Shown here piece by piece: positions 1 through 64,000 of a stretch of 64,000 nt of DNA. The DNA is taken from the NCBI RefSeq assembly GCF_001315015.1, contig NZ_CP012914.1:2166501-2230500 (forward strand), read 5' to 3'. This DNA comes from Azospirillum brasilense (GTDB taxonomy: Bacteria; Pseudomonadota; Alphaproteobacteria; Azospirillales; Azospirillaceae). The translations under genes were made by a program, and so were the position numbers. The notes under the pieces are model-generated. The model was not told where the DNA came from. It saw only the letters and a list, made by a program, of their open reading frames with translations, and made no database searches. Every line of letters starts with the position of its first letter. The first letter of the stretch is position 1.

Positions 1-493
1 GCAGTTCCTTCTCGTTGTTGGAGGTGATGATGACGAGGGGGCGCCGGGCCGCCTTGACCGTCTGCCGCGTCTCGTAGACGTGGAACTCCATGCGGTCGAG
101 TTCGAGCAGCAGGTCGTTGGGAAACTCGATGTCGGCCTTGTCGATCTCGTCGATCAGCAGCACGGGGGGATCCGGCGCCTCGAACGCCTCCCACAGCTTG
201 CCGCGCACGATGTAGTTGCCGATGTCGTGCACCCGCTCCTCGCCGAGCTGGCTGTCGCGCAGGCGGCTGACCGCGTCGTACTCGTAGAGGCCCTGCTGCG
301 CCTTGGTGGTGGACTTGATGTGCCAGGCGAGCAGCGGCTTGTTCAGGGCGCGGGCGACTTCCTGGGCCAGCACGGTCTTGCCGGTGCCCGGCTCCCCCTT
401 CACCAGCAGCGGGCGCTCAAGCGTGATGGCCGCATTGACGGCCACCATCAGGTCGTCGGTGGCGACGTAGGAGTCGGTGCCGGTGAAGCGCAT
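1..493 (-). CDS. MoxR-type AAA ATPase (N-terminal part; gene runs off the window)
   Basis: The gene starts at the ATG at 493 and is still open at base 1, so about 164 N-terminal residues are visible. The Walker A motif GEPGTGKT lies near residue 40 and a Walker B LLIDEIDK follows near residue 120, then an ITSNNEKEL segment typical of MoxR/CoxD-like AAA+ ATPases. Members act as chaperones that insert metals or assemble complexes, usually with a partner carrying a von Willebrand A domain. That partner would lie to the left of the window and cannot be seen. The family is clear; the specific substrate is unknown. Confidence 0.85.
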   Translation of the reverse strand, partial: MRFTGTDSYVATDDLMVAVNAAITLERPLLVKGEPGTGKTVLAQEVARALNKPLLAWHIKSTTKAQQGLYEYDAVSRLRDSQLGEERVHDIGNYIVRGKLWEAFEAPDPPVLLIDEIDKADIEFPNDLLLELDRMEFHVYETRQTVKAARRPLVIITSNNEKEL

Positions 494-609
494 GCCAGTC
501 GGTTCCACGGTATCGTTCGTTGACCCGCGCATCCTTCCAGCACGACGGGCGTCATGCAAGACGGAACCGCCGTAGGCCGCCCGGCGTTCCTCCGCGGAAG
601 GAGTACGCC

Positions 610-1019
610 ATGGCGACCGATCCGAATTCGACCGATCCCAATTTCTGGCCCGAGTATCTGGAACAGCACCGCGACCCGACGAACCGGGCGCTGCACGTCG
701 CCGGCACTCTGTCGGCGGCGGCCCTGCTTGGGGTGGGGCTGGCCCGCCGCGACTGGCGGGCGCTCGTGGCGGCGCCGCTGGTCGGCTACGGCGCGGCGTG
801 GCTGGGCCATTTCCTGGTGGAGCGCAACCGCCCCAAGACGCTGGATGCGCCGCTGGCCTCGCTGGCCGCGGACGTGCGCATGGCCGGGCTGGCCATCACC
901 GGCCAACTGGCGCGGGAATACCGGCGCTACGGCATTCCCGACCGCCCCGGCCTTGTCATCCGCCGTCACCCGCCGAGGGCACCCGCATTGGAGCCGGCGC
1001 CCTCGGACGAGAAACGCGG

Positions 1020-1023
<4 letters not shown>
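610..1023 (+). CDS. DUF962 / Mpo1-like membrane protein
   Basis: A 137-residue protein. The ATG at 610 is chosen because a strong ribosome-binding site, GGAAGGAG, lies 6 bases upstream; an earlier in-frame start at 520 lacks this. The N-terminus carries the DUF962 signature: FWPEYLEQH, then NRALHVAGT with its conserved His and Gly. Two hydrophobic stretches (about residues 30-65) suggest membrane insertion. Yeast Mpo1 of this family is a dioxygenase in 2-hydroxy fatty acid breakdown, but the role of bacterial members is not settled. Its stop overlaps the convergent alaS stop by four bases. Confidence 0.8.
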
Positions 1024-3689
<2,666 letters not shown>

Positions 3690-3866
3690 AAGCTGTCCAG
3701 GCTCCGGCTACGGTCGGCTACAATCGGCGGCGCGGCCTTGTTCGCGGCCGAACCGTGCTTTTAACGTGACTTGCGGTGGCTGTCCACCGAGTGCCCGCCA
3801 CTCCCCTGCGCGGCGACAGGCCGCGTGGACGGAGCGCCACACATTTGCATGATCATCGGCGCGGAC

Positions 3867-3888
3867 GGGCGGTGGATCACCACCGCCC
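3867..3888 (+). promoter_or_regulatory. Perfect 9-bp hairpin just upstream of the small-peptide ribosome-binding site
   Basis: GGGCGGTGG and CCACCGCCC form a perfect 9-bp stem around a four-base ATCA loop. It ends 10 bases before the AAGGAG ribosome-binding site of the 24-residue reading frame at 3913. A structured 5' leader of this kind could modulate translation or stabilise the transcript. The structure is seen in the sequence; the regulatory role is inference. Confidence 0.55.
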
Positions 3889-3912
3889 CGCCGCTCAGAA
3901 GGAGATGAGAGG

Positions 3913-3987
3913 ATGCGGAAAATCCTCGAACTCCTGATCCTGCTGTTGCGGGCGCTCAAGCTGCTGCTTGAGATCCTGAACCGCTAG
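3913..3987 (+). CDS. Putative 24-residue Leu-rich amphipathic peptide
   Basis: A very short frame beginning MRKILELLILLL and ending EILNR. The ribosome-binding site is perfect: AAGGAG at 3899-3904, 8 bases before the ATG. Eleven Leu and three Ile make up more than half of the peptide. The charged residues at 2, 6, 13, 16, 20 and 24 fall on one face of an alpha helix, giving a strongly amphipathic, membrane-active-looking helix. A 9-bp hairpin precedes the gene and a 12-bp hairpin follows the stop. It could be a type I toxin-like or membrane-associated small protein, or a component of an uncharacterised small RNA. I recognise no family. Translation is inferred from the ribosome-binding site and helix pattern. 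Confidence 0.5.
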   Translation: MRKILELLILLLRALKLLLEILNR

Positions 3988-3996
3988 GACCGGGCC

Positions 3997-4026
3997 GGCG
4001 GACGGGTGCTGGAACACCCGTCCGCC
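3997..4026 (+). terminator. 12-bp hairpin after the small-peptide gene
   Basis: GGCGGACGGGTG pairs perfectly with CACCCGTCCGCC around a CTGGAA loop, starting 9 bases after the stop of the 24-residue frame. It lacks a T tract on either strand, so it may stabilise the 3' end rather than terminate alone. The recA terminator lies 45 bases further on. Confidence 0.5.
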
Positions 4027-4070
4027 CAGCCTGAATGTAAGGTCTTTCCAGCCGTCCGGCAAGACGGCGA

Positions 4071-4104
4071 AAAGCCCCTCCCCGGCGGACCGGAGAGGGG
4101 CTTT
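4071..4104 (-). terminator. Bidirectional terminator after recA
   Basis: AAAGCCCCTC and GAGGGGCTTT form a 10-bp stem whose arms give T-rich ends in both directions. It lies 30 bases beyond the recA stop and can also serve the small plus-strand transcript from 3.9 kb. Confidence 0.8.
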
Positions 4105-4134
4105 CGCACAGAGAAACCGGCTTGCCGCCCGGGA

Positions 4135-5214
4135 TCACTCCGGCGTGGCGGCCTCGCCGTCGGCCTCCGGGGTGCCCATCATGGCGTCGGCGACGAGACC
4201 GGCGTTGCCGCGGATCTTCGCCTCGATGGCGTCGGCCGTGGCCGGGTTGTTGCGCAGGTAGTTCTTGGCGTTCTCGCGGCCCTGGCCGATGCGGGTACCG
4301 TCGTAGCTGAACCACGCGCCCGACTTCTCCACCACGCCGGCCTGGATGCCGAGGTCGAGAAGCTCACCCACCTTCGACACACCCTCGCCGTACATGATGT
4401 CGAACTCGACCACGCGGAACGGCGGGGCCATCTTGTTCTTCACCACCTTGACGCGGGTCTGGTTGCCCACCACCGTCTCGCGGTCCTTGATCGCGCCGAT
4501 GCGGCGGATGTCCAGACGGACGGAGGCGTAGAACTTCAGCGCGTTGCCGCCGGTCGTCGTCTCCGGGTTGCCGAACATCACGCCGATCTTCAGGCGGATC
4601 TGGTTGATGAAGATCACCAGGCAGTTCGACTTGGCGATGGAGCCGGTCAGCTTGCGCAGCGCCTGGCTCATCAGGCGGGCGTGCAGGCCGACGTGGCTGT
4701 CGCCCATCTCGCCTTCCAGCTCGGCGCGCGGCACCAGGGCCGCCACCGAGTCGACCACCAGCACGTCGACGGCGCCGGAGCGCACCAGCGTGTCGGCGAT
4801 CTCCAGCGCCTGCTCGCCGGCGTCGGGCTGGGAGATCAGCAGTTCATCCACATTCACGCCCAGCTTGCGGGCGTAGGACGGGTCCAGGGCGTGCTCCGCG
4901 TCCACGAAGGCGCAGGTGCCGCCGCCCTTCTGGGCCTGGGCGATGGCGTGCAGCGCCAGCGTCGTCTTGCCCGAGCTTTCCGGCCCGTAAATCTCGATGA
5001 TGCGGCCGCGCGGCAGGCCGCCGATGCCCAGCGCGATGTCGAGGCCGAGCGAGCCGGTGGAAACGACCTCCGTCTCGACCGTGTTCTCGCGGGCGCCGAG
5101 CTTCATGATCGAGCCCTTGCCAAAGGCGCGCTCGATCTGCGCCAGAGCGGCATCCAGGGCCTTCTGCTTATCCATGGAATCCTTCTCGACCAAACGAAGC
5201 TGTGCGGACGACAT
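4135..5214 (-). CDS. recA: Recombinase RecA
   Basis: DNA strand-exchange protein and LexA co-protease, 359 residues, a normal length. Walker A GPESSGKT is near residue 75, and the MAW-like loop-2 block [17 protein letters not shown] is present. The C-terminal tail is acidic. The start at 5214 ([12 protein letters not shown]...) has a GGGGAGA ribosome-binding site and matches the N-terminal extension seen in alphaproteobacterial RecA; Met14 is a less likely start. A GTTC-N7-GTTC LexA box lies 112-126 bases upstream, so SOS control is expected. Confidence 0.98.
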
Positions 5215-5325
5215 GCCCGTCTCCCCTTGTTAGATCACATCCGCGGCCCCAGGGCCAACGATCTCACCAACGGTCATTCGGTGAGAGGGAATGTACCAGC
5301 TTTGTTCCTCTGCGCAAAGCTCTAA

Positions 5326-5340
5326 GTTCCGCGAATGTTC
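5326..5340. promoter_or_regulatory. LexA (SOS) box between recA and a divergent methyltransferase gene
   Basis: GTTCCGCGAATGTTC is an exact GTTC-N7-GTTC direct repeat, the LexA operator form established for alphaproteobacteria. Read in the recA direction it is GAAC-N7-GAAC. It lies in the 155-bp gap between recA and the next plus-strand frame, so it could also affect that gene. Confidence 0.8.
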
Positions 5341-5438
5341 TCATCGTACGTTAGGAACGATCCGGCGCCATGCAACGGAATTCCATCGGCTGCGTTCAAC
5401 AGGAGACATCCCTCCAACGACACCCTGAAAAGCCGCGC

Positions 5439-5942
5439 ATGGCGTCCGTCCACTCCACGCTCGACCGCATGATCGACCGCCTCACCACCCAGCGCGTCGT
5501 GCTCGGCTGGGCCGCTGGCTGCGTCGCGGGAACGCCCGGTCTGGTGATGGAGATCGGTCTGGGGAAGGGCCGCACCTACGACCATCTGCGCAGCCTGTTC
5601 CCGCCACGCGACATCCTGGTGTTCGATATGTGGGCGCGGGTTCCCGCCTCCCTGCGTCCGGACGAGGACCGGCTGTTCCTTGGCGATTTCCGGGACACGC
5701 TGCCCGCCGCGACGGAGCCCTTCCGCGGTGCGGTGCGGCTGGCCCATGCCGACATCGGCAGCGCGCGGGAGGACGATGAGGATGGCATCCGCCACTGGAT
5801 CGGCGAGTTGATCGAACCCTTCCTGGCGCCGGGTGCCCTCGTCCTGTCGGACCGCCCGATCGGCGCGGAGCGTCGCCGCTGGGAAACTCTCGACGTTCCG
5901 GGAACGGAACGCTGGTCCTATCGCGGCTGGCGCGTCGGATAG
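5439..5942 (+). CDS. Class I SAM-dependent methyltransferase
   Basis: A small Rossmann-type methyltransferase of about 167 residues. The SAM-binding glycine motif VMEIGLGKGRTY is near residue 36, a motif II-like acidic strand (ILVFDMW) follows, and an AHADIG strand comes after it. The start is uncertain: 5439 (MASVHSTLDRM) removes a poorly conserved-looking extension, but an ATG at 5370 is in frame, and neither has a strong ribosome-binding site. The substrate is unknown. It is divergent from recA across the SOS box and convergent with cckA. Confidence 0.75.
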   Translation: MASVHSTLDRMIDRLTTQRVVLGWAAGCVAGTPGLVMEIGLGKGRTYDHLRSLFPPRDILVFDMWARVPASLRPDEDRLFLGDFRDTLPAATEPFRGAVRLAHADIGSAREDDEDGIRHWIGELIEPFLAPGALVLSDRPIGAERRRWETLDVPGTERWSYRGWRVG

Positions 5943-5963
5943 GCTCCGCCGCTCCCCACGCCG

Positions 5964-8489
5964 CTATTTGCCGTCCCGGATGACCTCCTTCACCTTGGAA
6001 GCCAACTGCTTCAGGGAGAAGGGCTTGGGCAGGAAATGGGCGACCTCGACCCCGTCAATCTCGCCCAGCCGGTCTTCGGCGTAGCCGGAGATGAAGATGA
6101 CGCGCATGTCGGGCCGCAGCTGTCGGACATGGCGGGCCAGGGTCGGGCCGTCCATTTGCGGCATCACCACATCGGTGATCAGCAGATCGATGCGGTTGCC
6201 GTCCGTGCCGATCTGCTGCAGCGCCGCCTCGCCGTTCTTGGCCTCCAGCACCTGATAGCCCTTGTTGCGCAGCGCGCGGGCGGAGAAGACGCGCACGGCG
6301 TCCTCGTCCTCGACCAGCATGATGGTGCCGGAGCCGGTCAGGTCGCTGCCGCGCCGCTCGCGCGGCTCGCCCTGGTCGGGACGGGCCTCGCCCTTGTGGC
6401 GGGGCAGCAGGATGGTGAAGGTCGTCCCCTCTCCCTTCTCCGACTCGACCAGCACGAAGCCGCCGGTCTGGCGGACGATGCCGTAGACGGTGGACAGCCC
6501 CAGCCCGGTGCCCGACCCCACGCCCTTGGTCGTGAAGAAGGGTTCAAAAATGCGCTGGAGATTTTCCTTGGGGATGCCGCAGCCGGTGTCGATCACCTCA
6601 ATGGACACATACTCGCCGGACGGAATCGTTTCGTGCTCGCGGCGCTGGGCCTGCTCGACCAGATGGTTGGAGGTGACGATGGTCAGCCGCCCGCCACCGG
6701 CCATGGCGTCGCGCGCGTTGACCACGAGGTTGATGATGACCTGCTCCAGCTGGTTCTGGTCCACCTTGACGTAGCCGATATCGCGGCCGTGGAGCATCTT
6801 CAGCTCGATGTTCTCGCCGATCAGCCGGCGCATCAGGTTGCCAAGCTCGGCCAGCACGTCGGTCACGCTCAGGATGCGCGGCTGGAGCGTCTGCTGGCGC
6901 GAGAAGGCCAGAAGCTGGCGCACGAGGTTGGCCGCGCGGTTGGCGTTCTGCTTGATCTGCATGATGTCGCTGAAGGACTGGTCGCCCGGCTTGTGGCGCA
7001 GCAGCAGCAGATCGCAGAAGCCGATCATCGCGGTCAGCAGGTTGTTGAAGTCGTGGGCGACGCCGCCGGCCAGCTGGCCGACCGCCTGCATCTTCTGCGA
7101 CTGGGCGAACTGGGCCTCCAGCCCCTTGCGCTCGGTCATGTCGATGAAATGCAGGATCAGCCCCACCGCCCCCTCCGGCCCCACCCCGCCGAGCCGCCGC
7201 GCGTAGAGCTGGGCCACCAGTTCGCGCCCACCGGTCAGCCGCACCTCCAACGGGGCGGCGGGATCGGAGCCGCCCTGCACGGCGCTCAGCCGCTCGGTCA
7301 CCATGGCGCGCTCCGCCGGGACGATCAGGTCGGCCATGGTCCGCCCGAGGACGTTGCCGGCCTCGCTGCCGATCAACGCCAGGAAGGCCTGGTTGCATTC
7401 GGCCAGCCGCCCGCCCTCGTCCACCAGAGCGATTCCGATGGGCGCGTCCTCGAAGAAGCGCTGGAAGCGCTGTTCGGACAGCCGCAGTGCCTCCTGCCAC
7501 TCGCGTTCCGGCGTCAGGTCGCGCACGACGGAGCGGGTGTGCGAGATCCGCCCGTCCTCGCCCCTCACCACGCTCTGCGCGACATAGGCCTGGAAGCGGC
7601 GGCCCTGGAGTCCGTGCATGGCGATTTCGCCGCGCTGCTCCACCCCGCCGCCGTCCAAGAAGTCATAGGGGGCGGAGGCGGTGGGCGGATGGGCCAGCAC
7701 ATCGTGAAGACGGCGCCCGCCCTCGACCAGATCCTCCGGCGCGCAGCCCAGCCACTTCGCCAGGGTCGCGTTCACGAACTGGAAATGCCCGTCCTGGTCC
7801 ACCGAGAAGAAGCCGACCGGCGCATGGTCCATGAAATCGACGAGCTGGGTCTGCTCGCGCCGGGTCACCTGTTCCAGCTCGCGCCGGGCGGTGATGTCCT
7901 CGACGCGCCACATCACCGCCCCGGCGTGCCCGTCGATGGGCTGGCCCTGGATGCGGCGCCATTCGGCGGCGCGCCCCTGCTGGCGGACCGCCAGCTCGAT
8001 GGAGCCGGAGTAGCCGCCCTTCACCCGCTCGCACAGGCGGCGGAAGGCGTCGGCGCTGTCCGCATCGTCGGCGAACTGACGTTCGAGCGCACGCAGCGGC
8101 GGTTCCCTCTCGCTCCACCCGGTCAGCGAGCGGAAGGTGCTGTTGACGAAGACCACATGCCCCGCTCCGTCGCAGACGAGTTGACCGGACGGCAGCCCCT
8201 CCAGCGCGCTGCCCAGCAGGGAGCCGACGCGGGCCACCCGCCGCCGCGCACGGACCATGCGGATCGCCAGTGCCAAGGCCCCTGCGCCGGCGGTGGTCAG
8301 GCCGGCCCAGGCCAGCGGGTCGCGGTCCAGGACCACCCCGGTTCCCGCTGCGACCAGCCCGGCCACGAGAAGCACCGCAAGCACCCCAGTGGCGACGCCG
8401 CCACCGGGCCGTTCCCCCACCCCTGCGGCACCATCGCTGCGATGGCCGGCGGGAGCGCTGTCGGCAAAGGAAGAGGTCGTGTCGTCCAC
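5964..8489 (-). CDS. cckA: Cell-cycle hybrid histidine kinase CckA
   Basis: Membrane hybrid kinase of 841 residues that feeds phosphate through ChpT to CtrA in alphaproteobacteria. Two hydrophobic segments near residues 35-75 are followed by several PAS domains (about 90-450). The phosphoacceptor box GGVAHDFNNLL is near residue 479, then a HATPase domain with N, G1 (DTGCGIP) and G2 boxes. A C-terminal receiver carries the phosphorylatable Asp in LLITDVVMPQMDG near residue 770. HDFNNLL with a receiver beginning MLVEDEDAVR is characteristic of CckA. GTG start at 8489 with a GGAG site. It lies directly downstream of flhB, linking cell-cycle and flagellar genes. Confidence 0.9.
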   Translation of the reverse strand: MDDTTSSFADSAPAGHRSDGAAGVGERPGGGVATGVLAVLLVAGLVAAGTGVVLDRDPLAWAGLTTAGAGALALAIRMVRARRRVARVGSLLGSALEGLPSGQLVCDGAGHVVFVNSTFRSLTGWSEREPPLRALERQFADDADSADAFRRLCERVKGGYSGSIELAVRQQGRAAEWRRIQGQPIDGHAGAVMWRVEDITARRELEQVTRREQTQLVDFMDHAPVGFFSVDQDGHFQFVNATLAKWLGCAPEDLVEGGRRLHDVLAHPPTASAPYDFLDGGGVEQRGEIAMHGLQGRRFQAYVAQSVVRGEDGRISHTRSVVRDLTPEREWQEALRLSEQRFQRFFEDAPIGIALVDEGGRLAECNQAFLALIGSEAGNVLGRTMADLIVPAERAMVTERLSAVQGGSDPAAPLEVRLTGGRELVAQLYARRLGGVGPEGAVGLILHFIDMTERKGLEAQFAQSQKMQAVGQLAGGVAHDFNNLLTAMIGFCDLLLLRHKPGDQSFSDIMQIKQNANRAANLVRQLLAFSRQQTLQPRILSVTDVLAELGNLMRRLIGENIELKMLHGRDIGYVKVDQNQLEQVIINLVVNARDAMAGGGRLTIVTSNHLVEQAQRREHETIPSGEYVSIEVIDTGCGIPKENLQRIFEPFFTTKGVGSGTGLGLSTVYGIVRQTGGFVLVESEKGEGTTFTILLPRHKGEARPDQGEPRERRGSDLTGSGTIMLVEDEDAVRVFSARALRNKGYQVLEAKNGEAALQQIGTDGNRIDLLITDVVMPQMDGPTLARHVRQLRPDMRVIFISGYAEDRLGEIDGVEVAHFLPKPFSLKQLASKVKEVIRDGK

Positions 8490-8539
8490 CGGAACTCCAG
8501 GTCAGCCGTTCGCCGCAAGGAAAGGTCCGGGAACGGTCC

Positions 8540-9616
8540 TCAGTTCCGCACCGCGCGTCCTTTCAGCTTGAAGACATAGGTAATGACTTCCGCCACCGCG
8601 CGATAGTGCTCGGACGGAACCTCCTCGTCGATATCGCATGCGGCATAGAGCGCACGGGCGAGGGGCGGATTCTCCATCACCGGCACGCCGTTCTCCTCGG
8701 CGATCTCGCGGATCTTGAAGGCGACGGCGTCGGCGCCCTTCGCCACCACCATCGGAGCACCCATGGTGGAGGAGTCGTATTTCAGCGCGACGGCGAAGTG
8801 GGTCGGGTTGGTCACCACCACGTCGGCGCTGGGCACTGCCGCCATCATGCGCTTGCGCGCCCGCTCGAAGCGCAGCTGGCGGATGCGTCCCTTCACGTGC
8901 GGATCGCCTTCGGCCTGCTTGTGCTCGTCCTTCACCTCCTGCTTGGTCATGCGCATCTTCTTGTCGAAGCTGTGGCGCTGCCAGAACAGATCGGCCCCGG
9001 CGATCAGGGTCAGGATGGCCAGGACGCCGGCCAGCAGCCGGAAGGTCAGGCCGTCCATCTCGCGGAGCAGCAGCATCATGTCGATGCCGATAAAATGGCC
9101 GATGGTGAGCATCATCGGCTGGAGCGCGATGTAGGCGACGACGCCGACCACCGCGACCTTGGCCAGGCTCTTCAGCAGATCGACGCCCTTCTGGGCGCTG
9201 AACAGGTTGGCGACGCCGGAGATCGGATTCAGCTTGCTGAATTTCGGCGCAATCAGCTCCCAGGAAACGTTGAAGCCCTTCTGCCCAATGGTGCCGATCA
9301 CCCCGGCGAACAGCAGGAATAGGATGGGCAGCCACAGCGCCCACAGGATGTCCTTCATCACCCGCATCAGCACCGCGCCGACCCCGCCCTGGTCCATGGG
9401 GATCTGGTCCAGGTTCTCGAAGAAAAAGTTCAGGCGGGGCACCATGCCCTTCAGCGTTCCGGGCAGGATCGTGATCAGGATCACCAACGCCGCGGCGATC
9501 ATCAGCCAATTGCCGATTTCCTGGGTCATCGCGTACTGGCCCTGCTTGTGGGCCTCGTCGAGCTTCTTTTGCGTCGGCTCTTCTGTTTTGGATGATTCAT
9601 CCGCGTCTTCGGACAC
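8540..9616 (-). CDS. flhB: Flagellar export gate protein FlhB
   Basis: Integral membrane switch protein of the flagellar type III export apparatus, 358 residues. Four membrane helices occupy roughly residues 30-215. The cytoplasmic domain holds the autocleavage motif NPTH (in VVTNPTHFAVALKYD, near residue 270), which changes export specificity from rod/hook to filament substrates. GTG start at 9616. It is the last gene of the flgB-flgC-fliE-fliQ-fliR-flhB operon. A second FlhB-C-like protein is encoded divergently at 12175. Confidence 0.97.
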   Translation of the reverse strand: MSEDADESSKTEEPTQKKLDEAHKQGQYAMTQEIGNWLMIAAALVILITILPGTLKGMVPRLNFFFENLDQIPMDQGGVGAVLMRVMKDILWALWLPILFLLFAGVIGTIGQKGFNVSWELIAPKFSKLNPISGVANLFSAQKGVDLLKSLAKVAVVGVVAYIALQPMMLTIGHFIGIDMMLLLREMDGLTFRLLAGVLAILTLIAGADLFWQRHSFDKKMRMTKQEVKDEHKQAEGDPHVKGRIRQLRFERARKRMMAAVPSADVVVTNPTHFAVALKYDSSTMGAPMVVAKGADAVAFKIREIAEENGVPVMENPPLARALYAACDIDEEVPSEHYRAVAEVITYVFKLKGRAVRN

Positions 9617-9631
9617 CGGCTCTCTCCCCGC

Positions 9632-10402
9632 TCAGCCCGGTCTCAGGAAATCGACGAAGGCCGCCTCGAAATGGGTCAGCCAGAACATCATCATCGCGGC
9701 CAGCGTCAGGGCGAACATGAACAGCCCCAACGCAACCTGGAGCGAGGTGAACAGGAAGAACACCTGGATCTGCGGCGCCAGCTTGTTCAGCAGCCCCAGC
9801 GCCAGCGCGAACAGCATGCCCGAGATCAGGAAGGGCGCCGCCATCTGCACGCCCAGCATGAAGGACTTGCCGACCAGTTGCCCGACCACGTTCGCCATGT
9901 CGTCGATGGGGATCGCCGCCCCCGGCGCGAAGGTGGAATAGCTGTCCACCACCGCCATGATCAGCAGATGGTGCAGGTTGGTGATGAAGATCAGCAGCAG
10001 ACCCAGCCACCCCAGCAGGGCGCCGGGCAGCGATCCCTGCGACGCCATGGCCGGGTTGAACATCTGGGCGTTCGACAGGCCGGACTGAAGCGCGATGATC
10101 GTCCCGGCCACCTCCAGCGCGCCCATCAGCAGGCGCGCGACGGTGCCCATGAAAATGCCGACGGTCACCTCCCCGGCGATCAGGACGAACAGGCGGAAGA
10201 TGTTGTCGGGCATCGGCGGCATGCGGTCGCCGAGCACCGGTGCCACCAGAACGCTGACCGCGACGGAAAAGAGAAGGCGCGTGCGGGCGGAGACGAAGGC
10301 GTCGCCGATGGTCGGCATGATGCTGAAGGCGGTCCCGACGCGCGCGAAGACCAGCAACCAGACGAAAATCTGGTCGCCCAGAAACTGCTGAAGCAGGTTC
10401 AT
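9632..10402 (-). CDS. fliR: Flagellar export gate protein FliR
   Basis: Core export-gate membrane protein, 256 residues, the usual length. It is hydrophobic with about six helices and typical FliR blocks such as FARVGTAFSIMPTIG near the N-terminus and FLISGMLFALALGLLNKLAPQ near residue 200. With FliP and FliQ it forms the export channel. The ATG overlaps the fliQ stop (ATGA), indicating translational coupling. Confidence 0.96.
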   Translation of the reverse strand: MNLLQQFLGDQIFVWLLVFARVGTAFSIMPTIGDAFVSARTRLLFSVAVSVLVAPVLGDRMPPMPDNIFRLFVLIAGEVTVGIFMGTVARLLMGALEVAGTIIALQSGLSNAQMFNPAMASQGSLPGALLGWLGLLLIFITNLHHLLIMAVVDSYSTFAPGAAIPIDDMANVVGQLVGKSFMLGVQMAAPFLISGMLFALALGLLNKLAPQIQVFFLFTSLQVALGLFMFALTLAAMMMFWLTHFEAAFVDFLRPG

Positions 10403-10719
10403 CCGCCGCCGCCGGGCAGGTTTCCGGCGTTGGGGACCGTGTTCACACCGGTGCCGATGGCGACGATGCGGTCGGCGACCTCATGCTCGAAGAAGGACCG
10501 CAGTTCGCCCAGCATGAAGGGCATCAGCAGGATCGACAGGCCGAAGACCAGAAGGACCTTCGGCACCATGGCCAGAGTCTGCTCGCTGATCTGGGTGACC
10601 GCCTGGAACACCGAGATCACCGTGCCGACCACCATCATGGCGACCAGCACAGGCGCCACCACGAACACCAGCGTGACGATGGAGGTGCGGCAGATCTCGA
10701 TGACGTCGGTTTCGCTCAT
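10399..10719 (-). CDS. fliQ: Flagellar export gate protein FliQ
   Basis: Small two-helix export-gate protein, 106 residues. The ATG at 10719 (MSETDVIEICR) is preferred over an upstream in-frame start because FliQ normally begins this way. Hydrophobic segments lie at about residues 14-40 and 50-75. The C-terminus is longer than the typical 89 residues, with a Gly/Asn-rich tail ending NLPGGGG. It is coupled to fliR by a four-base overlap. Confidence 0.94.
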   Translation of the reverse strand: MSETDVIEICRTSIVTLVFVVAPVLVAMMVVGTVISVFQAVTQISEQTLAMVPKVLLVFGLSILLMPFMLGELRSFFEHEVADRIVAIGTGVNTVPNAGNLPGGGG

Positions 10720-10765
10720 GATGCTTCGCTCGGGGCGCTTCTTCTCAGGAATCCGCAAGCCGTCG

Positions 10766-11065
10766 TCAGATCGGCATGCGCAGGATTTCCTGGTAGGCCG
10801 ACAGCACCTTGTCGCGCACGGCGGTGACGGTCTGCAGCGTCACCTCGGCGTTGGTGACGGCCTGGACGACGTCGGTCAGGTCGGCCTGCCCGACGGCGGC
10901 CTTGGCGGTCATCGTCTCGCCCTGCTTCAGGTCGCCGATGACCTCCTTGGCGGTCTGCTCCAGAACATCGCCGAAGCTGACGCCGTTGCGCGGGGCCATA
11001 CCCGGCCCGGTCGTGGAGGCGGCCGTGTTCGCGTAGGCCGCGGCGGCGTTGATCGGGTTGACCAT
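10766..11065 (-). CDS. fliE: Flagellar hook-basal body protein FliE
   Basis: MS ring-rod junction protein, 99 residues. It shows the family pattern: an N-terminal disordered region, the SFGDVLEQTAKEVIGDLKQGE block, and the C-terminal VQAVTNAEVTLQTVTAVRDKV helix with YQEILRMPI at the end. It lies between flgC and fliQ in the rod/export operon, the classic alphaproteobacterial order. Confidence 0.96.
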   Translation of the reverse strand: MVNPINAAAAYANTAASTTGPGMAPRNGVSFGDVLEQTAKEVIGDLKQGETMTAKAAVGQADLTDVVQAVTNAEVTLQTVTAVRDKVLSAYQEILRMPI

Positions 11066-11100
11066 GGGACGAATGTCCTTCCTTTAAAAGCGTCGCCGCG

Positions 11101-11511
11101 TCAGGTGCGGAGGATGTCGATGGTGCGCATCAGCATCTGGCGGGCACTGTCCACCGCCGACAGGTTGGCCTCGTAGGAACGCTGCGCCTCGCGCATGTCC
11201 ATCGCCTCGACCACCGAATTGACGTTGGGCAGCAGCACGTAGCCGTCGGCGTCCGCGGAGGGGTGCGAGGGGTCGTAGCGCCGCTCGAAATCCTTCTTGT
11301 CGACGTCGATCTTGGCGACGCGGACGAGATCGACCCCCATCTGGCGGTCCAGGGCGTTCTGGAACATCACGACCTTGCGCCGGTAGGGCAGATCGCCCGG
11401 CGTTTCCGCCGTGGTGTTGGCGTTGGCCAGATTTTCCGCGATGGTCTTCAGACGGGTGCCCTGCGCCTTCATGCCGGACGCGGACACCGCCATCGACGTG
11501 TAGAGATCCAT
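11101..11511 (-). CDS. flgC: Flagellar proximal rod protein FlgC
   Basis: Proximal rod subunit, 136 residues. The N-terminal rod motif contains SGMKAQGTRLKTIAENLANANTT and the C-terminus has the heptad-like NSVVEAMDMREAQRSYEANL segment. Asn/Thr-rich helical ends of this type are shared by axial proteins. Start at 11511; 33 bases separate it from flgB. Confidence 0.96.
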   Translation of the reverse strand: MDLYTSMAVSASGMKAQGTRLKTIAENLANANTTAETPGDLPYRRKVVMFQNALDRQMGVDLVRVAKIDVDKKDFERRYDPSHPSADADGYVLLPNVNSVVEAMDMREAQRSYEANLSAVDSARQMLMRTIDILRT

Positions 11512-11544
11512 GTTCCGCCTCCTTCGCCCGAATCCCGCCGCCCC

Positions 11545-11949
11545 TTAGCCGCCGCTGCGGATGGAGGAGCGGATCAGGTTGACCTGCTTCTTGTAGAGGT
11601 TCGTGATCGTCTGGTAATCCATGCCGGTCTGGCCCTGCTTCAGCATCTGCTCTTCCAGGACCACGTTGTTGCCGTCCGGCGCCGTCTCGTAGGGATTGCG
11701 CTGGCGCTGCTCCTGGTTCAGCCCGCCCGTGCCGCGCGTCCCCTGGAGGTGCGAGGCGTTGGTCGCGGCGGGCTGGAGGCGCCGGCTGTCGGACAGGGCG
11801 TCGCGGAAGGTGAAGGGCTTCAGGTCCCGGCCCTTGTAATCCGGCGTGTCGGCGTTCGCGATGTTCGCCGCGATCACGTTCTGGCGTTCGGTCAGCCAGC
11901 CCATCTTGCGCGACATCAGCTTGAAGAGGCCGAGGTTTTCGAGATTCAT
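11545..11949 (-). CDS. flgB: Flagellar proximal rod protein FlgB
   Basis: First gene of the rod/export operon, 134 residues from the ATG at 11949 (MNLENLGLFKLMSRK); an upstream in-frame start adds a basic stretch not expected in FlgB. The axial-protein signature ERQNVIAANIANADTPDYKGRD is at residues 20-42, and the C-terminal YQTITNLYKKQVNLIRSSI helix is present. It is exported through the apparatus encoded by its own operon. Confidence 0.95.
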   Translation of the reverse strand: MNLENLGLFKLMSRKMGWLTERQNVIAANIANADTPDYKGRDLKPFTFRDALSDSRRLQPAATNASHLQGTRGTGGLNQEQRQRNPYETAPDGNNVVLEEQMLKQGQTGMDYQTITNLYKKQVNLIRSSIRSGG

Positions 11950-12109
11950 CGCCGGGTTCCGGTCTGAGGGCCTGCCGCCCGGACGCGCGAAGGCGCGCAG
12001 CAAGGCGGGCGGGATGCATCACAGCATTCCGATCTTCCGCCGTTTCAGTTAATCAAAGATGAATCCCGCCCACGGCATCCCTCCGCCCTTCCCTGCCACG
12101 CTTGAGCTT

Positions 12110-12127
12110 CATGCTTCGTTAAGCATG
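12110..12127. promoter_or_regulatory. Inverted repeat in the flgB / fhlB divergent promoter region
   Basis: CATGCTT and AAGCATG form a perfect 7-bp inverted repeat around CGTT, with a TTAA at its centre. It lies in the 225-bp region between the divergent flagellar operons. It may be an operator or a CtrA half-site; no convincing -35/-10 or sigma-54 element was found beside it. Confidence 0.35.
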
Positions 12128-12174
12128 TTCCGCCAGGATACGCCCATCGACACAGGCCATCCGGCAGGAGCCCC

Positions 12175-12501
12175 TTGTCCGAGCCGACTCCCAACCACCG
12201 CCCTCTCCCCAACCGGCCCGTCGCGGTCGCGCTGAAGTATGAGCTGGGCGACCAGTCCCTGCCCCGCGTGGTCGCCACCGGCAAGGGCCATGTGGCCGAA
12301 CAGATCCTGGAGCTGGCCTTCGCCAACGGCGTGAAGGTGCGCGAGGATGCCGACCTCGTGCAGATCCTGTCGGCGGTGGACATCGACTCGGAAATCCCCA
12401 TCGAGGCCATCGCCGCCGTGGCCGAGATCCTCGCCTACGTCTACCGCGCCAACGGCACGCTGCCGCCTTCTGCGGAACCGGCCACCGGAGAGGCTCCGTG
12501 A
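12175..12501 (+). CDS. FlhB C-terminal-domain-like flagellar protein (FhlB)
   Basis: A 108-residue soluble protein resembling the cytoplasmic C-terminal part of FlhB: VAVALKYELGD...LPRVVATGKG...AEQILELAFANGV. It begins just after the position of the NPTH cleavage site, which it lacks. Free-standing proteins of this type (FhlB/FlhX-like) can partly replace the cleaved FlhB fragment in export switching. The TTG at 12175 has AGGAG 4 bases upstream and is the only reasonable start. Its stop overlaps the next start (GTGA). Confidence 0.8.
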   Translation: MSEPTPNHRPLPNRPVAVALKYELGDQSLPRVVATGKGHVAEQILELAFANGVKVREDADLVQILSAVDIDSEIPIEAIAAVAEILAYVYRANGTLPPSAEPATGEAP

Positions 12502-12875
12502 CAGACGCCGCGACGCTCCGCCGCGACATCCAGGCGCTGACCGCCGCGCTGGAGGAGACCCGCGCCCAGATGGAGGCCGGACTGGCCGCCGACCTGACCG
12601 GGCTCGACTCCCGTGTCGCCACCCTGTGCGCCGAGGCGCAGTCCGCCCGCGGCGACGCCGAGCTGGCCGCCGCCCTGGAACGCCTGCTGCCGACCCTGGA
12701 CGCCGTCGCAGCCGCGCTGACCCGCCAGAGAGAGACGCTGGCCGCGGCCGCCGAGGGGCGCCACGACCCCCACACCGCACGCCAGCGCGCCAGCGCCGCC
12801 TATGGCCGCGGCGCCTCCGCCGCGCCCGGCGATCCTCCGCCCGACCCGCCGGCCACGCCGTCCCGACAGAGCTGA
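12498..12875 (+). CDS. Unrecognised coiled-coil protein in the fliO-fliP operon
   Basis: A 125-residue acidic, Ala-rich protein starting at GTG 12498, which overlaps the preceding stop. Residues 5-90 are strongly helical with coiled-coil character (LRRDIQALTAALEETRAQME...); the last 35 residues are Pro/Ala-rich and probably disordered. No signal peptide or membrane helix is seen. Tight coupling to the FlhB-C-like gene and fliO suggests a role in export or assembly, perhaps chaperone-like, but I do not recognise a family. Confidence 0.7.
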   Translation: MTDAATLRRDIQALTAALEETRAQMEAGLAADLTGLDSRVATLCAEAQSARGDAELAAALERLLPTLDAVAAALTRQRETLAAAAEGRHDPHTARQRASAAYGRGASAAPGDPPPDPPATPSRQS

Positions 12876-12883
12876 CCTGATCC

Positions 12884-13219
12884 ATGGGCCTCGACCAGTA
12901 CATCCAATTCGTTCTCGCTCTCGCCTTCGTCATCGCGCTGATCGTGCTGGTGGCCTGGGTGATGCGCCGCATCGGCTTCGGCGGCATGACCGCCACGTCG
13001 GGGCGCCAGCGCCGACTGGGCGTCGTCGAGGTGCTGCCGCTCGACGGCAAGCGCCGGCTGGTGCTGGTCCGCCGCGACGACCGCGAGCATCTGCTGCTGC
13101 TGAGCGCCTTCGGCGACCAGGTGGTCGATCAGACGCCGCGCGGCGGCTTCCAGGGCGCGATGGCCGAAGCCTCCGCTCAACCGCCCGCCGCCCCGCCTCG
13201 CACCGGGGACCGGTCATGA
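12884..13219 (+). CDS. fliO: Flagellar biosynthesis protein FliO
   Basis: Assembly factor for the FliP ring of the export gate, 111 residues. One membrane helix lies at about residues 8-28 (FVLALAFVIALIVLVAWVMRR), followed by the FliO cytoplasmic beta domain RRLGVVEVLPLDGKRRLVLVRRD and a HLLLL strand. The tail is Pro/Ala-rich. The stop overlaps the fliP ATG by four bases. Confidence 0.9.
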   Translation: MGLDQYIQFVLALAFVIALIVLVAWVMRRIGFGGMTATSGRQRRLGVVEVLPLDGKRRLVLVRRDDREHLLLLSAFGDQVVDQTPRGGFQGAMAEASAQPPAAPPRTGDRS

Positions 13220-13989
13220 GGACCGGCACGGGCATGGCAAGACGGCTGGCGTTCGCCGGCCTGCTGGCGCTGGCGCTCGGGGTGGCCGGCGCGCTGGCCG
13301 CCGGGCCGGCGCTGGCGCAGAGCATGACCTTCGACCTGGGCGACGCCGGGGGATCGACCACCGGGCGCATCGTCCAGATGGTTGCGCTCATCACGGTGCT
13401 GTCGCTGGCGCCGTCGATCCTGATCATGATGACGGCCTTCACGCGCATCGTCATCGTTCTGTCCTTCCTGCGCTCGGCGCTGGGCATCCAGCAGGTGCCG
13501 CCGAATACGGTGCTGATGTCGCTGGCGGTCTTCCTGACCTTCTTCGTCATGGCGCCGGTGTTCGAGCGGTCCTACAACCAGGGCATCCAGCCACTGATCA
13601 ACCAGGACATCGACGAGACGGAGGCGTTCCGCCGCACGGTCGCACCATTGCGCGAGTTCATGCTGAAGCACACCAGCGAGAAGGACCTGCGCCTGTTCAT
13701 GGACATGGCGCGCATCGAGAACGTGACGGAGGCCGAGCAGACCCCGCTGCACGTCCTGGTTCCCGCCTTCATGATCTCGGAGATCAAGCGGGCCTTCGAA
13801 ATCGGCTTCCTGCTGTTCCTGCCCTTCCTGATCATCGACATGGTGGTGTCGTCGATCCTGATGTCGATGGGCATGATGATGCTGCCGCCGACCATGGTGG
13901 CGATTCCGTTCAAGATCATCTTCTTCGTGCTGGTGGACGGCTGGTACCTGATCGCCGGATCGCTGGCCCGCAGCTTCGGCACGCTGTAG
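13216..13989 (+). CDS. fliP: Flagellar export gate protein FliP
   Basis: Export-gate channel protein, 257 residues. It has an N-terminal signal-like segment ending ALAQS (about residue 35), as many FliP proteins do, then the conserved blocks SILIMMTAFTRIVIVLSFLR, GIQQVPPNTVL and AFMISEIKRAFEIGFLLFLPF, and a final helix PFKIIFFVLVDGW. It is coupled to fliO (ATGA) and partners with FliQ/FliR encoded in the divergent operon. Confidence 0.97.
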   Translation: MRTGTGMARRLAFAGLLALALGVAGALAAGPALAQSMTFDLGDAGGSTTGRIVQMVALITVLSLAPSILIMMTAFTRIVIVLSFLRSALGIQQVPPNTVLMSLAVFLTFFVMAPVFERSYNQGIQPLINQDIDETEAFRRTVAPLREFMLKHTSEKDLRLFMDMARIENVTEAEQTPLHVLVPAFMISEIKRAFEIGFLLFLPFLIIDMVVSSILMSMGMMMLPPTMVAIPFKIIFFVLVDGWYLIAGSLARSFGTL

Positions 13990-14200
13990 ACGCATCGTCC
14001 AAAGGAAGATGGTGACGTCCGGCACAGATCGTCGCAGGTGAAACGGCCTGCGGACGGGCACATCGGCTTGCGCTAGTATTGCACCAGGGAAGAGCGTAAG
14101 AGGATCGGCCCGCGCGAGCGCACCGACCGCCGCCGTACCCGCAGCTTGTGGCTTTTTCGTCCCCCGCTCGGACTCCCAACGGACCCCCTCCACGTCCCAC

Positions 14201-16099
14201 ATGTCAGACACGACCCTGAAAGCCGCGGCACCCGACAAGGGCAGGCTGGCCGCGCTCACCCTCGGTGCGCTTGGCGTCGTTTACGGCGACATCGGCACCA
14301 GCCCGCTCTACACCCTGCGCGAATGCTTTTCGCCGGAGCATGGGCTCGCCCTCACGCCGCAGAACATCCTGGGCATCATGTCCATGGTCTTCTGGGCGCT
14401 GGTGCTCGTGGTCACGGTGAAATACGTGCTGTTCGTCATGCGCGCCGACAACAAGGGCGAGGGCGGCATCCTGGCCCTGCTGGCGCTGGCCACCAACAGC
14501 CGGCCCGATTCCACCGGACGGCTGTCCGGCCTGATGGCGATGGGCCTGTTCGGCGCCGCCCTGTTCTATGGCGACGGCATGATCACCCCGGCCATCTCCG
14601 TCCTCTCTGCGGTGGAGGGACTGGAGGTGGCGCAGCCGGCGCTGGAGCGGGTCGTCGTGCCGGTGACCGTGGGCATCCTGATCGCCCTGTTCGGGATCCA
14701 GAGCCGCGGCACCGAGAAGGTCGGCCGGCTGTTCGGTCCGATCATGGTCGCCTGGTTCGCCACGCTGGGTCTGCTCGGCCTGATCGAGCTGGTCAAGGAA
14801 CCGCAGGTCCTGGCCGCGCTCGACCCGCGGCACGCCGTTCATTTCTTCGCCTCGAACGGCTGGATCGGCTTCCTGGTGCTGGGCGCCGTCGTTCTGGCCG
14901 TCACCGGGGGCGAGGCGCTCTACGCCGACATGGGCCATTTCGGCCGCCGCCCCATCAAGGTGGCGTGGCTGGCCGTGGTGCTGCCCGCGCTGCTGCTGAA
15001 CTACCTCGGCCAGTGCGCCCTGCTGCTGAGCGACCCCACGGCGGTGCGCAGCCCCTTCTACCTGCTGGTGCCGGAATGGGGCCTCTACCCGATGATCCTG
15101 CTGTCGACCTGCGCGGCGGTGATCGCCAGCCAGGCGGTGATCTCCGGCGTCTTCTCGCTGACCCGGCAGGCGGTGCAGCTCGGCCTGTGCCCGCGGCTGG
15201 ACATCCGCCACACCTCGCAGGAGGAAGGCGGGCAGATCTACATCCCGCGCGCCAACTGGGGCCTGCTGTTCGCGGTGATCGGGCTGGTCCTGTGGTTCGA
15301 GTCCTCCAGCCGGCTGGCGACCGCCTACGGCATCGCGGTGACCGGCGACATGGTCATCACCACCATCCTGGCGCTGGTCGTGGCACACCGCCGCTGGGGC
15401 TGGAGCCTGCCGGCCTGTCTGGCGCTGGGCGCGCTGTTCCTCAGCGTCGATCTGGCGCTGTTCCTCGCCAACGCGGTGAAGATCCCGCACGGCGGCTGGG
15501 TGCCGCTGGTCATCGCCGCGGTGACGCTGGGGCTGATGTCGACGTGGCGCCGTGGCCGCGCCGTCCTGAACCGCCGGCTGGCCGAAGATTCCCTGCCGCT
15601 GGACGGCTTCGTCAAACGGCACGCCAAGTCCTCCGACATCCAGCGGGTGAAGGGCACGGCGATCTTCCTGACCTCCAGCGCCGACACGGTGCCGATCGCC
15701 CTGCTGCACAACCTCAAGCACAATCAGGTGATGCACGAGCGCATCGTCTTCCTGACCGTGATGGTCGAGGACGTGCCCCGCGTCCCGGCCAAGGAGCGCG
15801 TCGTCCTGGAAGGGCTGGCCGACGGCTTCTACCGCCTGACGGTGCGCTACGGCTTCTCGCAGGAGCCGAACATCCCCAAGGCGCTGCGGCTGTGCAAGGC
15901 GTTCGGGCTGGAGTTCGACGTGATGACGACCTCCTTCTTCCTCGGCCGCGAGACGCTGATCCCCCGCATCAACCCGCAGATGGCCCAGTGGCGGGAGAAG
16001 CTGTTCGTCGTGATGTCGCGCACCGCGGTCAGCGCCACCGACTTCTTCAAGATCCCGCCGAACCGCGTGGTCGAGCTGGGCACCCAGGTTCAGCTCTGA
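14201..16099 (+). CDS. kup: Low-affinity potassium uptake protein Kup
   Basis: Inner-membrane K+/H+ symporter, 632 residues with about 12 membrane helices and a C-terminal cytoplasmic domain (from about residue 460), normal for the family. The N-terminal GVVYGDIGTSPLYTLRECF block is diagnostic, with FYGDGMITPAISVLSAVEG following near residue 125. The 211-bp upstream gap holds no recognisable gene. It ends at a strong terminator shared with the convergent TPR gene. Confidence 0.96.
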   Translation: MSDTTLKAAAPDKGRLAALTLGALGVVYGDIGTSPLYTLRECFSPEHGLALTPQNILGIMSMVFWALVLVVTVKYVLFVMRADNKGEGGILALLALATNSRPDSTGRLSGLMAMGLFGAALFYGDGMITPAISVLSAVEGLEVAQPALERVVVPVTVGILIALFGIQSRGTEKVGRLFGPIMVAWFATLGLLGLIELVKEPQVLAALDPRHAVHFFASNGWIGFLVLGAVVLAVTGGEALYADMGHFGRRPIKVAWLAVVLPALLLNYLGQCALLLSDPTAVRSPFYLLVPEWGLYPMILLSTCAAVIASQAVISGVFSLTRQAVQLGLCPRLDIRHTSQEEGGQIYIPRANWGLLFAVIGLVLWFESSSRLATAYGIAVTGDMVITTILALVVAHRRWGWSLPACLALGALFLSVDLALFLANAVKIPHGGWVPLVIAAVTLGLMSTWRRGRAVLNRRLAEDSLPLDGFVKRHAKSSDIQRVKGTAIFLTSSADTVPIALLHNLKHNQVMHERIVFLTVMVEDVPRVPAKERVVLEGLADGFYRLTVRYGFSQEPNIPKALRLCKAFGLEFDVMTTSFFLGRETLIPRINPQMAQWREKLFVVMSRTAVSATDFFKIPPNRVVELGTQVQL

Positions 16100-16119
16100 G
16101 GTCCGACGCCGCGCACACC

Positions 16120-16152
16120 AAAAAGCCCCTCTCCATCGGAGAGGGGCTTTTT
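16120..16152. terminator. Bidirectional terminator between kup and the TPR gene
   Basis: A perfect 15-bp stem (AAAAAGCCCCTCTCC with its complement) around an ATC loop, with T5 ends on both strands. It lies between convergent genes. Confidence 0.92.
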
Positions 16153-16180
16153 GGTTGAGGACGCCAATCCGGAAACGGGT

Positions 16181-19100
16181 TCAGTTGATCGCCGCGCTCT
16201 GCTTGCCGCGGTAGTTCTTCAGGAACTTCTGGAACACGTCCACCTCGGCGACGCGGGAGCGGACGGTGTTGACGTCGATCAGGCCCAGCGCCTGCTCCGG
16301 CCGGGTCAGCACGCGGAAGGCGTCGGCGTCGGGACCGTTGGTCATCGCCGAGCCGAACTCCTTGCGCAGCAGGTTCAGGTTCGTGCCGTCCCCGGCCAGC
16401 GCCAGCGCCACCGCCCGGTTCAGGACGAGCTGCGAGGTCGCCGGGTTGATCGGCTGGGTCGGCGGCGGAGGCGCGCCGATCAGCTTGTTCAGGGCGAAGG
16501 CCGCGGCCTCCCATTTCTGGGCGCGCCACGCGATGTCCACCCGCAGCGAGTTGGCCGGCTTGCTGTCGTCCTCGGAGAGCAGCAGCAGCGCCTCGTCGCC
16601 GCGGCCCAGTTCGGCCAGCGCCTTGGCCTGCATCAGGCGGCGCTCGCCAATCAGATCCGCCGGCAGGTTCGGCACGTTGGACAGCTCCAGAGCGCGCAGC
16701 GCGTCCTCCGGCTTGTTGTCGAGCAGGCGGACGGAGGCGAGCCGCGTGCCGACCCTCGCCTTGTCCTCGCCGGACAGGCGGTATTCCACCTGATGCTGCA
16801 GCAGGTCGGCGGCGCGGTTCAGCAGGTCCACCGAGATCAGCCGCTCGGCGAGCTGCCGGATCACCTCGTCACCCGCTTCCCCGACCGGGGTCAGCTCGCG
16901 GAACTGGTCGTAGAGCTGGAGCGCCTCGATGGTCGGCAGCTTCTGCGCCCCGTCCTTGTAGAGGTCGGCGAAGATGCGCGACATCTCGCGGGTGATCTCC
17001 TCCGCCCGCGGCGTATCGGCGACCAGGGCGGCGGTCTCCTTCATGGCGTTGAAGCCGTCGGCGTACTGGCCGGCGGCGATCAGCACCTCGCCCATGCGCT
17101 GGCGGATCTGCATCTCCAGCTCGTCGCCGCGCCACGTGAAGGTCAGCCCGGCCAGCCGCTCCGCCGCGGCGGGCGGCGACATGCGGCCTTCCGCCAGTTG
17201 CAGGTTCACCAGCGCCAGCCCGGCCTTGGCCCGGTAATAGCGGTCGAGGCTGTTGTAGGAGGCGGTCAGCTGCTCCAGCGCCCGCTCCGGCTCGTTGGTC
17301 TGGGCGTAGTAGAGGCCGCGGAGATACTGGACGTCGGGCCGCTCCTCGGCGTCCGTGCCGCCGCGCTCGGCGATGCGGTCGAGCAGCCGCTTGGCGAAGG
17401 GCGCATCGCCGGTCTTCAGCGCGGCCTCGGCGGCGCGGGTCGCCAACTTGGTCAGGATCGGGTCGGGGTAGGAGTTCAGGATCGGCGCCGCCGCCTTGAA
17501 GCCGGCCTGGGCCGCCGGCCAGTCGTTGCGGTCCGCCGCGATGGCGGCGCGCCACAGCGCGGCCTCGCCGTTGTTGGCGAGGTTCGGATGGGCGAAATCC
17601 TCCGCCGCGGCGTCGGTGTTTCCCGCCAGGAAGCGCGCGGCCCCGCGCAGGGCGCGGAATTCCGGCCAGCCTTCCAGGTCGGGCTGGGCCTCCTGCAGCA
17701 CATCCATCATGCCGATGGCCTCCTGCCCGAAGCCGTTCGCCAGATAGAAGCGGGCGAGGTCGAGCTGGGCACGGGGGCGTTCGGAATCCGGCGCGTTGAC
17801 GATGTTGAGCTGAAGATTCTGCCGCGCCTCGGTGTAATGGTCGAGGTCGCCCTTCTTCCAGGCCGGCAGGTCGAACAGGCGGCGCCCGGAGGGCACCGGC
17901 TTCGGGTCGGTGGGCGGAGTCAACGTGTTCGAGGCGCCGCCGGGCGACGGCCGCGGTGGCAGCGACGCCGTCTGCGACACGGCCGGGCGGTTTCCGGCAT
18001 CGGCCATGGGCGACAGGTGCAGGCCGCCCGCCGCGGTCACCTCCACCCCCTCCTTGACCGGGCGCACGGTGATGGCGTCGGCGATGGGCCGCACGACAAC
18101 GCCCTGGTAGCTGGGCAGCAGCTCAAGATCGGCGTAACGGTGCGATTCGGGAATGGCGTTGCCGGGAACCGGCAGCGGCACGACCTGGAGACGGTCGCCG
18201 ACGTCGGGGTCGGACAGCGTCACCACGGTCGCCGCATCCGCGGCGCGCACCAGCAGACGGGCGCCCAGCAGGAAATCCGGCTCCGGGTCGATCTTCAGTT
18301 CGAAGGGCGGCGTGCCGGTCAGGCGGCTGGTCGGCGTGATCTTCCAGCTCGTCCCCTGCCGTTCGATCTTCGGCCAGACCAGCGGCCCGATCCGGGTGCG
18401 GAACGCACTGCCCCCGGTCGCCGGCACCGGCTCGATCGCTCCGACCGTGCTGGCACCAGCCCCGACGGCCTTGCCGGCGCCGATGGGCAGGGGCTTGTCG
18501 AACACGATGTAGAGATGGCCGGCGCGCGGGTAGACGGCGATGGATGCCGGCCCCCCGGCGTCGAACACCAGCGTCGGCCCCTGCGGCTCGGTTTTCGCCG
18601 GATCGGTTTTGGCGGCTTCGGGCTTTGCGGGCGCGGGGGCCGCCGCGACCTCCTTCGGCGGAGGAGGCGCCGCCGCCGGTCTGGCCGGAGCGGGGGGTGT
18701 AACCGCAGGCGATGGCGCTGCGGCTTCGGCCGAGGGCGGGCGCACGGTGGTCGTGGTGGCGCCGGGCGGGGCCGCACTCGCCGCGTCGCTCGTCGGCAGA
18801 CCGGCGCGCGTTCCCGGATTCTGCACGTCGATCACCACGGACCGGCCCGACTTGCTGTCCTTGATCTCGGCGTCCTGCGGCACGGCGAAGGTGACGGCCA
18901 GCGCGCCGTTGGCCTGCCGGAACTGCTCCACGTTCTGGATGTTGCGCAGCCCCGTCCTGGCCACCGGCGCCAGATCGGCATTGCCGTTGCGGTCGAACAG
19001 CAGCGTGGCCGACGCGCCGTCGCGGCGCAGCGTGTAGTTTGCGCCCTCCGGCCAGGTGAAGGACAGGCGGCTCTGCTCCGGCGTGTCGGCCGCGCTGACC

Positions 19101-19603
19101 GTCACCCGCCCCGCGGAGCGCGCCGGAGCGGGTGCGGCCGGTGTCTCGGCCTTGGCCGTTGAAGCGGGAGCCTGGACAGGCGTCTGGCTCTGGGCCGGCG
19201 CCTCCGCGGCGGGAGTCAGGTCGAGCGCCACGGCGTTGCCGTTGCGGAAGCTCTTCAGCGTCACCGGCCGCTTCAGATCGAAGGTCACCGTCTTGCCGTC
19301 GCCGCCGATCCGCACTCCGGACAGATAGCCGGGCAAGGCCGCCACGGTGCGATCCAGCGCGGCGTTGATCGGCTCGTCAAAGCGGACGACCAGCGTGTTG
19401 CCCTCCACCGACGCGCTGTAGCCGGTCTGGCGCGGCCAGTCGAAGACCATGCGCCCGAAGGTCTTGTGGGTGGCGGCGCGCACCGGCACATCGACGGCCC
19501 AGGCAGCCGGGGTGACGGAGATCTGGGCGGCGAGCAGAGCCGTGGCGGCCACGAAGCCACTCAGCCAGCGCCGGTATGCCCTTCCCCGCCCCATCCGTTT
19601 CAC
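16181..19603 (-). CDS. Large periplasmic TPR protein of a motor-related operon
   Basis: A 1,140-residue secreted protein. A basic, hydrophobic signal peptide ends near residue 36 (AAWA/VDVP). Beta-rich AMIN-like units follow (about 45-125, 165-255 and 335-440), separated by Ala/Pro-rich linkers. Residues about 560-1,130 are helical TPR-type repeats, visible as YLANGFGQEAIGMM and YYAQTNEPERALEQL. GTG start at 19603 overlaps the stop of the MotB-like gene, so the two are translationally coupled. It probably scaffolds or organises the MotB-like proteins at peptidoglycan, loosely comparable in role to rhizobial MotC; this is inference, as I see no sequence match to MotC. Confidence 0.75.
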   Translation of the reverse strand: MKRMGRGRAYRRWLSGFVAATALLAAQISVTPAAWAVDVPVRAATHKTFGRMVFDWPRQTGYSASVEGNTLVVRFDEPINAALDRTVAALPGYLSGVRIGGDGKTVTFDLKRPVTLKSFRNGNAVALDLTPAAEAPAQSQTPVQAPASTAKAETPAAPAPARSAGRVTVSAADTPEQSRLSFTWPEGANYTLRRDGASATLLFDRNGNADLAPVARTGLRNIQNVEQFRQANGALAVTFAVPQDAEIKDSKSGRSVVIDVQNPGTRAGLPTSDAASAAPPGATTTTVRPPSAEAAAPSPAVTPPAPARPAAAPPPPKEVAAAPAPAKPEAAKTDPAKTEPQGPTLVFDAGGPASIAVYPRAGHLYIVFDKPLPIGAGKAVGAGASTVGAIEPVPATGGSAFRTRIGPLVWPKIERQGTSWKITPTSRLTGTPPFELKIDPEPDFLLGARLLVRAADAATVVTLSDPDVGDRLQVVPLPVPGNAIPESHRYADLELLPSYQGVVVRPIADAITVRPVKEGVEVTAAGGLHLSPMADAGNRPAVSQTASLPPRPSPGGASNTLTPPTDPKPVPSGRRLFDLPAWKKGDLDHYTEARQNLQLNIVNAPDSERPRAQLDLARFYLANGFGQEAIGMMDVLQEAQPDLEGWPEFRALRGAARFLAGNTDAAAEDFAHPNLANNGEAALWRAAIAADRNDWPAAQAGFKAAAPILNSYPDPILTKLATRAAEAALKTGDAPFAKRLLDRIAERGGTDAEERPDVQYLRGLYYAQTNEPERALEQLTASYNSLDRYYRAKAGLALVNLQLAEGRMSPPAAAERLAGLTFTWRGDELEMQIRQRMGEVLIAAGQYADGFNAMKETAALVADTPRAEEITREMSRIFADLYKDGAQKLPTIEALQLYDQFRELTPVGEAGDEVIRQLAERLISVDLLNRAADLLQHQVEYRLSGEDKARVGTRLASVRLLDNKPEDALRALELSNVPNLPADLIGERRLMQAKALAELGRGDEALLLLSEDDSKPANSLRVDIAWRAQKWEAAAFALNKLIGAPPPPTQPINPATSQLVLNRAVALALAGDGTNLNLLRKEFGSAMTNGPDADAFRVLTRPEQALGLIDVNTVRSRVAEVDVFQKFLKNYRGKQSAAIN

Positions 19604-20337
19604 TCCTCCGGCTCCGCATCGGTGGCCGCCCCGGACACCGGCGGCCCCGCCGTTTCCTCACGCACCACCACATCCACCCGCGCCCCGCCGGGCACCGGAT
19701 CGATGCCGGGCGCTTCGCTCATCAGGCTGCGCGCCACGAGGTCGCGCTTGTAGCCTGTTTCGCGCAGCAGCGCCGCAACGGCAACCGCGCGCGTCAGGGC
19801 GCGTTCCCAGGCCAGCCCCGCGGACTGGTCCTCCCGCTCGGCGTGGCCAACCACCTCGATCCGGTTGCCGATCCGGCCCACCGCCGCGCCCAGCAGATAC
19901 AACACCCGCCGCCCCTGGTCGGTGAAGCTGCCGCCGGTCGGATCGAACATCACATGAGCCGGCAGGCCAATCACCACGCGATCGTCCTCCCGCCGCACCT
20001 CCACCGCCGCCAGATCCTCGTTGGCCGCGGTCTGGGTACGAAGCAGGGCGCTGAGATAATCCAGATTGATCGCCGAATATGACTCCACCGTGGCGGCGTT
20101 GAAAGCGGCCTTCGGCTCGGGCGGCGTCGCGGAGGGCGTCACCGCGGTGGAGCGGGCCGACGACAGCGACTTGACCAGCCCGGTCCAGCGCTGCGCCTCC
20201 GGCTCGCTCATCGAATACATCAGGACGAAGAAGGCGAGCAGCAGCGACATCAGGTCGGTGAAGCTGATGAGCCAGATCGTCCGGTTGTGGCCGCCGCTCT
20301 TGTCCTCGGCCTTGGGCAATTTGGGGAGGCGGATCAT
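19600..20337 (-). CDS. MotB-like protein with intact proton-binding Asp
   Basis: A 245-residue inner-membrane/periplasmic protein. A single N-terminal helix contains SFTDLMSLLLAFFVLMYSMS, where Asp28 aligns with the proton-carrying Asp of MotB. The C-terminal domain is OmpA/MotB-like (IEVVGHAEREDQ...WERALTRAVAVAALL), retaining the Arg pair but with an altered TD motif. It is coupled to the TPR gene and to a second MotB-like gene by four-base overlaps. No motA is in the window, so it may pair with a distant MotA or have a structural role. Confidence 0.8.
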   Translation of the reverse strand: MIRLPKLPKAEDKSGGHNRTIWLISFTDLMSLLLAFFVLMYSMSEPEAQRWTGLVKSLSSARSTAVTPSATPPEPKAAFNAATVESYSAINLDYLSALLRTQTAANEDLAAVEVRREDDRVVIGLPAHVMFDPTGGSFTDQGRRVLYLLGAAVGRIGNRIEVVGHAEREDQSAGLAWERALTRAVAVAALLRETGYKRDLVARSLMSEAPGIDPVPGGARVDVVVREETAGPPVSGAATDAEPEE

Positions 20338-21020
20338 CGGCGCCCTCCCCCCGGCACATCATCCATGGCGCGCAGGCTGAACAGCAGGCGGACGGCGCCC
20401 GGCGCGCCGCGCTCGATACCCACCGTCACCGCGTCCGCCGGCGCTCCGTCGGCGATCAGCAGCCGGGCCAACGCGCCCGCCCGCACCACCGGGCCGGGCG
20501 GCTGGCTGGGGCCGCCCGCCGGGCCGATGGACAGCAGCGCGTCCAGTTCGATCCGCTCGCCGGGACGGTTTTGCAACAGCGCGTCGGCCACCCGGTCGAT
20601 CAGGCCGATGCGGTCCGGGCGCAGGTCGGCCGTGCCGGGCAGGAACAGCTCGTCGGCGGGCAGGCGCACCTCCAGAAGGCGGCCCGGGGTGACGCTGTCC
20701 ACCTTCGCCACGGCGATGGCGGTGGCGAACAGGTTCCCCAGCCCGTCCAGCCGCTGCACGGCGAAGACGGTGCCGGCGCGCGAAGCCAGCGGGTCGGCCG
20801 GCTCGCGCAGGCGGGGGTCGATGTAGAAGGCCGGAAAGCTGCGCTCCAGCGAGACCAGAACCGTACGCACCCGCTGGGCGGTCTGCACGGACTGGGCGTT
20901 CAGAACAATGAAGAAGACGAGCAGCAGCAGGAACAGCGACAGCAGAAGCACGATGCTTCCGTTGTTCGGGTTCGGCCGGCTGCCCGACAGGTCCGGCTTC
21001 CTGTGGCCGGGTGCAGCCAT
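20334..21020 (-). CDS. MotB-like protein lacking the proton-binding Asp
   Basis: A 228-residue paralogue of the downstream MotB-like protein. The N-terminal helix SIVLLLSLFLLLLVFFIVLN aligns with that of the neighbour, but the position of Asp28 is occupied by Ser28, so it cannot carry protons in the usual way. The periplasmic part is degenerate relative to OmpA domains: the peptidoglycan-binding residues are mostly missing. It sits 4 bases after cheZ. It is probably a structural or regulatory partner of the Asp-bearing MotB-like protein. Confidence 0.75.
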   Translation of the reverse strand: MAAPGHRKPDLSGSRPNPNNGSIVLLLSLFLLLLVFFIVLNAQSVQTAQRVRTVLVSLERSFPAFYIDPRLREPADPLASRAGTVFAVQRLDGLGNLFATAIAVAKVDSVTPGRLLEVRLPADELFLPGTADLRPDRIGLIDRVADALLQNRPGERIELDALLSIGPAGGPSQPPGPVVRAGALARLLIADGAPADAVTVGIERGAPGAVRLLFSLRAMDDVPGGGRR

Positions 21021-21024
21021 GGGG

Positions 21025-21741
21025 TTAGTCGAAGCTCGCCAGCAGGCGGTCGATCTCGTCCTGGTCCATGGCGGCGCTGGTCATCTGCGGCCCGTGCAGA
21101 AGCCCGGCCTCCGGGTCGTCCGCCGGGCGGTCGGTGGCGAAGTTTGGCGACGGATCGGTGTGGATCTCCGCCGCAGCGGCCGCGGCGGCGGGGCGGGTGT
21201 GGTTCTGCCGCACCTCGTCGCCGAAGGCCGCGACGATCATGTCCACCTTCGATTCGATGTGCTTGAGCGTGCGCACGACCTTGGAAATACGCTGGCCGGT
21301 GATGTCCTGGAAGTTGCAGGCCTCGAAGATCTTGGTCACCTGCTCGGTCAGCTTCGCGGAGTTTTCCGGATCGATCTGGCCGGAGATGCCGGTGATGACG
21401 TCGCAGGCGTCGAAGATGGCGAAGGTGGCCTGCTCCGTCGCGCCGACGACCGCGTCCAGCTCATCCGTGGCGTTCGGGATGTGCTGGTCGCGGATTTCCG
21501 CGGGCTGGAGCGCCGCCAACTCCTGCTTGGCGCTCTCGATGAAGCGGGCGAGGTCGACCACCTCCTTGTAGAGGCGCAGGTCGGTGGCGGAGATGTCGCC
21601 GTCCATGCTGCCGAGGATGGAGCGGACGATGTCCGTCACCTCCTCGCGGCTCAGCGGCTGGGCCGCTTCGGCATGGGCGGCGTCGAGCTGCTGGCGCAGG
21701 AGCTTCTGATCGGCGAGCGAGGAGGAAACGGGCGGGGCCAT
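21025..21741 (-). CDS. cheZ: Chemotaxis phosphatase CheZ
   Basis: CheY-P phosphatase, about 238 residues from the ATG at 21741. The long helical core has DELDAVVGATEQATFAIFD and the catalytic block ACNFQDITGQRISKVV, with the conserved Asp and Gln. The C-terminal peptide MDQDEIDRLLASFD resembles the CheY-binding tail and also the FliM N-terminus in this window. It leads the operon with the two MotB-like genes and the TPR gene. A TTAA-N7-TTAA CtrA site lies 170 bases upstream. Confidence 0.88.
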   Translation of the reverse strand: MAPPVSSSLADQKLLRQQLDAAHAEAAQPLSREEVTDIVRSILGSMDGDISATDLRLYKEVVDLARFIESAKQELAALQPAEIRDQHIPNATDELDAVVGATEQATFAIFDACDVITGISGQIDPENSAKLTEQVTKIFEACNFQDITGQRISKVVRTLKHIESKVDMIVAAFGDEVRQNHTRPAAAAAAAEIHTDPSPNFATDRPADDPEAGLLHGPQMTSAAMDQDEIDRLLASFD

Positions 21742-21911
21742 GTGCGTTCCGATGTGAGCGTTCCGTGGTCTTGTCCGGCCTGCGTGCGATCGGGTGCGTC
21801 GGCCAGCCCGGACGCAGGCGCCCGAAGCGGGTTCGACCCAAACCTCGCGCCCTCGCACGGCCGCCGCCGACTCGGAGCCTCGTCAGCCTTTCCAACCCTA
21901 AATTCGCTCGG

Positions 21912-21926
21912 TTAACACGCCGTTAA
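21912..21926. promoter_or_regulatory. CtrA binding site (TTAA-N7-TTAA) upstream of cheZ
   Basis: TTAACACGCCGTTAA is an exact match to the full CtrA box. It lies in a 450-bp gene-free stretch (21742-22191) before the cheZ-motB-like-TPR operon, at a distance compatible with a promoter-proximal site. CtrA control of motility genes is well established in alphaproteobacteria; control here is inference. Confidence 0.65.
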
Positions 21927-22087
21927 GCGCCTGTAACGTCGCAACGCAAAGATTGGACGGAATCGCCCAACTGGAAGGAATGCGGAAGCGTTGTTCTGTG
22001 CCCGCACGCTTCCAACCAGAGCTCGCCATTGTCGAACTTTAAAGAGAGATGCGGCAATTTGTTTCAATCCGAGCCCACAAATGGACA

Positions 22088-22113
22088 AAGGGCCGCCTTG
22101 GGAGGCGGCCCTT
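22088..22113 (-). terminator. Terminator of the KGG-repeat gene
   Basis: A perfect 11-bp stem, AAGGGCCGCCT with its complement, around a TGGG loop, followed by TTTGT on the minus strand. It lies 79 bases beyond the stop at 22192. Confidence 0.75.
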
Positions 22114-22191
22114 CTTCACCGTGGCGCAGGCCAACTGTTCCGTTAGGCTAAGCCGGCGGTGAGTCCGTCAGGGATGACAGGGTCCCGGCAG

Positions 22192-22530
22192 TCAGCTCCC
22201 GCTGCTCCGCCCGCCGCCATGGCTGTGTTCGCCGCCCTTGCGGCCCGCTTCCGATGCGCGTTCCGGGTCGTTCTTGAAATTGCCGCCGGACGCCTGACCA
22301 CCCTTGTGACCGGCTTCCGACGCACGCTCCGGATCGTTCTTGAAGTTGCCGCCGGACGCCTGCCCACCCTTGTGACCGGCTTCCGACGCACGCTCCGGAT
22401 CGTTCTTGAAGTTGCCGCCGGAAACCTGGCCGCCCTTGTGGCCGGCTTCCGACGCACGCTCCGGATCATTCTTGAAGTTGCCGCCGGAGTGCTGACCGCC
22501 CGAGCTACGGCCCTGGTTCTGGTCGTTCAT
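22192..22530 (-). CDS. KGG-repeat stress protein
   Basis: A 112-residue, very hydrophilic Gly-rich protein made largely of four near-identical 22-residue units (SGGNFKNDPERASEAGHKGG), the KGG/con-10/GsiB-type repeat. These proteins are cytoplasmic, probably disordered, and induced in general stress and desiccation in many bacteria. The ATG at 22530 has a strong AAGGAG site and is preferred over an upstream in-frame start. It is a single-gene unit with its own terminator. I saw no clear EcfG-type promoter upstream. Confidence 0.9.
   Translation of the reverse strand: MNDQNQGRSSGGQHSGGNFKNDPERASEAGHKGGQVSGGNFKNDPERASEAGHKGGQASGGNFKNDPERASEAGHKGGQASGGNFKNDPERASEAGRKGGEHSHGGGRSSGS
22225..22488. 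repeat. Four tandem 66-bp repeats coding for KGG units
   Basis: Four in-frame units of 66 bp encode residues 15-102 of the stress protein. The units differ by only a few bases, so unit number could change by slippage or recombination. Confidence 0.9.
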
Positions 22531-22732
22531 CTTGTCTCCTTCCTTCTTGCTGTTGGGCAAACTTGCGCTGCCCGAACACGCCGGAGCCAACATGAACCGA
22601 AGCCGACCGTCGCGGGCCGTCTACCATCCTGACAGTACGTGTACTTATATTCAGTAGGTGCGCCGGCGGCGTCGGGTATATCCAACCGCACGGTCATACC
22701 GGCCTCGCCAGAAACTCAACGAAAGGACGTAT

Positions 22733-23692
22733 TCAGTTCTTCGGCGCCGCGGGCACGCCGCGCCGCTCGATGAGCGCGGAGGTCAGCTCCTTGGCCTTCA
22801 GCGGGTCCATCGCGGCCAGGATCGGCGCCGTCTTGGTTTCCTTCATCTTCTCCACCACCCCAAGCAGGACGGGCATGTCCAGCTCCTCGAAGATGCGGGC
22901 GGCTTCCTTGGGCTTCATCGTCTCGTAGATCTTTACGAGGCTTTCGAGCTGAGCGGTCTGCTTCTCGTCGCCCTGGCGCATCAGCTTCTGGATGTCGGTG
23001 CGGACCTTCTCCATCTCCTGCACCTTCTGGTCGATGCGCTTCTCGGCGGCGGTCAGCAGGGCCTCGCGCTGCTCCAGCTCCTTGGTGCGGCGCTCGATCT
23101 CGGCGCGGCGCTCGGCGAAATGCTGGAGAAGCTCCTCATTCTTGACCGGGCCGAGGGCGGCGTTATCCGGCGGCGTCGGATTGGGCGGCGCGCCGTTGCT
23201 CGACCCGCCCTGGGCCGGTTCGGGCGAAGGCTTGGCGCCGTTGGCGGCAAGCTGCATCGGCGGCGCCGTAACGGCGCTCTGCCCCTGGGCCAGCGTCGCC
23301 GGGAAATCCGGCAGGCGGGCGTCGCGCGTGGTGATCCGCCACAGGTCGCCAACGCGCACCCCCAGCATCAGGACGGCGACGAAGATGGTCAGCGGCAGGA
23401 TGCGGAACCGCCACGCCTTCATCTTCTCGCGCATTCGCTCCGCCAGCGGGCGGCGTGGGACGGCGGGCTTGCGTTTGGTCTTCGCCTTCAGCTTGGCCTT
23501 CGGCTTCGCCCTGGCAGCGGCTTGGGCGGCGGCTTGGGCCGCGGCCTGCGCGGCGCCCGGAGCCGGCGGCTGGCCGGCCACGCTCGGGCTGGTGCGAACG
23601 CCGGTCGGGGTGGCACCGGCCGGGCGGATCACGACCTTGGGCTCCCCGCCAAGGGCGGAGGATGCGCCTTTCGTGCTGGTGGCGTCGCTCAT
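22733..23692 (-). CDS. MotE-like flagellar protein
   Basis: A 319-residue protein with an Ala/Lys-rich cytoplasmic N-terminus, one membrane helix (about residues 100-120), a disordered linker, a long coiled coil (about 185-240) and a C-terminal MgtE-N/MotE-like domain (LVKIYETMKPKEAARIFEELD). Rhizobial MotE is a chaperone for the periplasmic motility protein MotC. It follows the DUF6468 gene by a four-base overlap, making it the last gene of fliL-fliM-DUF6468-motE. Confidence 0.8.
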   Translation of the reverse strand: MSDATSTKGASSALGGEPKVVIRPAGATPTGVRTSPSVAGQPPAPGAAQAAAQAAAQAAARAKPKAKLKAKTKRKPAVPRRPLAERMREKMKAWRFRILPLTIFVAVLMLGVRVGDLWRITTRDARLPDFPATLAQGQSAVTAPPMQLAANGAKPSPEPAQGGSSNGAPPNPTPPDNAALGPVKNEELLQHFAERRAEIERRTKELEQREALLTAAEKRIDQKVQEMEKVRTDIQKLMRQGDEKQTAQLESLVKIYETMKPKEAARIFEELDMPVLLGVVEKMKETKTAPILAAMDPLKAKELTSALIERRGVPAAPKN

Positions 23693-24399
23693 CCGACCCC
23701 CTTGCCGGCGTTCTCGATGGCTTGCAGAAGTTCACGCTCGGCGCGGGACAGACTCTCGCCCTCGCGCAGGATGGGATCGGGCGCCGGAGCGGGGCGGCGC
23801 GCCAGGGACTCGGCCCGCGACGGATCGGCGCGCAGCGGCTCGCTGCGGAACGCGGCGGAGCGCAACGGCGGCAAGTCGTCGTGATCGTCGTGGTCGAGGT
23901 GGCCATGATCGTGAAGATCATGGTCGTCGTGCCCGTGATCGTGGAGATCGTGGTCATCGTGACCGAGATCGTCCTCGACGATCGGACGCGGGGCGACGGC
24001 CGGGCGCGACGCGACGGGCGGACGGGCGGACAGGCCGGGGCGTGCCGCCGAACGGGCTGCCGGACCGGGCTTCGGCCGCTCCCCGCCGACATTGCCCAGC
24101 CGGTTCGCCATGGCGTCGGCAGCCTCGATCATGAATTCCAGCTCGTCGCGCAGGGTCTGCGCCTTGGCGACCGTGCGCTGCAGGTCGTCGCCGGTGTCGT
24201 GGGCCGTCTTCTTCAGACCGCGCACGCCGGTTTCGGCGCGCGACATGGCCTCGTTCAGGCCGCGCACCAGCTCGGCCATCTCGCCGCGGCTCTCGCGCAG
24301 CTTAATGATCTGCCGGTTGAGGATGATCGCGTAGGCGATGGTCGCGGCGAGCAGCCCCACCATCACCAGATCGAGGACGAGCGTGAGGGTCGGGCTCAT
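23689..24399 (-). CDS. DUF6468 membrane protein with His/Asp-rich tail
   Basis: A 236-residue protein with one N-terminal helix (about residues 7-27), a coiled-coil stretch (about 30-100) and a Pro/Ala/Arg-rich linker. A striking His/Asp-rich block at about residues 143-176 is built from repeats of the type DDHDLHDHGH, which looks metal-binding. The C-terminal helix ERELLQAIENAG resembles the end of other DUF6468 proteins. It is coupled to fliM and motE by four-base overlaps, so a role at the C ring or stator is likely but unproven. Confidence 0.7.
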   Translation of the reverse strand: MSPTLTLVLDLVMVGLLAATIAYAIILNRQIIKLRESRGEMAELVRGLNEAMSRAETGVRGLKKTAHDTGDDLQRTVAKAQTLRDELEFMIEAADAMANRLGNVGGERPKPGPAARSAARPGLSARPPVASRPAVAPRPIVEDDLGHDDHDLHDHGHDDHDLHDHGHLDHDDHDDLPPLRSAAFRSEPLRADPSRAESLARRPAPAPDPILREGESLSRAERELLQAIENAGKGVG

Positions 24400-25478
24400 A
24401 GCCGCATGACCTCCTGCTTGGGCAGCTCCCGCTCGATCCGCACGGCGATGTGCCCGCCCTTACGGCCCATGCGGCCTTGGAACATGGAAACGTCGCCGCA
24501 ACGCAGCTCGATGGTGCCGTCCGGCGTGGCGTTCAGAAGGATTCGCGTGCCAACGCGCCAGTTCAGCACGTCGTGCAGGGTCATCGTCACCTCGTCCAGC
24601 ACCGCGGAGATGTCCACGTCGGTGACCAGCAGTTCCGAGGCGAGGTGGGTTTCCCAAATCGAGTCGCGGCCGAACTTCTCACCCATGAACATCTGGAGCA
24701 GAAGCTCGCGCACCGGCTCCAGAGTCGCATAGGGGATCATCAGCTCCAGGCGGCCGCCGCGATCCTCCATGTCGATGCGCAGCTTGACCAGCACCGCCGC
24801 GTTGGCCGGGCGCGCGATGGTCGCGAAGCGCGGGTTGGTCTCCAGCCGGTCGAAGCGGAAGGTGACGGGCGACAGCGGGTCGAAGGCGGCGGACAGGTCG
24901 GACAGCACCACATGGACCATGCGCTCCACGAGGTTGCGCTCGATGGTCGTGTAGGGTCGGCCTTCGATGCGCATCGCCGCCGTGCCGCGCCGTCCGCCCA
25001 GCAGCACGTCCACGATGGAGTAGATCAGCGCCGAGTCCACGACCATCAGGCCGTAGTTGTCCCACTCCTCCGCCTTGAAGACGGACAGCATGGCCGGCAG
25101 CGGGATCGAGTTCAGATAGTCGCCGAAGCGCACCGAGGAGATCTGGTCGAGGCTGACCTCGACGTTGTCGGAGGTGAAGTTGCGCAAGCTGGTGGACATC
25201 ATGCGGACGAGGCGGTCGAAGACCACCTCCAGCATGGGCAGGCGTTCGTAGTTGACGAGCGCCGAATTGACCAGCGCCATGATGCCGGAATTGTCGCCGT
25301 CCCCGGCCCCGCCCTGGTCGAAGCCGAGCAGGCTGTCGATCTCGTCCTGATTGAGGACGCGGGTCGAACCGCCGCCGCCCATGTCCGCCATGTCGCCCAT
25401 GTCGCCGCCGTCTTCGGCGAGGGCGGCCCATTCGGCGGCAAGGCGTTCTTCTTCGCTCAGTTCCTCGGTGTTGCTCAT
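24396..25478 (-). CDS. fliM: Flagellar motor switch protein FliM
   Basis: C-ring switch protein, 360 residues. The N-terminal CheY-P-binding peptide is VLNQDEIDSLLGFD near residue 40, preceded by an acidic stretch longer than usual. The CheC-like middle domain (about 85-280) and the C-terminal SpoA/FliN-like domain (TRILLNATPDGTIELRCGD, about 310-340) are present. It lies between fliL and DUF6468 in one operon. Confidence 0.97.
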   Translation of the reverse strand: MSNTEELSEEERLAAEWAALAEDGGDMGDMADMGGGGSTRVLNQDEIDSLLGFDQGGAGDGDNSGIMALVNSALVNYERLPMLEVVFDRLVRMMSTSLRNFTSDNVEVSLDQISSVRFGDYLNSIPLPAMLSVFKAEEWDNYGLMVVDSALIYSIVDVLLGGRRGTAAMRIEGRPYTTIERNLVERMVHVVLSDLSAAFDPLSPVTFRFDRLETNPRFATIARPANAAVLVKLRIDMEDRGGRLELMIPYATLEPVRELLLQMFMGEKFGRDSIWETHLASELLVTDVDISAVLDEVTMTLHDVLNWRVGTRILLNATPDGTIELRCGDVSMFQGRMGRKGGHIAVRIERELPKQEVMRL

Positions 25479-25496
25479 GGCCCGTTTCCGCCGCCC

Positions 25497-26018
25497 CTAC
25501 TGGACCAGCATTTCCTTGAACAGAACGTCCTTGACCTTCACCGGATGGGCGGACGCGGTGATCCGCATCAGCAGTTCCTGGCGCAGGCGGTACATGCCCG
25601 CCGACCCCTTCAGGTCCTCCAGCCGCAATTCGCGCAGATAGACCTGGAAGTTGTCGATGATGCGCGGCAGCACATGCTCGATCGCCGGTATGTCCTCGCC
25701 CTTGGCGAGCTGGATCGAGATCTTGATCTTCAGGAAGGCCGGACGCTTGCCGCTGCTGTTCAGGTTCACCAGCATGTCCGGCAGGTCGTAGAAGACCGGG
25801 GCCGCGTGGGGATCGGGCTGCGCCGGCTCCGCCGGCACCTCCGCGTGCTCCTCCTTCTTGCCGAGCAGCGAGTCGAGCAGGCCGCTGAAGTAGACGCCCG
25901 CTCCGGCGCCGATCAGCAGCACCAGCGGCAGGATGACGAACAGGACCAGCTTCTTGCCGCTGAATTTCTTGCGCGGCAGGCCATCGGTCGGAACGTCGTC
26001 TTCAGCGTGCGCGGTCAT
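25497..26018 (-). CDS. fliL: Flagellar basal body-associated protein FliL
   Basis: Stator-associated inner-membrane protein, 173 residues. One membrane helix lies at about residues 24-48 (KLVLFVILPLVLLIGAGAGVYF). The periplasmic stomatin-like domain has FYDLPDMLVNLNS and the C-terminal helix REELRLEDLKGSAGMYRLRQELL-like region ending LVQ. It leads the fliL-fliM operon and is divergent from flgF, the order known from Caulobacter. Confidence 0.94.
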   Translation of the reverse strand: MTAHAEDDVPTDGLPRKKFSGKKLVLFVILPLVLLIGAGAGVYFSGLLDSLLGKKEEHAEVPAEPAQPDPHAAPVFYDLPDMLVNLNSSGKRPAFLKIKISIQLAKGEDIPAIEHVLPRIIDNFQVYLRELRLEDLKGSAGMYRLRQELLMRITASAHPVKVKDVLFKEMLVQ

Positions 26019-26503
26019 GGAATCCTAAGCGCGAGCGGTGGCGGAGCGTGGCCTTACCAGCCCAGCAACCCTATCTTTCGGATAGTTAACAAAGCCTTTC
26101 AGGCATGGTCCGAGGCTGTGACAGAAGCGCAACCTCAGGCCGCGGCACGGTTCTTGATTAGGGCTTTGCCGGAAATCCCTCTCAGCCGAGGAGCGAACGC
26201 CCGAACCACGCCCGCACCACCCTGCTCCACCCCGTCTGCCGCCGCCAGTCCGCCCGCTTCCGGCGGACGAGGCCCCCATGAACCCGCGCGCCGTCAGCGC
26301 CGCGGCAACGGGACGCTTTTGCCCGGCGGCGGGCGGCAGCCCTTGCCATCCCACCGGCAGTTCTTGCCCGGCAGGCGCTTCCCCGGCGGCGGCGTCCACC
26401 GCCATTGCGGTTTCCACGGCTCTTTCCAGCGCTGGCACGCGCTGTGCATTGCTTTCCGCGCCGGTCGGGACGATCCCCCGGCCCGAATGGAAAGAGGTCG
26501 CCG
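26019..26503. promoter_or_regulatory. fliL / flgF divergent intergenic region
   Basis: 485 bases without a supportable gene. A TTAACTAT sequence reading toward fliL (26082-26089) is one base from the CtrA half-site TTAACCAT. A good sigma-54 site for flgF lies at 26433. A weaker CGGCACG-N4-TTGA match at 26143-26157 also reads toward flgF. Confidence 0.4.
26433..26448 (+). promoter_or_regulatory. Sigma-54 promoter of flgF operon
   Basis: TGGCACG-N4-GTGCA matches the consensus TGGCACG-N4-TTGCA with one change and keeps the essential GG and GC ten bases apart. It lies about 56 bases before the flgF ATG. Confidence 0.7.
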
Positions 26504-27226
26504 ATGGAAAACCCGATCTACGTGTCCCTGTCGCGCCAGCTCACCCTGCGCCGCCAGTTGGACGTGATCTCGAACAACATCGCGAACATGAACACCACGG
26601 GCTTCAAGCAGCAGCGCATGCTGTTCACGGAGTTCCTGGAGCGTCCGGGCATGCACGAGCAGGTCAGCTTCGTGCAGGACCGCGCCGTGGTGCGCGACCT
26701 CTCGGCCGGCGGGATGATGCAGACCGGCAATTCGCTGGATCTGGCGCTGACCGGGCATGGCTACTTCACGGTCGATACGGCAAGCGGCCCGCGCTACACC
26801 CGCGCGGGCAACTTCCGCCTCAACGACCAGCGCCAGATCGTGGACGGCGGCGGCCTGCCGGTCCTCGGCGACAACGGCCAGCCCCTCGCCGTCCCGAACG
26901 GCACCAAGGACATCATGGTGTCCGGCGACGGCACCGTCTCCACCGAGCTGGGCCAAGTGGGCCGGCTGAACATCGTCACCTTCCGCAACGAGCAGCTGAT
27001 GACCGAGGTCGGAGCCGGCCTCTACGTCAGCGACGAGGAGCCGCAGGCGGCCCCCGCCGAGACGAAGGTGGCACAGGGAATGCTAGAGAATTCGAACGTG
27101 AAGCCGGTGGTGGAAATGACGGCGCTGATCGAGATCCAGCGCCAATACCAGTCCAACCAGAAGCTGATCGAGAGCGAGCACGAGCGCATCCGCAGCGCCG
27201 TCCAGAAGCTGGGCCGCACGGCCTGA
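26504..27226 (+). CDS. flgF: Flagellar proximal rod protein FlgF
   Basis: Rod subunit, 240 residues from the ATG at 26504; further upstream starts lie inside or before the sigma-54 promoter. The N-terminal axial motif LDVISNNIANMNTTGFK and the C-terminal VEMTALIEIQRQYQSNQKL helix are typical, with the GYFTVDTASGPRYTRAGNF block in between. First gene of flgF-flgG-flgA-flgH. Confidence 0.95.
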   Translation: MENPIYVSLSRQLTLRRQLDVISNNIANMNTTGFKQQRMLFTEFLERPGMHEQVSFVQDRAVVRDLSAGGMMQTGNSLDLALTGHGYFTVDTASGPRYTRAGNFRLNDQRQIVDGGGLPVLGDNGQPLAVPNGTKDIMVSGDGTVSTELGQVGRLNIVTFRNEQLMTEVGAGLYVSDEEPQAAPAETKVAQGMLENSNVKPVVEMTALIEIQRQYQSNQKLIESEHERIRSAVQKLGRTA

Positions 27227-27253
27227 TCGACCGCGTACAAGGAGTAAGAAACC

Positions 27254-28039
27254 ATGCGCAGCCTCGCCATCGGCGCCACCGGCATGATCGCCCAGCAGCT
27301 GAACGTCGAAACCATCTCGAACAACATCGCCAACGCGACGACGACCGGTTTCAAGAAGCAACGGGCCGAATTCCAGGACCTGCTGTACCAGAACTTCCGC
27401 CGCATCGGCTCCACCTCGTCGGACGCCGGCACCATCGTGCCGACCGGCGTGCAGGTGGGTGCGGGCGTGCGCGTCGCCGCGGTGGCCCGCGTGCTGGAGC
27501 AGGGCAACCTGACCGTCACCGACAACAAGCTGGACGTCGCCATCAACGGCTCCGGCTATTTCCAGGTGCAGCTGCCCAGCGGCGACACCGCCTACACCCG
27601 CGCCGGCAATTTCAAGCTGTCGCCGGAGGGCATCATCGTCACCGCCGACGGCTATCCGGTGCAGCCGGCGATCACCATCCCGGCGGAAGCCGTGGACGTC
27701 GCCATCAACGCCTCGGGCGAGGTGATGGTGAAGCTGGACGGCCAGGTGGCCCAGCAGAATGTCGGCCAGCTCCAGCTCGCCACCTTCGCCAACGCGGCCG
27801 GCCTGGAAGCCGTCGGCGACAACCTGTTCCTTCAGACCGGCGCGTCGGGCGAGGCGGTCGGCGGCAACCCCGGCGCTCCCGGCTTCGGCCGCGTGGTGCA
27901 GGGCGCGCTGGAGACCTCCAACGTCAACATCGTGCAGGAGATCACCACCCTGATCTCCGCCCAGCGCGCCTACGAGATGAACTCCAAGGTCATCAAGACC
28001 ACCGACGAGATGATGCAGCAGGCCTCGCAGCTCCGCTGA
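27254..28039 (+). CDS. flgG: Flagellar distal rod protein FlgG
   Basis: Distal rod subunit, 261 residues. MRSLAIGATGMIAQQLNVE, then ISNNIANATTTGFKKQRAEFQDLLYQ form the characteristic N-terminus including the FlgG-specific stretch. The DTAYTRAGNFKLSPEG block and C-terminal VQEITTLISAQRAYEMNSKVI are also present. It is 27 bases after flgF with a GGAG site. Confidence 0.97.
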   Translation: MRSLAIGATGMIAQQLNVETISNNIANATTTGFKKQRAEFQDLLYQNFRRIGSTSSDAGTIVPTGVQVGAGVRVAAVARVLEQGNLTVTDNKLDVAINGSGYFQVQLPSGDTAYTRAGNFKLSPEGIIVTADGYPVQPAITIPAEAVDVAINASGEVMVKLDGQVAQQNVGQLQLATFANAAGLEAVGDNLFLQTGASGEAVGGNPGAPGFGRVVQGALETSNVNIVQEITTLISAQRAYEMNSKVIKTTDEMMQQASQLR

Positions 28040-28083
28040 TGTCGGCACCGTCGTAAGGCCCGTTTTTGCAAGGAACTCCCGCC

Positions 28084-28866
28084 ATGCCCCGCCCCGCCCT
28101 CCGCATCCTCGGCACCGCCCTCCTCGCCGCCGCCCTTGCCGGCGGCCCGACGGTCCTTGCCCAGACGGCCCTCGCCCAGGCGATGGACGACGGCGCAATC
28201 GGGGTGGCGGCACAGGCGGTCGTCTACAGCCCGGCCCATGTCGAGGCGGCGCTGTCCGACGCGCTGTCCCGCCAGATCACCACGGGCCGCCTGCAAATGG
28301 AGCTGGACAACCGGGCGGTGGAACTGCGCGCCCCGGCGGGCGCCGGCAGCCTGACGGTGGAGAACCTCTACTACAACCCGGTGCAGGGCCGCTTCGCCGC
28401 GGAGATGATCGTGGCCGACACCCGCCCGGTCGTGCGCCTTCCGGTGTCGGGCCGCGCCTACGGCGTGGTGCAGGTGCCGGTGCTGTCGCGGCGCATCGCG
28501 CTCGGCGATGTGATCGGCCCCGGCGACGTGGATTGGCAGGACGTGCGCGCCGACCTCGCCGGCAGCGACATCGCCGCCACCGACGCCCAGCTCATCGGCC
28601 TGACGCCGCGGCGCGGCGTTCCCATCAACCAGCCCGTGCGGCTGCGCGACCTCCAGTCGCCGCGGGTCGTGGACAAGGGCTCGCTCGTCACCATCACGCT
28701 GGCCACCGAGAACCTGACCCTGTCGGCCCAGGGCAAGGCCCTGCAGGACGGCGGCCGGGGCGACGTGATCCGCGTCATCAACACCCAATCGAACCGCATC
28801 CTCGAAGCGACCGTCGCCGGCCCCAACATCGTCGCCGTGGCAAAGCCCGGCTTCATCGCGAAGTAA
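28084..28866 (+). CDS. flgA: Flagellar P-ring assembly chaperone FlgA
   Basis: Periplasmic chaperone for FlgI, 260 residues. The ATG at 28084 has an AAGGAACT site; a TTG at 28066 is less likely. A signal peptide ends near residue 33 (TALAQA). The SAF domain is recognisable: VPVLSRRIALGDVIGPGDV, RRGVPINQPV, then GKALQDGGRGDVIRVINTQS and IVAVAKPG near the C-terminus. It lies between flgG and flgH. Confidence 0.92.
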   Translation: MPRPALRILGTALLAAALAGGPTVLAQTALAQAMDDGAIGVAAQAVVYSPAHVEAALSDALSRQITTGRLQMELDNRAVELRAPAGAGSLTVENLYYNPVQGRFAAEMIVADTRPVVRLPVSGRAYGVVQVPVLSRRIALGDVIGPGDVDWQDVRADLAGSDIAATDAQLIGLTPRRGVPINQPVRLRDLQSPRVVDKGSLVTITLATENLTLSAQGKALQDGGRGDVIRVINTQSNRILEATVAGPNIVAVAKPGFIAK

Positions 28867-28879
28867 GGAGAAAGCTCCC

Positions 28880-29650
28880 ATGCCTGCCCGCAAGAACACC
28901 GCCCGCACGGCGTTCCGCTTCGCGCTGCTCGCCGCCGTCGCCGCCGGCCTCCCCGCCTGCAACGCCATGTCGCGCGTGGCGGACATCGGCTCCGCTCCGG
29001 AACTCACCAAGATCAAGGACCCCCAGGCCCAGCCCGGCTACCAGCCGGTCAGCCTGCCGATGCCCACCCCGCTGCCGACGGAGCGCAATCCGAACTCGCT
29101 GTGGCGGACCGGCGCCAAAGCCTTCTTCAAGGACCAGCGCGCGGCCAAGGTCGGTGATCTGCTGACCGTCGACATTCAGATCAACGATCAGGCCCAGATG
29201 AACAACCAGACCACCCGCACCCGCGGCAACAGTGAGAAGGCCGGCATGCCGAGCATCTTCGGCTTCGAAGGCAAGGCGCTGCAGCGTGCGCTGCCCGACG
29301 GGGTGAACGCCGGCAGCCTGGTGGATCTTTCCAGTTCGACATCCAACGACGGCAAGGGCGCCATCAACCGCAAGGAGCAGATCACCCTGAAGGTGGCCGC
29401 CCTGGTCACCCAGTCCCTGCCCAACGGCAACATGGTCATTCAGGGTCGTCAGGAGGTCCGCGTGAACTACGAGGTGCGCGACCTGATCATCACCGGCGTG
29501 ATCCGGCCCGAGGACATCACCGCACAGAACACCATCAGCTACGAAAAGGTTGCCGAGGCCCGCATCTCCTACGGCGGACGCGGCCAGATCACCGACGTGC
29601 AGCAGCCCCGCTACGGCCAGCAGCTGTTCGACATCATCATGCCCTTCTAA
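28880..29650 (+). CDS. flgH: Flagellar L-ring lipoprotein FlgH
   Basis: Outer-membrane L-ring subunit, 256 residues. The lipoprotein signal peptide ends in the lipobox LPAC with Cys near residue 27. Family blocks SLWRTGAKAFFKDQRAAKVGDLLTV, ANGNMVIQGRQEVRVNYE-like and the C-terminal ISYGGRGQITDVQQPRYGQQL are present. Last gene of the operon, followed by a hairpin. Confidence 0.96.
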   Translation: MPARKNTARTAFRFALLAAVAAGLPACNAMSRVADIGSAPELTKIKDPQAQPGYQPVSLPMPTPLPTERNPNSLWRTGAKAFFKDQRAAKVGDLLTVDIQINDQAQMNNQTTRTRGNSEKAGMPSIFGFEGKALQRALPDGVNAGSLVDLSSSTSNDGKGAINRKEQITLKVAALVTQSLPNGNMVIQGRQEVRVNYEVRDLIITGVIRPEDITAQNTISYEKVAEARISYGGRGQITDVQQPRYGQQLFDIIMPF

Positions 29651-29698
29651 GGACGTTTCGGGGACCACAACCGAGAAGCACCAGCGACCAAAACAGAA

Positions 29699-29720
29699 GA
29701 AGGGGGCACCGGCCCCCTTC
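29699..29720 (+). terminator. Hairpin after flgH
   Basis: GAAGGGGGC and GCCCCCTTC form a perfect 9-bp stem around ACCG, 49 bases after flgH. There is no T run, so it may be a weak or Rho-assisted terminator. Confidence 0.55.
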
Positions 29721-29834
29721 GGGCCGGTCGCGGAAAGGCGCAGCCGGCCTGCACGTGTTTGGACGGGAAGTTTCTGCCGCCCGGCTGGATCTGCCGATCC
29801 CCTCCTGCCTCCTGCCGGTCACTCATTCGCCCCG

Positions 29835-29999
29835 TCACACGTTCCGAGCCAGAAGCGCCTCGTAACGCCGGATGGTGTCCCGCATCTCCTCCACAATTTG
29901 GCGCTGCGCCTCGCTGCACCGCCGCCAATCCTCCGCGTCGGCATCCTTTGCCTCAGCGCGGTTCACCGGATGATGCGCATGGGTCACGGGGCTTCCCAT
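29835..29999 (-). CDS. Small hypothetical protein
   Basis: A 54-residue frame from the ATG at 29999: an N-terminal His-containing stretch, then an acidic-basic helix (AEDWRRCSEAQRQIVEEM) and RRYEALLARNV at the end. Codon choice and amphipathic helix pattern look protein-coding. It overlaps the 3' end of the small frame at 29953-30137, which also reads on the minus strand, opposite to flgH. No family is recognised, and neighbours give no function. Confidence 0.45.
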   Translation of the reverse strand: MGSPVTHAHHPVNRAEAKDADAEDWRRCSEAQRQIVEEMRDTIRRYEALLARNV

Positions 30000-30137
30000 T
30001 CAACAGGCGGTAAGACCCTTCCAACGCCTTCTCGGCAGACCGCAGACGTTTGTCGGACCGGTCCAGCAGACGCTTCTTCGTATCTGCGTCTCACGGACCA
30101 GGGCCTGCAACGTCTCGATCCGCTTCAGAAGTTCCAT
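29953..30137 (-). pseudogene. Small coiled-coil gene with a probable frameshift
   Basis: The ATG at 30137 opens MELLKRIETLQALVRET, a clear coiled coil. It then runs into codons such as ATA, CGA and AGA and stops early. One frame over, from about 30087, a natural-looking helix continues (TKKRLLDRSDKRLRSAEKAL) to a stop at 29953. Adding one base near 30087 would join the halves into a protein of about 61 residues. It may be a degraded gene, a sequencing error or a programmed shift. The function is unknown. Confidence 0.4.
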
Positions 30138-30503
30138 TTCACCCCCCAACAGGCGATTCTGCCAACCCGCACCGACGGGCCGCACGGGCGGCCGACAAGG
30201 CTGCGCGGCGAATCAAGTGCCACGCCGAAGGGCGAGACGGCCATCGGACGACGTCCTTCGTTCGATAGGGGCAGTGACAGGGAGTGGCAGCCCGTTTCCC
30301 CAGCTGGCCGGAACCGGCCGGGGCCGGTAGGTTGACGGTTCCTTGCAGCGGGCTCGCGGCCGGCCCGAGCGAACCAAGCTCCGACAGAGGGGCAGGCCGC
30401 CCAATCTTCATCTCATGGTCAGGGTTTCACGGACTCCGAACGTTCCCTCCGTCCCCGGCACTCTCCTGTTGACAAGGCCATGCGGTTGAAGACCACTGGC
30501 CTC
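30138..30503. other. Intergenic region before the TPR-glycosyltransferase gene
   Basis: 366 bases in which I see no supportable gene, tRNA, sigma-54 site or CtrA site. The promoter of the downstream fusion gene should lie here but no clear -35/-10 pair stands out. Confidence 0.4.
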
Positions 30504-33122
30504 ATGGCAACCATTCAACAAGCGCTGACCATCGCGCTCGACCACCACCAGGCCGGACGCCCGGCGGAGGCGGAGATTCTGTGCCGGCGCATCCTCGATG
30601 CAGACCCGGATCAGGCCACCGCCTGGCATTTGCTGGGCATCATTCACGCACAGGCCGGACTCTTCGACGAAGCCGCGGCCCTGCTCGGCGAGGCGCTGGC
30701 CCGCGCGCCGGGAGCCGACCTGCACCGGCACCGCGCCATGGCCCGTCAGGAAGCCGGCGACCTGGAGGGTGCGGTCGCCGACTACCGCGAGGCCGCGCGA
30801 CTGGCCCCAGCACTGACCGACGCCGCGCTCAACGCCGGAATCCTGCTGGAGCGGCTTGGACGCCACGCGGAGGCGCGGGAGGCCTACCGGACGGCCCTGA
30901 CGTCGGACGGCGCATCCGATAGCGGCGCCCCCCGCGCCGCCACCCATCTCGGCCGGTTGCTGCTGGCCGGCGGCGACGCGGCGGAAGCGGCGATCGTCCT
31001 GGAAGGCGCGGTCCGGGCCGACTCCACCGCGTTGGAATCCTGGTACCATCTGGCGGACGCCCGCGCACGGTCCGGAGACGCCCGCGGGGCCGAAGCCGCA
31101 CGACGCCGCGCTCTGGCGCTGGCCCCAGCCTTCTTCGGCATCCTGGCCCGCGCGCCGGACAGCGGGGACGATCCCGCCGAAGCGGCCCGGCGGCTGGGCT
31201 GGGCGCGGGCGCTCGAACCGCAGCGCCCCGAGCCGCTGTGCAACCTCGCCGCCACCCGCCTGCGTCAAGGACGCCTTGCAGAGGCCGACGCGCTGTACAC
31301 CGCCCACCTGGAGCGCGTTCCCGCCGACTCCGCGGGCTGGAGCGCGAGGGCGGTCTGCCGGATGGACGCCGGTGGCTCGGAGTCGGCCGAAGCCGACGGC
31401 CGGCGCGCTCTCGCGCTCGACCCGGCGGCGGAGGGCGCGCTGGCCACCCTGTCGATCCTGCGGAGCCGGCGGGGCGACCCGTTCGCCGCCGGCCATCTGC
31501 ACCGCCGGATGCGCCGCTTGGCGAACGGCTCCGCGCCGTCCGGCGACGACGATCTGGACGCGCTGATCCGGGCGACCGCCGAGGTCATGCCCTTCCTGGC
31601 CGAAGCCTCCCATCCTGAGCGGCGGAACGCCGCGGCACGGGGTTTCAACCCGCATCTGCGTGTCCGCCATCATGACACCGAGACCCGTGACCGCATCACC
31701 ACCTTCTGGTCGGGTGCGCCGCTGAACGCCGGGGCACGGCTGGCGCTGCGCTCCATGGTGGCGCAGGGGCACCCGGTGCATCTGTTCAGCTATGGCGACC
31801 CCGCCCTGCTCGGCCGGGTGCCGGATGGCGTGCGGGTGGAGGACGCCGGAACGGTGGTGCCGCACCATGTCTACGACCTGTGCGTCCGCAGCGCCGAGAT
31901 CCGCTATTTCAGCGACATCTTCCGCTACGCCGCCCTGCACGCCTTCGGCGGCTGGTGGCTGGACACCGACGTCGTCCTGCTGAAGCCTTTGAGCTTCGGC
32001 ACCGGCCACCTGTTCTGCTCGCAATGGCACGGCCTGGACGCCGGCCACGCCCTGGTCGGCGACGCCATCCGCGCGCCGCGGGGCTCGGTCCACATGCGCC
32101 GGCTGTTCGAGGAGTCGATGCGCATCCTGATGAACGGCAGCGACCGCCGCTTCGGCGCGGTCGGGCCGCTGCTGCTCAGCCGCTACGTGCTGACCGGACC
32201 GGGCCGGGAGCTGCTGGACCGCGTGCTACCCCCGACGGTCTTCAACGCTGTCGATTGGACGGAGCATTCCTGGCTGGCCGAACCCGGTGGGCGGGCGCTG
32301 GCCCTGTTGTCGGACGAGCGGGTCGCCGGCGTGCATTTGTGGAACGGCATGTGGGGTCCCGGCGGTCCGCCGGCGGAGGGCGCCGACGCGGAGTCGGTGC
32401 TGGGCCGGCTGGCCGCCCTGCACGATGTGGATGCCTCCCTGTCGGCCCTCGCCATCCGCTTCCATTCCGACAAGGGCCCCCGCCTGGGCACCGAGCGGTT
32501 GGGGCATCACTACACACGGGTCTATGACGCGCTGTTCGCACCGCGGCGGTTCGAAGCACTGCGCATCCTGGAGATCGGCCTGTGCCGCGGCCGGGTGGAG
32601 GGCTGGAAGCAGGACGACGTGCCCAGCCTGCGCATGTGGGAGCGCTATTTCCCAAACGCCGTCCTCGTCGGCGCGGACATCGAGGATTTCTCGGCCTTCG
32701 ACGGCGGGCGGGTGACGACCCGGCGCGTCGACCAGGGCGACGCCGATGGCCTGCAGCGTCTGGCCGGGGAGGACGGACCCTTCGACATCATCATCGATGA
32801 CGGCTCCCACGCCTCGCGCCACCAGCAGATGACGCTGGCCGCCCTCTTCGGCCGGTTGCGCCCCGGCGGGGTTTACGTCATCGAGGATCTGAACTGGCAG
32901 CCCGCGGACGTCGAACGTCCGGGGGATCGTCTCACGCTCGATGTCCTGCGCGGATTCATGGAAAACGGGCGGATCGACAGCCCGCACATCGCGGCGGCGG
33001 AGTGCCGCGCCCTCGAATCGGCGATGGGCCGCGTGGAGCTGTACGACAGCCTCAGCGAACTGGTCGGGGCGGAGCGCATGGCCGGTCTGGCGGTGATCCA
33101 CCACCGCAACGGCAACCCCTGA
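30504..33122 (+). CDS. TPR - glycosyltransferase - methyltransferase fusion protein
   Basis: A cytoplasmic protein of about 872 residues with three parts. Residues 1-330 are TPR repeats. Residues about 380-650 are a GT32-like sugar transferase with the DXD motif in GGWWLDTDVVLLKP near residue 486 and a downstream GVHLWNGMW block. Residues about 655-870 are a class I methyltransferase of the macrocin/CmcI-like type, with RILEIGLCRG near residue 688 and DIIIDDGSHASRHQQ following. The start may be 30504 (MATIQQAL) or 30480. Between flgH and dksA/fliX in a flagellar locus, it is a candidate flagellin or surface-glycan modifying enzyme; this is inference. Confidence 0.8.
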   Translation: MATIQQALTIALDHHQAGRPAEAEILCRRILDADPDQATAWHLLGIIHAQAGLFDEAAALLGEALARAPGADLHRHRAMARQEAGDLEGAVADYREAARLAPALTDAALNAGILLERLGRHAEAREAYRTALTSDGASDSGAPRAATHLGRLLLAGGDAAEAAIVLEGAVRADSTALESWYHLADARARSGDARGAEAARRRALALAPAFFGILARAPDSGDDPAEAARRLGWARALEPQRPEPLCNLAATRLRQGRLAEADALYTAHLERVPADSAGWSARAVCRMDAGGSESAEADGRRALALDPAAEGALATLSILRSRRGDPFAAGHLHRRMRRLANGSAPSGDDDLDALIRATAEVMPFLAEASHPERRNAAARGFNPHLRVRHHDTETRDRITTFWSGAPLNAGARLALRSMVAQGHPVHLFSYGDPALLGRVPDGVRVEDAGTVVPHHVYDLCVRSAEIRYFSDIFRYAALHAFGGWWLDTDVVLLKPLSFGTGHLFCSQWHGLDAGHALVGDAIRAPRGSVHMRRLFEESMRILMNGSDRRFGAVGPLLLSRYVLTGPGRELLDRVLPPTVFNAVDWTEHSWLAEPGGRALALLSDERVAGVHLWNGMWGPGGPPAEGADAESVLGRLAALHDVDASLSALAIRFHSDKGPRLGTERLGHHYTRVYDALFAPRRFEALRILEIGLCRGRVEGWKQDDVPSLRMWERYFPNAVLVGADIEDFSAFDGGRVTTRRVDQGDADGLQRLAGEDGPFDIIIDDGSHASRHQQMTLAALFGRLRPGGVYVIEDLNWQPADVERPGDRLTLDVLRGFMENGRIDSPHIAAAECRALESAMGRVELYDSLSELVGAERMAGLAVIHHRNGNP

Positions 33123-33129
33123 CGGACGA

Positions 33130-33157
33130 AAGCCCCCGCCGGGATCGGTGGGGGCTT
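33130..33157. terminator. Terminator between convergent fusion gene and dksA
   Basis: AAGCCCCC and GGGGGCTT form an 8-bp stem with a 12-base loop, usable from both directions between the convergent stops at 33122 and 33186. Confidence 0.7.
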
Positions 33158-33185
33158 GCCCGGCACAGCGAGGATCGCCGCCGCG

Positions 33186-33605
33186 TCAGTCGTCGCGCTG
33201 GGTGCGCTCCATGCGCTCGTGCCGCTCCTGGGCTTCCAGGCTCAGCGTCGCGATGGGGCGGGCGTCGAGGCGGCGGACGGAGATGGGCTCCCCCGTTTCC
33301 TCGCAATAGCCGTAGGACCCATCCTGCAACCGCTCCAGCGCCGCGTCGATCTTGGAGATCAGCTTGCGCTCGCGGTCACGGGTGCGGAGCTCCAGCGCCC
33401 GGTCGGTCTCGGCCGACGCGCGGTCGGCGATGTCCGGTTCCTGGATGCCGCCTTCCTGAAGGCTGCTCAGGGTCTCGCTGGATTCGGCCAGCAGCTCCGC
33501 GCGCCAGCGCAGCAGCTTCTGGCGGAAATATTCCCGCATCACGGGATTCATGAACTCCTCGTCTTCCGACGGGGTGTAGTTCTTAGGCAGAAGCGGAGAC
33601 GACAT
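33186..33605 (-). CDS. dksA: RNA polymerase-binding factor DksA (zinc-free type)
   Basis: Cofactor of ppGpp at RNA polymerase, 139 residues from the ATG at 33605. It has the N-terminal coiled coil with the tip around EPDIADRASAETDRALELRTRDRE. The C-terminal globular domain has a single Cys (YGYCEETGEPI) instead of a four-Cys zinc finger, which is usual in alphaproteobacteria. It lies downstream of fliX, as in Caulobacter. Confidence 0.92.
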   Translation of the reverse strand: MSSPLLPKNYTPSEDEEFMNPVMREYFRQKLLRWRAELLAESSETLSSLQEGGIQEPDIADRASAETDRALELRTRDRERKLISKIDAALERLQDGSYGYCEETGEPISVRRLDARPIATLSLEAQERHERMERTQRDD

Positions 33606-33794
33606 CCGAGAGCATCCAACGCAAAAGGGTGATCCGGGCGGCGCGGAGTATAGGTAGGCGCATCGGCAACCGCAACCCTGCGCTTCGCCTATCGAAGCGC
33701 GAACAAGCCCTTGGAGAAGCAAAGTTTTGTGAAAGGTTCGGCGATGGCCGTACGGCCGATGCCGAAAAGCCGGTCCTATGGCCGGAAACCGCGC

Positions 33795-34211
33795 TCAGGG
33801 GGTGAGCTTCGCAAGCTCGACCTGGGCGCGCAGATCGATCTGGTCAAGAATGTCGGCCAACCGCGGATCGTCCACATGGACGCGGCGCGACTGCACCACC
33901 TTCACGAGGTCCATCAGCTTCTGCGCCGGAAGCGTGCCGGCGAGCAGCCCGTGCTGGATCTCCTCCAGCTTGTCGAGCATCTCCTCGGCGCGCATCTTGC
34001 CGCGCGAGGCGCGGGCCGTGGCGTCGTCCACCTCCTGCAACGCCAGCACGCTGGCGATGCCGGCCAGCGGCGCCGCGGCGTGGACGCCCTGCGCGGTGTT
34101 GGTCTCGCCGACGAGCTGCTTGGAAAAGGACGCACCGGACGAGCCTTCGGCTTTCCCCGTGCGCCGGACCGAGCTGCTGCCGCGAAGTTTTCCGGGGCCT
34201 TCGACTTTCAT
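33795..34211 (-). CDS. fliX: Flagellar assembly regulator FliX
   Basis: A 138-residue protein from the ATG at 34211 (MKVEGPGKLRG). In Caulobacter FliX couples completion of early flagellar structures to FlbD and sigma-54 transcription. The conserved parts are the N-terminal MKVEGPG, the middle ASVLALQEVDDATARASRGKMRAEEML and the C-terminal LDQIDLRAQVELAKL. It is divergent from flgI, the same arrangement as in Caulobacter. This supports both the call and a sigma-54 class hierarchy here. Confidence 0.88.
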   Translation of the reverse strand: MKVEGPGKLRGSSSVRRTGKAEGSSGASFSKQLVGETNTAQGVHAAAPLAGIASVLALQEVDDATARASRGKMRAEEMLDKLEEIQHGLLAGTLPAQKLMDLVKVVQSRRVHVDDPRLADILDQIDLRAQVELAKLTP

Positions 34212-34413
34212 GTTCCGTGCAACCGGTTTCGGAAAAGCGAGATACTCTAGATGGAAGCACCTTAACATCCGGTCAAGGTTTGCCGCAATCGGGCAAAAAT
34301 TGCCCCGCTTCCGTGACATAAAGCGGTCGGACGCGGTGCCAATTTCCGGCCTTTTCATCCGGCGCCGCCGCTTACCCTTGCCGATCCTGCGCTTTGCCTG
34401 CCATCCGCGGCTC

Positions 34414-34429
34414 TGGCACGCCGTTTGTA
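34414..34429 (+). promoter_or_regulatory. Sigma-54 promoter of flgI operon
   Basis: TGGCACG-N4-TTGTA matches TGGCACG-N4-TTGCA except at one base of the -12 element. It lies about 37 bases before the flgI ATG, in the gap divergent from fliX. Confidence 0.7.
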
Positions 34430-34463
34430 TAGGAAGGGACAGCCGTTGAGGAGTGTCCCCGTC

Positions 34464-35657
34464 ATGACCGCCACCGCCCTGCCCCGTGCCGCACTGCGTC
34501 ATGCCGCCCTGCGCCGTGCCGTCATGCCCCGCGCTGCCGTCCTGCTGCGCGCGGTCGCGATGCTGGCCGCGCTGGCCGCGGCGCTGCTCGCGCTGTCGGC
34601 GCCGGCCTCGGCCTCCTCGGCGCGGATCAAGGACGTGGTGGACGTCGAGGGCGTGCGCGACAACATGCTGATCGGCTACGGCCTGGTGGTCGGCCTGAAC
34701 GGCACGGGCGACAGCCTCAACAACTCGCCCTTCACCGAGCAGAGCCTGGTCGGCATGCTGGAGCGGATGGGCGTCAACACCCGCGGCACCAACCTGCGCA
34801 CCAAGAACGTGGCGGCGGTGATGGTGACGGCGACCCTGCCGCCCTACTCCGCCCAGGGCACGCGCATCGACGCCACCGTGTCGGCGATGGGCGATTCGAA
34901 GAGCCTGCTCGGCGGCACGTTGCTGGTCACGCCACTGTTGGGCGCCGACGGCGAGGTCTACGCCGTGGCCCAGGGGCCGATCGCGGTGTCGGGCTTCTCC
35001 GCCCAGGGCCAGGGGGCCAGCGTGACCCGCGGCGTCCCCACTTCGGGCCGCATCTCTTCGGGCGCCATCGTCGAGCGCGAGATTCAGTTCTCGCTGGCCG
35101 AACTGCCGGTGTTGCGCCTGTCGCTGCGCAACCCGGACTTCACCACCGCCCAGCGCGTGGCGACCGCCATCAACATCCAGCTCCGCGGCAATCGGGCGCA
35201 GGCCACCGACCCCTCCTCGGTTCTGCTGAGCGTGCCGGAGGCCCGGCGCGGCGACATCGTCGGCCTGATCACCGAGATCGAGCAGCTCCGCGTCACCCCC
35301 GATCAGATCGCCCGCGTGGTGGTGGACGAGAAGTCCGGCGTGATCGTGATGGGCGAGAACGTCCGCATCTCCACCGTCGCCATCGCCCAAGGCAACCTGA
35401 CGATCCGCGTCACCGAGACGCCGCAGGTCAGCCAGCCCGGTCCCTTCAGCCAGGGCCAGACCGCCGTGGTGCCGCGCACCGACATCCAGGTGGACGACCA
35501 GTCCAACAACCGCCTCGCCGTGATGAATTCCGGGGTGACGCTCCAGGAGTTGGTACAATCCTTGAATGCGCTTGGCGTAGGTCCCCGGGACATGATCGCC
35601 ATCCTTCAGTCGATCAAGGCCGCCGGAGCCCTGCAGGCGGAGATCGAGGTGATCTGA
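34464..35657 (+). CDS. flgI: Flagellar P-ring protein FlgI
   Basis: Periplasmic P-ring subunit, 397 residues from the ATG at 34464, which has GAGGAG 10 bases upstream; the TTG at 34425 lies within the promoter. A long signal peptide ends near residue 51 (SAPASASS/ARIKD). The mature start ARIKDVVDVEGVRDNMLIGYGLVVGL is diagnostic. Its stop shares a base with the flgJ start. Confidence 0.96.
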   Translation: MTATALPRAALRHAALRRAVMPRAAVLLRAVAMLAALAAALLALSAPASASSARIKDVVDVEGVRDNMLIGYGLVVGLNGTGDSLNNSPFTEQSLVGMLERMGVNTRGTNLRTKNVAAVMVTATLPPYSAQGTRIDATVSAMGDSKSLLGGTLLVTPLLGADGEVYAVAQGPIAVSGFSAQGQGASVTRGVPTSGRISSGAIVEREIQFSLAELPVLRLSLRNPDFTTAQRVATAINIQLRGNRAQATDPSSVLLSVPEARRGDIVGLITEIEQLRVTPDQIARVVVDEKSGVIVMGENVRISTVAIAQGNLTIRVTETPQVSQPGPFSQGQTAVVPRTDIQVDDQSNNRLAVMNSGVTLQELVQSLNALGVGPRDMIAILQSIKAAGALQAEIEVI

Positions 35658-36064
35658 TGGATACGACGCTTTCCCTTCCCGGCCTTCCGCCCCCACGCCT
35701 GCCCGCGGCCGCCGAGCGCGCCCAGAACGGTGCGCAGCCCGGCGCCCAGGCGAGCTTCCGGACGGCGGTGCGCACCGATCTGGTCGATCCCAAAAGCGCG
35801 GAGAGCAAGGTGGACCCGGCGATCCGCGCCAAGATCCGCCAGTCCGCGAACGAGTTCGAGAGCGTCTTCGTCTCCCAGATGCTGGGCCACATGTTCGACG
35901 GGATCGAAGTGGACCAGAACTTCGGCGGCGGCCATGCCGAGGAGATGTTCCGCTCCATGCTGACCAACGAGTACGGCAAGCAGGTGTCCCGCAGCGGCGG
36001 GTTCGGCATTGCCGATCAGGTTTACCGCGAGCTTCTGCGCGCACAGGAGGGCAACCATGGATAA
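35657..36064 (+). CDS. flgJ: Flagellar rod-binding protein FlgJ (no muramidase domain)
   Basis: A 135-residue protein with the rod-capping/binding domain of FlgJ (SANEFESVFVSQMLGHMFDGIE, then EEMFRSMLTNEYGKQVSRSGGFGIAD). The C-terminal muramidase domain found in enterobacteria is absent, as in most alphaproteobacteria, so another enzyme must open the wall. It is coupled to flgI (TGATG) and overlaps the next gene by 8 bases. Confidence 0.9.
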   Translation: MDTTLSLPGLPPPRLPAAAERAQNGAQPGAQASFRTAVRTDLVDPKSAESKVDPAIRAKIRQSANEFESVFVSQMLGHMFDGIEVDQNFGGGHAEEMFRSMLTNEYGKQVSRSGGFGIADQVYRELLRAQEGNHG

Positions 36065-36572
36065 GGTCGACGTCCGTTTCCCGCAGCCGTCCAAGGCTCC
36101 CGCCGCCAATCTGCCCAAGAACGCGGAGGAGCGCGCCGCCGCTCTGGTCGAGCTGATGAACCGGTTGAGCGCTCATCTGGCGCGTGAGACCGAAGCCGTG
36201 ATGCGGCACTGCACCAGCGCCGAACTGGCCCGGCTGGGACGCGAGAAGCAGCCGATGATGCTGGTCTACGAGGAGGTGTCGCGCCTGCTGCGCGTGGACC
36301 GCGAGGGCATGGCCGCCCTGCCCGACGAGGCCAAGGCCCAGCTGCGCGAGGCCACGCGCGGCCTGTACGAGGCGTCCGCCGCCAACGCCGACGCGCTCCG
36401 CCGCAACAGCGCGGCGCAGAAGATCCTGGTGGACACCGTGGTCGGCGCCATCAACCGCGCCCGGCAGACCACCACCCCCGCCTACGGAACCGCCCCGGTT
36501 CCGCCCCGCGCGACCTACGTCACGCCGAGCCACGGGCCGTCCACCTCCGCCACCCTGAACACCCGGCTCTGA
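36057..36572 (+). CDS. flgN: FlgN-like flagellar export chaperone
   Basis: A 171-residue helical protein, with the pattern LVELMNRLSAHLARETEAV, LGREKQPMMLVYEEVSRLLRVDREG and a Thr/Pro-rich tail. FlgN proteins are cytoplasmic chaperones for hook-filament junction proteins. Position after flgJ and the helix pattern support the call, but sequence identity to characterised FlgN is low, so it is tentative. The start overlaps flgJ. Confidence 0.6.
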   Translation: MDKVDVRFPQPSKAPAANLPKNAEERAAALVELMNRLSAHLARETEAVMRHCTSAELARLGREKQPMMLVYEEVSRLLRVDREGMAALPDEAKAQLREATRGLYEASAANADALRRNSAAQKILVDTVVGAINRARQTTTPAYGTAPVPPRATYVTPSHGPSTSATLNTRL

Positions 36573-36600
36573 CGCCTCCGCCAGCGCCGCCATCCGCAGC

Positions 36601-36626
36601 AAGGGCCGTCCGACCGGGCGGCCCTT
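36601..36626 (+). terminator. Terminator of flgI-flgJ-flgN
   Basis: AAGGGCCG pairs with CGGCCCTT around a 10-base loop, 28 bases after the last stop. A short TT end follows. Confidence 0.55.
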
Positions 36627-36739
36627 CGGCGTTGCCGGGTCCGGCAATAAGCGCCGGTCACCCGGCGGAATTTGCCGCCCGGCGGACGGAACTGCCGGGC
36701 GCGGGATCGCGGGCGGACGCGTCGGCGCCGGCCTGAAAC

Positions 36740-36755
36740 TGGCCCATTAGTTGCT
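36740..36755 (+). promoter_or_regulatory. Sigma-54 promoter of fliK-flgD
   Basis: TGGCCCA-N4-TTGCT keeps the GG-N10-GC core with an intact TTGC -12 element. It lies about 43 bases before the fliK ATG. Confidence 0.7.
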
Positions 36756-36796
36756 TCCGGATGGGGTGCACCTGTCCGCTTCGGGGAACCCGTTCC

Positions 36797-38809
36797 ATGG
36801 CCATCCAAACGAACATCGCGCCCTCCGCGTTCGAAAGCCTGGTCAAGGGCCAGACCTCCTCCAGCCAGAACACGGCCCCGCGGAGTGACAAGTTCGCCTC
36901 CATGATGGACCGGCTGATCAGCGAGGCCGCAACCCGTAAACGCGATCAGGCGCAAGCGGAAGCGGCGGCCCAGGATCGGCGCAACGCCGCGGCAAGCGCG
37001 GCCGACCAGGCGGCCGCCGATCGGGCCGCTGATCGCAGCAAGGCCGCGGAGCGCAGCCCGCCGCCCCGCTCCGAACCCATCCGCGCGGAGCCCGCCAAGC
37101 CGCGCCAGTCCTCCGAAGCCACCACCCAGGCCGCAGCACAGCGCGCCGCCGAACGCAGGGACGCCCGCGCGTCCGACGCGGCCAAGGCCGGCGATGACGC
37201 ACACGCGGCGCGCACCGAACGGCGCGAGGCTGCCGCCGCGAACCACGCCGCGGCGAAGGAGGCGACAAAGGATGTGAAGGCGGCCGGCGCCAAGACGGCG
37301 CGGGACGACACCGCCGCGCAGCCGGCGCTCGCCGATTCCACCGTTCAGACCGACACGGCGGAGGAGGTTCCACCGGATCAGACCGACGGCGCGATGGATG
37401 ACGGCGCCACACAGGATGATGCCGGCAATCAGCCCGCGGAGGACGGGAACGGCGAGGCTGCGATCCTCGATCTGACCGTCACCGTGACCGAGACCACCGT
37501 GGAGCTGGTGACCGCCGACCAGTCCACCACCCTGACCGACATCGAGGCCGCCCTGTCTCTGGCCGTCGCCCCGCTGGCCATCGGCACGCCGGATGACGAA
37601 GAGGCGAACAAGACGACGGAAGACGGTGCGGTCGGGGAGGCAGCCCCGGTCGAAGCCGCACCACCCGACGCTCCGACTCCGGACAATGCGGACACTCCTA
37701 CCGCCGCCGATGCGGCTTTGGCCGCCGCCTTGGCAACCGCCGCCGCCCCTCACCAGGATGGCAAGGCCAAGTACGCCTCCGATGAATCCATAAAGGCCGC
37801 CGCGGCGGCCAAGCCGGGCGTGGAAGCGCCTCCGACAGCGGATACCATGCCGGCGCCGGCCGTCCCGATGGGCAGTCCGCAAAGCGAGATCCCCGCACTC
37901 CACGCCGAGGCCAAGGACGCCGCCGTCGAGGGCAAGCCGGCGAAGGCCGCCGACTCGCTGTCCCCCGGTGCCCTGCCCCTCGCCGACCTGCCGAACGACG
38001 ACAGCGCGCCGCTGCCGCAATCCCTGACCGATCTCGCCGCGGCCAAGGCCAAGGGCGCGACCCGGACCGGGGCGGACGGCGATGCCGGAGCCAACGCCGG
38101 CCACCGTGGCAACCCGGACCCGAACGGCAACGCCGCCCTGGCGCAACCGCCGGCGCCCCAGGCACCGGTTGCCGACCCGGCAAAGCCTGCCGGGCAAAGC
38201 GCGCTCCTGACCGCTGCGGCTGCGGCGGCCGCCACGGACGCCGCCCCGCCGACCGACGGCGCGACTCACCCCACCACCCCCACGCACCCGATCTTTGCCG
38301 GGATCGAGGGCGTGCACACGGCGAGCGGCGTGGAGGCGGGGCTGACCACCGCCCAGCTTCGCCCATCCCGCGGGTCCGCCGGACTGCCGATGGGCGTGCA
38401 GGAGCAGGTGGCCGTCCACATCAGCAAGAACATGTCGGACGGCAACGACCAGTTCACCATCAACCTGCGCCCCGCCGAACTGGGCCGCATCGACATCAAG
38501 CTGGAAATCGGCCAGGACGGGCGGGTCACCGCGTCGGTCGCCGTGGAGAAAGCCCAGACCCTCGAACTGCTGCAACGCGACAGCCGCAATCTGGAACGCG
38601 CCTTGCAGGACGCTGGACTGAAGGCGGACAGCAACAGCCTCAACTTCAGCCTGCGCGGTGAAGGCGGCCAGTCGTTCCAGGACTCGGGACGGCAGGGCGG
38701 CTCGGGCCGGCGGGGCCGCGGCTTCGGCGGCGGCGCGGGTGATGTGGAGGATGCGCAGGCCGCCTACACCCTGACGCTGGCCCCGGGCCGCGTCGACATC
38801 CAGGCCTGA
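36797..38809 (+). CDS. fliK: Flagellar hook-length control protein FliK
   Basis: Secreted molecular ruler that measures hook length and signals FlhB switching, 670 residues from the ATG at 36797. Most of it (residues 1-520) is low-complexity, Ala/Asp/Pro-rich and disordered. The C-terminal Flg_hook domain is clear at about residues 535-630 (FTINLRPAELGRIDIKLEI, GRVTASVAVEKAQTLELLQRD). The tail is Gly-rich. It is co-transcribed with flgD. Confidence 0.9.
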   Translation: MAIQTNIAPSAFESLVKGQTSSSQNTAPRSDKFASMMDRLISEAATRKRDQAQAEAAAQDRRNAAASAADQAAADRAADRSKAAERSPPPRSEPIRAEPAKPRQSSEATTQAAAQRAAERRDARASDAAKAGDDAHAARTERREAAAANHAAAKEATKDVKAAGAKTARDDTAAQPALADSTVQTDTAEEVPPDQTDGAMDDGATQDDAGNQPAEDGNGEAAILDLTVTVTETTVELVTADQSTTLTDIEAALSLAVAPLAIGTPDDEEANKTTEDGAVGEAAPVEAAPPDAPTPDNADTPTAADAALAAALATAAAPHQDGKAKYASDESIKAAAAAKPGVEAPPTADTMPAPAVPMGSPQSEIPALHAEAKDAAVEGKPAKAADSLSPGALPLADLPNDDSAPLPQSLTDLAAAKAKGATRTGADGDAGANAGHRGNPDPNGNAALAQPPAPQAPVADPAKPAGQSALLTAAAAAAATDAAPPTDGATHPTTPTHPIFAGIEGVHTASGVEAGLTTAQLRPSRGSAGLPMGVQEQVAVHISKNMSDGNDQFTINLRPAELGRIDIKLEIGQDGRVTASVAVEKAQTLELLQRDSRNLERALQDAGLKADSNSLNFSLRGEGGQSFQDSGRQGGSGRRGRGFGGGAGDVEDAQAAYTLTLAPGRVDIQA

Positions 38810-38849
38810 TTCAGACCAGCCGCAGCCATTCCAGCGAAGGACCACGACC

Positions 38850-39578
38850 ATGGCCACCACCAACACCGACTACGGCAGCAGCTGGAACCTGAACCAGACC
38901 AAGACGAAGACCGACACCACCACCAAGACCACCAAGACCGCCGACGAGCAGAAACTCGACACCGCGGTAAAGGGGCTGGGTGACAATTTCGAGCACTTCC
39001 TGAAGCTGCTGACCACGCAGATGCAGAACCAGGACCCGCTGAAGCCCATGGACACGAACGACATGACCAAGCAGCTGGTCGATTTCGCGAACGTGGAGCA
39101 GAACATCGGGACCAACAGCCGCCTGGACAAGCTGCTGAAGCTGCAGAACGCCTCGACCAACTCGACCAACCTCGCCTATCTGGGCCGCACCGTCACCTTC
39201 GAGGGCGACAGCTTCGACTACACCCAGGGCATGACGGCGGCTCCGCTGGCCTACGAGCTGGAGAAGTCCGCCAAGTCGGTGCGCGTCGACATCCTGGACA
39301 GCAAGAACCGCGTCGTCCGGTCGATGACCGGCGAAACCACCGCCGGCACCAAGCATGTCGTGAACTGGGACTTCAAGGACGATGGCGGCAACGCCGTCCA
39401 GCCGGGCCAGTACCGTCTGAACATCGCCCCGGTGTCCGAGAAGAAGGACGACATCATCAAGGCGACGCCCTTCACCTTCGGCACAGTCAACGGCATCGGG
39501 TCCAACAAGGACGGCGAAACGGTGGTCTCCGTGGGCAGCGTCGAGGTTCCGCTGTCCAAGCTCTCCAAAGTGTATTGA
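38850..39578 (+). CDS. flgD: Flagellar hook-capping protein FlgD
   Basis: Scaffold for hook assembly, 242 residues. The N-terminal motif FLKLLTTQMQNQDPLKPMDTNDMTKQL and the QLVDFANVEQ segment are diagnostic. The C-terminal FlgD Ig-like/tudor part has VRVDILDSKNRVVRSMTGE and the HVVNWDFKDDGGN strand. It is in one operon with fliK. Confidence 0.96.
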   Translation: MATTNTDYGSSWNLNQTKTKTDTTTKTTKTADEQKLDTAVKGLGDNFEHFLKLLTTQMQNQDPLKPMDTNDMTKQLVDFANVEQNIGTNSRLDKLLKLQNASTNSTNLAYLGRTVTFEGDSFDYTQGMTAAPLAYELEKSAKSVRVDILDSKNRVVRSMTGETTAGTKHVVNWDFKDDGGNAVQPGQYRLNIAPVSEKKDDIIKATPFTFGTVNGIGSNKDGETVVSVGSVEVPLSKLSKVY

Positions 39579-39622
39579 AGGCCTCGCCCTCACCCTCATA
39601 GGCGTCGTCTGAACGCATGGTC

Positions 39623-39668
39623 AAAGGCATGGGCATGGGTCCGGATGGGCCTATGCGCCATGCCTTTT
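39623..39668 (+). terminator. Terminator of fliK-flgD
   Basis: AAAGGCATGG pairs with CCATGCCTTT (10 bp) around an inner partly paired region, ending in a T run, 45 bases after flgD. Confidence 0.7.
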
Positions 39669-39771
39669 ATGCTTAAAACATTAACCCTATCGTTTAGGCT
39701 TTTGTTAAGCGGAGAAGGGGTAGGTTACCACCAAATCGTGGAATACACTGCTGATGGTGGAGCGTCCGCGC

Positions 39772-40116
39772 ATGTCATCTCGCGAGCTTGAAATGAGCGA
39801 CGATGGCTCCAGTGGAGCGTCGGTCATCGGTCCAGCAGGACGGCCGATGACAGAAAATGATCTTCCCCCTCCGGACACCAAGCGCTGGGTCATGCGGCGC
39901 AAGGCGGAGGTCGTAGCCGGCGTGCGTTCGGGGCTTATAAGCCTTGAGGAAGCGTGCCGTCGCTACACCCTGTCCGTGGAAGAGTTCCTGTCCTGGCAGC
40001 GGCTGATCGACAGCCATGGCATGCGGGGCCTGCGCGCCACGCGGCTGCAGGACTATCGTGGGAACCAGCCGCCGCTGTCCGTGCGCAGTCGCATGGCCAG
40101 CACCGCCGCCGAATAA
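39772..40116 (+). CDS. sciP: CtrA inhibitor SciP (DUF1153)
   Basis: A 114-residue DNA-associated protein from the ATG at 39772, with GGTGGAG 8 bases upstream; starts at 39754 and 39793 are possible. The conserved core LPPPDTKRWVMRRKAEVVAGV, SLEEACRRYTLSVEEFLSW and GMRGLRATRLQDYR identifies SciP. In Caulobacter it blocks CtrA-activated transcription. The upstream 100 bases hold several TTAA elements including TTAACC, so CtrA feedback is plausible. Confidence 0.9.
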   Translation: MSSRELEMSDDGSSGASVIGPAGRPMTENDLPPPDTKRWVMRRKAEVVAGVRSGLISLEEACRRYTLSVEEFLSWQRLIDSHGMRGLRATRLQDYRGNQPPLSVRSRMASTAAE

Positions 40117-40350
40117 GCGATTCCCGTTCGCTGTCCGACCGGACCAGACCGCCGCAGGCCCGCCCTGCGGCGTCGTTGTTTGTGTCCCGGCGCTTTGCCG
40201 GCGGGCGGTTTCCAGACGGGCATTTTGTGCTCCGACATTATGCGTCCCGGCTGCTTTGCAATTTTTACGTGGCAGGTATCGCTTTCGTTCCCGCCCCACA
40301 AAAGTTAACGCAAAGCAACGAGGCAAACGGCCACGGGAGTTCACCGACCG

Positions 40351-40806
40351 ATGCGCTATCTTGACGACCTGACCCCCGGCGACCGCTTCACCGGCGGCCC
40401 GGTGACCGTGACGGAGGAGGACATTGTCGCCTTCGCGCGGCAGTTCGACCCGCAGCCCTTCCACCTCGACCCCGAGGCGGCGCAGGACAGCGTCTTCGGC
40501 GGGTTGGCGGCGAGCGGCTGGCACACCGCCGGGCTGACCATGCGGATGATCGTCACGGGGGACGGCGCCCTGGCGGGCGGCTTCGTGGGGATGGGGGTGG
40601 AGGACATTCGCTGGCCCAAGCCCACCCGCCCCGGCGACACGCTGCGCATCGAGAGCGAGATCCTGGAGGTCCGCGTGTCGGGCAAGCGCCCCGACCGCGG
40701 CATCGCCCGCGTGCGCACCACCACCCTCAACCAGAACGGCGAGACCGTGCAGCAGATGACCGCGAACCTGCTCGTCCCCCGCCGGCCCGCCACCGATAAG
40801 GGCTGA
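40351..40806 (+). CDS. MaoC-like hot-dog hydratase
   Basis: A 151-residue single hot-dog fold protein. The R-hydratase motif is present: EDIVAFARQFDPQPFHLDPEAA with the catalytic Asp/His pair, and FGGLAASGWHT after it. Such enzymes hydrate enoyl-CoA or a related acyl substrate. The gene stands alone between sciP and a terminator, so the pathway is not evident. Confidence 0.9.
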   Translation: MRYLDDLTPGDRFTGGPVTVTEEDIVAFARQFDPQPFHLDPEAAQDSVFGGLAASGWHTAGLTMRMIVTGDGALAGGFVGMGVEDIRWPKPTRPGDTLRIESEILEVRVSGKRPDRGIARVRTTTLNQNGETVQQMTANLLVPRRPATDKG

Positions 40807-40832
40807 TGGCATAAACAGAGTTCCAAACGCAC

Positions 40833-40859
40833 AAAGGGCCGCCCAAGGGCAGCCCTTTT
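40833..40859 (+). terminator. Terminator after the MaoC gene
   Basis: AAAGGGC and GCCCTTT pair, with an inner 4-bp GCCC/GGGC helix, followed by T4. It lies 27 bases after the stop. Confidence 0.75.
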
Positions 40860-40892
40860 GTGTGCGTCGCTGTCATGCCGTTGTCTTGGGAA

Positions 40893-40968
<76 letters not shown>

Positions 40969-41044
40969 ATTCCCATCCGGGCACCGAAACACCCGGCGGC
41001 GTGAAAGGGGTTCTGGGAGCGATCCCTTTCGGTCCGGAAAGTGA

Positions 41045-41120
<76 letters not shown>

Positions 41121-41413
41121 ATCACTTCTCGTTCACACCGGCACCGGAGCCTTCGTCTCTGCGTCAGGGGGTGCCTGACCGTATCGACTAGGGTTCCTGT
41201 CCGGCCAAGCCGTCGTCCCGGCCGGTGTGGCGCGGTTTATAACGAAGGGTCCGAGGCTTGTCGATACCAAAATGGATAGGATCGAATTTTTTTGCGGGGC
41301 TCGTTCCGGCTCCGCATTCACCCCTTAAAACTGCCCTCTTTGGCCGCCTTCTTTGACAGCCTGCCAAGCCCGGCGCTATCACCCTTGCCCAGCGGATGGA
41401 AGGAGTGGAGACG

Positions 41414-42940
41414 ATGCAGGGCTGGACCGAGGGCTATGTGGGCGGGATCGGCTACATCCACGCCTTCTACCGGGAACTGTCACCGGCGCTGTTGTCCTTC
41501 GCGCTTACCCTGCGCGGCTGGCGGCCTCCGATGGACTCCGACGGCACCTTCGCCTGCGCGGAGATCGGCTGCGGCCACGGGGTGAGCAGCGCCGTCCTGG
41601 CCGGCTGCCATCCCGACGCCCGGTTCGAGGCAGTGGACTTCAACCCCGGCCACATCGCCGGCGCCCAGCGCCTCGCCGCCGAGGCCGGGCTGGGCAACGC
41701 CGCCTTCCGGGAGGAGAGTTTCGCCGAGTACGCCCAAGGCGGGGCCAAGGATCTGGACATCGTGACGCTGCACGGCGTCTGGTCCTGGGTCAGCGCGGAG
41801 AACCGGGCGATCCTGGTGGACCTGCTGAAGCGGCGGCTGAAGCCCGGCGGGCTGGTCTTCGTCAGCTACAATGCCCTGCCCGGCACGCTCGCCTACATGC
41901 CGCTGCGCCGCGTCCTGGTCGAGCATTGCGCCGACCGCACCGGCCCCCTGCCGGAGCGTATCGAGGAGGCCGTGGCCTTCGCCAGCCGCCTGACCGCCCT
42001 CAACGCCGGCTGGTTCGCCCAAGCCGACGCGCTGCCGGCGCGGCTGGACTCGCTGAAGCGTAAGTCCCCCAACTACATCGCCCATGAATATCTGAACCGC
42101 GACTGGACCGCCTTCTACCACGCCGACGTGGCACGGGAGCTGGCCGCGGCCAAGCTGGACTTCGCCGGCCCCGCCGTCCCGATGGAGCAGATGGACGAGC
42201 TGTCCCTGCCGCCGGACGCCCTGCCCCTGCTGGCCGAGGCACGCGACCCGGCCTACCGCGAGACCTTGCGCGACCTGCTGACCAACCGCGCCTTCCGCCG
42301 CGACCTGTTCGTGAAGGGTGCCGAGCGGCTGACCCCGGCGGAGCGGCGGGACCGGCTGCGCGCCACCCGCTTCGCCCTTCTGGTGCCGCCCGGCGATCTG
42401 CCGGAAGTCGTGCTGGCTCCGGTCGGGCGCGTGCCCCTGCCGCAGGATCTCCACGGCCCGCTGGCCGAGGCGCTGGCCGCCGGCACGCCGACTCTGGCTG
42501 AATTGTCGGCCCTACCCGCCCTCGCCCGCCATGGCGAGGAGGCCGTGCTGCGCGCGCTGATGATCCTGACCAGCCTGGCGCTGGCGGCGCCCGCCCTGCC
42601 CGAGGCCGGTCAGGCGGCCCGCACGCTCAAGGCCGACCGCTTCAACGCCGCCATCTTGGAGCGCAACCGCCGCGACGACACGCTGGACACGCTGGCGTCG
42701 CCCGTCCTCGGTTCCGGCGTTGCGGTGTCGCGGCTGGAGGCACTGTTCCTGCTGGCCCGACGCAACGGCACCGATCCCGCGGCGACCGCCTGGGAAGCGC
42801 TGTCGGAGGATGGGCTCGCCCTGTCGCGCGATGGAACCCGGCTCGACGGGGAGGAGGCGAACGTGGCGGAACTGCGCGCCCGGTTCGACCGCTTCACCCG
42901 CCTGCGCCTGCCGACGCTGCGCCGCCTTGGGGTGGCGTGA
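41414..42940 (+). CDS. SAM-dependent methyltransferase with methyltransferase-regulatory domain
   Basis: A 508-residue cytoplasmic protein. The ATG at 41414 has GGAAGGAG 8 bases upstream, better than the ATG at 41396, which overlaps that site. Residues about 20-210 are a class I methyltransferase (CAEIGCGHG near residue 47, then AVDFNP and IVTLHGVWSWVS). The rest matches the layout of proteins with a methyltransferase-regulatory domain, as in rickettsial protein-lysine methyltransferases. The target is unknown; flagellin or a surface protein is a possibility only by location. It ends 15 bases before the convergent DUF2243 gene. Confidence 0.8.
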   Translation: MQGWTEGYVGGIGYIHAFYRELSPALLSFALTLRGWRPPMDSDGTFACAEIGCGHGVSSAVLAGCHPDARFEAVDFNPGHIAGAQRLAAEAGLGNAAFREESFAEYAQGGAKDLDIVTLHGVWSWVSAENRAILVDLLKRRLKPGGLVFVSYNALPGTLAYMPLRRVLVEHCADRTGPLPERIEEAVAFASRLTALNAGWFAQADALPARLDSLKRKSPNYIAHEYLNRDWTAFYHADVARELAAAKLDFAGPAVPMEQMDELSLPPDALPLLAEARDPAYRETLRDLLTNRAFRRDLFVKGAERLTPAERRDRLRATRFALLVPPGDLPEVVLAPVGRVPLPQDLHGPLAEALAAGTPTLAELSALPALARHGEEAVLRALMILTSLALAAPALPEAGQAARTLKADRFNAAILERNRRDDTLDTLASPVLGSGVAVSRLEALFLLARRNGTDPAATAWEALSEDGLALSRDGTRLDGEEANVAELRARFDRFTRLRLPTLRRLGVA

Positions 42941-42955
42941 CCGAAAAGCGCCGCG

Positions 42956-43753
42956 TCAGGTCCGGAACCAATCGAGGCAGCCGGTCGGCAGCAGCGTGTT
43001 GCTGACCAGCAGGGCGCCGTGCCGGTACAGGGCCGTCGGGTTGCCGTCCTCTCCCAGGTCGATGGCCCAGAGCTGGCCGGAGGGGTCCTGCCAGACTGTC
43101 CTCCCGTCCACCGCCGCCACGGCGGCGAAGACGTCCGGCGCCGTCGTGCCGGGCGTGAACAGCACCATGACCGTGGTCACGCCCGGCGGCGGCAGAGCGG
43201 CGACCGGTCCGGCGATCAGGACCGCCAGCGTCAGCGCAACCGGCGCGGCGCGGCCACCGCCGTCCGTTCCCCCACCGCTCCGCAACCGCCAGCCCGCCGC
43301 AACGACGGCAACGCCGAAGACGACGAACCACAACAGGTCCCAGAGGAGTGGATTGGCCGAATCCATGCGGATGCGGTGGATGCCGAGGAGCCAATGGGAG
43401 AGAACACCGTCAAGGATATGCCAGACGCCGAACCCGATCAGCGCGTTGGCGAAGAGGAGACGGTCCGCCCGCGGTTCGGCGAAGCGGCGCCGGCTCCGCC
43501 ACAGCAGCCACAGGCCGACCGCCGCGACGACGTACATCGCGGCGTGGAACAGGCCGTCCGCCAGAATCTGGACGCGGATGTCCCGAACGGCGGAGGACTC
43601 GACCGCCGACAGCAGGTGATGCCACTGCAACACCTGATGCAGCAGGATTCCGTCGAAAAAGCCGCCCAGCGCAAAACCCAGCAGGTATCCCGCCCAGGGG
43701 AGCCCCGTTGCCGCCCGTGCCGGTGAAGGAAGATGAGTCGTGTCGGTGGACAT
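42956..43753 (-). CDS. DUF2243 membrane protein
   Basis: A 265-residue integral membrane protein from the ATG at 43753. About five helices carry conserved GFALGGFFDGILLHQVLQWHH and GLFHAAMYVV blocks, rich in His within membranes, and WHILDGVLSHWLLGIH further on. These His-rich helices suggest metal or heme binding, but the family has no established function. The C-terminal 80 residues form a soluble-looking extension. It lies downstream of the ABC exporter on the same strand. Confidence 0.8.
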   Translation of the reverse strand: MSTDTTHLPSPARAATGLPWAGYLLGFALGGFFDGILLHQVLQWHHLLSAVESSAVRDIRVQILADGLFHAAMYVVAAVGLWLLWRSRRRFAEPRADRLLFANALIGFGVWHILDGVLSHWLLGIHRIRMDSANPLLWDLLWFVVFGVAVVAAGWRLRSGGGTDGGGRAAPVALTLAVLIAGPVAALPPPGVTTVMVLFTPGTTAPDVFAAVAAVDGRTVWQDPSGQLWAIDLGEDGNPTALYRHGALLVSNTLLPTGCLDWFRT

Positions 43754-43817
43754 GGCCCGACAACCGCCGCGGGCGCAGGCGGGTTCCGGATCTGGTTTCC
43801 TGACGGCGGGGGGCTCC

Positions 43818-45650
43818 TCAGCTCCCGACCAGCCCGGCCTCGTCCGCTGCGCGGTCGAACTGGAGCGCCGCAAGGCGGGCGTAGAGGCCGCCCTCGCGGA
43901 CGAGGTCGGCGTGGCGCCCGGTGGCGACGACGCGTCCCTGCTCCATCACCACGATCCGGTCGGCATTCAGCACGGTCGCCAGCCGGTGGGCGATGATGAT
44001 CGTGGTGCGCCGGGTCATCAGCTTGTCCAGCGCGTCCTGCACCATGCGCTCGCTCTCCGCGTCGAGCGCGCTGGTCGCCTCGTCGAGCAGCAGCACCGGC
44101 GGGTCGCGCAGGATGGCCCGCGCGATGGACAGGCGCTGGCGCTGGCCGCCGGACAGGCGCACGCCCTTCTCGCCCAGGAAGGTGTCCAGCCCTTCCGGCA
44201 AGGCCTGCAGGAATTCCAGCGCGTGGGCGGCCTCGGCGGCGGCGAGCACCTCGGCGTCGGTGGCCTCCGGACGCCCGTAGCGGATGTTCTCCCAGGCATT
44301 GGCGGAGAAGACCACGGGGTCCTGCGCCACGAGGCCGAGCCGCCGCCGCACCTCCACCGGGTCGGCGTCGCGGACGTCCACCCCGTCCAGTTTGACCGCT
44401 CCGGCCTGCGGATCGTAGAAGCGCAGCAGAAGCTGGAACACCGTGGATTTGCCGGAGCCCGACGGGCCGACCAGGGCCACCGTTTCCCCCGGCTCGATCT
44501 CCAGGGAGAATTCCTTCAATGCCGCCCAGTCCGGGCGCGACGGGTAATGGAAGCGCACATCGCGGAACGACAGTGCCCCCTGCGCCGGTTCCGGCAGGGC
44601 GCGCGGATTGGCCGGGGCGCGGATTTCCGGTTCGGTGTCCAGCAGGTCGAACAGCCGCTCCGTGGCGCCGGCGGCGCGCTGAAGGTCGCCGGCCACCTCG
44701 CTGATCGCCCCGACCGAACCGGCGACGACCACCGAATAGATGACGAAGGCCGAGAGCTGCCCCACCGTCAGCCGACCGGCCAGCACGTCATGCCCGCCGA
44801 TCCACAGGATGAGGCCGACGGAGCCGAACACCAGCACGATGACGATCATCGTCATGATGGCGCGCACCGTCACCCGCCGCCGGGCGGTGGCGAAGGCGTC
44901 CTCGACCCGCCCGCCGAACAGGCTGCGGTCGATGGTCTCGTGCGTGTAGGCCTGCATCGTGCGGATGGCGCCCAGCGTCTCCTCGACGAAGGAGCCGAGG
45001 TCGGCGATCTTGTCCTGGCTGGCCCGCGACAGGGCGCGCACCCGCCGCCCCAGGATGATGATCGGCAGGATGACCACCGGCACGCCCAGGAACACCAACC
45101 CCGCCAGCTTCGGCGAGGTCACCAGCAGCATCGCCGTGCCGCCCACGAACATCAGCGTGTTGCGCAGCGCGATGGAGACGGAGGAACCGACCACGACTTG
45201 AAGCACCTCGGTGTCGGTGGTCAGGCGCGTCAGGATCTCGCCGGTCTTGGTGGTTTCGAAGAAGCCGGGGGAGAGCTTCACCACATGGTTGTAGACGGCG
45301 CGGCGGATGTCGGCCACCACCCGCTCGCCGATCCAGCTAACCAGATAGAAGCGGCCGAAGGTCGAGGCTGCCATCAACACGATGACCACCAGCAAAACCA
45401 GCAACGCCCGGTCGAGCAGCGCCGAATCGCCCGCAACGAACCCCTGGTCCACCAGGACGCGCATCCCCTGCCCCAGCCCCAGCACGGTCCCGGCGGCCAC
45501 GGTCAGGGCCAGCATGGCACCCAGGATTTGCAGCCGATACGGCCACAAAAAAGGAAACAGCCGGCGCAGCGGCGACAGGTTGCGGCGGCGCGACGCGGAG
45601 GAAGGCGCCCCTTCGGACACCGGATCGGATTTCGACGAATGACGGGACAC
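43818..45650 (-). CDS. MsbA-type ABC exporter (fused permease and ATPase)
   Basis: A 610-residue half-transporter. Six membrane helices lie at about residues 30-330. The ATPase domain has Walker A GPSGSGKST near residue 395, the signature LSGGQRQR near 500, Walker B LLLDEATSA and the His loop AHRLAT. The GTG at 45650 (VSRHSSK) has a GGGAG site; earlier in-frame ATG starts give a Cys-rich extension unlike the family. The cargo is probably lipid, lipopolysaccharide or a peptide, but cannot be told from sequence. Confidence 0.9.
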   Translation of the reverse strand: MSRHSSKSDPVSEGAPSSASRRRNLSPLRRLFPFLWPYRLQILGAMLALTVAAGTVLGLGQGMRVLVDQGFVAGDSALLDRALLVLLVVIVLMAASTFGRFYLVSWIGERVVADIRRAVYNHVVKLSPGFFETTKTGEILTRLTTDTEVLQVVVGSSVSIALRNTLMFVGGTAMLLVTSPKLAGLVFLGVPVVILPIIILGRRVRALSRASQDKIADLGSFVEETLGAIRTMQAYTHETIDRSLFGGRVEDAFATARRRVTVRAIMTMIVIVLVFGSVGLILWIGGHDVLAGRLTVGQLSAFVIYSVVVAGSVGAISEVAGDLQRAAGATERLFDLLDTEPEIRAPANPRALPEPAQGALSFRDVRFHYPSRPDWAALKEFSLEIEPGETVALVGPSGSGKSTVFQLLLRFYDPQAGAVKLDGVDVRDADPVEVRRRLGLVAQDPVVFSANAWENIRYGRPEATDAEVLAAAEAAHALEFLQALPEGLDTFLGEKGVRLSGGQRQRLSIARAILRDPPVLLLDEATSALDAESERMVQDALDKLMTRRTTIIIAHRLATVLNADRIVVMEQGRVVATGRHADLVREGGLYARLAALQFDRAADEAGLVGS

Positions 45651-45828
45651 CGGGGCTCCCCAGCGGCAGGACGGGCGGCAGGACGATGTGCAGGCGGTGC
45701 ACGGGGGCAAACACGGCATATAGCAAGGGGTGGGCCTATGAACAAGGTATGGTGTGGCCACCCGATTGAACCATAGTCACGAAGACGTGGAGATCCTGCC
45801 GCGGCCGCCGCGTTGCGAAAGCGCTCGA

Positions 45829-45863
45829 ATCCTCTGTGCTCCGGTGTCTCCGTGGTGAAGGAT
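45829..45863. repeat. Possible dispersed intergenic repeat
   Basis: A stretch reading CCTCTGTGCTCCGGTGTCTC followed by CGTGGTGAAGGAT resembles the disease-like 'ACGGAGACACAGAG' intergenic repeats found in many high-GC genomes. It sits in the 333-base gap between the ABC exporter and rpmE. Only one copy is visible here, so the call is weak. Confidence 0.25.
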
Positions 45864-45983
45864 GGGGGGGGCACAGCGAAGCGGCGGTGGTTCGGAACCA
45901 CCCGCCTTTCCGGCGCAGGAACGCGGTTGCATCATGCCGCATGCTTTGCTATAGACCGCGCTCGCTTTGCAGGAACCCCGGCC

Positions 45984-46208
45984 ATGAAGACTGATATCCA
46001 TCCCGACTACCACGAGATCAACGTGGTGATGACCGACGGCAGCACGTTCAAGACCCGCTCCACGATGGGCAAGCCGGGCGATACGCTGCGCCTCGACATC
46101 GACCCGAAGTCGCACCCGGCTTGGACCGGCGTGCAGAAGCTGCTGGACACGGGCGGCCAGATCGCCAAGTTCAACAAGCGCTTCGCGAGCTTCGGCCTGA
46201 AGAAGTAA
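45984..46208 (+). CDS. rpmE: 50S ribosomal protein L31 (zinc-free type)
   Basis: A 74-residue large-subunit protein from the ATG at 45984. [18 protein letters not shown] and [24 protein letters not shown] identify L31. The zinc-binding Cys residues of the C+ form are absent, as is usual in alphaproteobacteria. It is monocistronic with a terminator after it. Confidence 0.95.
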
Positions 46209-46229
46209 TCTTCTTCGTCCGCAAAACGA

Positions 46230-46263
46230 AAAGGGGCGTCCGGTCCGCCGGGCGCCCTTTTCG
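46230..46263 (+). terminator. Terminator of rpmE
   Basis: AAAAGGGGCGTCCGG pairs with CCGGGCGCCCTTTT around a short loop, with slight mismatch, ending in T4. Confidence 0.75.
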
Positions 46264-46291
46264 CGTTTGCGGCTTTTGAAAACGCCGGCCG

Positions 46292-46699
46292 TCAGCCGGC
46301 CAGAGCCACCGCGTCGCGGGCGCGCTCGTCCAGCCGGGCGACGCGCATGTAGAGCCGGTGGCTGCGCTCCAGAAGGCTGCGCAGGCCTTCCGGAAGCTGC
46401 TCGTTGTCGGGGCCGGAGGGATCCGTGCAGATGTCCCCGCCCGACAGGGCAAAATCGTCGCTCGCCGCCTGCTCACGGGTCATTTCCCCGGCATGAACGG
46501 CCTTCTGCGCCAGCAGCCAAGCCATGACCTGGGTCAGCCGGCTGGTCACCCGCATCGATTCGTACGAGATCTGAAGCCGGACATGGGGCGGCAGCGCCCG
46601 ATGGCTGGCGGCGTCATGATAGGCGATGTAATTGCGCGCCTCGATCAGCAGCGCCATCGTCTCATCATAAGTCCCGTTGAAGAAGGTCGGTGCTTCCAT
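46292..46699 (-). CDS. rcdA: RcdA (regulator of CtrA degradation; DUF1465)
   Basis: A 135-residue helical protein from the ATG at 46699, with a GTG one codon upstream. The conserved blocks are FNGTYDETMALLIEARNYIAY, ISYESMRVTSRLTQVMAWLLAQKAV, and LLERSHRLYMRVARLDERAR. In Caulobacter RcdA is a ClpXP adaptor-hierarchy protein needed for timed CtrA proteolysis. It adds to the CtrA circuit seen elsewhere in the window. Confidence 0.85.
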   Translation of the reverse strand: MEAPTFFNGTYDETMALLIEARNYIAYHDAASHRALPPHVRLQISYESMRVTSRLTQVMAWLLAQKAVHAGEMTREQAASDDFALSGGDICTDPSGPDNEQLPEGLRSLLERSHRLYMRVARLDERARDAVALAG

Positions 46700-46842
46700 C
46701 ACGGCCGTACCCCTCCCGCGGCCGGATGGCCCGATTCCGAGCCTCGCCGCAACTGATTAACAATCGGTTTGTGAATGTGGACCCCCGCCTTCCGCCCTGT
46801 GGCCGGGGACGGCACGGTCCGGTGAATTTCGAAAAGCGCGCT

Positions 46843-46870
46843 CTTGAACGGAAAGGACGCTCGCTTATCT
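46843..46870 (+). promoter_or_regulatory. Sigma-32 (RpoH) heat-shock promoter of hsp20
   Basis: CTTG, then 17 bases, then CTTATCT. This matches the alphaproteobacterial RpoH consensus CTTG-N17/18-CYTATNT at every fixed position. Transcription would begin near 46877, giving a leader of about 100 bases before the hsp20 ATG. Confidence 0.75.
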
Positions 46871-46876
46871 GTCGCG

Positions 46877-46978
46877 GTATCGGCGGACGCCCAGTTGGGG
46901 TTCGCCGGATCCGCAAGCCGAGGGACCGACGATGATCGTGGTCCCCGATCGCTGTATCGCTCTTTTGGAGGATATGTC
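46877..46978 (+). promoter_or_regulatory. ROSE-type RNA thermometer in the hsp20 leader
   Basis: The last hairpin (46956-46973) pairs ATCGCTC with GGAGGAT, sequestering the ribosome-binding site. It has a single unpaired G and contains TCGCT, the UYGCU hallmark of ROSE elements. An upstream hairpin (46922-46945) pairs GGGACC with GGTCCC and ACG with CGT. Multi-hairpin ROSE leaders are known on small heat-shock genes of alphaproteobacteria. Confidence 0.75.
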
Positions 46979-47440
46979 ATGCGCTCCTACGACCTTTCGC
47001 CCCTGTTCCGTTCGACCGTCGGGTTCGACCGCCTCTCGCGTCTCCTGGAGAACGCGATGACCGGCGACGAGGCCGCCGCGTCCTACCCGCCCTACAACAT
47101 CGAGAAGACGGGCGACGATGCTTACCGGATCACCATGGCCGTCGCCGGCTTTGGCCCGGAGGATCTGGAGATCACCGCTCAGCAGAACTCTTTGGTGGTC
47201 ACAGGGAAAGCTAAGAAGGAACAGGAGACCGGCCAATTCCTCTACCGGGGTATTGCCGGCCGCGCTTTCGAGCGCCGCTTTCAGCTTGCCGACTTCATCA
47301 AGGTGGGCAACGCCAATCTGCTGAACGGGCTGCTCCATATCGATCTGGTGCGCGAGGTGCCTGAAACGATGAAGCCGCGGACCATTCAGATCGGCACCAC
47401 CGGTACGGCGAAACCCGCGCTGACCCAGCAGGCTGCGTAA
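46979..47440 (+). CDS. ibpA: Small heat-shock protein Hsp20/IbpA
   Basis: A 153-residue alpha-crystallin chaperone that holds unfolding proteins at heat shock. It begins MRSYDLSPLFRSTVGFDRL, and the crystallin core has YNIEKTGDDAYRITMAVAGF, LVVTGKAKK and NGLLHIDLVREVPE. The ATG at 46979 has TTTGGAGGA close upstream, inside the thermometer hairpin. It is monocistronic, with a sigma-32 promoter and a strong terminator. Confidence 0.93.
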   Translation: MRSYDLSPLFRSTVGFDRLSRLLENAMTGDEAAASYPPYNIEKTGDDAYRITMAVAGFGPEDLEITAQQNSLVVTGKAKKEQETGQFLYRGIAGRAFERRFQLADFIKVGNANLLNGLLHIDLVREVPETMKPRTIQIGTTGTAKPALTQQAA

Positions 47441-47479
47441 CCGCAAGGCACCACGCACCAGCGCATCACGCGTCGACAA

Positions 47480-47509
47480 GGCGCCCCGGCAAACCGGGGC
47501 GCCGTTTTT
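47480..47509 (+). terminator. Terminator of hsp20
   Basis: GGCGCCCCGG pairs perfectly with CCGGGGCGCC around CAAA, followed by G and T5. Confidence 0.92.
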
Positions 47510-47538
47510 GCGTTCGCGGCGAATCGTCGCCGCTCCCG

Positions 47539-49425
47539 TCATGCGTCGGCCAGCCTCCTGCTCGGCGGCAAGGCCACGGTCACCGTGGTCCCTTGCCCCG
47601 GTACGCTGTCGATGCGCAGCGTGCCGCCATGCGCCTCGACCAGCCGCTTCGAGATGGACAGACCAAGGCCCATTCCCTCGTAGCGCCGCGCCATCGACTG
47701 ATCGACCTGGGCGAAGGGCGTCATCGCCGTCGGCAGATCCTCCGCCGCGATGCCGATGCCGGTGTCCGTCACCGACAGTTCCACCCCGCCATCACTCCTG
47801 CGGCGCGCACGGACGACGGCGGTTTCACCGGGATTGGAGAATTTCACGGCGTTCGACAGCAGGTTCACCAGCACCTGCCGCAGGCGAAGCGCGTCGCCGA
47901 ACAGCATCGGCAACCCATCCTCAAGGTCGATACGGATCGGCACGCCGCGCTTGCCCGCCTGGATGGCGACGAGGTTCAGCGCCTCCCCAACCAAGTCGGA
48001 CGGATCGACGATGCATTCATTCAGCCGCAGCCCACCCGCCTCGATGGTCGTGATGTCCAGGATGTCGTCAATGATCGCCAGCAGATGCTCGCCCGACTGG
48101 CGGATCGACCCGGCGTAATCGATGTAGCGGTCGACCTCCCCCACGCCGAGCAGCCGCATCTCGATCACCTGGGCGAAGCCGATGACCGCGTTCAGCGGGG
48201 TCCGCAGTTCGTGGCTCATGACCTGGAGAAAGGTCGACTTGGCGCGGTCCGCCGACTCGGCGGCTTCCTTCGCCGCGATCAGGTCGCCTTCGCTCCGTTT
48301 GCGCGCGGTGATGTCGCGGATGATGCCGGTGAAAACGCGGCGCCCTCCCGTCTCGACCGCGCTCACCGACAGTTCGATGGGAAAGCGGTCGCCGCCACGC
48401 ACCGCCACGGCCTCCCGCACGGCCCCGGCACCGTGGGCCTCGCCGCCCGGCTGGTAGACGGCCAACCCACCATCCTGCAGCAGCGCGCCGATGTCCGGGA
48501 TCAGCCGGTCGATCCGGCTCCACAGCATATCGGCGGCCGGAATGCCGAACATTGCCTCCGCCGCCGGGTTGAAGCTGTGGACGATGCCCTCCCCGTCCAT
48601 GGTGACGATGGCGTCGGCGGCGGCGTCGACGATGGCGTTGGTCCGGGCCTCCGCCATCAGCAGAGCATCGGCGGTCCGCACATACTCGGTCATGTCGGTC
48701 AACGTGCCGACCCAGCCCTGCACCCGCCCGTCCGCATCGGTCAGCGGTGAGCCCTGACACAGGGCGAAGGTGATCGTGCCATCGGTCGCGCAGAACCGCA
48801 GATTCAGCAGAACCGGCAGCCCCGCTGCCACGGCCTGCGCCCAATCCGCCTCCAACCGTGTGCGGTCTTCCGGATGCAGAGACGCCCGCCAGGCATGGCC
48901 GGACAGGGCATCGGAAGACAACCCGGCAATGGCGGCAAAACGTGGGTTGGCGAAGACAATGCCGCCGTCCCGATCCGTCTGGAAAATGCCGACTGGAGCG
49001 GAGCGGGCCAGCGTCTGGTAGAGCGCTTCACTCGCCCGCAGCCGCTGTTCGGTCTCCACCCGGTCGGTCACGTCACGGGCGTGGATAACGATTCCCCGGA
49101 TTTTGGGATCGTCCGGCCGGTTGAACGCCGTCGTCTCCATATGGCGCCACCCGCCTGCGGCGTGGCGCACCCGGCAAAGGAACGGGCCGCCATTCTCGAC
49201 GGATGTCCCATGGCCGCAGCCGGCAAGACGTCGGACAGCCTCATCCCGGTCGTCCGGATGCACGCGTTCCAGCACGGGTGTCCCCAGCAGGGCTTCCGGC
49301 GGGATGCCCAGCACGCCAAGGCACGCGCTTCCCACATCAATGAACCGACCGTCCGACGACAGCACGGCGACGATGTCGCCGGCGCCGGCCATCAGGGCAT
49401 GAACATACCGCTCAAGACTCCGCAC
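47539..49425 (-). CDS. PAS-domain sensor histidine kinase
   Basis: A 628-residue kinase with no membrane helix visible, so probably cytoplasmic. Three PAS domains span about residues 8-380. The H-box is SHELRTPLNAVIGFAQVIE near residue 403, followed by a HATPase domain (N box LVNLLSNAVKFSNPGE, G1 DTGIGIAAED, G2 GMGLGLSISKRL). There is no receiver. GTG start at 49425. No response regulator is nearby, so the partner is unknown; the signal may be redox, oxygen or a small molecule. Confidence 0.88.
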   Translation of the reverse strand: MRSLERYVHALMAGAGDIVAVLSSDGRFIDVGSACLGVLGIPPEALLGTPVLERVHPDDRDEAVRRLAGCGHGTSVENGGPFLCRVRHAAGGWRHMETTAFNRPDDPKIRGIVIHARDVTDRVETEQRLRASEALYQTLARSAPVGIFQTDRDGGIVFANPRFAAIAGLSSDALSGHAWRASLHPEDRTRLEADWAQAVAAGLPVLLNLRFCATDGTITFALCQGSPLTDADGRVQGWVGTLTDMTEYVRTADALLMAEARTNAIVDAAADAIVTMDGEGIVHSFNPAAEAMFGIPAADMLWSRIDRLIPDIGALLQDGGLAVYQPGGEAHGAGAVREAVAVRGGDRFPIELSVSAVETGGRRVFTGIIRDITARKRSEGDLIAAKEAAESADRAKSTFLQVMSHELRTPLNAVIGFAQVIEMRLLGVGEVDRYIDYAGSIRQSGEHLLAIIDDILDITTIEAGGLRLNECIVDPSDLVGEALNLVAIQAGKRGVPIRIDLEDGLPMLFGDALRLRQVLVNLLSNAVKFSNPGETAVVRARRRSDGGVELSVTDTGIGIAAEDLPTAMTPFAQVDQSMARRYEGMGLGLSISKRLVEAHGGTLRIDSVPGQGTTVTVALPPSRRLADA

Positions 49426-49523
49426 AGAACACCATTCCGCATCGCCACTCCAGTGCAGAACAGTAAGACGCCAATCCGTTAACGATTCATGACGTCCTTG
49501 TAATCAACGAAGAAACAGCAGGC

Positions 49524-50321
49524 TTAGCGCGTGGAGAATTGCGTCGAAAAGGCATCTGTGGTTGCGTCCGGTGCTTCCGTCATAACCATATGGCCTATGC
49601 CGGACAGCTGGATGACTTTCGAATGCCTAACCTGAGCGGCGAGAGCCTTGCCGGATTTCGCAGGGGTCATACGGTCGACTCCACCCAGCAGGAACAATGC
49701 CGGGCAAGACACTGCCGCCGCCGCTGCGCCGCCGCGGACATAGGCATTGCAGGCGCCCAGATCGACGCCCAGCACGCCGGGGCGGGCGCGCTGCATCAAT
49801 CGCCGCCCGCCGGGGAGCAGCGACAGTCCGGGGGCCGCCGCGCCGCCGACATGCCCCCGCGGCCCATGCCCCCAACCGATGACCAGCTCGATGGCGGACG
49901 GGTCGTTCAGCGCCGCGGCGGCGAGCAGGTCGGGATGGACCGGCATCGTCTCCGCCACTCCCAGCAGGGCCAGCGATTCGATGCGGTCACCATGCCGCGC
50001 CGCGGTTTCCAGGGCCACCAGGGCGCCCATGGAGTGGCCGGCGAGCGCCGCCTTCGCCACGCCCACCGCGTCCAGCAACGCCGCGACCCAGCCCGCCAAT
50101 TCCTCGATGGACGGCAGCGGCGCCCCGCCGGAGCGGCCATGGCCCGGCAGGTCCACCGCCAGGACCGACCGCCCGTGATGGGCGAGGTAGCGGCTTTGCA
50201 GGCTCCACACCGTGTGGTCCATGCCCGCGCCGTGGATCAGCACCAGCGCCGGCCGGGCCGGATCGAACGGCCGCCCGCCGGTGTGGGCGTAGACGGTCTG
50301 GCCGTTGACAGTCAGGTCCAT
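49524..50321 (-). CDS. Alpha/beta-fold hydrolase
   Basis: A 265-residue serine hydrolase. The nucleophile elbow is GHSMG (Ser near residue 96), the acid is Asp in GGVDRMTP, and the His is in GIGHMVM near the C-terminus. The oxyanion region LIHGAGMDHTVW is N-terminal. It lies 10 bases after metY on the same strand, so it may be co-transcribed, but its substrate is not evident. Confidence 0.85.
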   Translation of the reverse strand: MDLTVNGQTVYAHTGGRPFDPARPALVLIHGAGMDHTVWSLQSRYLAHHGRSVLAVDLPGHGRSGGAPLPSIEELAGWVAALLDAVGVAKAALAGHSMGALVALETAARHGDRIESLALLGVAETMPVHPDLLAAAALNDPSAIELVIGWGHGPRGHVGGAAAPGLSLLPGGRRLMQRARPGVLGVDLGACNAYVRGGAAAAAVSCPALFLLGGVDRMTPAKSGKALAAQVRHSKVIQLSGIGHMVMTEAPDATTDAFSTQFSTR

Positions 50322-50331
50322 GGCAATCTCC

Positions 50332-51642
50332 TCACGCCTTCGTCGCGGCGCGCAGCGCCTGGCGCAGATCGTCGATCAGGTCGTCGCAATCCTCCAGCCC
50401 GATGGACAGGCGGATCATGTCCTCCCCCACCCCGGCGGCGACAAGCGCCTCGGCGTCGAGCTGGGCGTGGGTGGTGCTGGCGGGATGGATGACCAGTGAC
50501 TTGGCGTCGCCGACGTTGGCGAGGTGGGAGAACAGCGCCAGCTTCTCGATGAAGCGCCGTCCGGCCTCCCGCCCGCCCTTGATCCCGAAGGAGATGATGG
50601 AGCCGGCGCCTTGCGGCAGGAGCTGGGCGCGCAGCCGGTGGTCGGGATGGTCAGGCAGTTCGGGATGGGTGACCCAGGCGACGCTGCCGTTCTCCGCGTA
50701 GGCCTCCGACTCGAGGAAGCCCAGCACCTTGCGGGTGTTGTGGATGTGGCCCTTCATGCGCAGCGGCAGGGTTTCCACGCCCTGGAGGATCTGGAAGGCG
50801 TTCATCGGGCTCATGCAGGCGCCGAAGTCGCGCAGCCCCTCTGCGCGGGCGCGCATGATGAAGGCCGCCGGCCCGTACTCCTCCGCGAAGTCGATGCCGT
50901 GATAGCCGGCGTAGGGTTCGGTCAGGGTCGGGAACTTGCCGGACGCCTCCCAGTCGAAGGTGCCGCCGTCGATCACCACCCCGCCGATGGCGACACCGTG
51001 TCCGGCCAGCCATTTGGTGCAGGAATGCATGACCAGATCGGCGCCGAAACTCAGCGGCTTGCACAGATAGGGCGTGACGAAGGTCGCATCGACCATCAGC
51101 GGCAGACCCGCCTCATGCGCAATCGCCGACAGGCGGAGGATATCGAGCACCTCCAGCCCCGGATTGCCCAGCACCTCGCCGAACAGCAGCCGCGTCTCCG
51201 GCCGGATGGCCGCACGGAAGCCGTCGAGGTCGCGCGGATTCACGAAGGTCGTGGTGATGCCGAATCGCGGCAGCGTGTAGGCCAGCAGGTTGCGGCTGCC
51301 GCCGTAGATCGACGAGGAGGCGACGATGTGCCCGCCGGCGTCCATCAGCGTCATGATGGCGAGCGTCAGGGCCGCCTGACCGCTGGCCGTGCAGACCGCG
51401 CCGACGCCGCCGTCCAGGGCCGCCAGCCGCTCCTCCAGCACCGCCACCGTGGGGTTGGAGATGCGGGAATAGATGTGCCCCGGCCGTTCCAGGTTGAACA
51501 GCGAGGCGGCGTGGTCGGTGTCTTCGAAGACGTAGGACGTGGATTGGTAGATCGGCACCGCCCGCGCCCCGGTGGCCGGGTCGGGCCGCTGGCCGGCGTG
51601 CAGGCTCAGCGTATCGAACTTGAGGAACTTGGCGTCGGCCAT
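50332..51642 (-). CDS. metY: O-acetylhomoserine sulfhydrylase / aminocarboxypropyltransferase
   Basis: PLP-dependent enzyme of methionine and homocysteine synthesis, 436 residues. The PLP Lys lies in HSCTKWLAGHG near residue 205, and the family blocks SLHAGQRPDPATGARAVPIYQS and HPASTTHAQL are present. Cytoplasmic. It has a good promoter and a terminator-like hairpin in its leader, directly before its GGGGGAAGGG ribosome-binding site, suggesting transcription attenuation. The hydrolase gene follows closely. Confidence 0.95.
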   Translation of the reverse strand: MADAKFLKFDTLSLHAGQRPDPATGARAVPIYQSTSYVFEDTDHAASLFNLERPGHIYSRISNPTVAVLEERLAALDGGVGAVCTASGQAALTLAIMTLMDAGGHIVASSSIYGGSRNLLAYTLPRFGITTTFVNPRDLDGFRAAIRPETRLLFGEVLGNPGLEVLDILRLSAIAHEAGLPLMVDATFVTPYLCKPLSFGADLVMHSCTKWLAGHGVAIGGVVIDGGTFDWEASGKFPTLTEPYAGYHGIDFAEEYGPAAFIMRARAEGLRDFGACMSPMNAFQILQGVETLPLRMKGHIHNTRKVLGFLESEAYAENGSVAWVTHPELPDHPDHRLRAQLLPQGAGSIISFGIKGGREAGRRFIEKLALFSHLANVGDAKSLVIHPASTTHAQLDAEALVAAGVGEDMIRLSIGLEDCDDLIDDLRQALRAATKA

Positions 51643-51655
51643 TCCCTTCCCCCTG

Positions 51656-51691
51656 AAAAAGGTAAGGGCCGCCCGTGGTGCGAGCGGCCCT
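51656..51691 (-). promoter_or_regulatory. Terminator-like hairpin in the metY leader
   Basis: AGGGCCGC pairs with GCGGCCCT around an 11-base loop, followed on the minus strand by ACCTTTTT, then the ribosome-binding site. It looks like an intrinsic terminator placed in the 5' leader, 14 bases before the start codon. A second small hairpin (GCTCA/TGAGC) lies upstream. Confidence 0.6.
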
Positions 51692-51746
51692 CACTGCTTC
51701 GTTTTTATTGCCTGCCCTGCTCAACTCGGTGAGCTGATTTGCGGGG

Positions 51747-51775
51747 AGGGTATGGCTGGATGACGCAAAGGTCAA
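51747..51775 (-). promoter_or_regulatory. Sigma-70-type promoter of metY
   Basis: TTGACC, 17 bases, then TACCCT on the minus strand, giving a start near 51740 and a leader of about 98 bases. Confidence 0.55.
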
Positions 51776-51815
51776 GTAGTGGGTTTCCGAAAGTTGCCTC
51801 CGATTTCGAAGCAAT

Positions 51816-52946
51816 TCATTCCACCCCGACCATGGTCTCCTCGGCCAGCCAATCGACCACCTGGGCCAGAGCCTCCCAGCCGGTGGCGCCCTGCTCCAGC
51901 GCCTCGCGGTAGATGGCCACCTGACGGTGGGCGCTGGTGCCGCGGCGGATGATGTCGCGGGCGTTGGCGACCTCCGCCACGCAATCGAATCGCTCGGCGT
52001 CCTCGCGGGTCAGCTCAATCAGCTCCTCCATCAGGTCGGCGTAGGGAACGATGGTGCCGCGCCCGAAATCGACCAGCCCCTCGTCGAGGCCGTAGCGCTG
52101 GGCGCGCCAGCGGTTCTCGCCGATCAGCAGGTTCTTGTAGGGCCGCCACGTCACGTTCGTCAGCCGCAACCGCCACAGCATCCGCAGCAGGCAACGGAAC
52201 AGCGCCGCCACCGTCACGGCGTCGTCGAGCCGGGTGCAGACGTCGGTGATCCGCATCTCCAAGGTCGGGAAGCGCTGGGACGGACGGATGTCCCACCACA
52301 GCTTGCTCGCGTCTTCGATGATGCCGGCGTTGACCAGGACGTTCACCTGCTGCTGATACTCGCCGAAGCTCTGGAAGCTGTCGGGCATGCCGGTGCGCGG
52401 CAGCTCGTTCCACACCGCCAGCCGGTAGGATTTGCGCTGCATGTCCTGCCCCCGCCAGAAGGGCGAGGAGGTGGACAGCGCCAGCAGATGCGGCAGGAAG
52501 TAGCGGACCTGATTCATCAGGTCGATGCGCAGGTCGTCGTCCTCGATCCCGACATGGACGTGCATGCCACAGATCATCAGCCGCCGCGCCGGAGCGCCCA
52601 GGTCGCGGGCCAGCATGTTGTAGCGGTCGCGGTTGGTGTGCTTCTGCGGCTCCCAGGCGGCGAAGGGATGGGTGGAGGCAGCAATGGGCGCCAGATTATG
52701 GGCGCGCGCCACCCCGGCCACCGTGGCGCGCAGCCGCGCCAACTCCGCCCGCGCCTCCGCAAGGGTGGCGCAGACCGGCGTGCCGACCTCGATCTGGCAG
52801 CGCAGGAATTCCGGATGGATCTGGCCCGGCGCCTGCTCCTGGCAGGCCTCCAGCATCTCGTCCGGCGGGTTGCGCGCGATGTCCCGCGAACTGCGGTCGA
52901 CCAGCAGATACTCTTCCTCAAGCCCCAGCGTGAAGGCCGGCTCCAT
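51816..52946 (-). CDS. YbdK-type carboxylate-amine ligase (glutamate-cysteine ligase 2 family)
   Basis: A 376-residue ATP-grasp-like ligase. It begins FTLGLEEEYLLVDR, with HVHVGIEDDD near residue 125 and the SQRFPTLEMRITDVCTRLDD block near 225, all typical of the family. YbdK of E. coli has weak glutamate-cysteine ligase activity, but the natural reaction is not settled. It is followed by metY and preceded by the amidohydrolase gene, from which it is separated by 6 bases, so the two are co-transcribed. Confidence 0.88.
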   Translation of the reverse strand: MEPAFTLGLEEEYLLVDRSSRDIARNPPDEMLEACQEQAPGQIHPEFLRCQIEVGTPVCATLAEARAELARLRATVAGVARAHNLAPIAASTHPFAAWEPQKHTNRDRYNMLARDLGAPARRLMICGMHVHVGIEDDDLRIDLMNQVRYFLPHLLALSTSSPFWRGQDMQRKSYRLAVWNELPRTGMPDSFQSFGEYQQQVNVLVNAGIIEDASKLWWDIRPSQRFPTLEMRITDVCTRLDDAVTVAALFRCLLRMLWRLRLTNVTWRPYKNLLIGENRWRAQRYGLDEGLVDFGRGTIVPYADLMEELIELTREDAERFDCVAEVANARDIIRRGTSAHRQVAIYREALEQGATGWEALAQVVDWLAEETMVGVE

Positions 52947-52952
52947 GAACGC

Positions 52953-53825
52953 TCACTCCCGCGGGAACAGTTTGATCTGGTAGAGATCGGGGTCGGCCAG
53001 GATCGGCTCAAGCGCGTCGCCCAGCACCGTCGCCCACAGCGCCGCCCCCTCCGGCGTGGCGATCAGGTCCTGGCGCACCTCGACCAGGACGTTGGGCAGC
53101 CCGGCGGGGGTCGCGTGGCTTTCCACCGTGCCGCCCAGGGTGGTCCGCCCCGAGTAGGGCTCATTGTCGCCGACGCACCAGCGCCCGTCAGCGCGCAGCC
53201 GCGCGATCATCGGGATCGGGATGCGCGGGTCGTGGTCCCACAGGATGCCGACGTGCCACGGCCGGGCGACGCCGCGCATGGCGGGCGTGAAGCTGTGGAT
53301 CGACAGCAGCACCGGCACCTGCCCGCGCTCCCGCCGCCGGGCGACCTCGGCGGCGACGGCCTCGTGATAGGGCCGGAAGATGGCGTCGACGCGACGCTCC
53401 TCCTCCGCCCGGTCCAAGGCGCGGTTGCCGGGGATGACCACATCGTCGCTGACCACCGGGATCGCCGTGGGATCGTCCAGCGCGCGGTTCGGATCAATGA
53501 CCAGCCGCGAGTAGCCGGACAGCACCGCCGCCGCGCCGAACCGCTCCGACAGCCGCCGCGTCACCTCCGCCGCACCGATGTCGTAAGCGATGTGCCGGCA
53601 CAGATTCGCCTCGTCCAGCCCCAGCGTCCCCAGAGCCTTCGGAATGGCCCGCGAGGCGTGATCGCACAGCAGCAGGACCGGGCTGTCCGACTCCGGGCGC
53701 AGCACGGTCACCGGCGGCGGATCGTCGGGACCCAGCAACGGTACGGCCGGCGCGGCGCGAGGCGGCGACGGCAGGGTCACCGGTCGGGGGTGTTCGGCGG
53801 GCTTGCAGGGGGATCGCTGCGTCAT
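52953..53825 (-). CDS. N-formylglutamate amidohydrolase family protein
   Basis: A 290-residue metal-dependent amidohydrolase. It has LLCDHASRAIPKALG, YSRLVIDPNRAL with the conserved Asp and Arg, IHSFTPAM and the EVRQDLI block near the C-terminus. The family hydrolyses N-formylglutamate or related N-acyl amino acids. ATG start at 53825. The pairing with a carboxylate-amine ligase suggests a shared role in glutamyl-amide chemistry, which is inference. Confidence 0.88.
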   Translation of the reverse strand: MTQRSPCKPAEHPRPVTLPSPPRAAPAVPLLGPDDPPPVTVLRPESDSPVLLLCDHASRAIPKALGTLGLDEANLCRHIAYDIGAAEVTRRLSERFGAAAVLSGYSRLVIDPNRALDDPTAIPVVSDDVVIPGNRALDRAEEERRVDAIFRPYHEAVAAEVARRRERGQVPVLLSIHSFTPAMRGVARPWHVGILWDHDPRIPIPMIARLRADGRWCVGDNEPYSGRTTLGGTVESHATPAGLPNVLVEVRQDLIATPEGAALWATVLGDALEPILADPDLYQIKLFPRE

Positions 53826-53990
53826 GATGGCACAGTATTGCAGGGTCTCGGTCGCAGCGGAAGTTTCCGCCGGCTGGTCCCCAAGGCAACGGTCCGGACG
53901 CGAGGATGATCCCACCGGCGGGACGATGTCCCACAATCCAAGACTTCCGCAGACGAGCCATGCGGCGGGGGGACGTGGCGTCCGCAGGTT

Positions 53991-54010
53991 GCGTCCGTTA
54001 TAACGGACGC
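53991..54010. promoter_or_regulatory. 20-bp perfect palindrome touching the DMT transporter start
   Basis: GCGTCCGTTATAACGGACGC equals its own reverse complement and ends one base before the ATG at 54012. It includes TATAAC, spaced about right to be a -10 element for a leaderless transcript. An operator for a dimeric repressor is likely. Confidence 0.6.
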
Positions 54011-54011
54011 C

Positions 54012-54926
54012 ATGCCGGACGCCAGCACCCTCGCCCCCGTCGCGCGCGCCGACTCCGCGCAACGGATCGCGCTGATTGCCCTTCTGATCGGGGCGCTGGG
54101 AATCGCCTTCGCACCGATCTTCGTGCGCCTCTCCGAATTGGGACCGAGCGCCACCGCCTTCTGGCGGCTTGCCTTCGCGATCCCGGCCCTGTGGGTCTGG
54201 ATGGCTGTGGAACCGAAGGGAGGCGCGCGGTCGCGCAAGCCCTCGTCGCTGTCCGATTACGCCCGGCTGACCGCGGCGGGCCTGTTCTTCGCCGGGGATC
54301 TCGCCATCTGGCACTGGTCGATTCGCTACACCTCCGTCGCCAACTCCACGCTGCTCGCGAACTTCGCGCCGATTTTCGTGACGTTGGTGTCCTGGCTGGT
54401 GTTCAAGGAGCGGTTCAGCCGGACCTTCCTGATGGGCCTCGGGCTGGCGCTGTGCGGGGCCGTCGTGCTGATGGGGCAGAGTCTGAAGCTGAGCCCGGAC
54501 CACCTGTTCGGCGACGCCCTCGGGCTGCTGACCGCGGTCTTCTACGGCGGCTACATCCTGGCGGTGGGCCGGCTGCGGGCGGAGTTCTCCACGGCCACCA
54601 TCATGACCTGGAGCGGAGTCGTCACCGGCCTCGCCCTGCTGCCCATTGCCCTGCTGTCGGGGGAGAGCCTGATCGCCGGATCGCTTGGTGGATGGGCTGT
54701 GCTGCTGGGGCTCGCCCTGGTCAGCCACGCCGGTGGCCAGAGCCTGATCGCCTATGCGCTGGCTCATCTGCCCGCAGCCTTCTCCTCCGTCAGCCTGCTG
54801 CTCCAGCCGGCAGCCGCGGCGGTGCTGGCTTGGGCGCTGCTCGCCGAACCGCTCGGGATTCTCCAGGCGGTGGGCGGCGCCGTGGTTTTGGCAGGCATTC
54901 TGATGGCCCGCCGTGGGAGCCGATGA
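54012..54926 (+). CDS. DMT-family (EamA) transporter
   Basis: A 304-residue inner-membrane exporter with ten predicted helices in two EamA halves. The N-terminal half begins IALIALLIGALGIAFAPIFVRL, and typical blocks are FFAGDLAIWHWSIRYTSVANSTLLANFAPIFVTL and, in the second half, PAAFSSVSLLLQPAAAAVLAW. The substrate is unknown, perhaps an amino acid or metabolite. The perfect palindrome at its start suggests tight control. A GntR regulator follows 91 bases downstream. Confidence 0.88.
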   Translation: MPDASTLAPVARADSAQRIALIALLIGALGIAFAPIFVRLSELGPSATAFWRLAFAIPALWVWMAVEPKGGARSRKPSSLSDYARLTAAGLFFAGDLAIWHWSIRYTSVANSTLLANFAPIFVTLVSWLVFKERFSRTFLMGLGLALCGAVVLMGQSLKLSPDHLFGDALGLLTAVFYGGYILAVGRLRAEFSTATIMTWSGVVTGLALLPIALLSGESLIAGSLGGWAVLLGLALVSHAGGQSLIAYALAHLPAAFSSVSLLLQPAAAAVLAWALLAEPLGILQAVGGAVVLAGILMARRGSR

Positions 54927-55017
54927 AACGCCGCCGGTGATGCGACCCATACGCCGCCGTCTGGATGCGAGTTGACGTGATTTGCCCGACTCGGGTACGA
55001 CCTATGACCGATTGCTG

Positions 55018-55794
55018 ATGAAAGGGCATGACACCGTGTCCGACACCGAAGAACCCCACCACGTACCGGCCTCCTCCCAGCGCATTTCCGAATGGGTGGC
55101 GGAGCGGATTCTCGAACGGATCGCCCGTGGCGAACTCGTTCCGGGAGAGCGCCTGCCCGGCGAGCGCCAGCTCGCGGAGCAGCTCCACGTCAGCCGGGTC
55201 TCGGTGCGCGCGGCCCTGCAGAAGCTGAAGACGCAGGGCTTCCTGACCGCCGTCCAGGGCGGCGGGACACGCGTGGTATCCTCTGCAGGCGCCATGGACG
55301 GCGCTCTGACCGAGATGGTCCGCGTGAAGCACGCCAACCTCTGCGACCTCGTGGAGATCCGGCAGGCCCTGGAAAGCTGGGCGGCCCGGCGCGCCACCGA
55401 GCGCGCGACCCAAGAGCAGATCGACCACATCGGGCGGGTCCTCGCCGCGATGGGCGAGACGGGTCGCGACGGCAAGCAGGCCGCCGACGACATGGACTTC
55501 CATCTCGCCGTCGCACAAGCGGCGGGAAGCCCGGTCTATCTGCACCTGCTGGCGACCATCCGCGACATCCTCGGCCAGATGATGGAGTATCACCACACCG
55601 AGCCCTTCGCGCTGGGCCGCGAGGCGCTGATGATCGACCATCACCGCGCCATCTACGACGCCATCCGGCGCCGCGACGCCGATGCCGCCGCCGTTGCGGC
55701 CACCGATCACCTCGGCTGGGTGCTCGACCGCTACAACGATCTGAGCCGGAAGGCGGAAGACCTCTCACGCCCCGACACCGACGCCGCTTCGTAA
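55018..55794 (+). CDS. GntR/FadR-family transcriptional regulator
   Basis: A 258-residue regulator from the ATG at 55018; TTG 54982 and GTG 55036 are alternatives. The N-terminal winged helix has LPGERQLAEQLHVSRVSVRAALQKL at about residues 45-70. The C-terminal FCD domain has the metal/ligand His residues in DMDFHLAVAQAAGS and MIDHHRAIYDAI. It lies after the DMT transporter and may control it, possibly through the palindrome at 53991; this is inference. Confidence 0.88.
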   Translation: MKGHDTVSDTEEPHHVPASSQRISEWVAERILERIARGELVPGERLPGERQLAEQLHVSRVSVRAALQKLKTQGFLTAVQGGGTRVVSSAGAMDGALTEMVRVKHANLCDLVEIRQALESWAARRATERATQEQIDHIGRVLAAMGETGRDGKQAADDMDFHLAVAQAAGSPVYLHLLATIRDILGQMMEYHHTEPFALGREALMIDHHRAIYDAIRRRDADAAAVAATDHLGWVLDRYNDLSRKAEDLSRPDTDAAS

Positions 55795-55850
55795 AGAGAG
55801 GCGGCGTCTTTGGGGAGCATCACCCTCCCCGCCTCGTCGTCACGACATAG

Positions 55851-55887
55851 AAAAAGCCGCAAGGGTCCGAAGATCCTCGCGGCTTTT
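55851..55887. terminator. Bidirectional terminator between the GntR gene and adk
   Basis: AAAAGCCGC pairs with GCGGCTTTT, with further pairing inside, and T-rich ends on both strands. It ends the ribosomal operon after adk. Confidence 0.85.
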
Positions 55888-55927
55888 CCTTTCAGCCGAT
55901 CAGGACAATCCTGGTCAGGCGGCCCGC

Positions 55928-56575
55928 TCAGGACGCCAGGATGCCCTCGATCTGCTTCGTCACGTCGTCGATCTCGGCCATGCCGTCCACCGTCTTCAGA
56001 ACCCCACGGCTCTGATAATACGGCAGAATCGGCGCGGTCTGCTCGTGATACTGGGCGAGACGGGTCTTCACCGTGTCCGCGTTGTCATCGGCCCGGCGCT
56101 TGAACTCCGTGCTGCCGCAGACATCGCAGACGCCCTCGACCTTCGGCTTTTCGAAGACGTCGTGATAGCCCTTGCCGCACTTGGCGCAGGTGTAACGGCC
56201 GGTGATGCGCTCCACCAGGACGTCGTCCACGACCTTCATCTCGATCACGTGGTCGAGCTTCAGGCCCTTGTCCGACAGCATGGTGTCCAGCGCCTCGGCC
56301 TGGGCGACCGTGCGCGGAAAACCATCGAGGATGAAGCCGTTGGCCACATCCGGCTTGGAAATGCGCTCAGCGATGATTTTGACCATCAGCTCGTCCGGCA
56401 TCAATTTGCCGGCGGACATGATGTCCTTCGCCTGCTGCCCAAGCGGACCACCCTCGGCGACCATCGCGCGGAGCATATCGCCCGTAGAAAGCTGGACGAG
56501 CCCGCGCGTGTCTTCGAGACGCCGCGCCTGGGTCCCCTTCCCGGCGCCCGGCGGTCCGAGCAGAATGAGATTCAT
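55928..56575 (-). CDS. adk: Adenylate kinase (with Cys4 zinc lid)
   Basis: Interconverts AMP, ADP and ATP, 215 residues. The P-loop GPPGAGKGTQ is at the N-terminus, FPRTVAQAEAL near residue 85, and the long-form LID carries C-x2-C...C-x2-C residues (YTCAKCGKGYH, CDVCGSTEFKRR), so it is zinc-containing. The ATG shares a base with the secY stop (TAATG). It ends the operon here. Confidence 0.97.
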   Translation of the reverse strand: MNLILLGPPGAGKGTQARRLEDTRGLVQLSTGDMLRAMVAEGGPLGQQAKDIMSAGKLMPDELMVKIIAERISKPDVANGFILDGFPRTVAQAEALDTMLSDKGLKLDHVIEMKVVDDVLVERITGRYTCAKCGKGYHDVFEKPKVEGVCDVCGSTEFKRRADDNADTVKTRLAQYHEQTAPILPYYQSRGVLKTVDGMAEIDDVTKQIEGILAS

Positions 56576-57915
56576 TACTTTCTCCCCCGAAGCTTCGCTT
56601 TTTTAATCAGCCCCTCATACTGGTGGGCCAGCAGATGGGAATGAATCTGCGCAACCGTGTCCATCGTCACCGTGACCACGATCAGCAGGCTGGTGCCGCC
56701 AAAATAGAACGGAACCGAATGCTGGGAAATCAGGATTTCGGGGAGGAGACAAACCGCCACAAGGTAGGCCGAACCGATCACCGTCAACCGGGTCAGCACG
56801 TAGTCGATGTAGTCCGCGGTGTTCTTGCCCGGACGGATGCCGGGAATGAAGCCGCCATACTTACGCAGGTTCTCGGCCGTGTCCGCGGGGTTGAAGACGA
56901 TGGCCGTGTAGAAGAAGCAGAAGAAGATGATCAGCGCCGAATACAGGATCATGTAGAGCGGCGTGCCGTGCGCGAGATAGCGCGTGACGGTCTGCAGCCA
57001 CTCCGGACCCTCGCCGCCGGCAAAGCCGACCGCGGTCAGCGGCAACAGCAGCAGCGACGACGCGAAGATCGGCGGGATGACGCCCGAGGTGTTCAGCTTC
57101 AGCGGCAGGTGCGACGCTTCGCCGCCGAACACGCGGTTGCCCATCTGACGCTTCGGATACTGGATCAGCAGCCGGCGCTGCGCGCGCTCCATGAACACGA
57201 TGAAGAACACGACGCCCACCGCCATCAGCAGCAGGAAGACGATGAACAGCGTGGACAGCGCGCCGGTGCGGCCCAGCTCCAGCGTGCTGACGAGCGCGCG
57301 CGGCAGCTCGGCAACGATGCCGGCGAAAATGATGAGGGAGATGCCGTTGCCGATGCCGCGGGCGGTGATCTGCTCGCCCAGCCACATCAGGAACATCGTG
57401 CCGCCGACCAGCGTGATGACCGTGGCGATCTTGAAGAACAGCCCCGGTTCCGGAACCGCGGCGCCGGATGCGCCGGTCATCGCCTCAAGCCCCACCGCCA
57501 AGCCCCAGGCCTGCACGGTCGCCAGAAGGACGGTGCCGTAGCGGGTGTACTGGTTCAGCTTCTTGCGGCCCGACTCGCCTTCCTTCTTCAGCGCTTCCAT
57601 CTGCGGCGACACCGCGGTCAGAAGCTGCACGATGATGGAGGCCGAAATGTACGGCATGATGTTGAGCGCGAAGATCGTCATGCGGTGCAACGCGCCGCCG
57701 GCCAGCATGTCGAACATGCCCAGGATGCCCCCGCCCTGCTGCCGAAAAATATCGGCCAGGATCTGCGGGTTGACGCCCGGAATCGGGATGTAGGTGCCCA
57801 GGCGGTAGATGATCAAGGCACCAAGGGTGAACCAGATCCGCTTCTTCAGCTCGGTCGCCTTGGAGAAGGCCCCGAAATTAATGTTCGCGGCAAGCTGCTC
57901 GGCCGCTGATGCCAT
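56575..57915 (-). CDS. secY: Protein translocase subunit SecY
   Basis: Channel subunit of the Sec translocon, 446 residues from the ATG at 57915, ten membrane helices. Blocks RIWFTLGALIIYRLGTYIPIPG, the plug and lateral-gate helices, GEQITARGIGNGISLIIFAGI and the C-terminal QYEGLIKKAKLRGRK are typical. It follows rplO after a 118-base gap that holds an 8-bp hairpin (58008-58027). Confidence 0.97.
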   Translation of the reverse strand: MASAAEQLAANINFGAFSKATELKKRIWFTLGALIIYRLGTYIPIPGVNPQILADIFRQQGGGILGMFDMLAGGALHRMTIFALNIMPYISASIIVQLLTAVSPQMEALKKEGESGRKKLNQYTRYGTVLLATVQAWGLAVGLEAMTGASGAAVPEPGLFFKIATVITLVGGTMFLMWLGEQITARGIGNGISLIIFAGIVAELPRALVSTLELGRTGALSTLFIVFLLLMAVGVVFFIVFMERAQRRLLIQYPKRQMGNRVFGGEASHLPLKLNTSGVIPPIFASSLLLLPLTAVGFAGGEGPEWLQTVTRYLAHGTPLYMILYSALIIFFCFFYTAIVFNPADTAENLRKYGGFIPGIRPGKNTADYIDYVLTRLTVIGSAYLVAVCLLPEILISQHSVPFYFGGTSLLIVVTVTMDTVAQIHSHLLAHQYEGLIKKAKLRGRK

Positions 57916-58007
57916 GGGTCGTATCCCTGTCCCTAATGCACGAACGGGGCGGTCCTGCAGGATGCAGGCCGCCCCTCGCAACTTCGCTTCATTTAGTGCC
58001 GGAAGAG

Positions 58008-58027
58008 GCCCGCGCGCAAGCGCGGGC
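58008..58027 (-). other. Hairpin in the rplO-secY gap
   Basis: GCCCGCGC pairs with GCGCGGGC around a four-base loop. It has no T run; it could attenuate or protect the mRNA between the ribosomal and secY parts of the operon. Confidence 0.45.
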
Positions 58028-58033
58028 TTCCGA

Positions 58034-58519
58034 TCACTCGGCGGCTTCGGCGGCGGACGCGGTCAGCGTGACGCTGCCACCCGCCTTCTCGACCGCTTCC
58101 ACAGCCGACTTGGAGGCGCCGGCCACGGTGAAGCTGGCCTTCGTCGTCAGGGCGCCCTTGCCCAGCAGACGGATGCCGTCCTTCTTCACCTTGCCGGTGA
58201 CGCCCGCCGCTTCCAGGGCCACCGCATCGATGGTCTGGCTGGCGTCGAGCTTCCCGGCGTCGATGAACTTCTGGACCAGGCCCAGGTTCACGACCGAGTA
58301 TTCCTTCGCGAAGATGTTGCGGAAACCGCGCTTCGGAAGGCGGCGGTGAAGGGGCATCTGGCCACCTTCAAAGCCGTTGATGGCCACGCCGGTGCGCGAG
58401 GTCTGACCCTTGACGCCACGGCCGCCGGTCTTGCCCTTGCCCGAACCGATACCGCGGCCGACGCGCATGCGCTCCTTACGGGCACCGGGGTTGTCCCGGA
58501 GATCGTTCAGCTTCGTCAT
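58034..58519 (-). CDS. rplO: 50S ribosomal protein L15
   Basis: 161 residues of late-assembling large-subunit protein. The Gly-rich N-terminus [21 protein letters not shown] and [17 protein letters not shown] are diagnostic. It lies between rpmD and secY, the standard spc order. Confidence 0.97.
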
Positions 58520-58523
58520 GGGT

Positions 58524-58715
58524 TCAGCCCTCGTTCTCGACGCGGACCAGGTGCGCGACCTTGGCGATCATGCCCCGCACGGCCGGAGTGTCCTCCAGCT
58601 CGCGGGTCCGGTGCAGCTTGTTGAGACCCAGACCGACCAGCGTCTCGCGCTGGTCGTGCTTACGACCGATCGGGCTGCCGGTCTGGGTGACGATGACGGT
58701 CTTCTTCTCGGCCAT
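58524..58715 (-). CDS. rpmD: 50S ribosomal protein L30
   Basis: 63 residues from the ATG at 58715 ([17 protein letters not shown]). [21 protein letters not shown] is the L30 core. Overlaps or abuts the rpsE stop. Confidence 0.96.
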
Positions 58716-58717
58716 GA

Positions 58718-59299
58718 TCAAGCCTCCTGCGCACCGGCGGCGCCGGTTTCACGCTTGCCGAGGATGTCGCTCACGCGACGGCCGCGGCGGGCGGCGACGC
58801 TGCGCGGGCTGGAAACCTGCGACAGCGCGTCGAAGGTCGCCTTGATCATGTTGTGCGGGTTGGAGGTGCCGATGGACTTCGTCACCACATCCTGCACACC
58901 CAGGGCCTCGAAGATCGCACGCATCGGGCCGCCGGCGATGATGCCGGTACCGGCCGGGGCGGTGCGCAGCACAACCTTGCCGGCACCGAAGTGACCGTTG
59001 GAGTCATGATGCAGCGTGCGGCCTTCGCGGAGCGGAACGCGGATCATGCCGCGCTTCGCCTGGTCGGTCGCCTTGCGGATCGCCTCCGGCACTTCACGGG
59101 CCTTGCCCGATCCGACGCCGACGCGGCCCTTGCCGTCACCGACCACCACCAGGGCGGCGAAGCCGAAGCGACGGCCACCCTTCACAACCTTGGCGACGCG
59201 GTTGATACCAACGAGCTTTTCGATCAGCTCGCTCTCTTCCCGGTCGCGATCGCGCGGCTGCCGATCACGGTCGCTCCGCTCGCCTCTTTCACGTGCCAT
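58718..59299 (-). CDS. rpsE: 30S ribosomal protein S5
   Basis: 193 residues. [21 protein letters not shown] and [22 protein letters not shown] identify S5, with a basic, Arg/Asp-rich N-terminal extension. It has a role in decoding accuracy and mRNA unwinding. Confidence 0.97.
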
Positions 59300-59311
59300 T
59301 TCGGAGCCTCC

Positions 59312-59674
59312 TTAGAACGACAGCCCGCCCTCGCGGGCGGCGTCAGCCAGGGCCTTGACCCGGCCGTGGTAAATGTAGCCACCACGGTCGAACACGACCT
59401 CGGTGACGCCCGCCGCCTTGGCGCGCTCGGCGATGAGCGAGCCGATCTTCTGGGCGGCTTCGACGTTCCCACCGTGCTTGAGCTGCTCGCGCAGCTCCTT
59501 TTCCACGGACGAGGCCGAGGCGACCGTGCGGCCGTTCTCGTCGTCGATGATCTGGGCGTAGATGTGCAGATTGGACCGGAAAACCGAGAGGCGAGCCCGC
59601 CCGCCGGCCTTCTTGGCAATCTGCGCGCGCACGCGCTGCTTGCGGCGCTCGTGGAGTTGCTTTGGCTTGAGCAT
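59312..59674 (-). CDS. rplR: 50S ribosomal protein L18
   Basis: 120 residues. It binds 5S r[39 protein letters not shown] and [25 protein letters not shown] are characteristic. Confidence 0.97.
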
Positions 59675-59682
59675 GGCGGACC

Positions 59683-60216
59683 TTACTTCTTCTTGCCTTC
59701 CTTGCGGATGATCGTCTCGGTGTCGTACTTGATGCCCTTGCCCTTATAGGGCTCCGGCTTCTTCCAACCGCGGATCTCCGCGGCCACCTGACCGACCTTC
59801 TGCTTGTCGAAGCCCGACACCGAGATCGCGGTGGGCTTGTCACACTTGATGGTGATGCCCTCCGGGATCGGGTACTTGACGTCGTGCGAGTAGCCGAGCT
59901 GCATGACCAGCTCCTTGCCCTGCACGGCGGCACGGTAACCGACGCCGTTGATCTCGAGGTTGATGGTGAAGCCCTGGTTGACGCCCGTGACCATGTTGTT
60001 GATCAGGGTGCGCGAGGTTGCCCACATGACGCGGGCGCGCTTGCTGTCGTTCGCCGGGGCCACCACGACCTTGCCGTCTTCCAGCTTGGCCGTGATGTCA
60101 TCGATGAGGGTCAGGCTGAGCGAACCCAGCTTGCCCTTGGCCGTCACCAACTGGCCGTTGACGGCGACGTCAACACCAGCGGGAACCGGCACGGAATGCT
60201 TTCCAATGCGCGACAT
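59683..60216 (-). CDS. rplF: 50S ribosomal protein L6
   Basis: 177 residues from the ATG at 60216 ([15 protein letters not shown]); a longer in-frame start would overlap rpsH. The C-terminal [25 protein letters not shown] is conserved. Confidence 0.97.
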
Positions 60217-60229
60217 CGAAGGGTCCCCC

Positions 60230-60628
60230 TTAGAACACGCGGCAGAGGACTTCACCGCCGACGTTGGCGGCGCGGGCCTCATTGTCCGACATCACGCCGC
60301 GCGGCGTGGAGAGGATCGCGATGCCGAGGCCGTTGAAGACGCGGGGCAGATCGGTGATCTTCGAATAGACGCGGCGGCCGGGCTTCGACACACGGGCGAT
60401 CTGCTTAATCACAGGCTCGCCTTCGTGATACTTCAGCTCGATCTTCAGGTTCTTGATGCCGGGGCGCAGCTCCTCCTCGGAGTAGCCGCGGATGTAACCC
60501 TCGCGCTTGAGAACCTCAAGCACGTTGCTGCGCAGCTTCGACGCCGGGCTCTGCACAACAGACATACGGGCGTGCTGACCGTTGCGAATGCGGGTCAGCA
60601 TATCGCCGAGCGGATCGCTCAAAGACAT
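60230..60628 (-). CDS. rpsH: 30S ribosomal protein S8
   Basis: 132 residues. It binds 16S rRNA and, in some bacteria, regulates the spc operon. [14 protein letters not shown] at the start and the C-terminal [21 protein letters not shown] are diagnostic. Confidence 0.97.
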
Positions 60629-60641
60629 TCTCCGACCCTCC

Positions 60642-60947
60642 TTACCAGCTCGACTTCACCATCCCCGGGATCTGGCCAGTCGAGGCCAGTTCACGGAGGG
60701 TGACGCGGGACAGCTTAAACTTGCGATAGAACGCCCGCGGACGGCCGGTCATTTCACAGCGGTTGCGGATGCGCACCTTCGACGAGTTGCGCGGCATTTC
60801 GGCCAGCTTGAGGCGGGCGGCGAACTGCTCTTCCGGCGGGAGGGAGCGATCGGAGGCGATGGCCTTCAGGCGGGCACGCTTGTTGGCGAACTGCTTCACC
60901 AGCTTGGTGCGACGCTTGTTCTTCTCGATGGCACTGGTCTTAGCCAT
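60642..60947 (-). CDS. rpsN: 30S ribosomal protein S14 (long, zinc-free form)
   Basis: 101 residues from the ATG at 60947. [21 protein letters not shown] is the S14 core; the long form without a zinc knuckle, as in most Proteobacteria. Confidence 0.96.
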
Positions 60948-60966
60948 GGGGTCGTGCTCCAGCCAA

Positions 60967-61509
60967 TCAGGCCACAAACGGCATGTCGAAGGCCTTCAGG
61001 AGAGCCTTGGCCTCCTTGTCGGTCTTCGCCGAGGTGACGAAAATGATGTCCATGCCGCGGATCTGATCGATCTTGTCGTAGTCGATCTCCGGGAAAATGA
61101 TCTGCTCCTTCACGCCCATGGCATAGTTGCCACGGCCGTCGAAGCTGTTGCCGGGAATGCCGCGGAAGTCGCGGACACGCGGCAACGCGATCGTGACCAG
61201 GCGATCCAGGAACTCGTACATCCGCTCACGACGGAGCGTGACCTTGCACCCGATCGCCATGCCCTCACGCAGCTTGAACTGCGCGATCGACTTGCGGGAC
61301 TTCGTGACGATCGGCTTCTGGCCGCTAATCGCCGTCAGTTCGCTCACCGCATTCTGGATCTTCTTGGAGTCGCCGACAGCCTCGCCGACACCCATGTTGA
61401 TGACGATCTTCTCGATCCGCGGAACTTCCATGTCGTTCGCATAGCCGAACTCAGCCTTGAGCGCGGCGCGGATCTTGGAGTCGTACACTTCCTTCAAACG
61501 TGCAGCCAT
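60967..61509 (-). CDS. rplE: 50S ribosomal protein L5
   Basis: 180 residues from the ATG at 61509 ([13 protein letters not shown]). It binds 5S r[24 protein letters not shown] and the C-terminal [18 protein letters not shown] are typical. Confidence 0.97.
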
Positions 61510-61520
61510 TGGTCCGGTCC

Positions 61521-61838
61521 TCACACGTCGATGACTTCGCCGGACCGCTTGGCGACACGCACCTTGCGGCCATCCTCAAGGACCTTGAAACCGACGCGGG
61601 TCGGCTTGCCGTCCTTGGGGTCGACATGAGCAACATTCGAGACGTTGATCGGCGCCTCGAACTCAACGATGCCGCCCTGCGAGGTGGCGCTCGGACGCTG
61701 GTGCTTCTTCACCACGTTCACGCCCTGCACGACGACACGGTTTTCCGCCGGGATGACCTTGAGGACCTCACCGGTCTTCCCCTTGTCCTTGCCGGCAAGG
61801 ATGACGACCTTGTCCTTGGTCTTGATCTTCGCGGCCAT
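61521..61838 (-). CDS. rplX: 50S ribosomal protein L24
   Basis: 105 residues from the ATG at 61838. It initiates 50S assembly. The KOW motif is [21 protein letters not shown]. Its start overlaps the rplN stop. Confidence 0.97.
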
Positions 61839-62206
61839 CACAGCACCTCCGGCGCCAGCGAGATGATCTTCATGAACTTCTTGCCGCGAAGCTCACGAGT
61901 GACCGGCCCGAAGATACGCGTGCCGATCGGCTCGCCCTGCTTGTTGATCAGCACGGCGGCATTGCGGTCGAAACGGATCGCGGACCCGTCCTCCCGGCGC
62001 AGTTCCTTCGCGGTGCGGACGATGACGGCGCGATGCACGTCGCCCTTCTTGACGCGACCCTTCGGAATGGCCTCCTTGACGGAGACGACGATGACGTCGC
62101 CGACGGTGGCCACCTTCCGCTTGGACCCGCCAAGCACCTTGATGCACTGCACCCGGCGCGCCCCGCTATTGTCGGCGACTTCCAGGTTGGTTTGCATCTG
62201 GATCAT
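61838..62206 (-). CDS. rplN: 50S ribosomal protein L14
   Basis: 122 residues, a highly conserved inter-subunit protein: [21 protein letters not shown] at the start and [20 protein letters not shown] near the end. Confidence 0.98.
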
Positions 62207-62223
62207 GGTTTGTACCCTTCCGT

Positions 62224-62478
62224 TTACGCGGCGCCGCTAACGGCGGCGGACTCAAGCACGACCGTCCAGCGCTTGCGCTTGGAGATCGGGCGGCATTCGA
62301 TGATCGAAACGGTATCGCCGACCTTGAACTGGTTGCCCTCGTCGTGGGCGGCGTACTTCTTCGACTGACGAATGAACTTCTTGTACACGGGGTGCATGAC
62401 GCGGCGCTCGACCAGGACGATAACCGTCTTGTCGCCCTTGTCGCTGACCACCGTGCCCTGCAGAACGCGGCGAGGCAT
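62224..62478 (-). CDS. rpsQ: 30S ribosomal protein S17
   Basis: 84 residues. [19 protein letters not shown] and the [17 protein letters not shown] block identify S17. Confidence 0.97.
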
Positions 62479-62490
62479 AGGTAGCCCTCC

Positions 62491-62697
62491 TTACTTGCCG
62501 GCTTCGGCCGAGCGCGTGCGCTCGCCGAGGATCGTCTTGATGCGCGCGATGTCGCGACGCACCACTCGCACCCGCGCGGTGTTCTCCAGCTGGCCGGAGG
62601 CCCGCTGGAAACGCAGGTTGAACTGTTCCTTCTTGAGCTGGAGGAGCTGCTCGTTCAACTCCTCGCTGCTCTTCGCACGCACGTCGACGGACTTCAT
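62491..62697 (-). CDS. rpmC: 50S ribosomal protein L29
   Basis: 68 residues. [21 protein letters not shown] is diagnostic. The ATG overlaps the rplP stop by four bases. Confidence 0.97.
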
Positions 62698-63122
62698 GCC
62701 GCCACCTCCTCACCGCCGAGGCGGGTCACCAGCTTGGTCTTGATCGGCAGCTTGGCGGCCGCCAGGGCGAACGCTTGCTTTGCCACATCCGCGGGCACGC
62801 CGTCCAGCTCAAACAGGATGCGGCCGGGATGAACGCGGGCCGCCCAGTACTCGGGCGTGCCCTTACCGGAACCCATGCGGACTTCGGCGGGCTTGGTGGA
62901 GACCGGCAGATCCGGGAACACGCGGATCCACACGCGGCCCTGACGCTTCATGGCGCGGGTGATCGCGCGGCGGGCCGCCTCGATCTGGCGGGCCGTGATG
63001 CGCTCCGGCTCCAGGGCCTTGAGGCCGAAGGAGCCGAAGTTCAGCTGGGTGCCGCCCTTCGCGTTGCCGTGGATGCGGCCCTTGTGGGCCTTGCGGTACT
63101 TGGTACGCTTCGGAGAAAGCAT
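62694..63122 (-). CDS. rplP: 50S ribosomal protein L16
   Basis: 142 residues near the A-site and peptidyl-transferase centre. [19 protein letters not shown], the [21 protein letters not shown] block and [15 protein letters not shown] are conserved. Confidence 0.98.
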
Positions 63123-63137
63123 CGCTCGTGCCCCTTA

Positions 63138-63914
63138 CTAGCGGTCAGCCCGCTCGGAGCGGTCACGGTCGCCGCGACCACGGCCCCCACGCTCCTCACG
63201 GTCACCACGCTCGCGACGCTCGCGCCGCGGCTCGCCATCGGTCGACACCGGCTCGGTGCCCATGCGCTTGTCCTGCGCCATCGGGTCGTGCGCCATGATC
63301 TCGCCCTTGAAGACCCACACCTTGACACCGCAGGTGCCGTAGGTGGTCTTCGCGGTCGCGGTGCCGTAGTCGATGTCCGCACGCAGGGTGTGCAGCGGAA
63401 CGCGGCCCTCGCGGTACCACTCCAGGCGGGCGATCTCGGCACCGCCAAGACGACCGGAGCAGTTGATCCGGATGCCCTGGGCGCCCAGACGCATGGCCGA
63501 CTGGACCGCACGCTTCATGGCGCGGCGGAAGGCGACACGGCGCTCAAGCTGGTTGGAGATGTTCTCGGCGATGAGCTTGGCATCGATCTCCGGCTTGCGG
63601 ATCTCGATGATGTTCAGGCTCACCTCGCCGCCGGCCATCTTCGACAGCTCGGTGCGCAGCTTCTCGATGTCCGCGCCCTTCTTGCCGATCACCACGCCCG
63701 GACGGGCCGAGTGGATGGTGACGCGGGCCTTCTTGGCCGGACGCTCGATGATGACGCGCGAACAGCCGGCCTGCTGCAGGCGGCCCTGCAGATAGCCCCG
63801 CAGCTTCAGGTCCTGGTGCAGCAGGTTGGCGTAGTCGCGCTTGGCGAACCAACGGCTGTCCCAGGTCCGGTTGATGCCGAGGCGCAGCCCGATCGGATTG
63901 ACTTTCTGACCCAT
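63138..63914 (-). CDS. rpsC: 30S ribosomal protein S3
   Basis: 258 residues from the ATG at 63914 ([19 protein letters not shown]). The KH domain has [17 protein letters not shown]. The C-terminus carries an unusually long Arg/Glu/Asp-rich tail (about residues 220-258) of charged repeats, likely disordered. Confidence 0.97.
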
Positions 63915-63915
63915 C

Positions 63916-64000
63916 TTACTCGGCCCCTTCGGCAGCGGCGGCTTCGCGCTCACGCACGATGATCGTCAGGTTGGAGAACAGCTTCTCGACCCGCGCGCCG
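63916..64000 (-). CDS. rplV: 50S ribosomal protein L22 (C-terminal part; gene runs off the window)
   Basis: The last 27 codons are visible: [20 protein letters not shown], then a short tail and stop, one base before the rpsC ATG. Position before rpsC in the S10 operon supports the call; the conserved L22 body is outside the window. Confidence 0.85.

Follow-up and report, generated by a model that had tools for sequence, protein, structure and literature searches.

Between alaS and recA in the window, as we call the whole 64,000-nt stretch of Azospirillum brasilense DNA analyzed here, lies a frame of only 24 codons enclosed by hairpins, which raises the question of whether so small a frame is a gene and, if so, what its product does. 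A sequence-only reading had likened the layout to that of type I toxins, and we found its ORF, its ribosome-binding site and both of its hairpins where it had placed them. Pfam identified the flanking genes, in agreement with that reading, as alaS (1020-3689) and recA (4135-5214), both on the minus strand and thus oriented opposite to the 24-codon ORF.

A small peptide and its relatives in Azospirillum

The ORF (3913-3987, plus strand) encodes the peptide MRKILELLILLLRALKLLLEILNR and ends in TAG, with the Shine-Dalgarno (SD) sequence AAGGAG (3899-3904) 8 nt 5' of its ATG. With 11 Leu and 3 Ile among its residues, a composition that had been counted correctly, it is the kind of short hydrophobic peptide ORF (< 60 aa) expected of a type I toxin-antitoxin system. 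The peptide helix is amphipathic, with a hydrophobic moment of 0.614 that was reached by 0.28% of 5000 shuffles. It is not the ideal helix described before, since Lys3 (-98 degrees) and Lys16 (+122 degrees) sit on its flanks and Ile9 and Leu17 fall on the polar side, and the charged residues listed at 2, 6, 13, 16, 20 and 24 left out Lys3.

An identical peptide is present in five genomes, the window's own included, and three more genomes encode peptides of 92-96% identity; since the peptide is conserved across genomes, a chance origin of the ORF is excluded. A search with the peptide alone (E <= 10) gave matches in 29 of 61 genomes, all from the single genus Azospirillum, and a 25-row peptide profile run over the order (E <= 1) matched 44 of 45 Azospirillum genomes (with E < 1e-4 in 42) and none of the 37 genomes from other genera. 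Over the class, a 48-row profile (E <= 0.01) matched two of 337 genomes, both Azospirillum, and an RNA covariance model of the unit matched 36 of 37 Azospirillum genomes. The one genome among these 37 that has no copy by either the peptide profiles or the RNA model is G032. When a degenerate DNA pattern was run over 84,980 species genomes, 91 stretches were returned: 86 in Azospirillum records, three in Roseomonas genomospecies 6, whose record corresponds to the in-genus genome G012, and two in unrelated metagenome-assembled genomes (L130 and L162), which were rejected as the family ORF is absent from them.

The window genome holds three copies of the unit. Covariance-model matches number two to nine per Azospirillum genome, with one genome having none, and these counts include a second peptide family and opposite-strand readings (four matches represent the three copies of the window genome). 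After repeats and one copy without a start codon were removed from 123 loci, 112 copies were kept for comparison; in five of these, the stop or the start is displaced and the frame spans 38-179 codons. PADLOC and NCBIfam gave no match for the family, PHROGs gave one match only (E = 0.97), and a PDB search returned nothing useful. The expectation that ordinary gene callers would miss such an ORF agrees with the copy on plasmid NC_013858.1, where no gene is listed in what is an incomplete gene table. Together, these sequence comparisons indicate that the ORF is a member of a real multi-copy small-gene family.

The length of the ORF is 23-27 codons in 107 of the 112 copies, and the SD and ATG are constant among copies. 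Across 88 distinct 66-nt ORF starts, mean entropy was lowest at codon position 2, with 0.38 bits, and was 0.73 bits at each of positions 1 and 3. Single-base codon changes in 776 close pairs were 44% synonymous, 34% conservative, 22% radical and 0% stop, compared to 30%, 28%, 40% and 2% expected for randomly placed changes; these coding statistics come from pairs that share ancestry and from copies whose selection by peptide profile favors intact frames. The codon-position and substitution patterns support coding. The sequence-only reading had staked its proposal on conservation of the frame among relatives and on synonymous-biased changes in homologs, and both expectations held, with low entropy at position 2, few radical changes and an excess of synonymous ones. 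The match list of the RNA model makes no use of the frame, and of 20 weaker matches taken from it, 15 have by our reading a short ORF that is intact, although in one of them the stop is displaced. In four others, which come from Azospirillum genomes, the unit is degenerate or interrupted (L242, L253, L256 and L258), and one is without an ORF (L255). The third positions of several codons (4, 8, 15 and 16) are invariant, which we read as a sign of a second constraint at the RNA level.

RNA structure and predicted promoters of the unit

The RNA from 3860 to 4034 folds at -106.3 kcal/mol (z = -8.96), and 0 of 200 shuffles were as stable. On the plus strand, the predicted fold begins with a 5' hairpin (3861-3894) made of a 9-bp stem, GGGCGGTGG (3867-3875) with CCACCGCCC (3880-3888), and an outer stem (3861-3864/3891-3894). 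It continues with a start-codon hairpin (3909-3927; GAGGAT at 3909-3914 with ATCCTC at 3922-3927), a hairpin inside the ORF (3955-3972; CTCAAG at 3955-3960 with CTTGAG at 3967-3972) and a 12-bp 3' hairpin (3997-4026; 3997-4008/4015-4026) that would form the 5' end of an antisense RNA. In 56 aligned copies (55 representatives of 107 plus the window), 92.1% of cells pair in the consensus structure and 26 of 38 pairs show two-sided changes, with 219 two-sided cells compared to a shuffle mean of 71 and to 26-58 with slid partners; this alignment also served to derive the structure, a circumstance that favors the covariation. Two-sided changes occur at all 12 consensus pairs of the 3' hairpin, at five of six in the 5' hairpin and at two of five in the start-codon hairpin, where 96.1% of cells are paired. 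The motif TCAAG-N6-CTTGA of the internal hairpin is found in 103 of the 112 copies, with a standard pair (AT, GC, CG or GT) immediately outside it in 80 of the 103. As judged from the alignment, the RNA structure of the unit is conserved.

In the minimum free energy (MFE) fold, the predicted partner of the SD is CTCCTG (3931-3936), within codons 7-8. Among the MFE folds of 106 copies, 100 leave the SD mostly paired, compared to 56% of 170 synonymous recodings, and 94 put its partner within codons 5-13, compared to 46% of the recodings. The SD is nearly invariant and its pairing with codons 7-8 is without covariation support; the consensus fold pairs CTCCTGATC with a site 3' of the stop instead, and these two pairings may be alternative states. 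Since the SDs of alaS and recA are likewise predicted to be paired, SD pairing as such is not unusual in this GC-rich genome. A self-inhibiting mRNA, which is frequent but not universal among type I toxins, is nevertheless what prediction gives for this unit.

On the minus strand, a candidate antisense promoter (4034-4062) consists of a -35 element TTGCCG (4062-4057), a 17-nt spacer and a -10 element TACATT (4039-4034), matches 8 of 12 consensus bases and lies 46 nt 3' of the stop. This element, central to our interpretation, had escaped the sequence-only reading, which offered no evidence of an antisense RNA. The window's site was not called by a promoter tool with a stricter rule, and the case for it is its positional conservation. 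A downstream minus-strand sigma70-type site (at least 8/12) is present in 89 of 112 copies compared to 4-9 in dinucleotide shuffles; 88 of the 112 have it at a distance of 44-54 nt from the stop, with 17 as the best spacer in 72 of those 88. Even among copies whose downstream sequences are mutually dissimilar, 34 of 51 have the site, compared to 0-1 in mononucleotide shuffles. The same scan found sites in 12 of 112 copies in the sense direction downstream and in 13 of 112 in the antisense direction upstream, and the 22 of 112 in the sense direction upstream are hardly above the 7-20 in shuffles. The antisense hexamers vary by group (TTGCCG/TACATT, TTGCAA/CATCAT, TTGACA/CAATAT and TTGCCG/TATTTT) and their position is constant; a site with a TTG -35 element was not found in 8 of the 112 copies, three of them with a displaced stop.

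While alaS adjoins 13 of the 112 copies, and recA is also in the sequence retrieved around 12 of these, neither gene is near the remaining 99, and the antisense promoter therefore belongs to the unit. In the window, it also faces alaS and could serve that gene. As suggested by the conserved promoter, an antisense RNA starting near 4027 would run across the ORF (3860-4028, minus strand). With the frame conserved and this promoter giving some evidence of an antisense RNA, the type I toxin-like layout proposed earlier is borne out as a layout, toxicity being the part that we infer. We also inspected the opposite strand for a peptide of its own and rejected the ORF that runs from a TTG at 4062 to 3895, because it starts 5' of the predicted antisense start and has no ATG.

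For the sense RNA, there is a weak promoter candidate on the plus strand (3826-3853; TGGACG at 3826-3831, 16 nt, CATGAT at 3848-3853), and other copies have a site at this place, with at least 7/12 near -60 in 43 of 112 copies compared to 2-13 in mononucleotide shuffles. A terminator scan called no U-rich terminator inside the unit for either RNA. By eye, a GC-rich hairpin at 4070-4106, right after the recA stop and between recA and the antisense promoter, is probably the recA terminator, and the scan did not call it. The nearness of recA also led us to consider LexA control. Alphaproteobacterial LexA boxes have the form GTTC-N7-GTTC or GAAC-N7-GAAC, and neither was found within 300 nt upstream of any of the 112 copies, so SOS control was rejected. 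The only box of this form in 3601-5600 is the direct repeat GTTCCGCGAATGTTC at 5326-5340, which lies 5' of recA on the far side of that gene.

Other peptides and viral copies on the same scaffold

A second peptide, MxKMPFFLVLQWRRWRIEIRLIRR, is encoded at covariance-model matches in Azospirillum that are weak (E about 1e-8 to 1e-12). It is found in 25 of 37 Azospirillum genomes, is not significantly amphipathic and has no copy in the window genome. The fold was alike in the copy that we inspected. The start rule was fitted by 22 of 26 loci. Of these 22, 12 have a mostly paired SD, 19 have the partner of the SD within codons 5-13, and 20 have an antisense site that matches at least 7/12 (e.g., TTGAAA-N17-TATATT), one of the 20 being doubtful (L274, displaced stop). 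A class search with this family gave two weak matches outside Azospirillum, one of them with a stop. Yet another scaffold peptide, MIQWIILTKLLVELVQSIQAILVLLH, is encoded at L243.

Over the class (E <= 0.001), the covariance model matched 5 of 385 genomes, namely, two Azospirillum genomes, G091, G093 and G058, with E-values that are rough, so that the distant cases rest on shared anatomy. We define this anatomy, or scaffold, as a 5' hairpin, an SD and a start codon that are both masked by the first codons, an inner hairpin, a 3' hairpin and a convergent antisense promoter. G091 and G093, which are of the same family and outside Azospirillum, encode MLTEPKQPRSIELVFKGFGISLRLVIRF and a relative of it, with antisense sites of 10/12. 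In G058, where the peptide is MKLQIIALILQIITVVALVANIVHHW, the sense promoter matches 9/12, no antisense site of at least 7/12 was found, and a downstream ORF is weakly like viral helix-turn-helix (HTH) proteins (E 1.4e-4). G046, also outside Azospirillum, encodes MQRTFYWIFSIAIRIKIRKRVKK with an antisense site of 9/12 and a model match of just E = 0.018; at L263 in this genome, the unit ORF is seemingly interrupted, and a matching second half and 3' hairpin lie further downstream.

The DNA pattern also found the unit on two viral contigs, L219 and L220, which the covariance model scored at 114.8 and 79.5 bits. Since L219 shares 800 identical bases with Azospirillum genome G003 and encodes a terminase, it is probably a prophage. 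In both viral units, an HTH_3 gene lies 64-69 nt 3' of the stop. In the L219 unit, the inverted repeat GACGAAC-TCT-GTTCGTC was seen by eye in the spacer of the sense promoter, TTGACT-N17-TATTGT (9/12), and 52 nt 3' of the stop there is an antisense site that matches 8/12. Upstream of the L220 unit is a perfect repeat, GCGTACTCAGTACGC; its promoters, read by eye, reach 7/12 only, and the threshold scan called none. Eight more contigs from further viral patterns were rejected, as they had no family ORF and no convincing model match. In a phage collection, the viral unit had no DNA match and its HTH protein had two relatives. One phage (MW202613; L297:2290-2500) has, 5' of a relative of the L220 HTH gene, the palindrome CATACTGAGTATG, a structured stretch and, by eye, a 24-codon ORF, a layout that resembles the viral copies and in which the RNA model has no match at E <= 1. 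HTH genes were not found within 1400 nt of any of the 112 copies by phmmer with three viral HTH proteins, a search that did find the viral control loci. We regard as evenly balanced the proposition that the RNA scaffold defines an alphaproteobacterial superfamily of type I toxin-antitoxin systems with interchangeable peptides (Leu-rich, Trp/Arg-rich and others), and that phages carry it together with an HTH repressor that has its operators inside the toxin promoter, and probably contribute to its dissemination.

A probable type I toxin-antitoxin-like module and its alternatives

Among known systems, AapA/IsoA of Helicobacter pylori is similar in that the AapA mRNA folds into a self-inhibiting form, as predicted for the Azospirillum unit. 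Further likenesses, as described in PMC8309996, are a 30-aa membrane peptide with an amphipathic helix, several homologs per genome and a cis-encoded antisense RNA, the last of which is predicted for the Azospirillum unit. The likeness is thus one of predicted architecture. The Ibs/Sib and ZorO/OrzO systems of Escherichia coli also have small hydrophobic toxins, and the Sib RNA overlaps its toxin gene; no Rfam family, those of antitoxin RNAs included, reached its gathering score in window 3000-5600, where the matches below threshold (27.6 bits with a threshold of 50, and symR at 22.6 with a threshold of 61) were rejected. The ZorO mRNA hides its own ribosome-binding site (PMC8309996). TisB/IstR of E. 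coli has a 29-aa amphipathic peptide (1.9% of shuffles as high), but IstR lies upstream of tisB, whereas the Azospirillum antisense promoter is downstream of the ORF; the Pfam family TisB_toxin (PF13939) matched the TisB control (2.5e-9) and none of the peptides tested. DinQ of the E. coli DinQ/AgrB system is a 27-aa Leu-rich peptide with a similar C-terminal pattern, and the family profile scores it at 8.0 bits, a score reached by 9 of 2000 shuffles, making the resemblance suggestive at most. DinQ differs in that its hydrophobic moment does not mark it as amphipathic (40% of shuffles reach it), and in PMC3567139, it is described as LexA-controlled, with separate antisense RNA genes. The part of the main text of an Azospirillum small-RNA study consulted here (PMC7685610) does not mention recA, alaS or a toxin, and we found no description of the family in the open-license literature on Azospirillum toxin-antitoxin systems and small RNAs or on alphaproteobacterial and Rhizobiales type I toxins, among the matches listed. 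The unit seems to represent a family of RNA-controlled toxin-antitoxin modules that has not been described.

Since a tiny membrane-type peptide, an mRNA predicted to silence itself, a predicted convergent antisense RNA, multiplicity and viral carriage come together here, we consider it quite likely that the 190-letter unit between alaS and recA is a type I toxin-antitoxin-like module. We infer that transcription of the sense RNA would start just 5' of the 5' hairpin and that the amphipathic, Leu-rich 24-residue peptide it encodes would be expected to enter the inner membrane. The mRNA would silence itself, as its SD would pair with codons 7-8 and its AUG would lie inside a hairpin. From the opposite-strand promoter past the stop, we would expect an antisense RNA that is complementary to the ORF over its full length and that would neutralize the toxin, either through a block of translation or through decay by RNase III. 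Release of the peptide would be triggered when the antisense RNA is lost or the mRNA opens, and the peptide would then depolarize the membrane or stop growth.

The peptide could instead be a functional small membrane protein that is not toxic and is controlled post-transcriptionally by its structured mRNA and an antisense RNA; the strong conservation at the alaS-recA site, with identical peptides in several genomes, would suit such a housekeeping function. We judge this unlikely, because paralogs in most genomes of the genus, two viral copies and unrelated peptides on the same scaffold fit toxin-antitoxin modules better. It is far less probable that the unit is a regulatory RNA with an incidental ORF: the codon-position pattern, the scarcity of radical changes, the constant SD and ATG and the narrow range of ORF lengths argue against it, even though RNA structure is the strongest signal, several third codon positions are invariant and some RNA-model matches have broken or degenerate ORFs. 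Least probable, by a little, is a leader peptide or attenuator for a neighboring gene, with the minus-strand promoter being simply that of alaS, which lies downstream of it in the window and adjoins some copies, since both flanking genes run opposite to the ORF and the promoter-stop distance is kept in copies without alaS or recA nearby.

The tiny size of type I peptides and the lack of relatedness among them make such systems difficult to detect. In the toxin-antitoxin-like module proposed here, the conserved signature is the RNA scaffold and not the peptide, and a covariance model built from that scaffold reached peptides of other sequence, making this approach a general route to unannotated toxins. 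The proposal would also mean that genomes of a plant-associated genus each carry several switches of growth that are unstudied, one of them beside recA, and that there is a phage version wired to a repressor.
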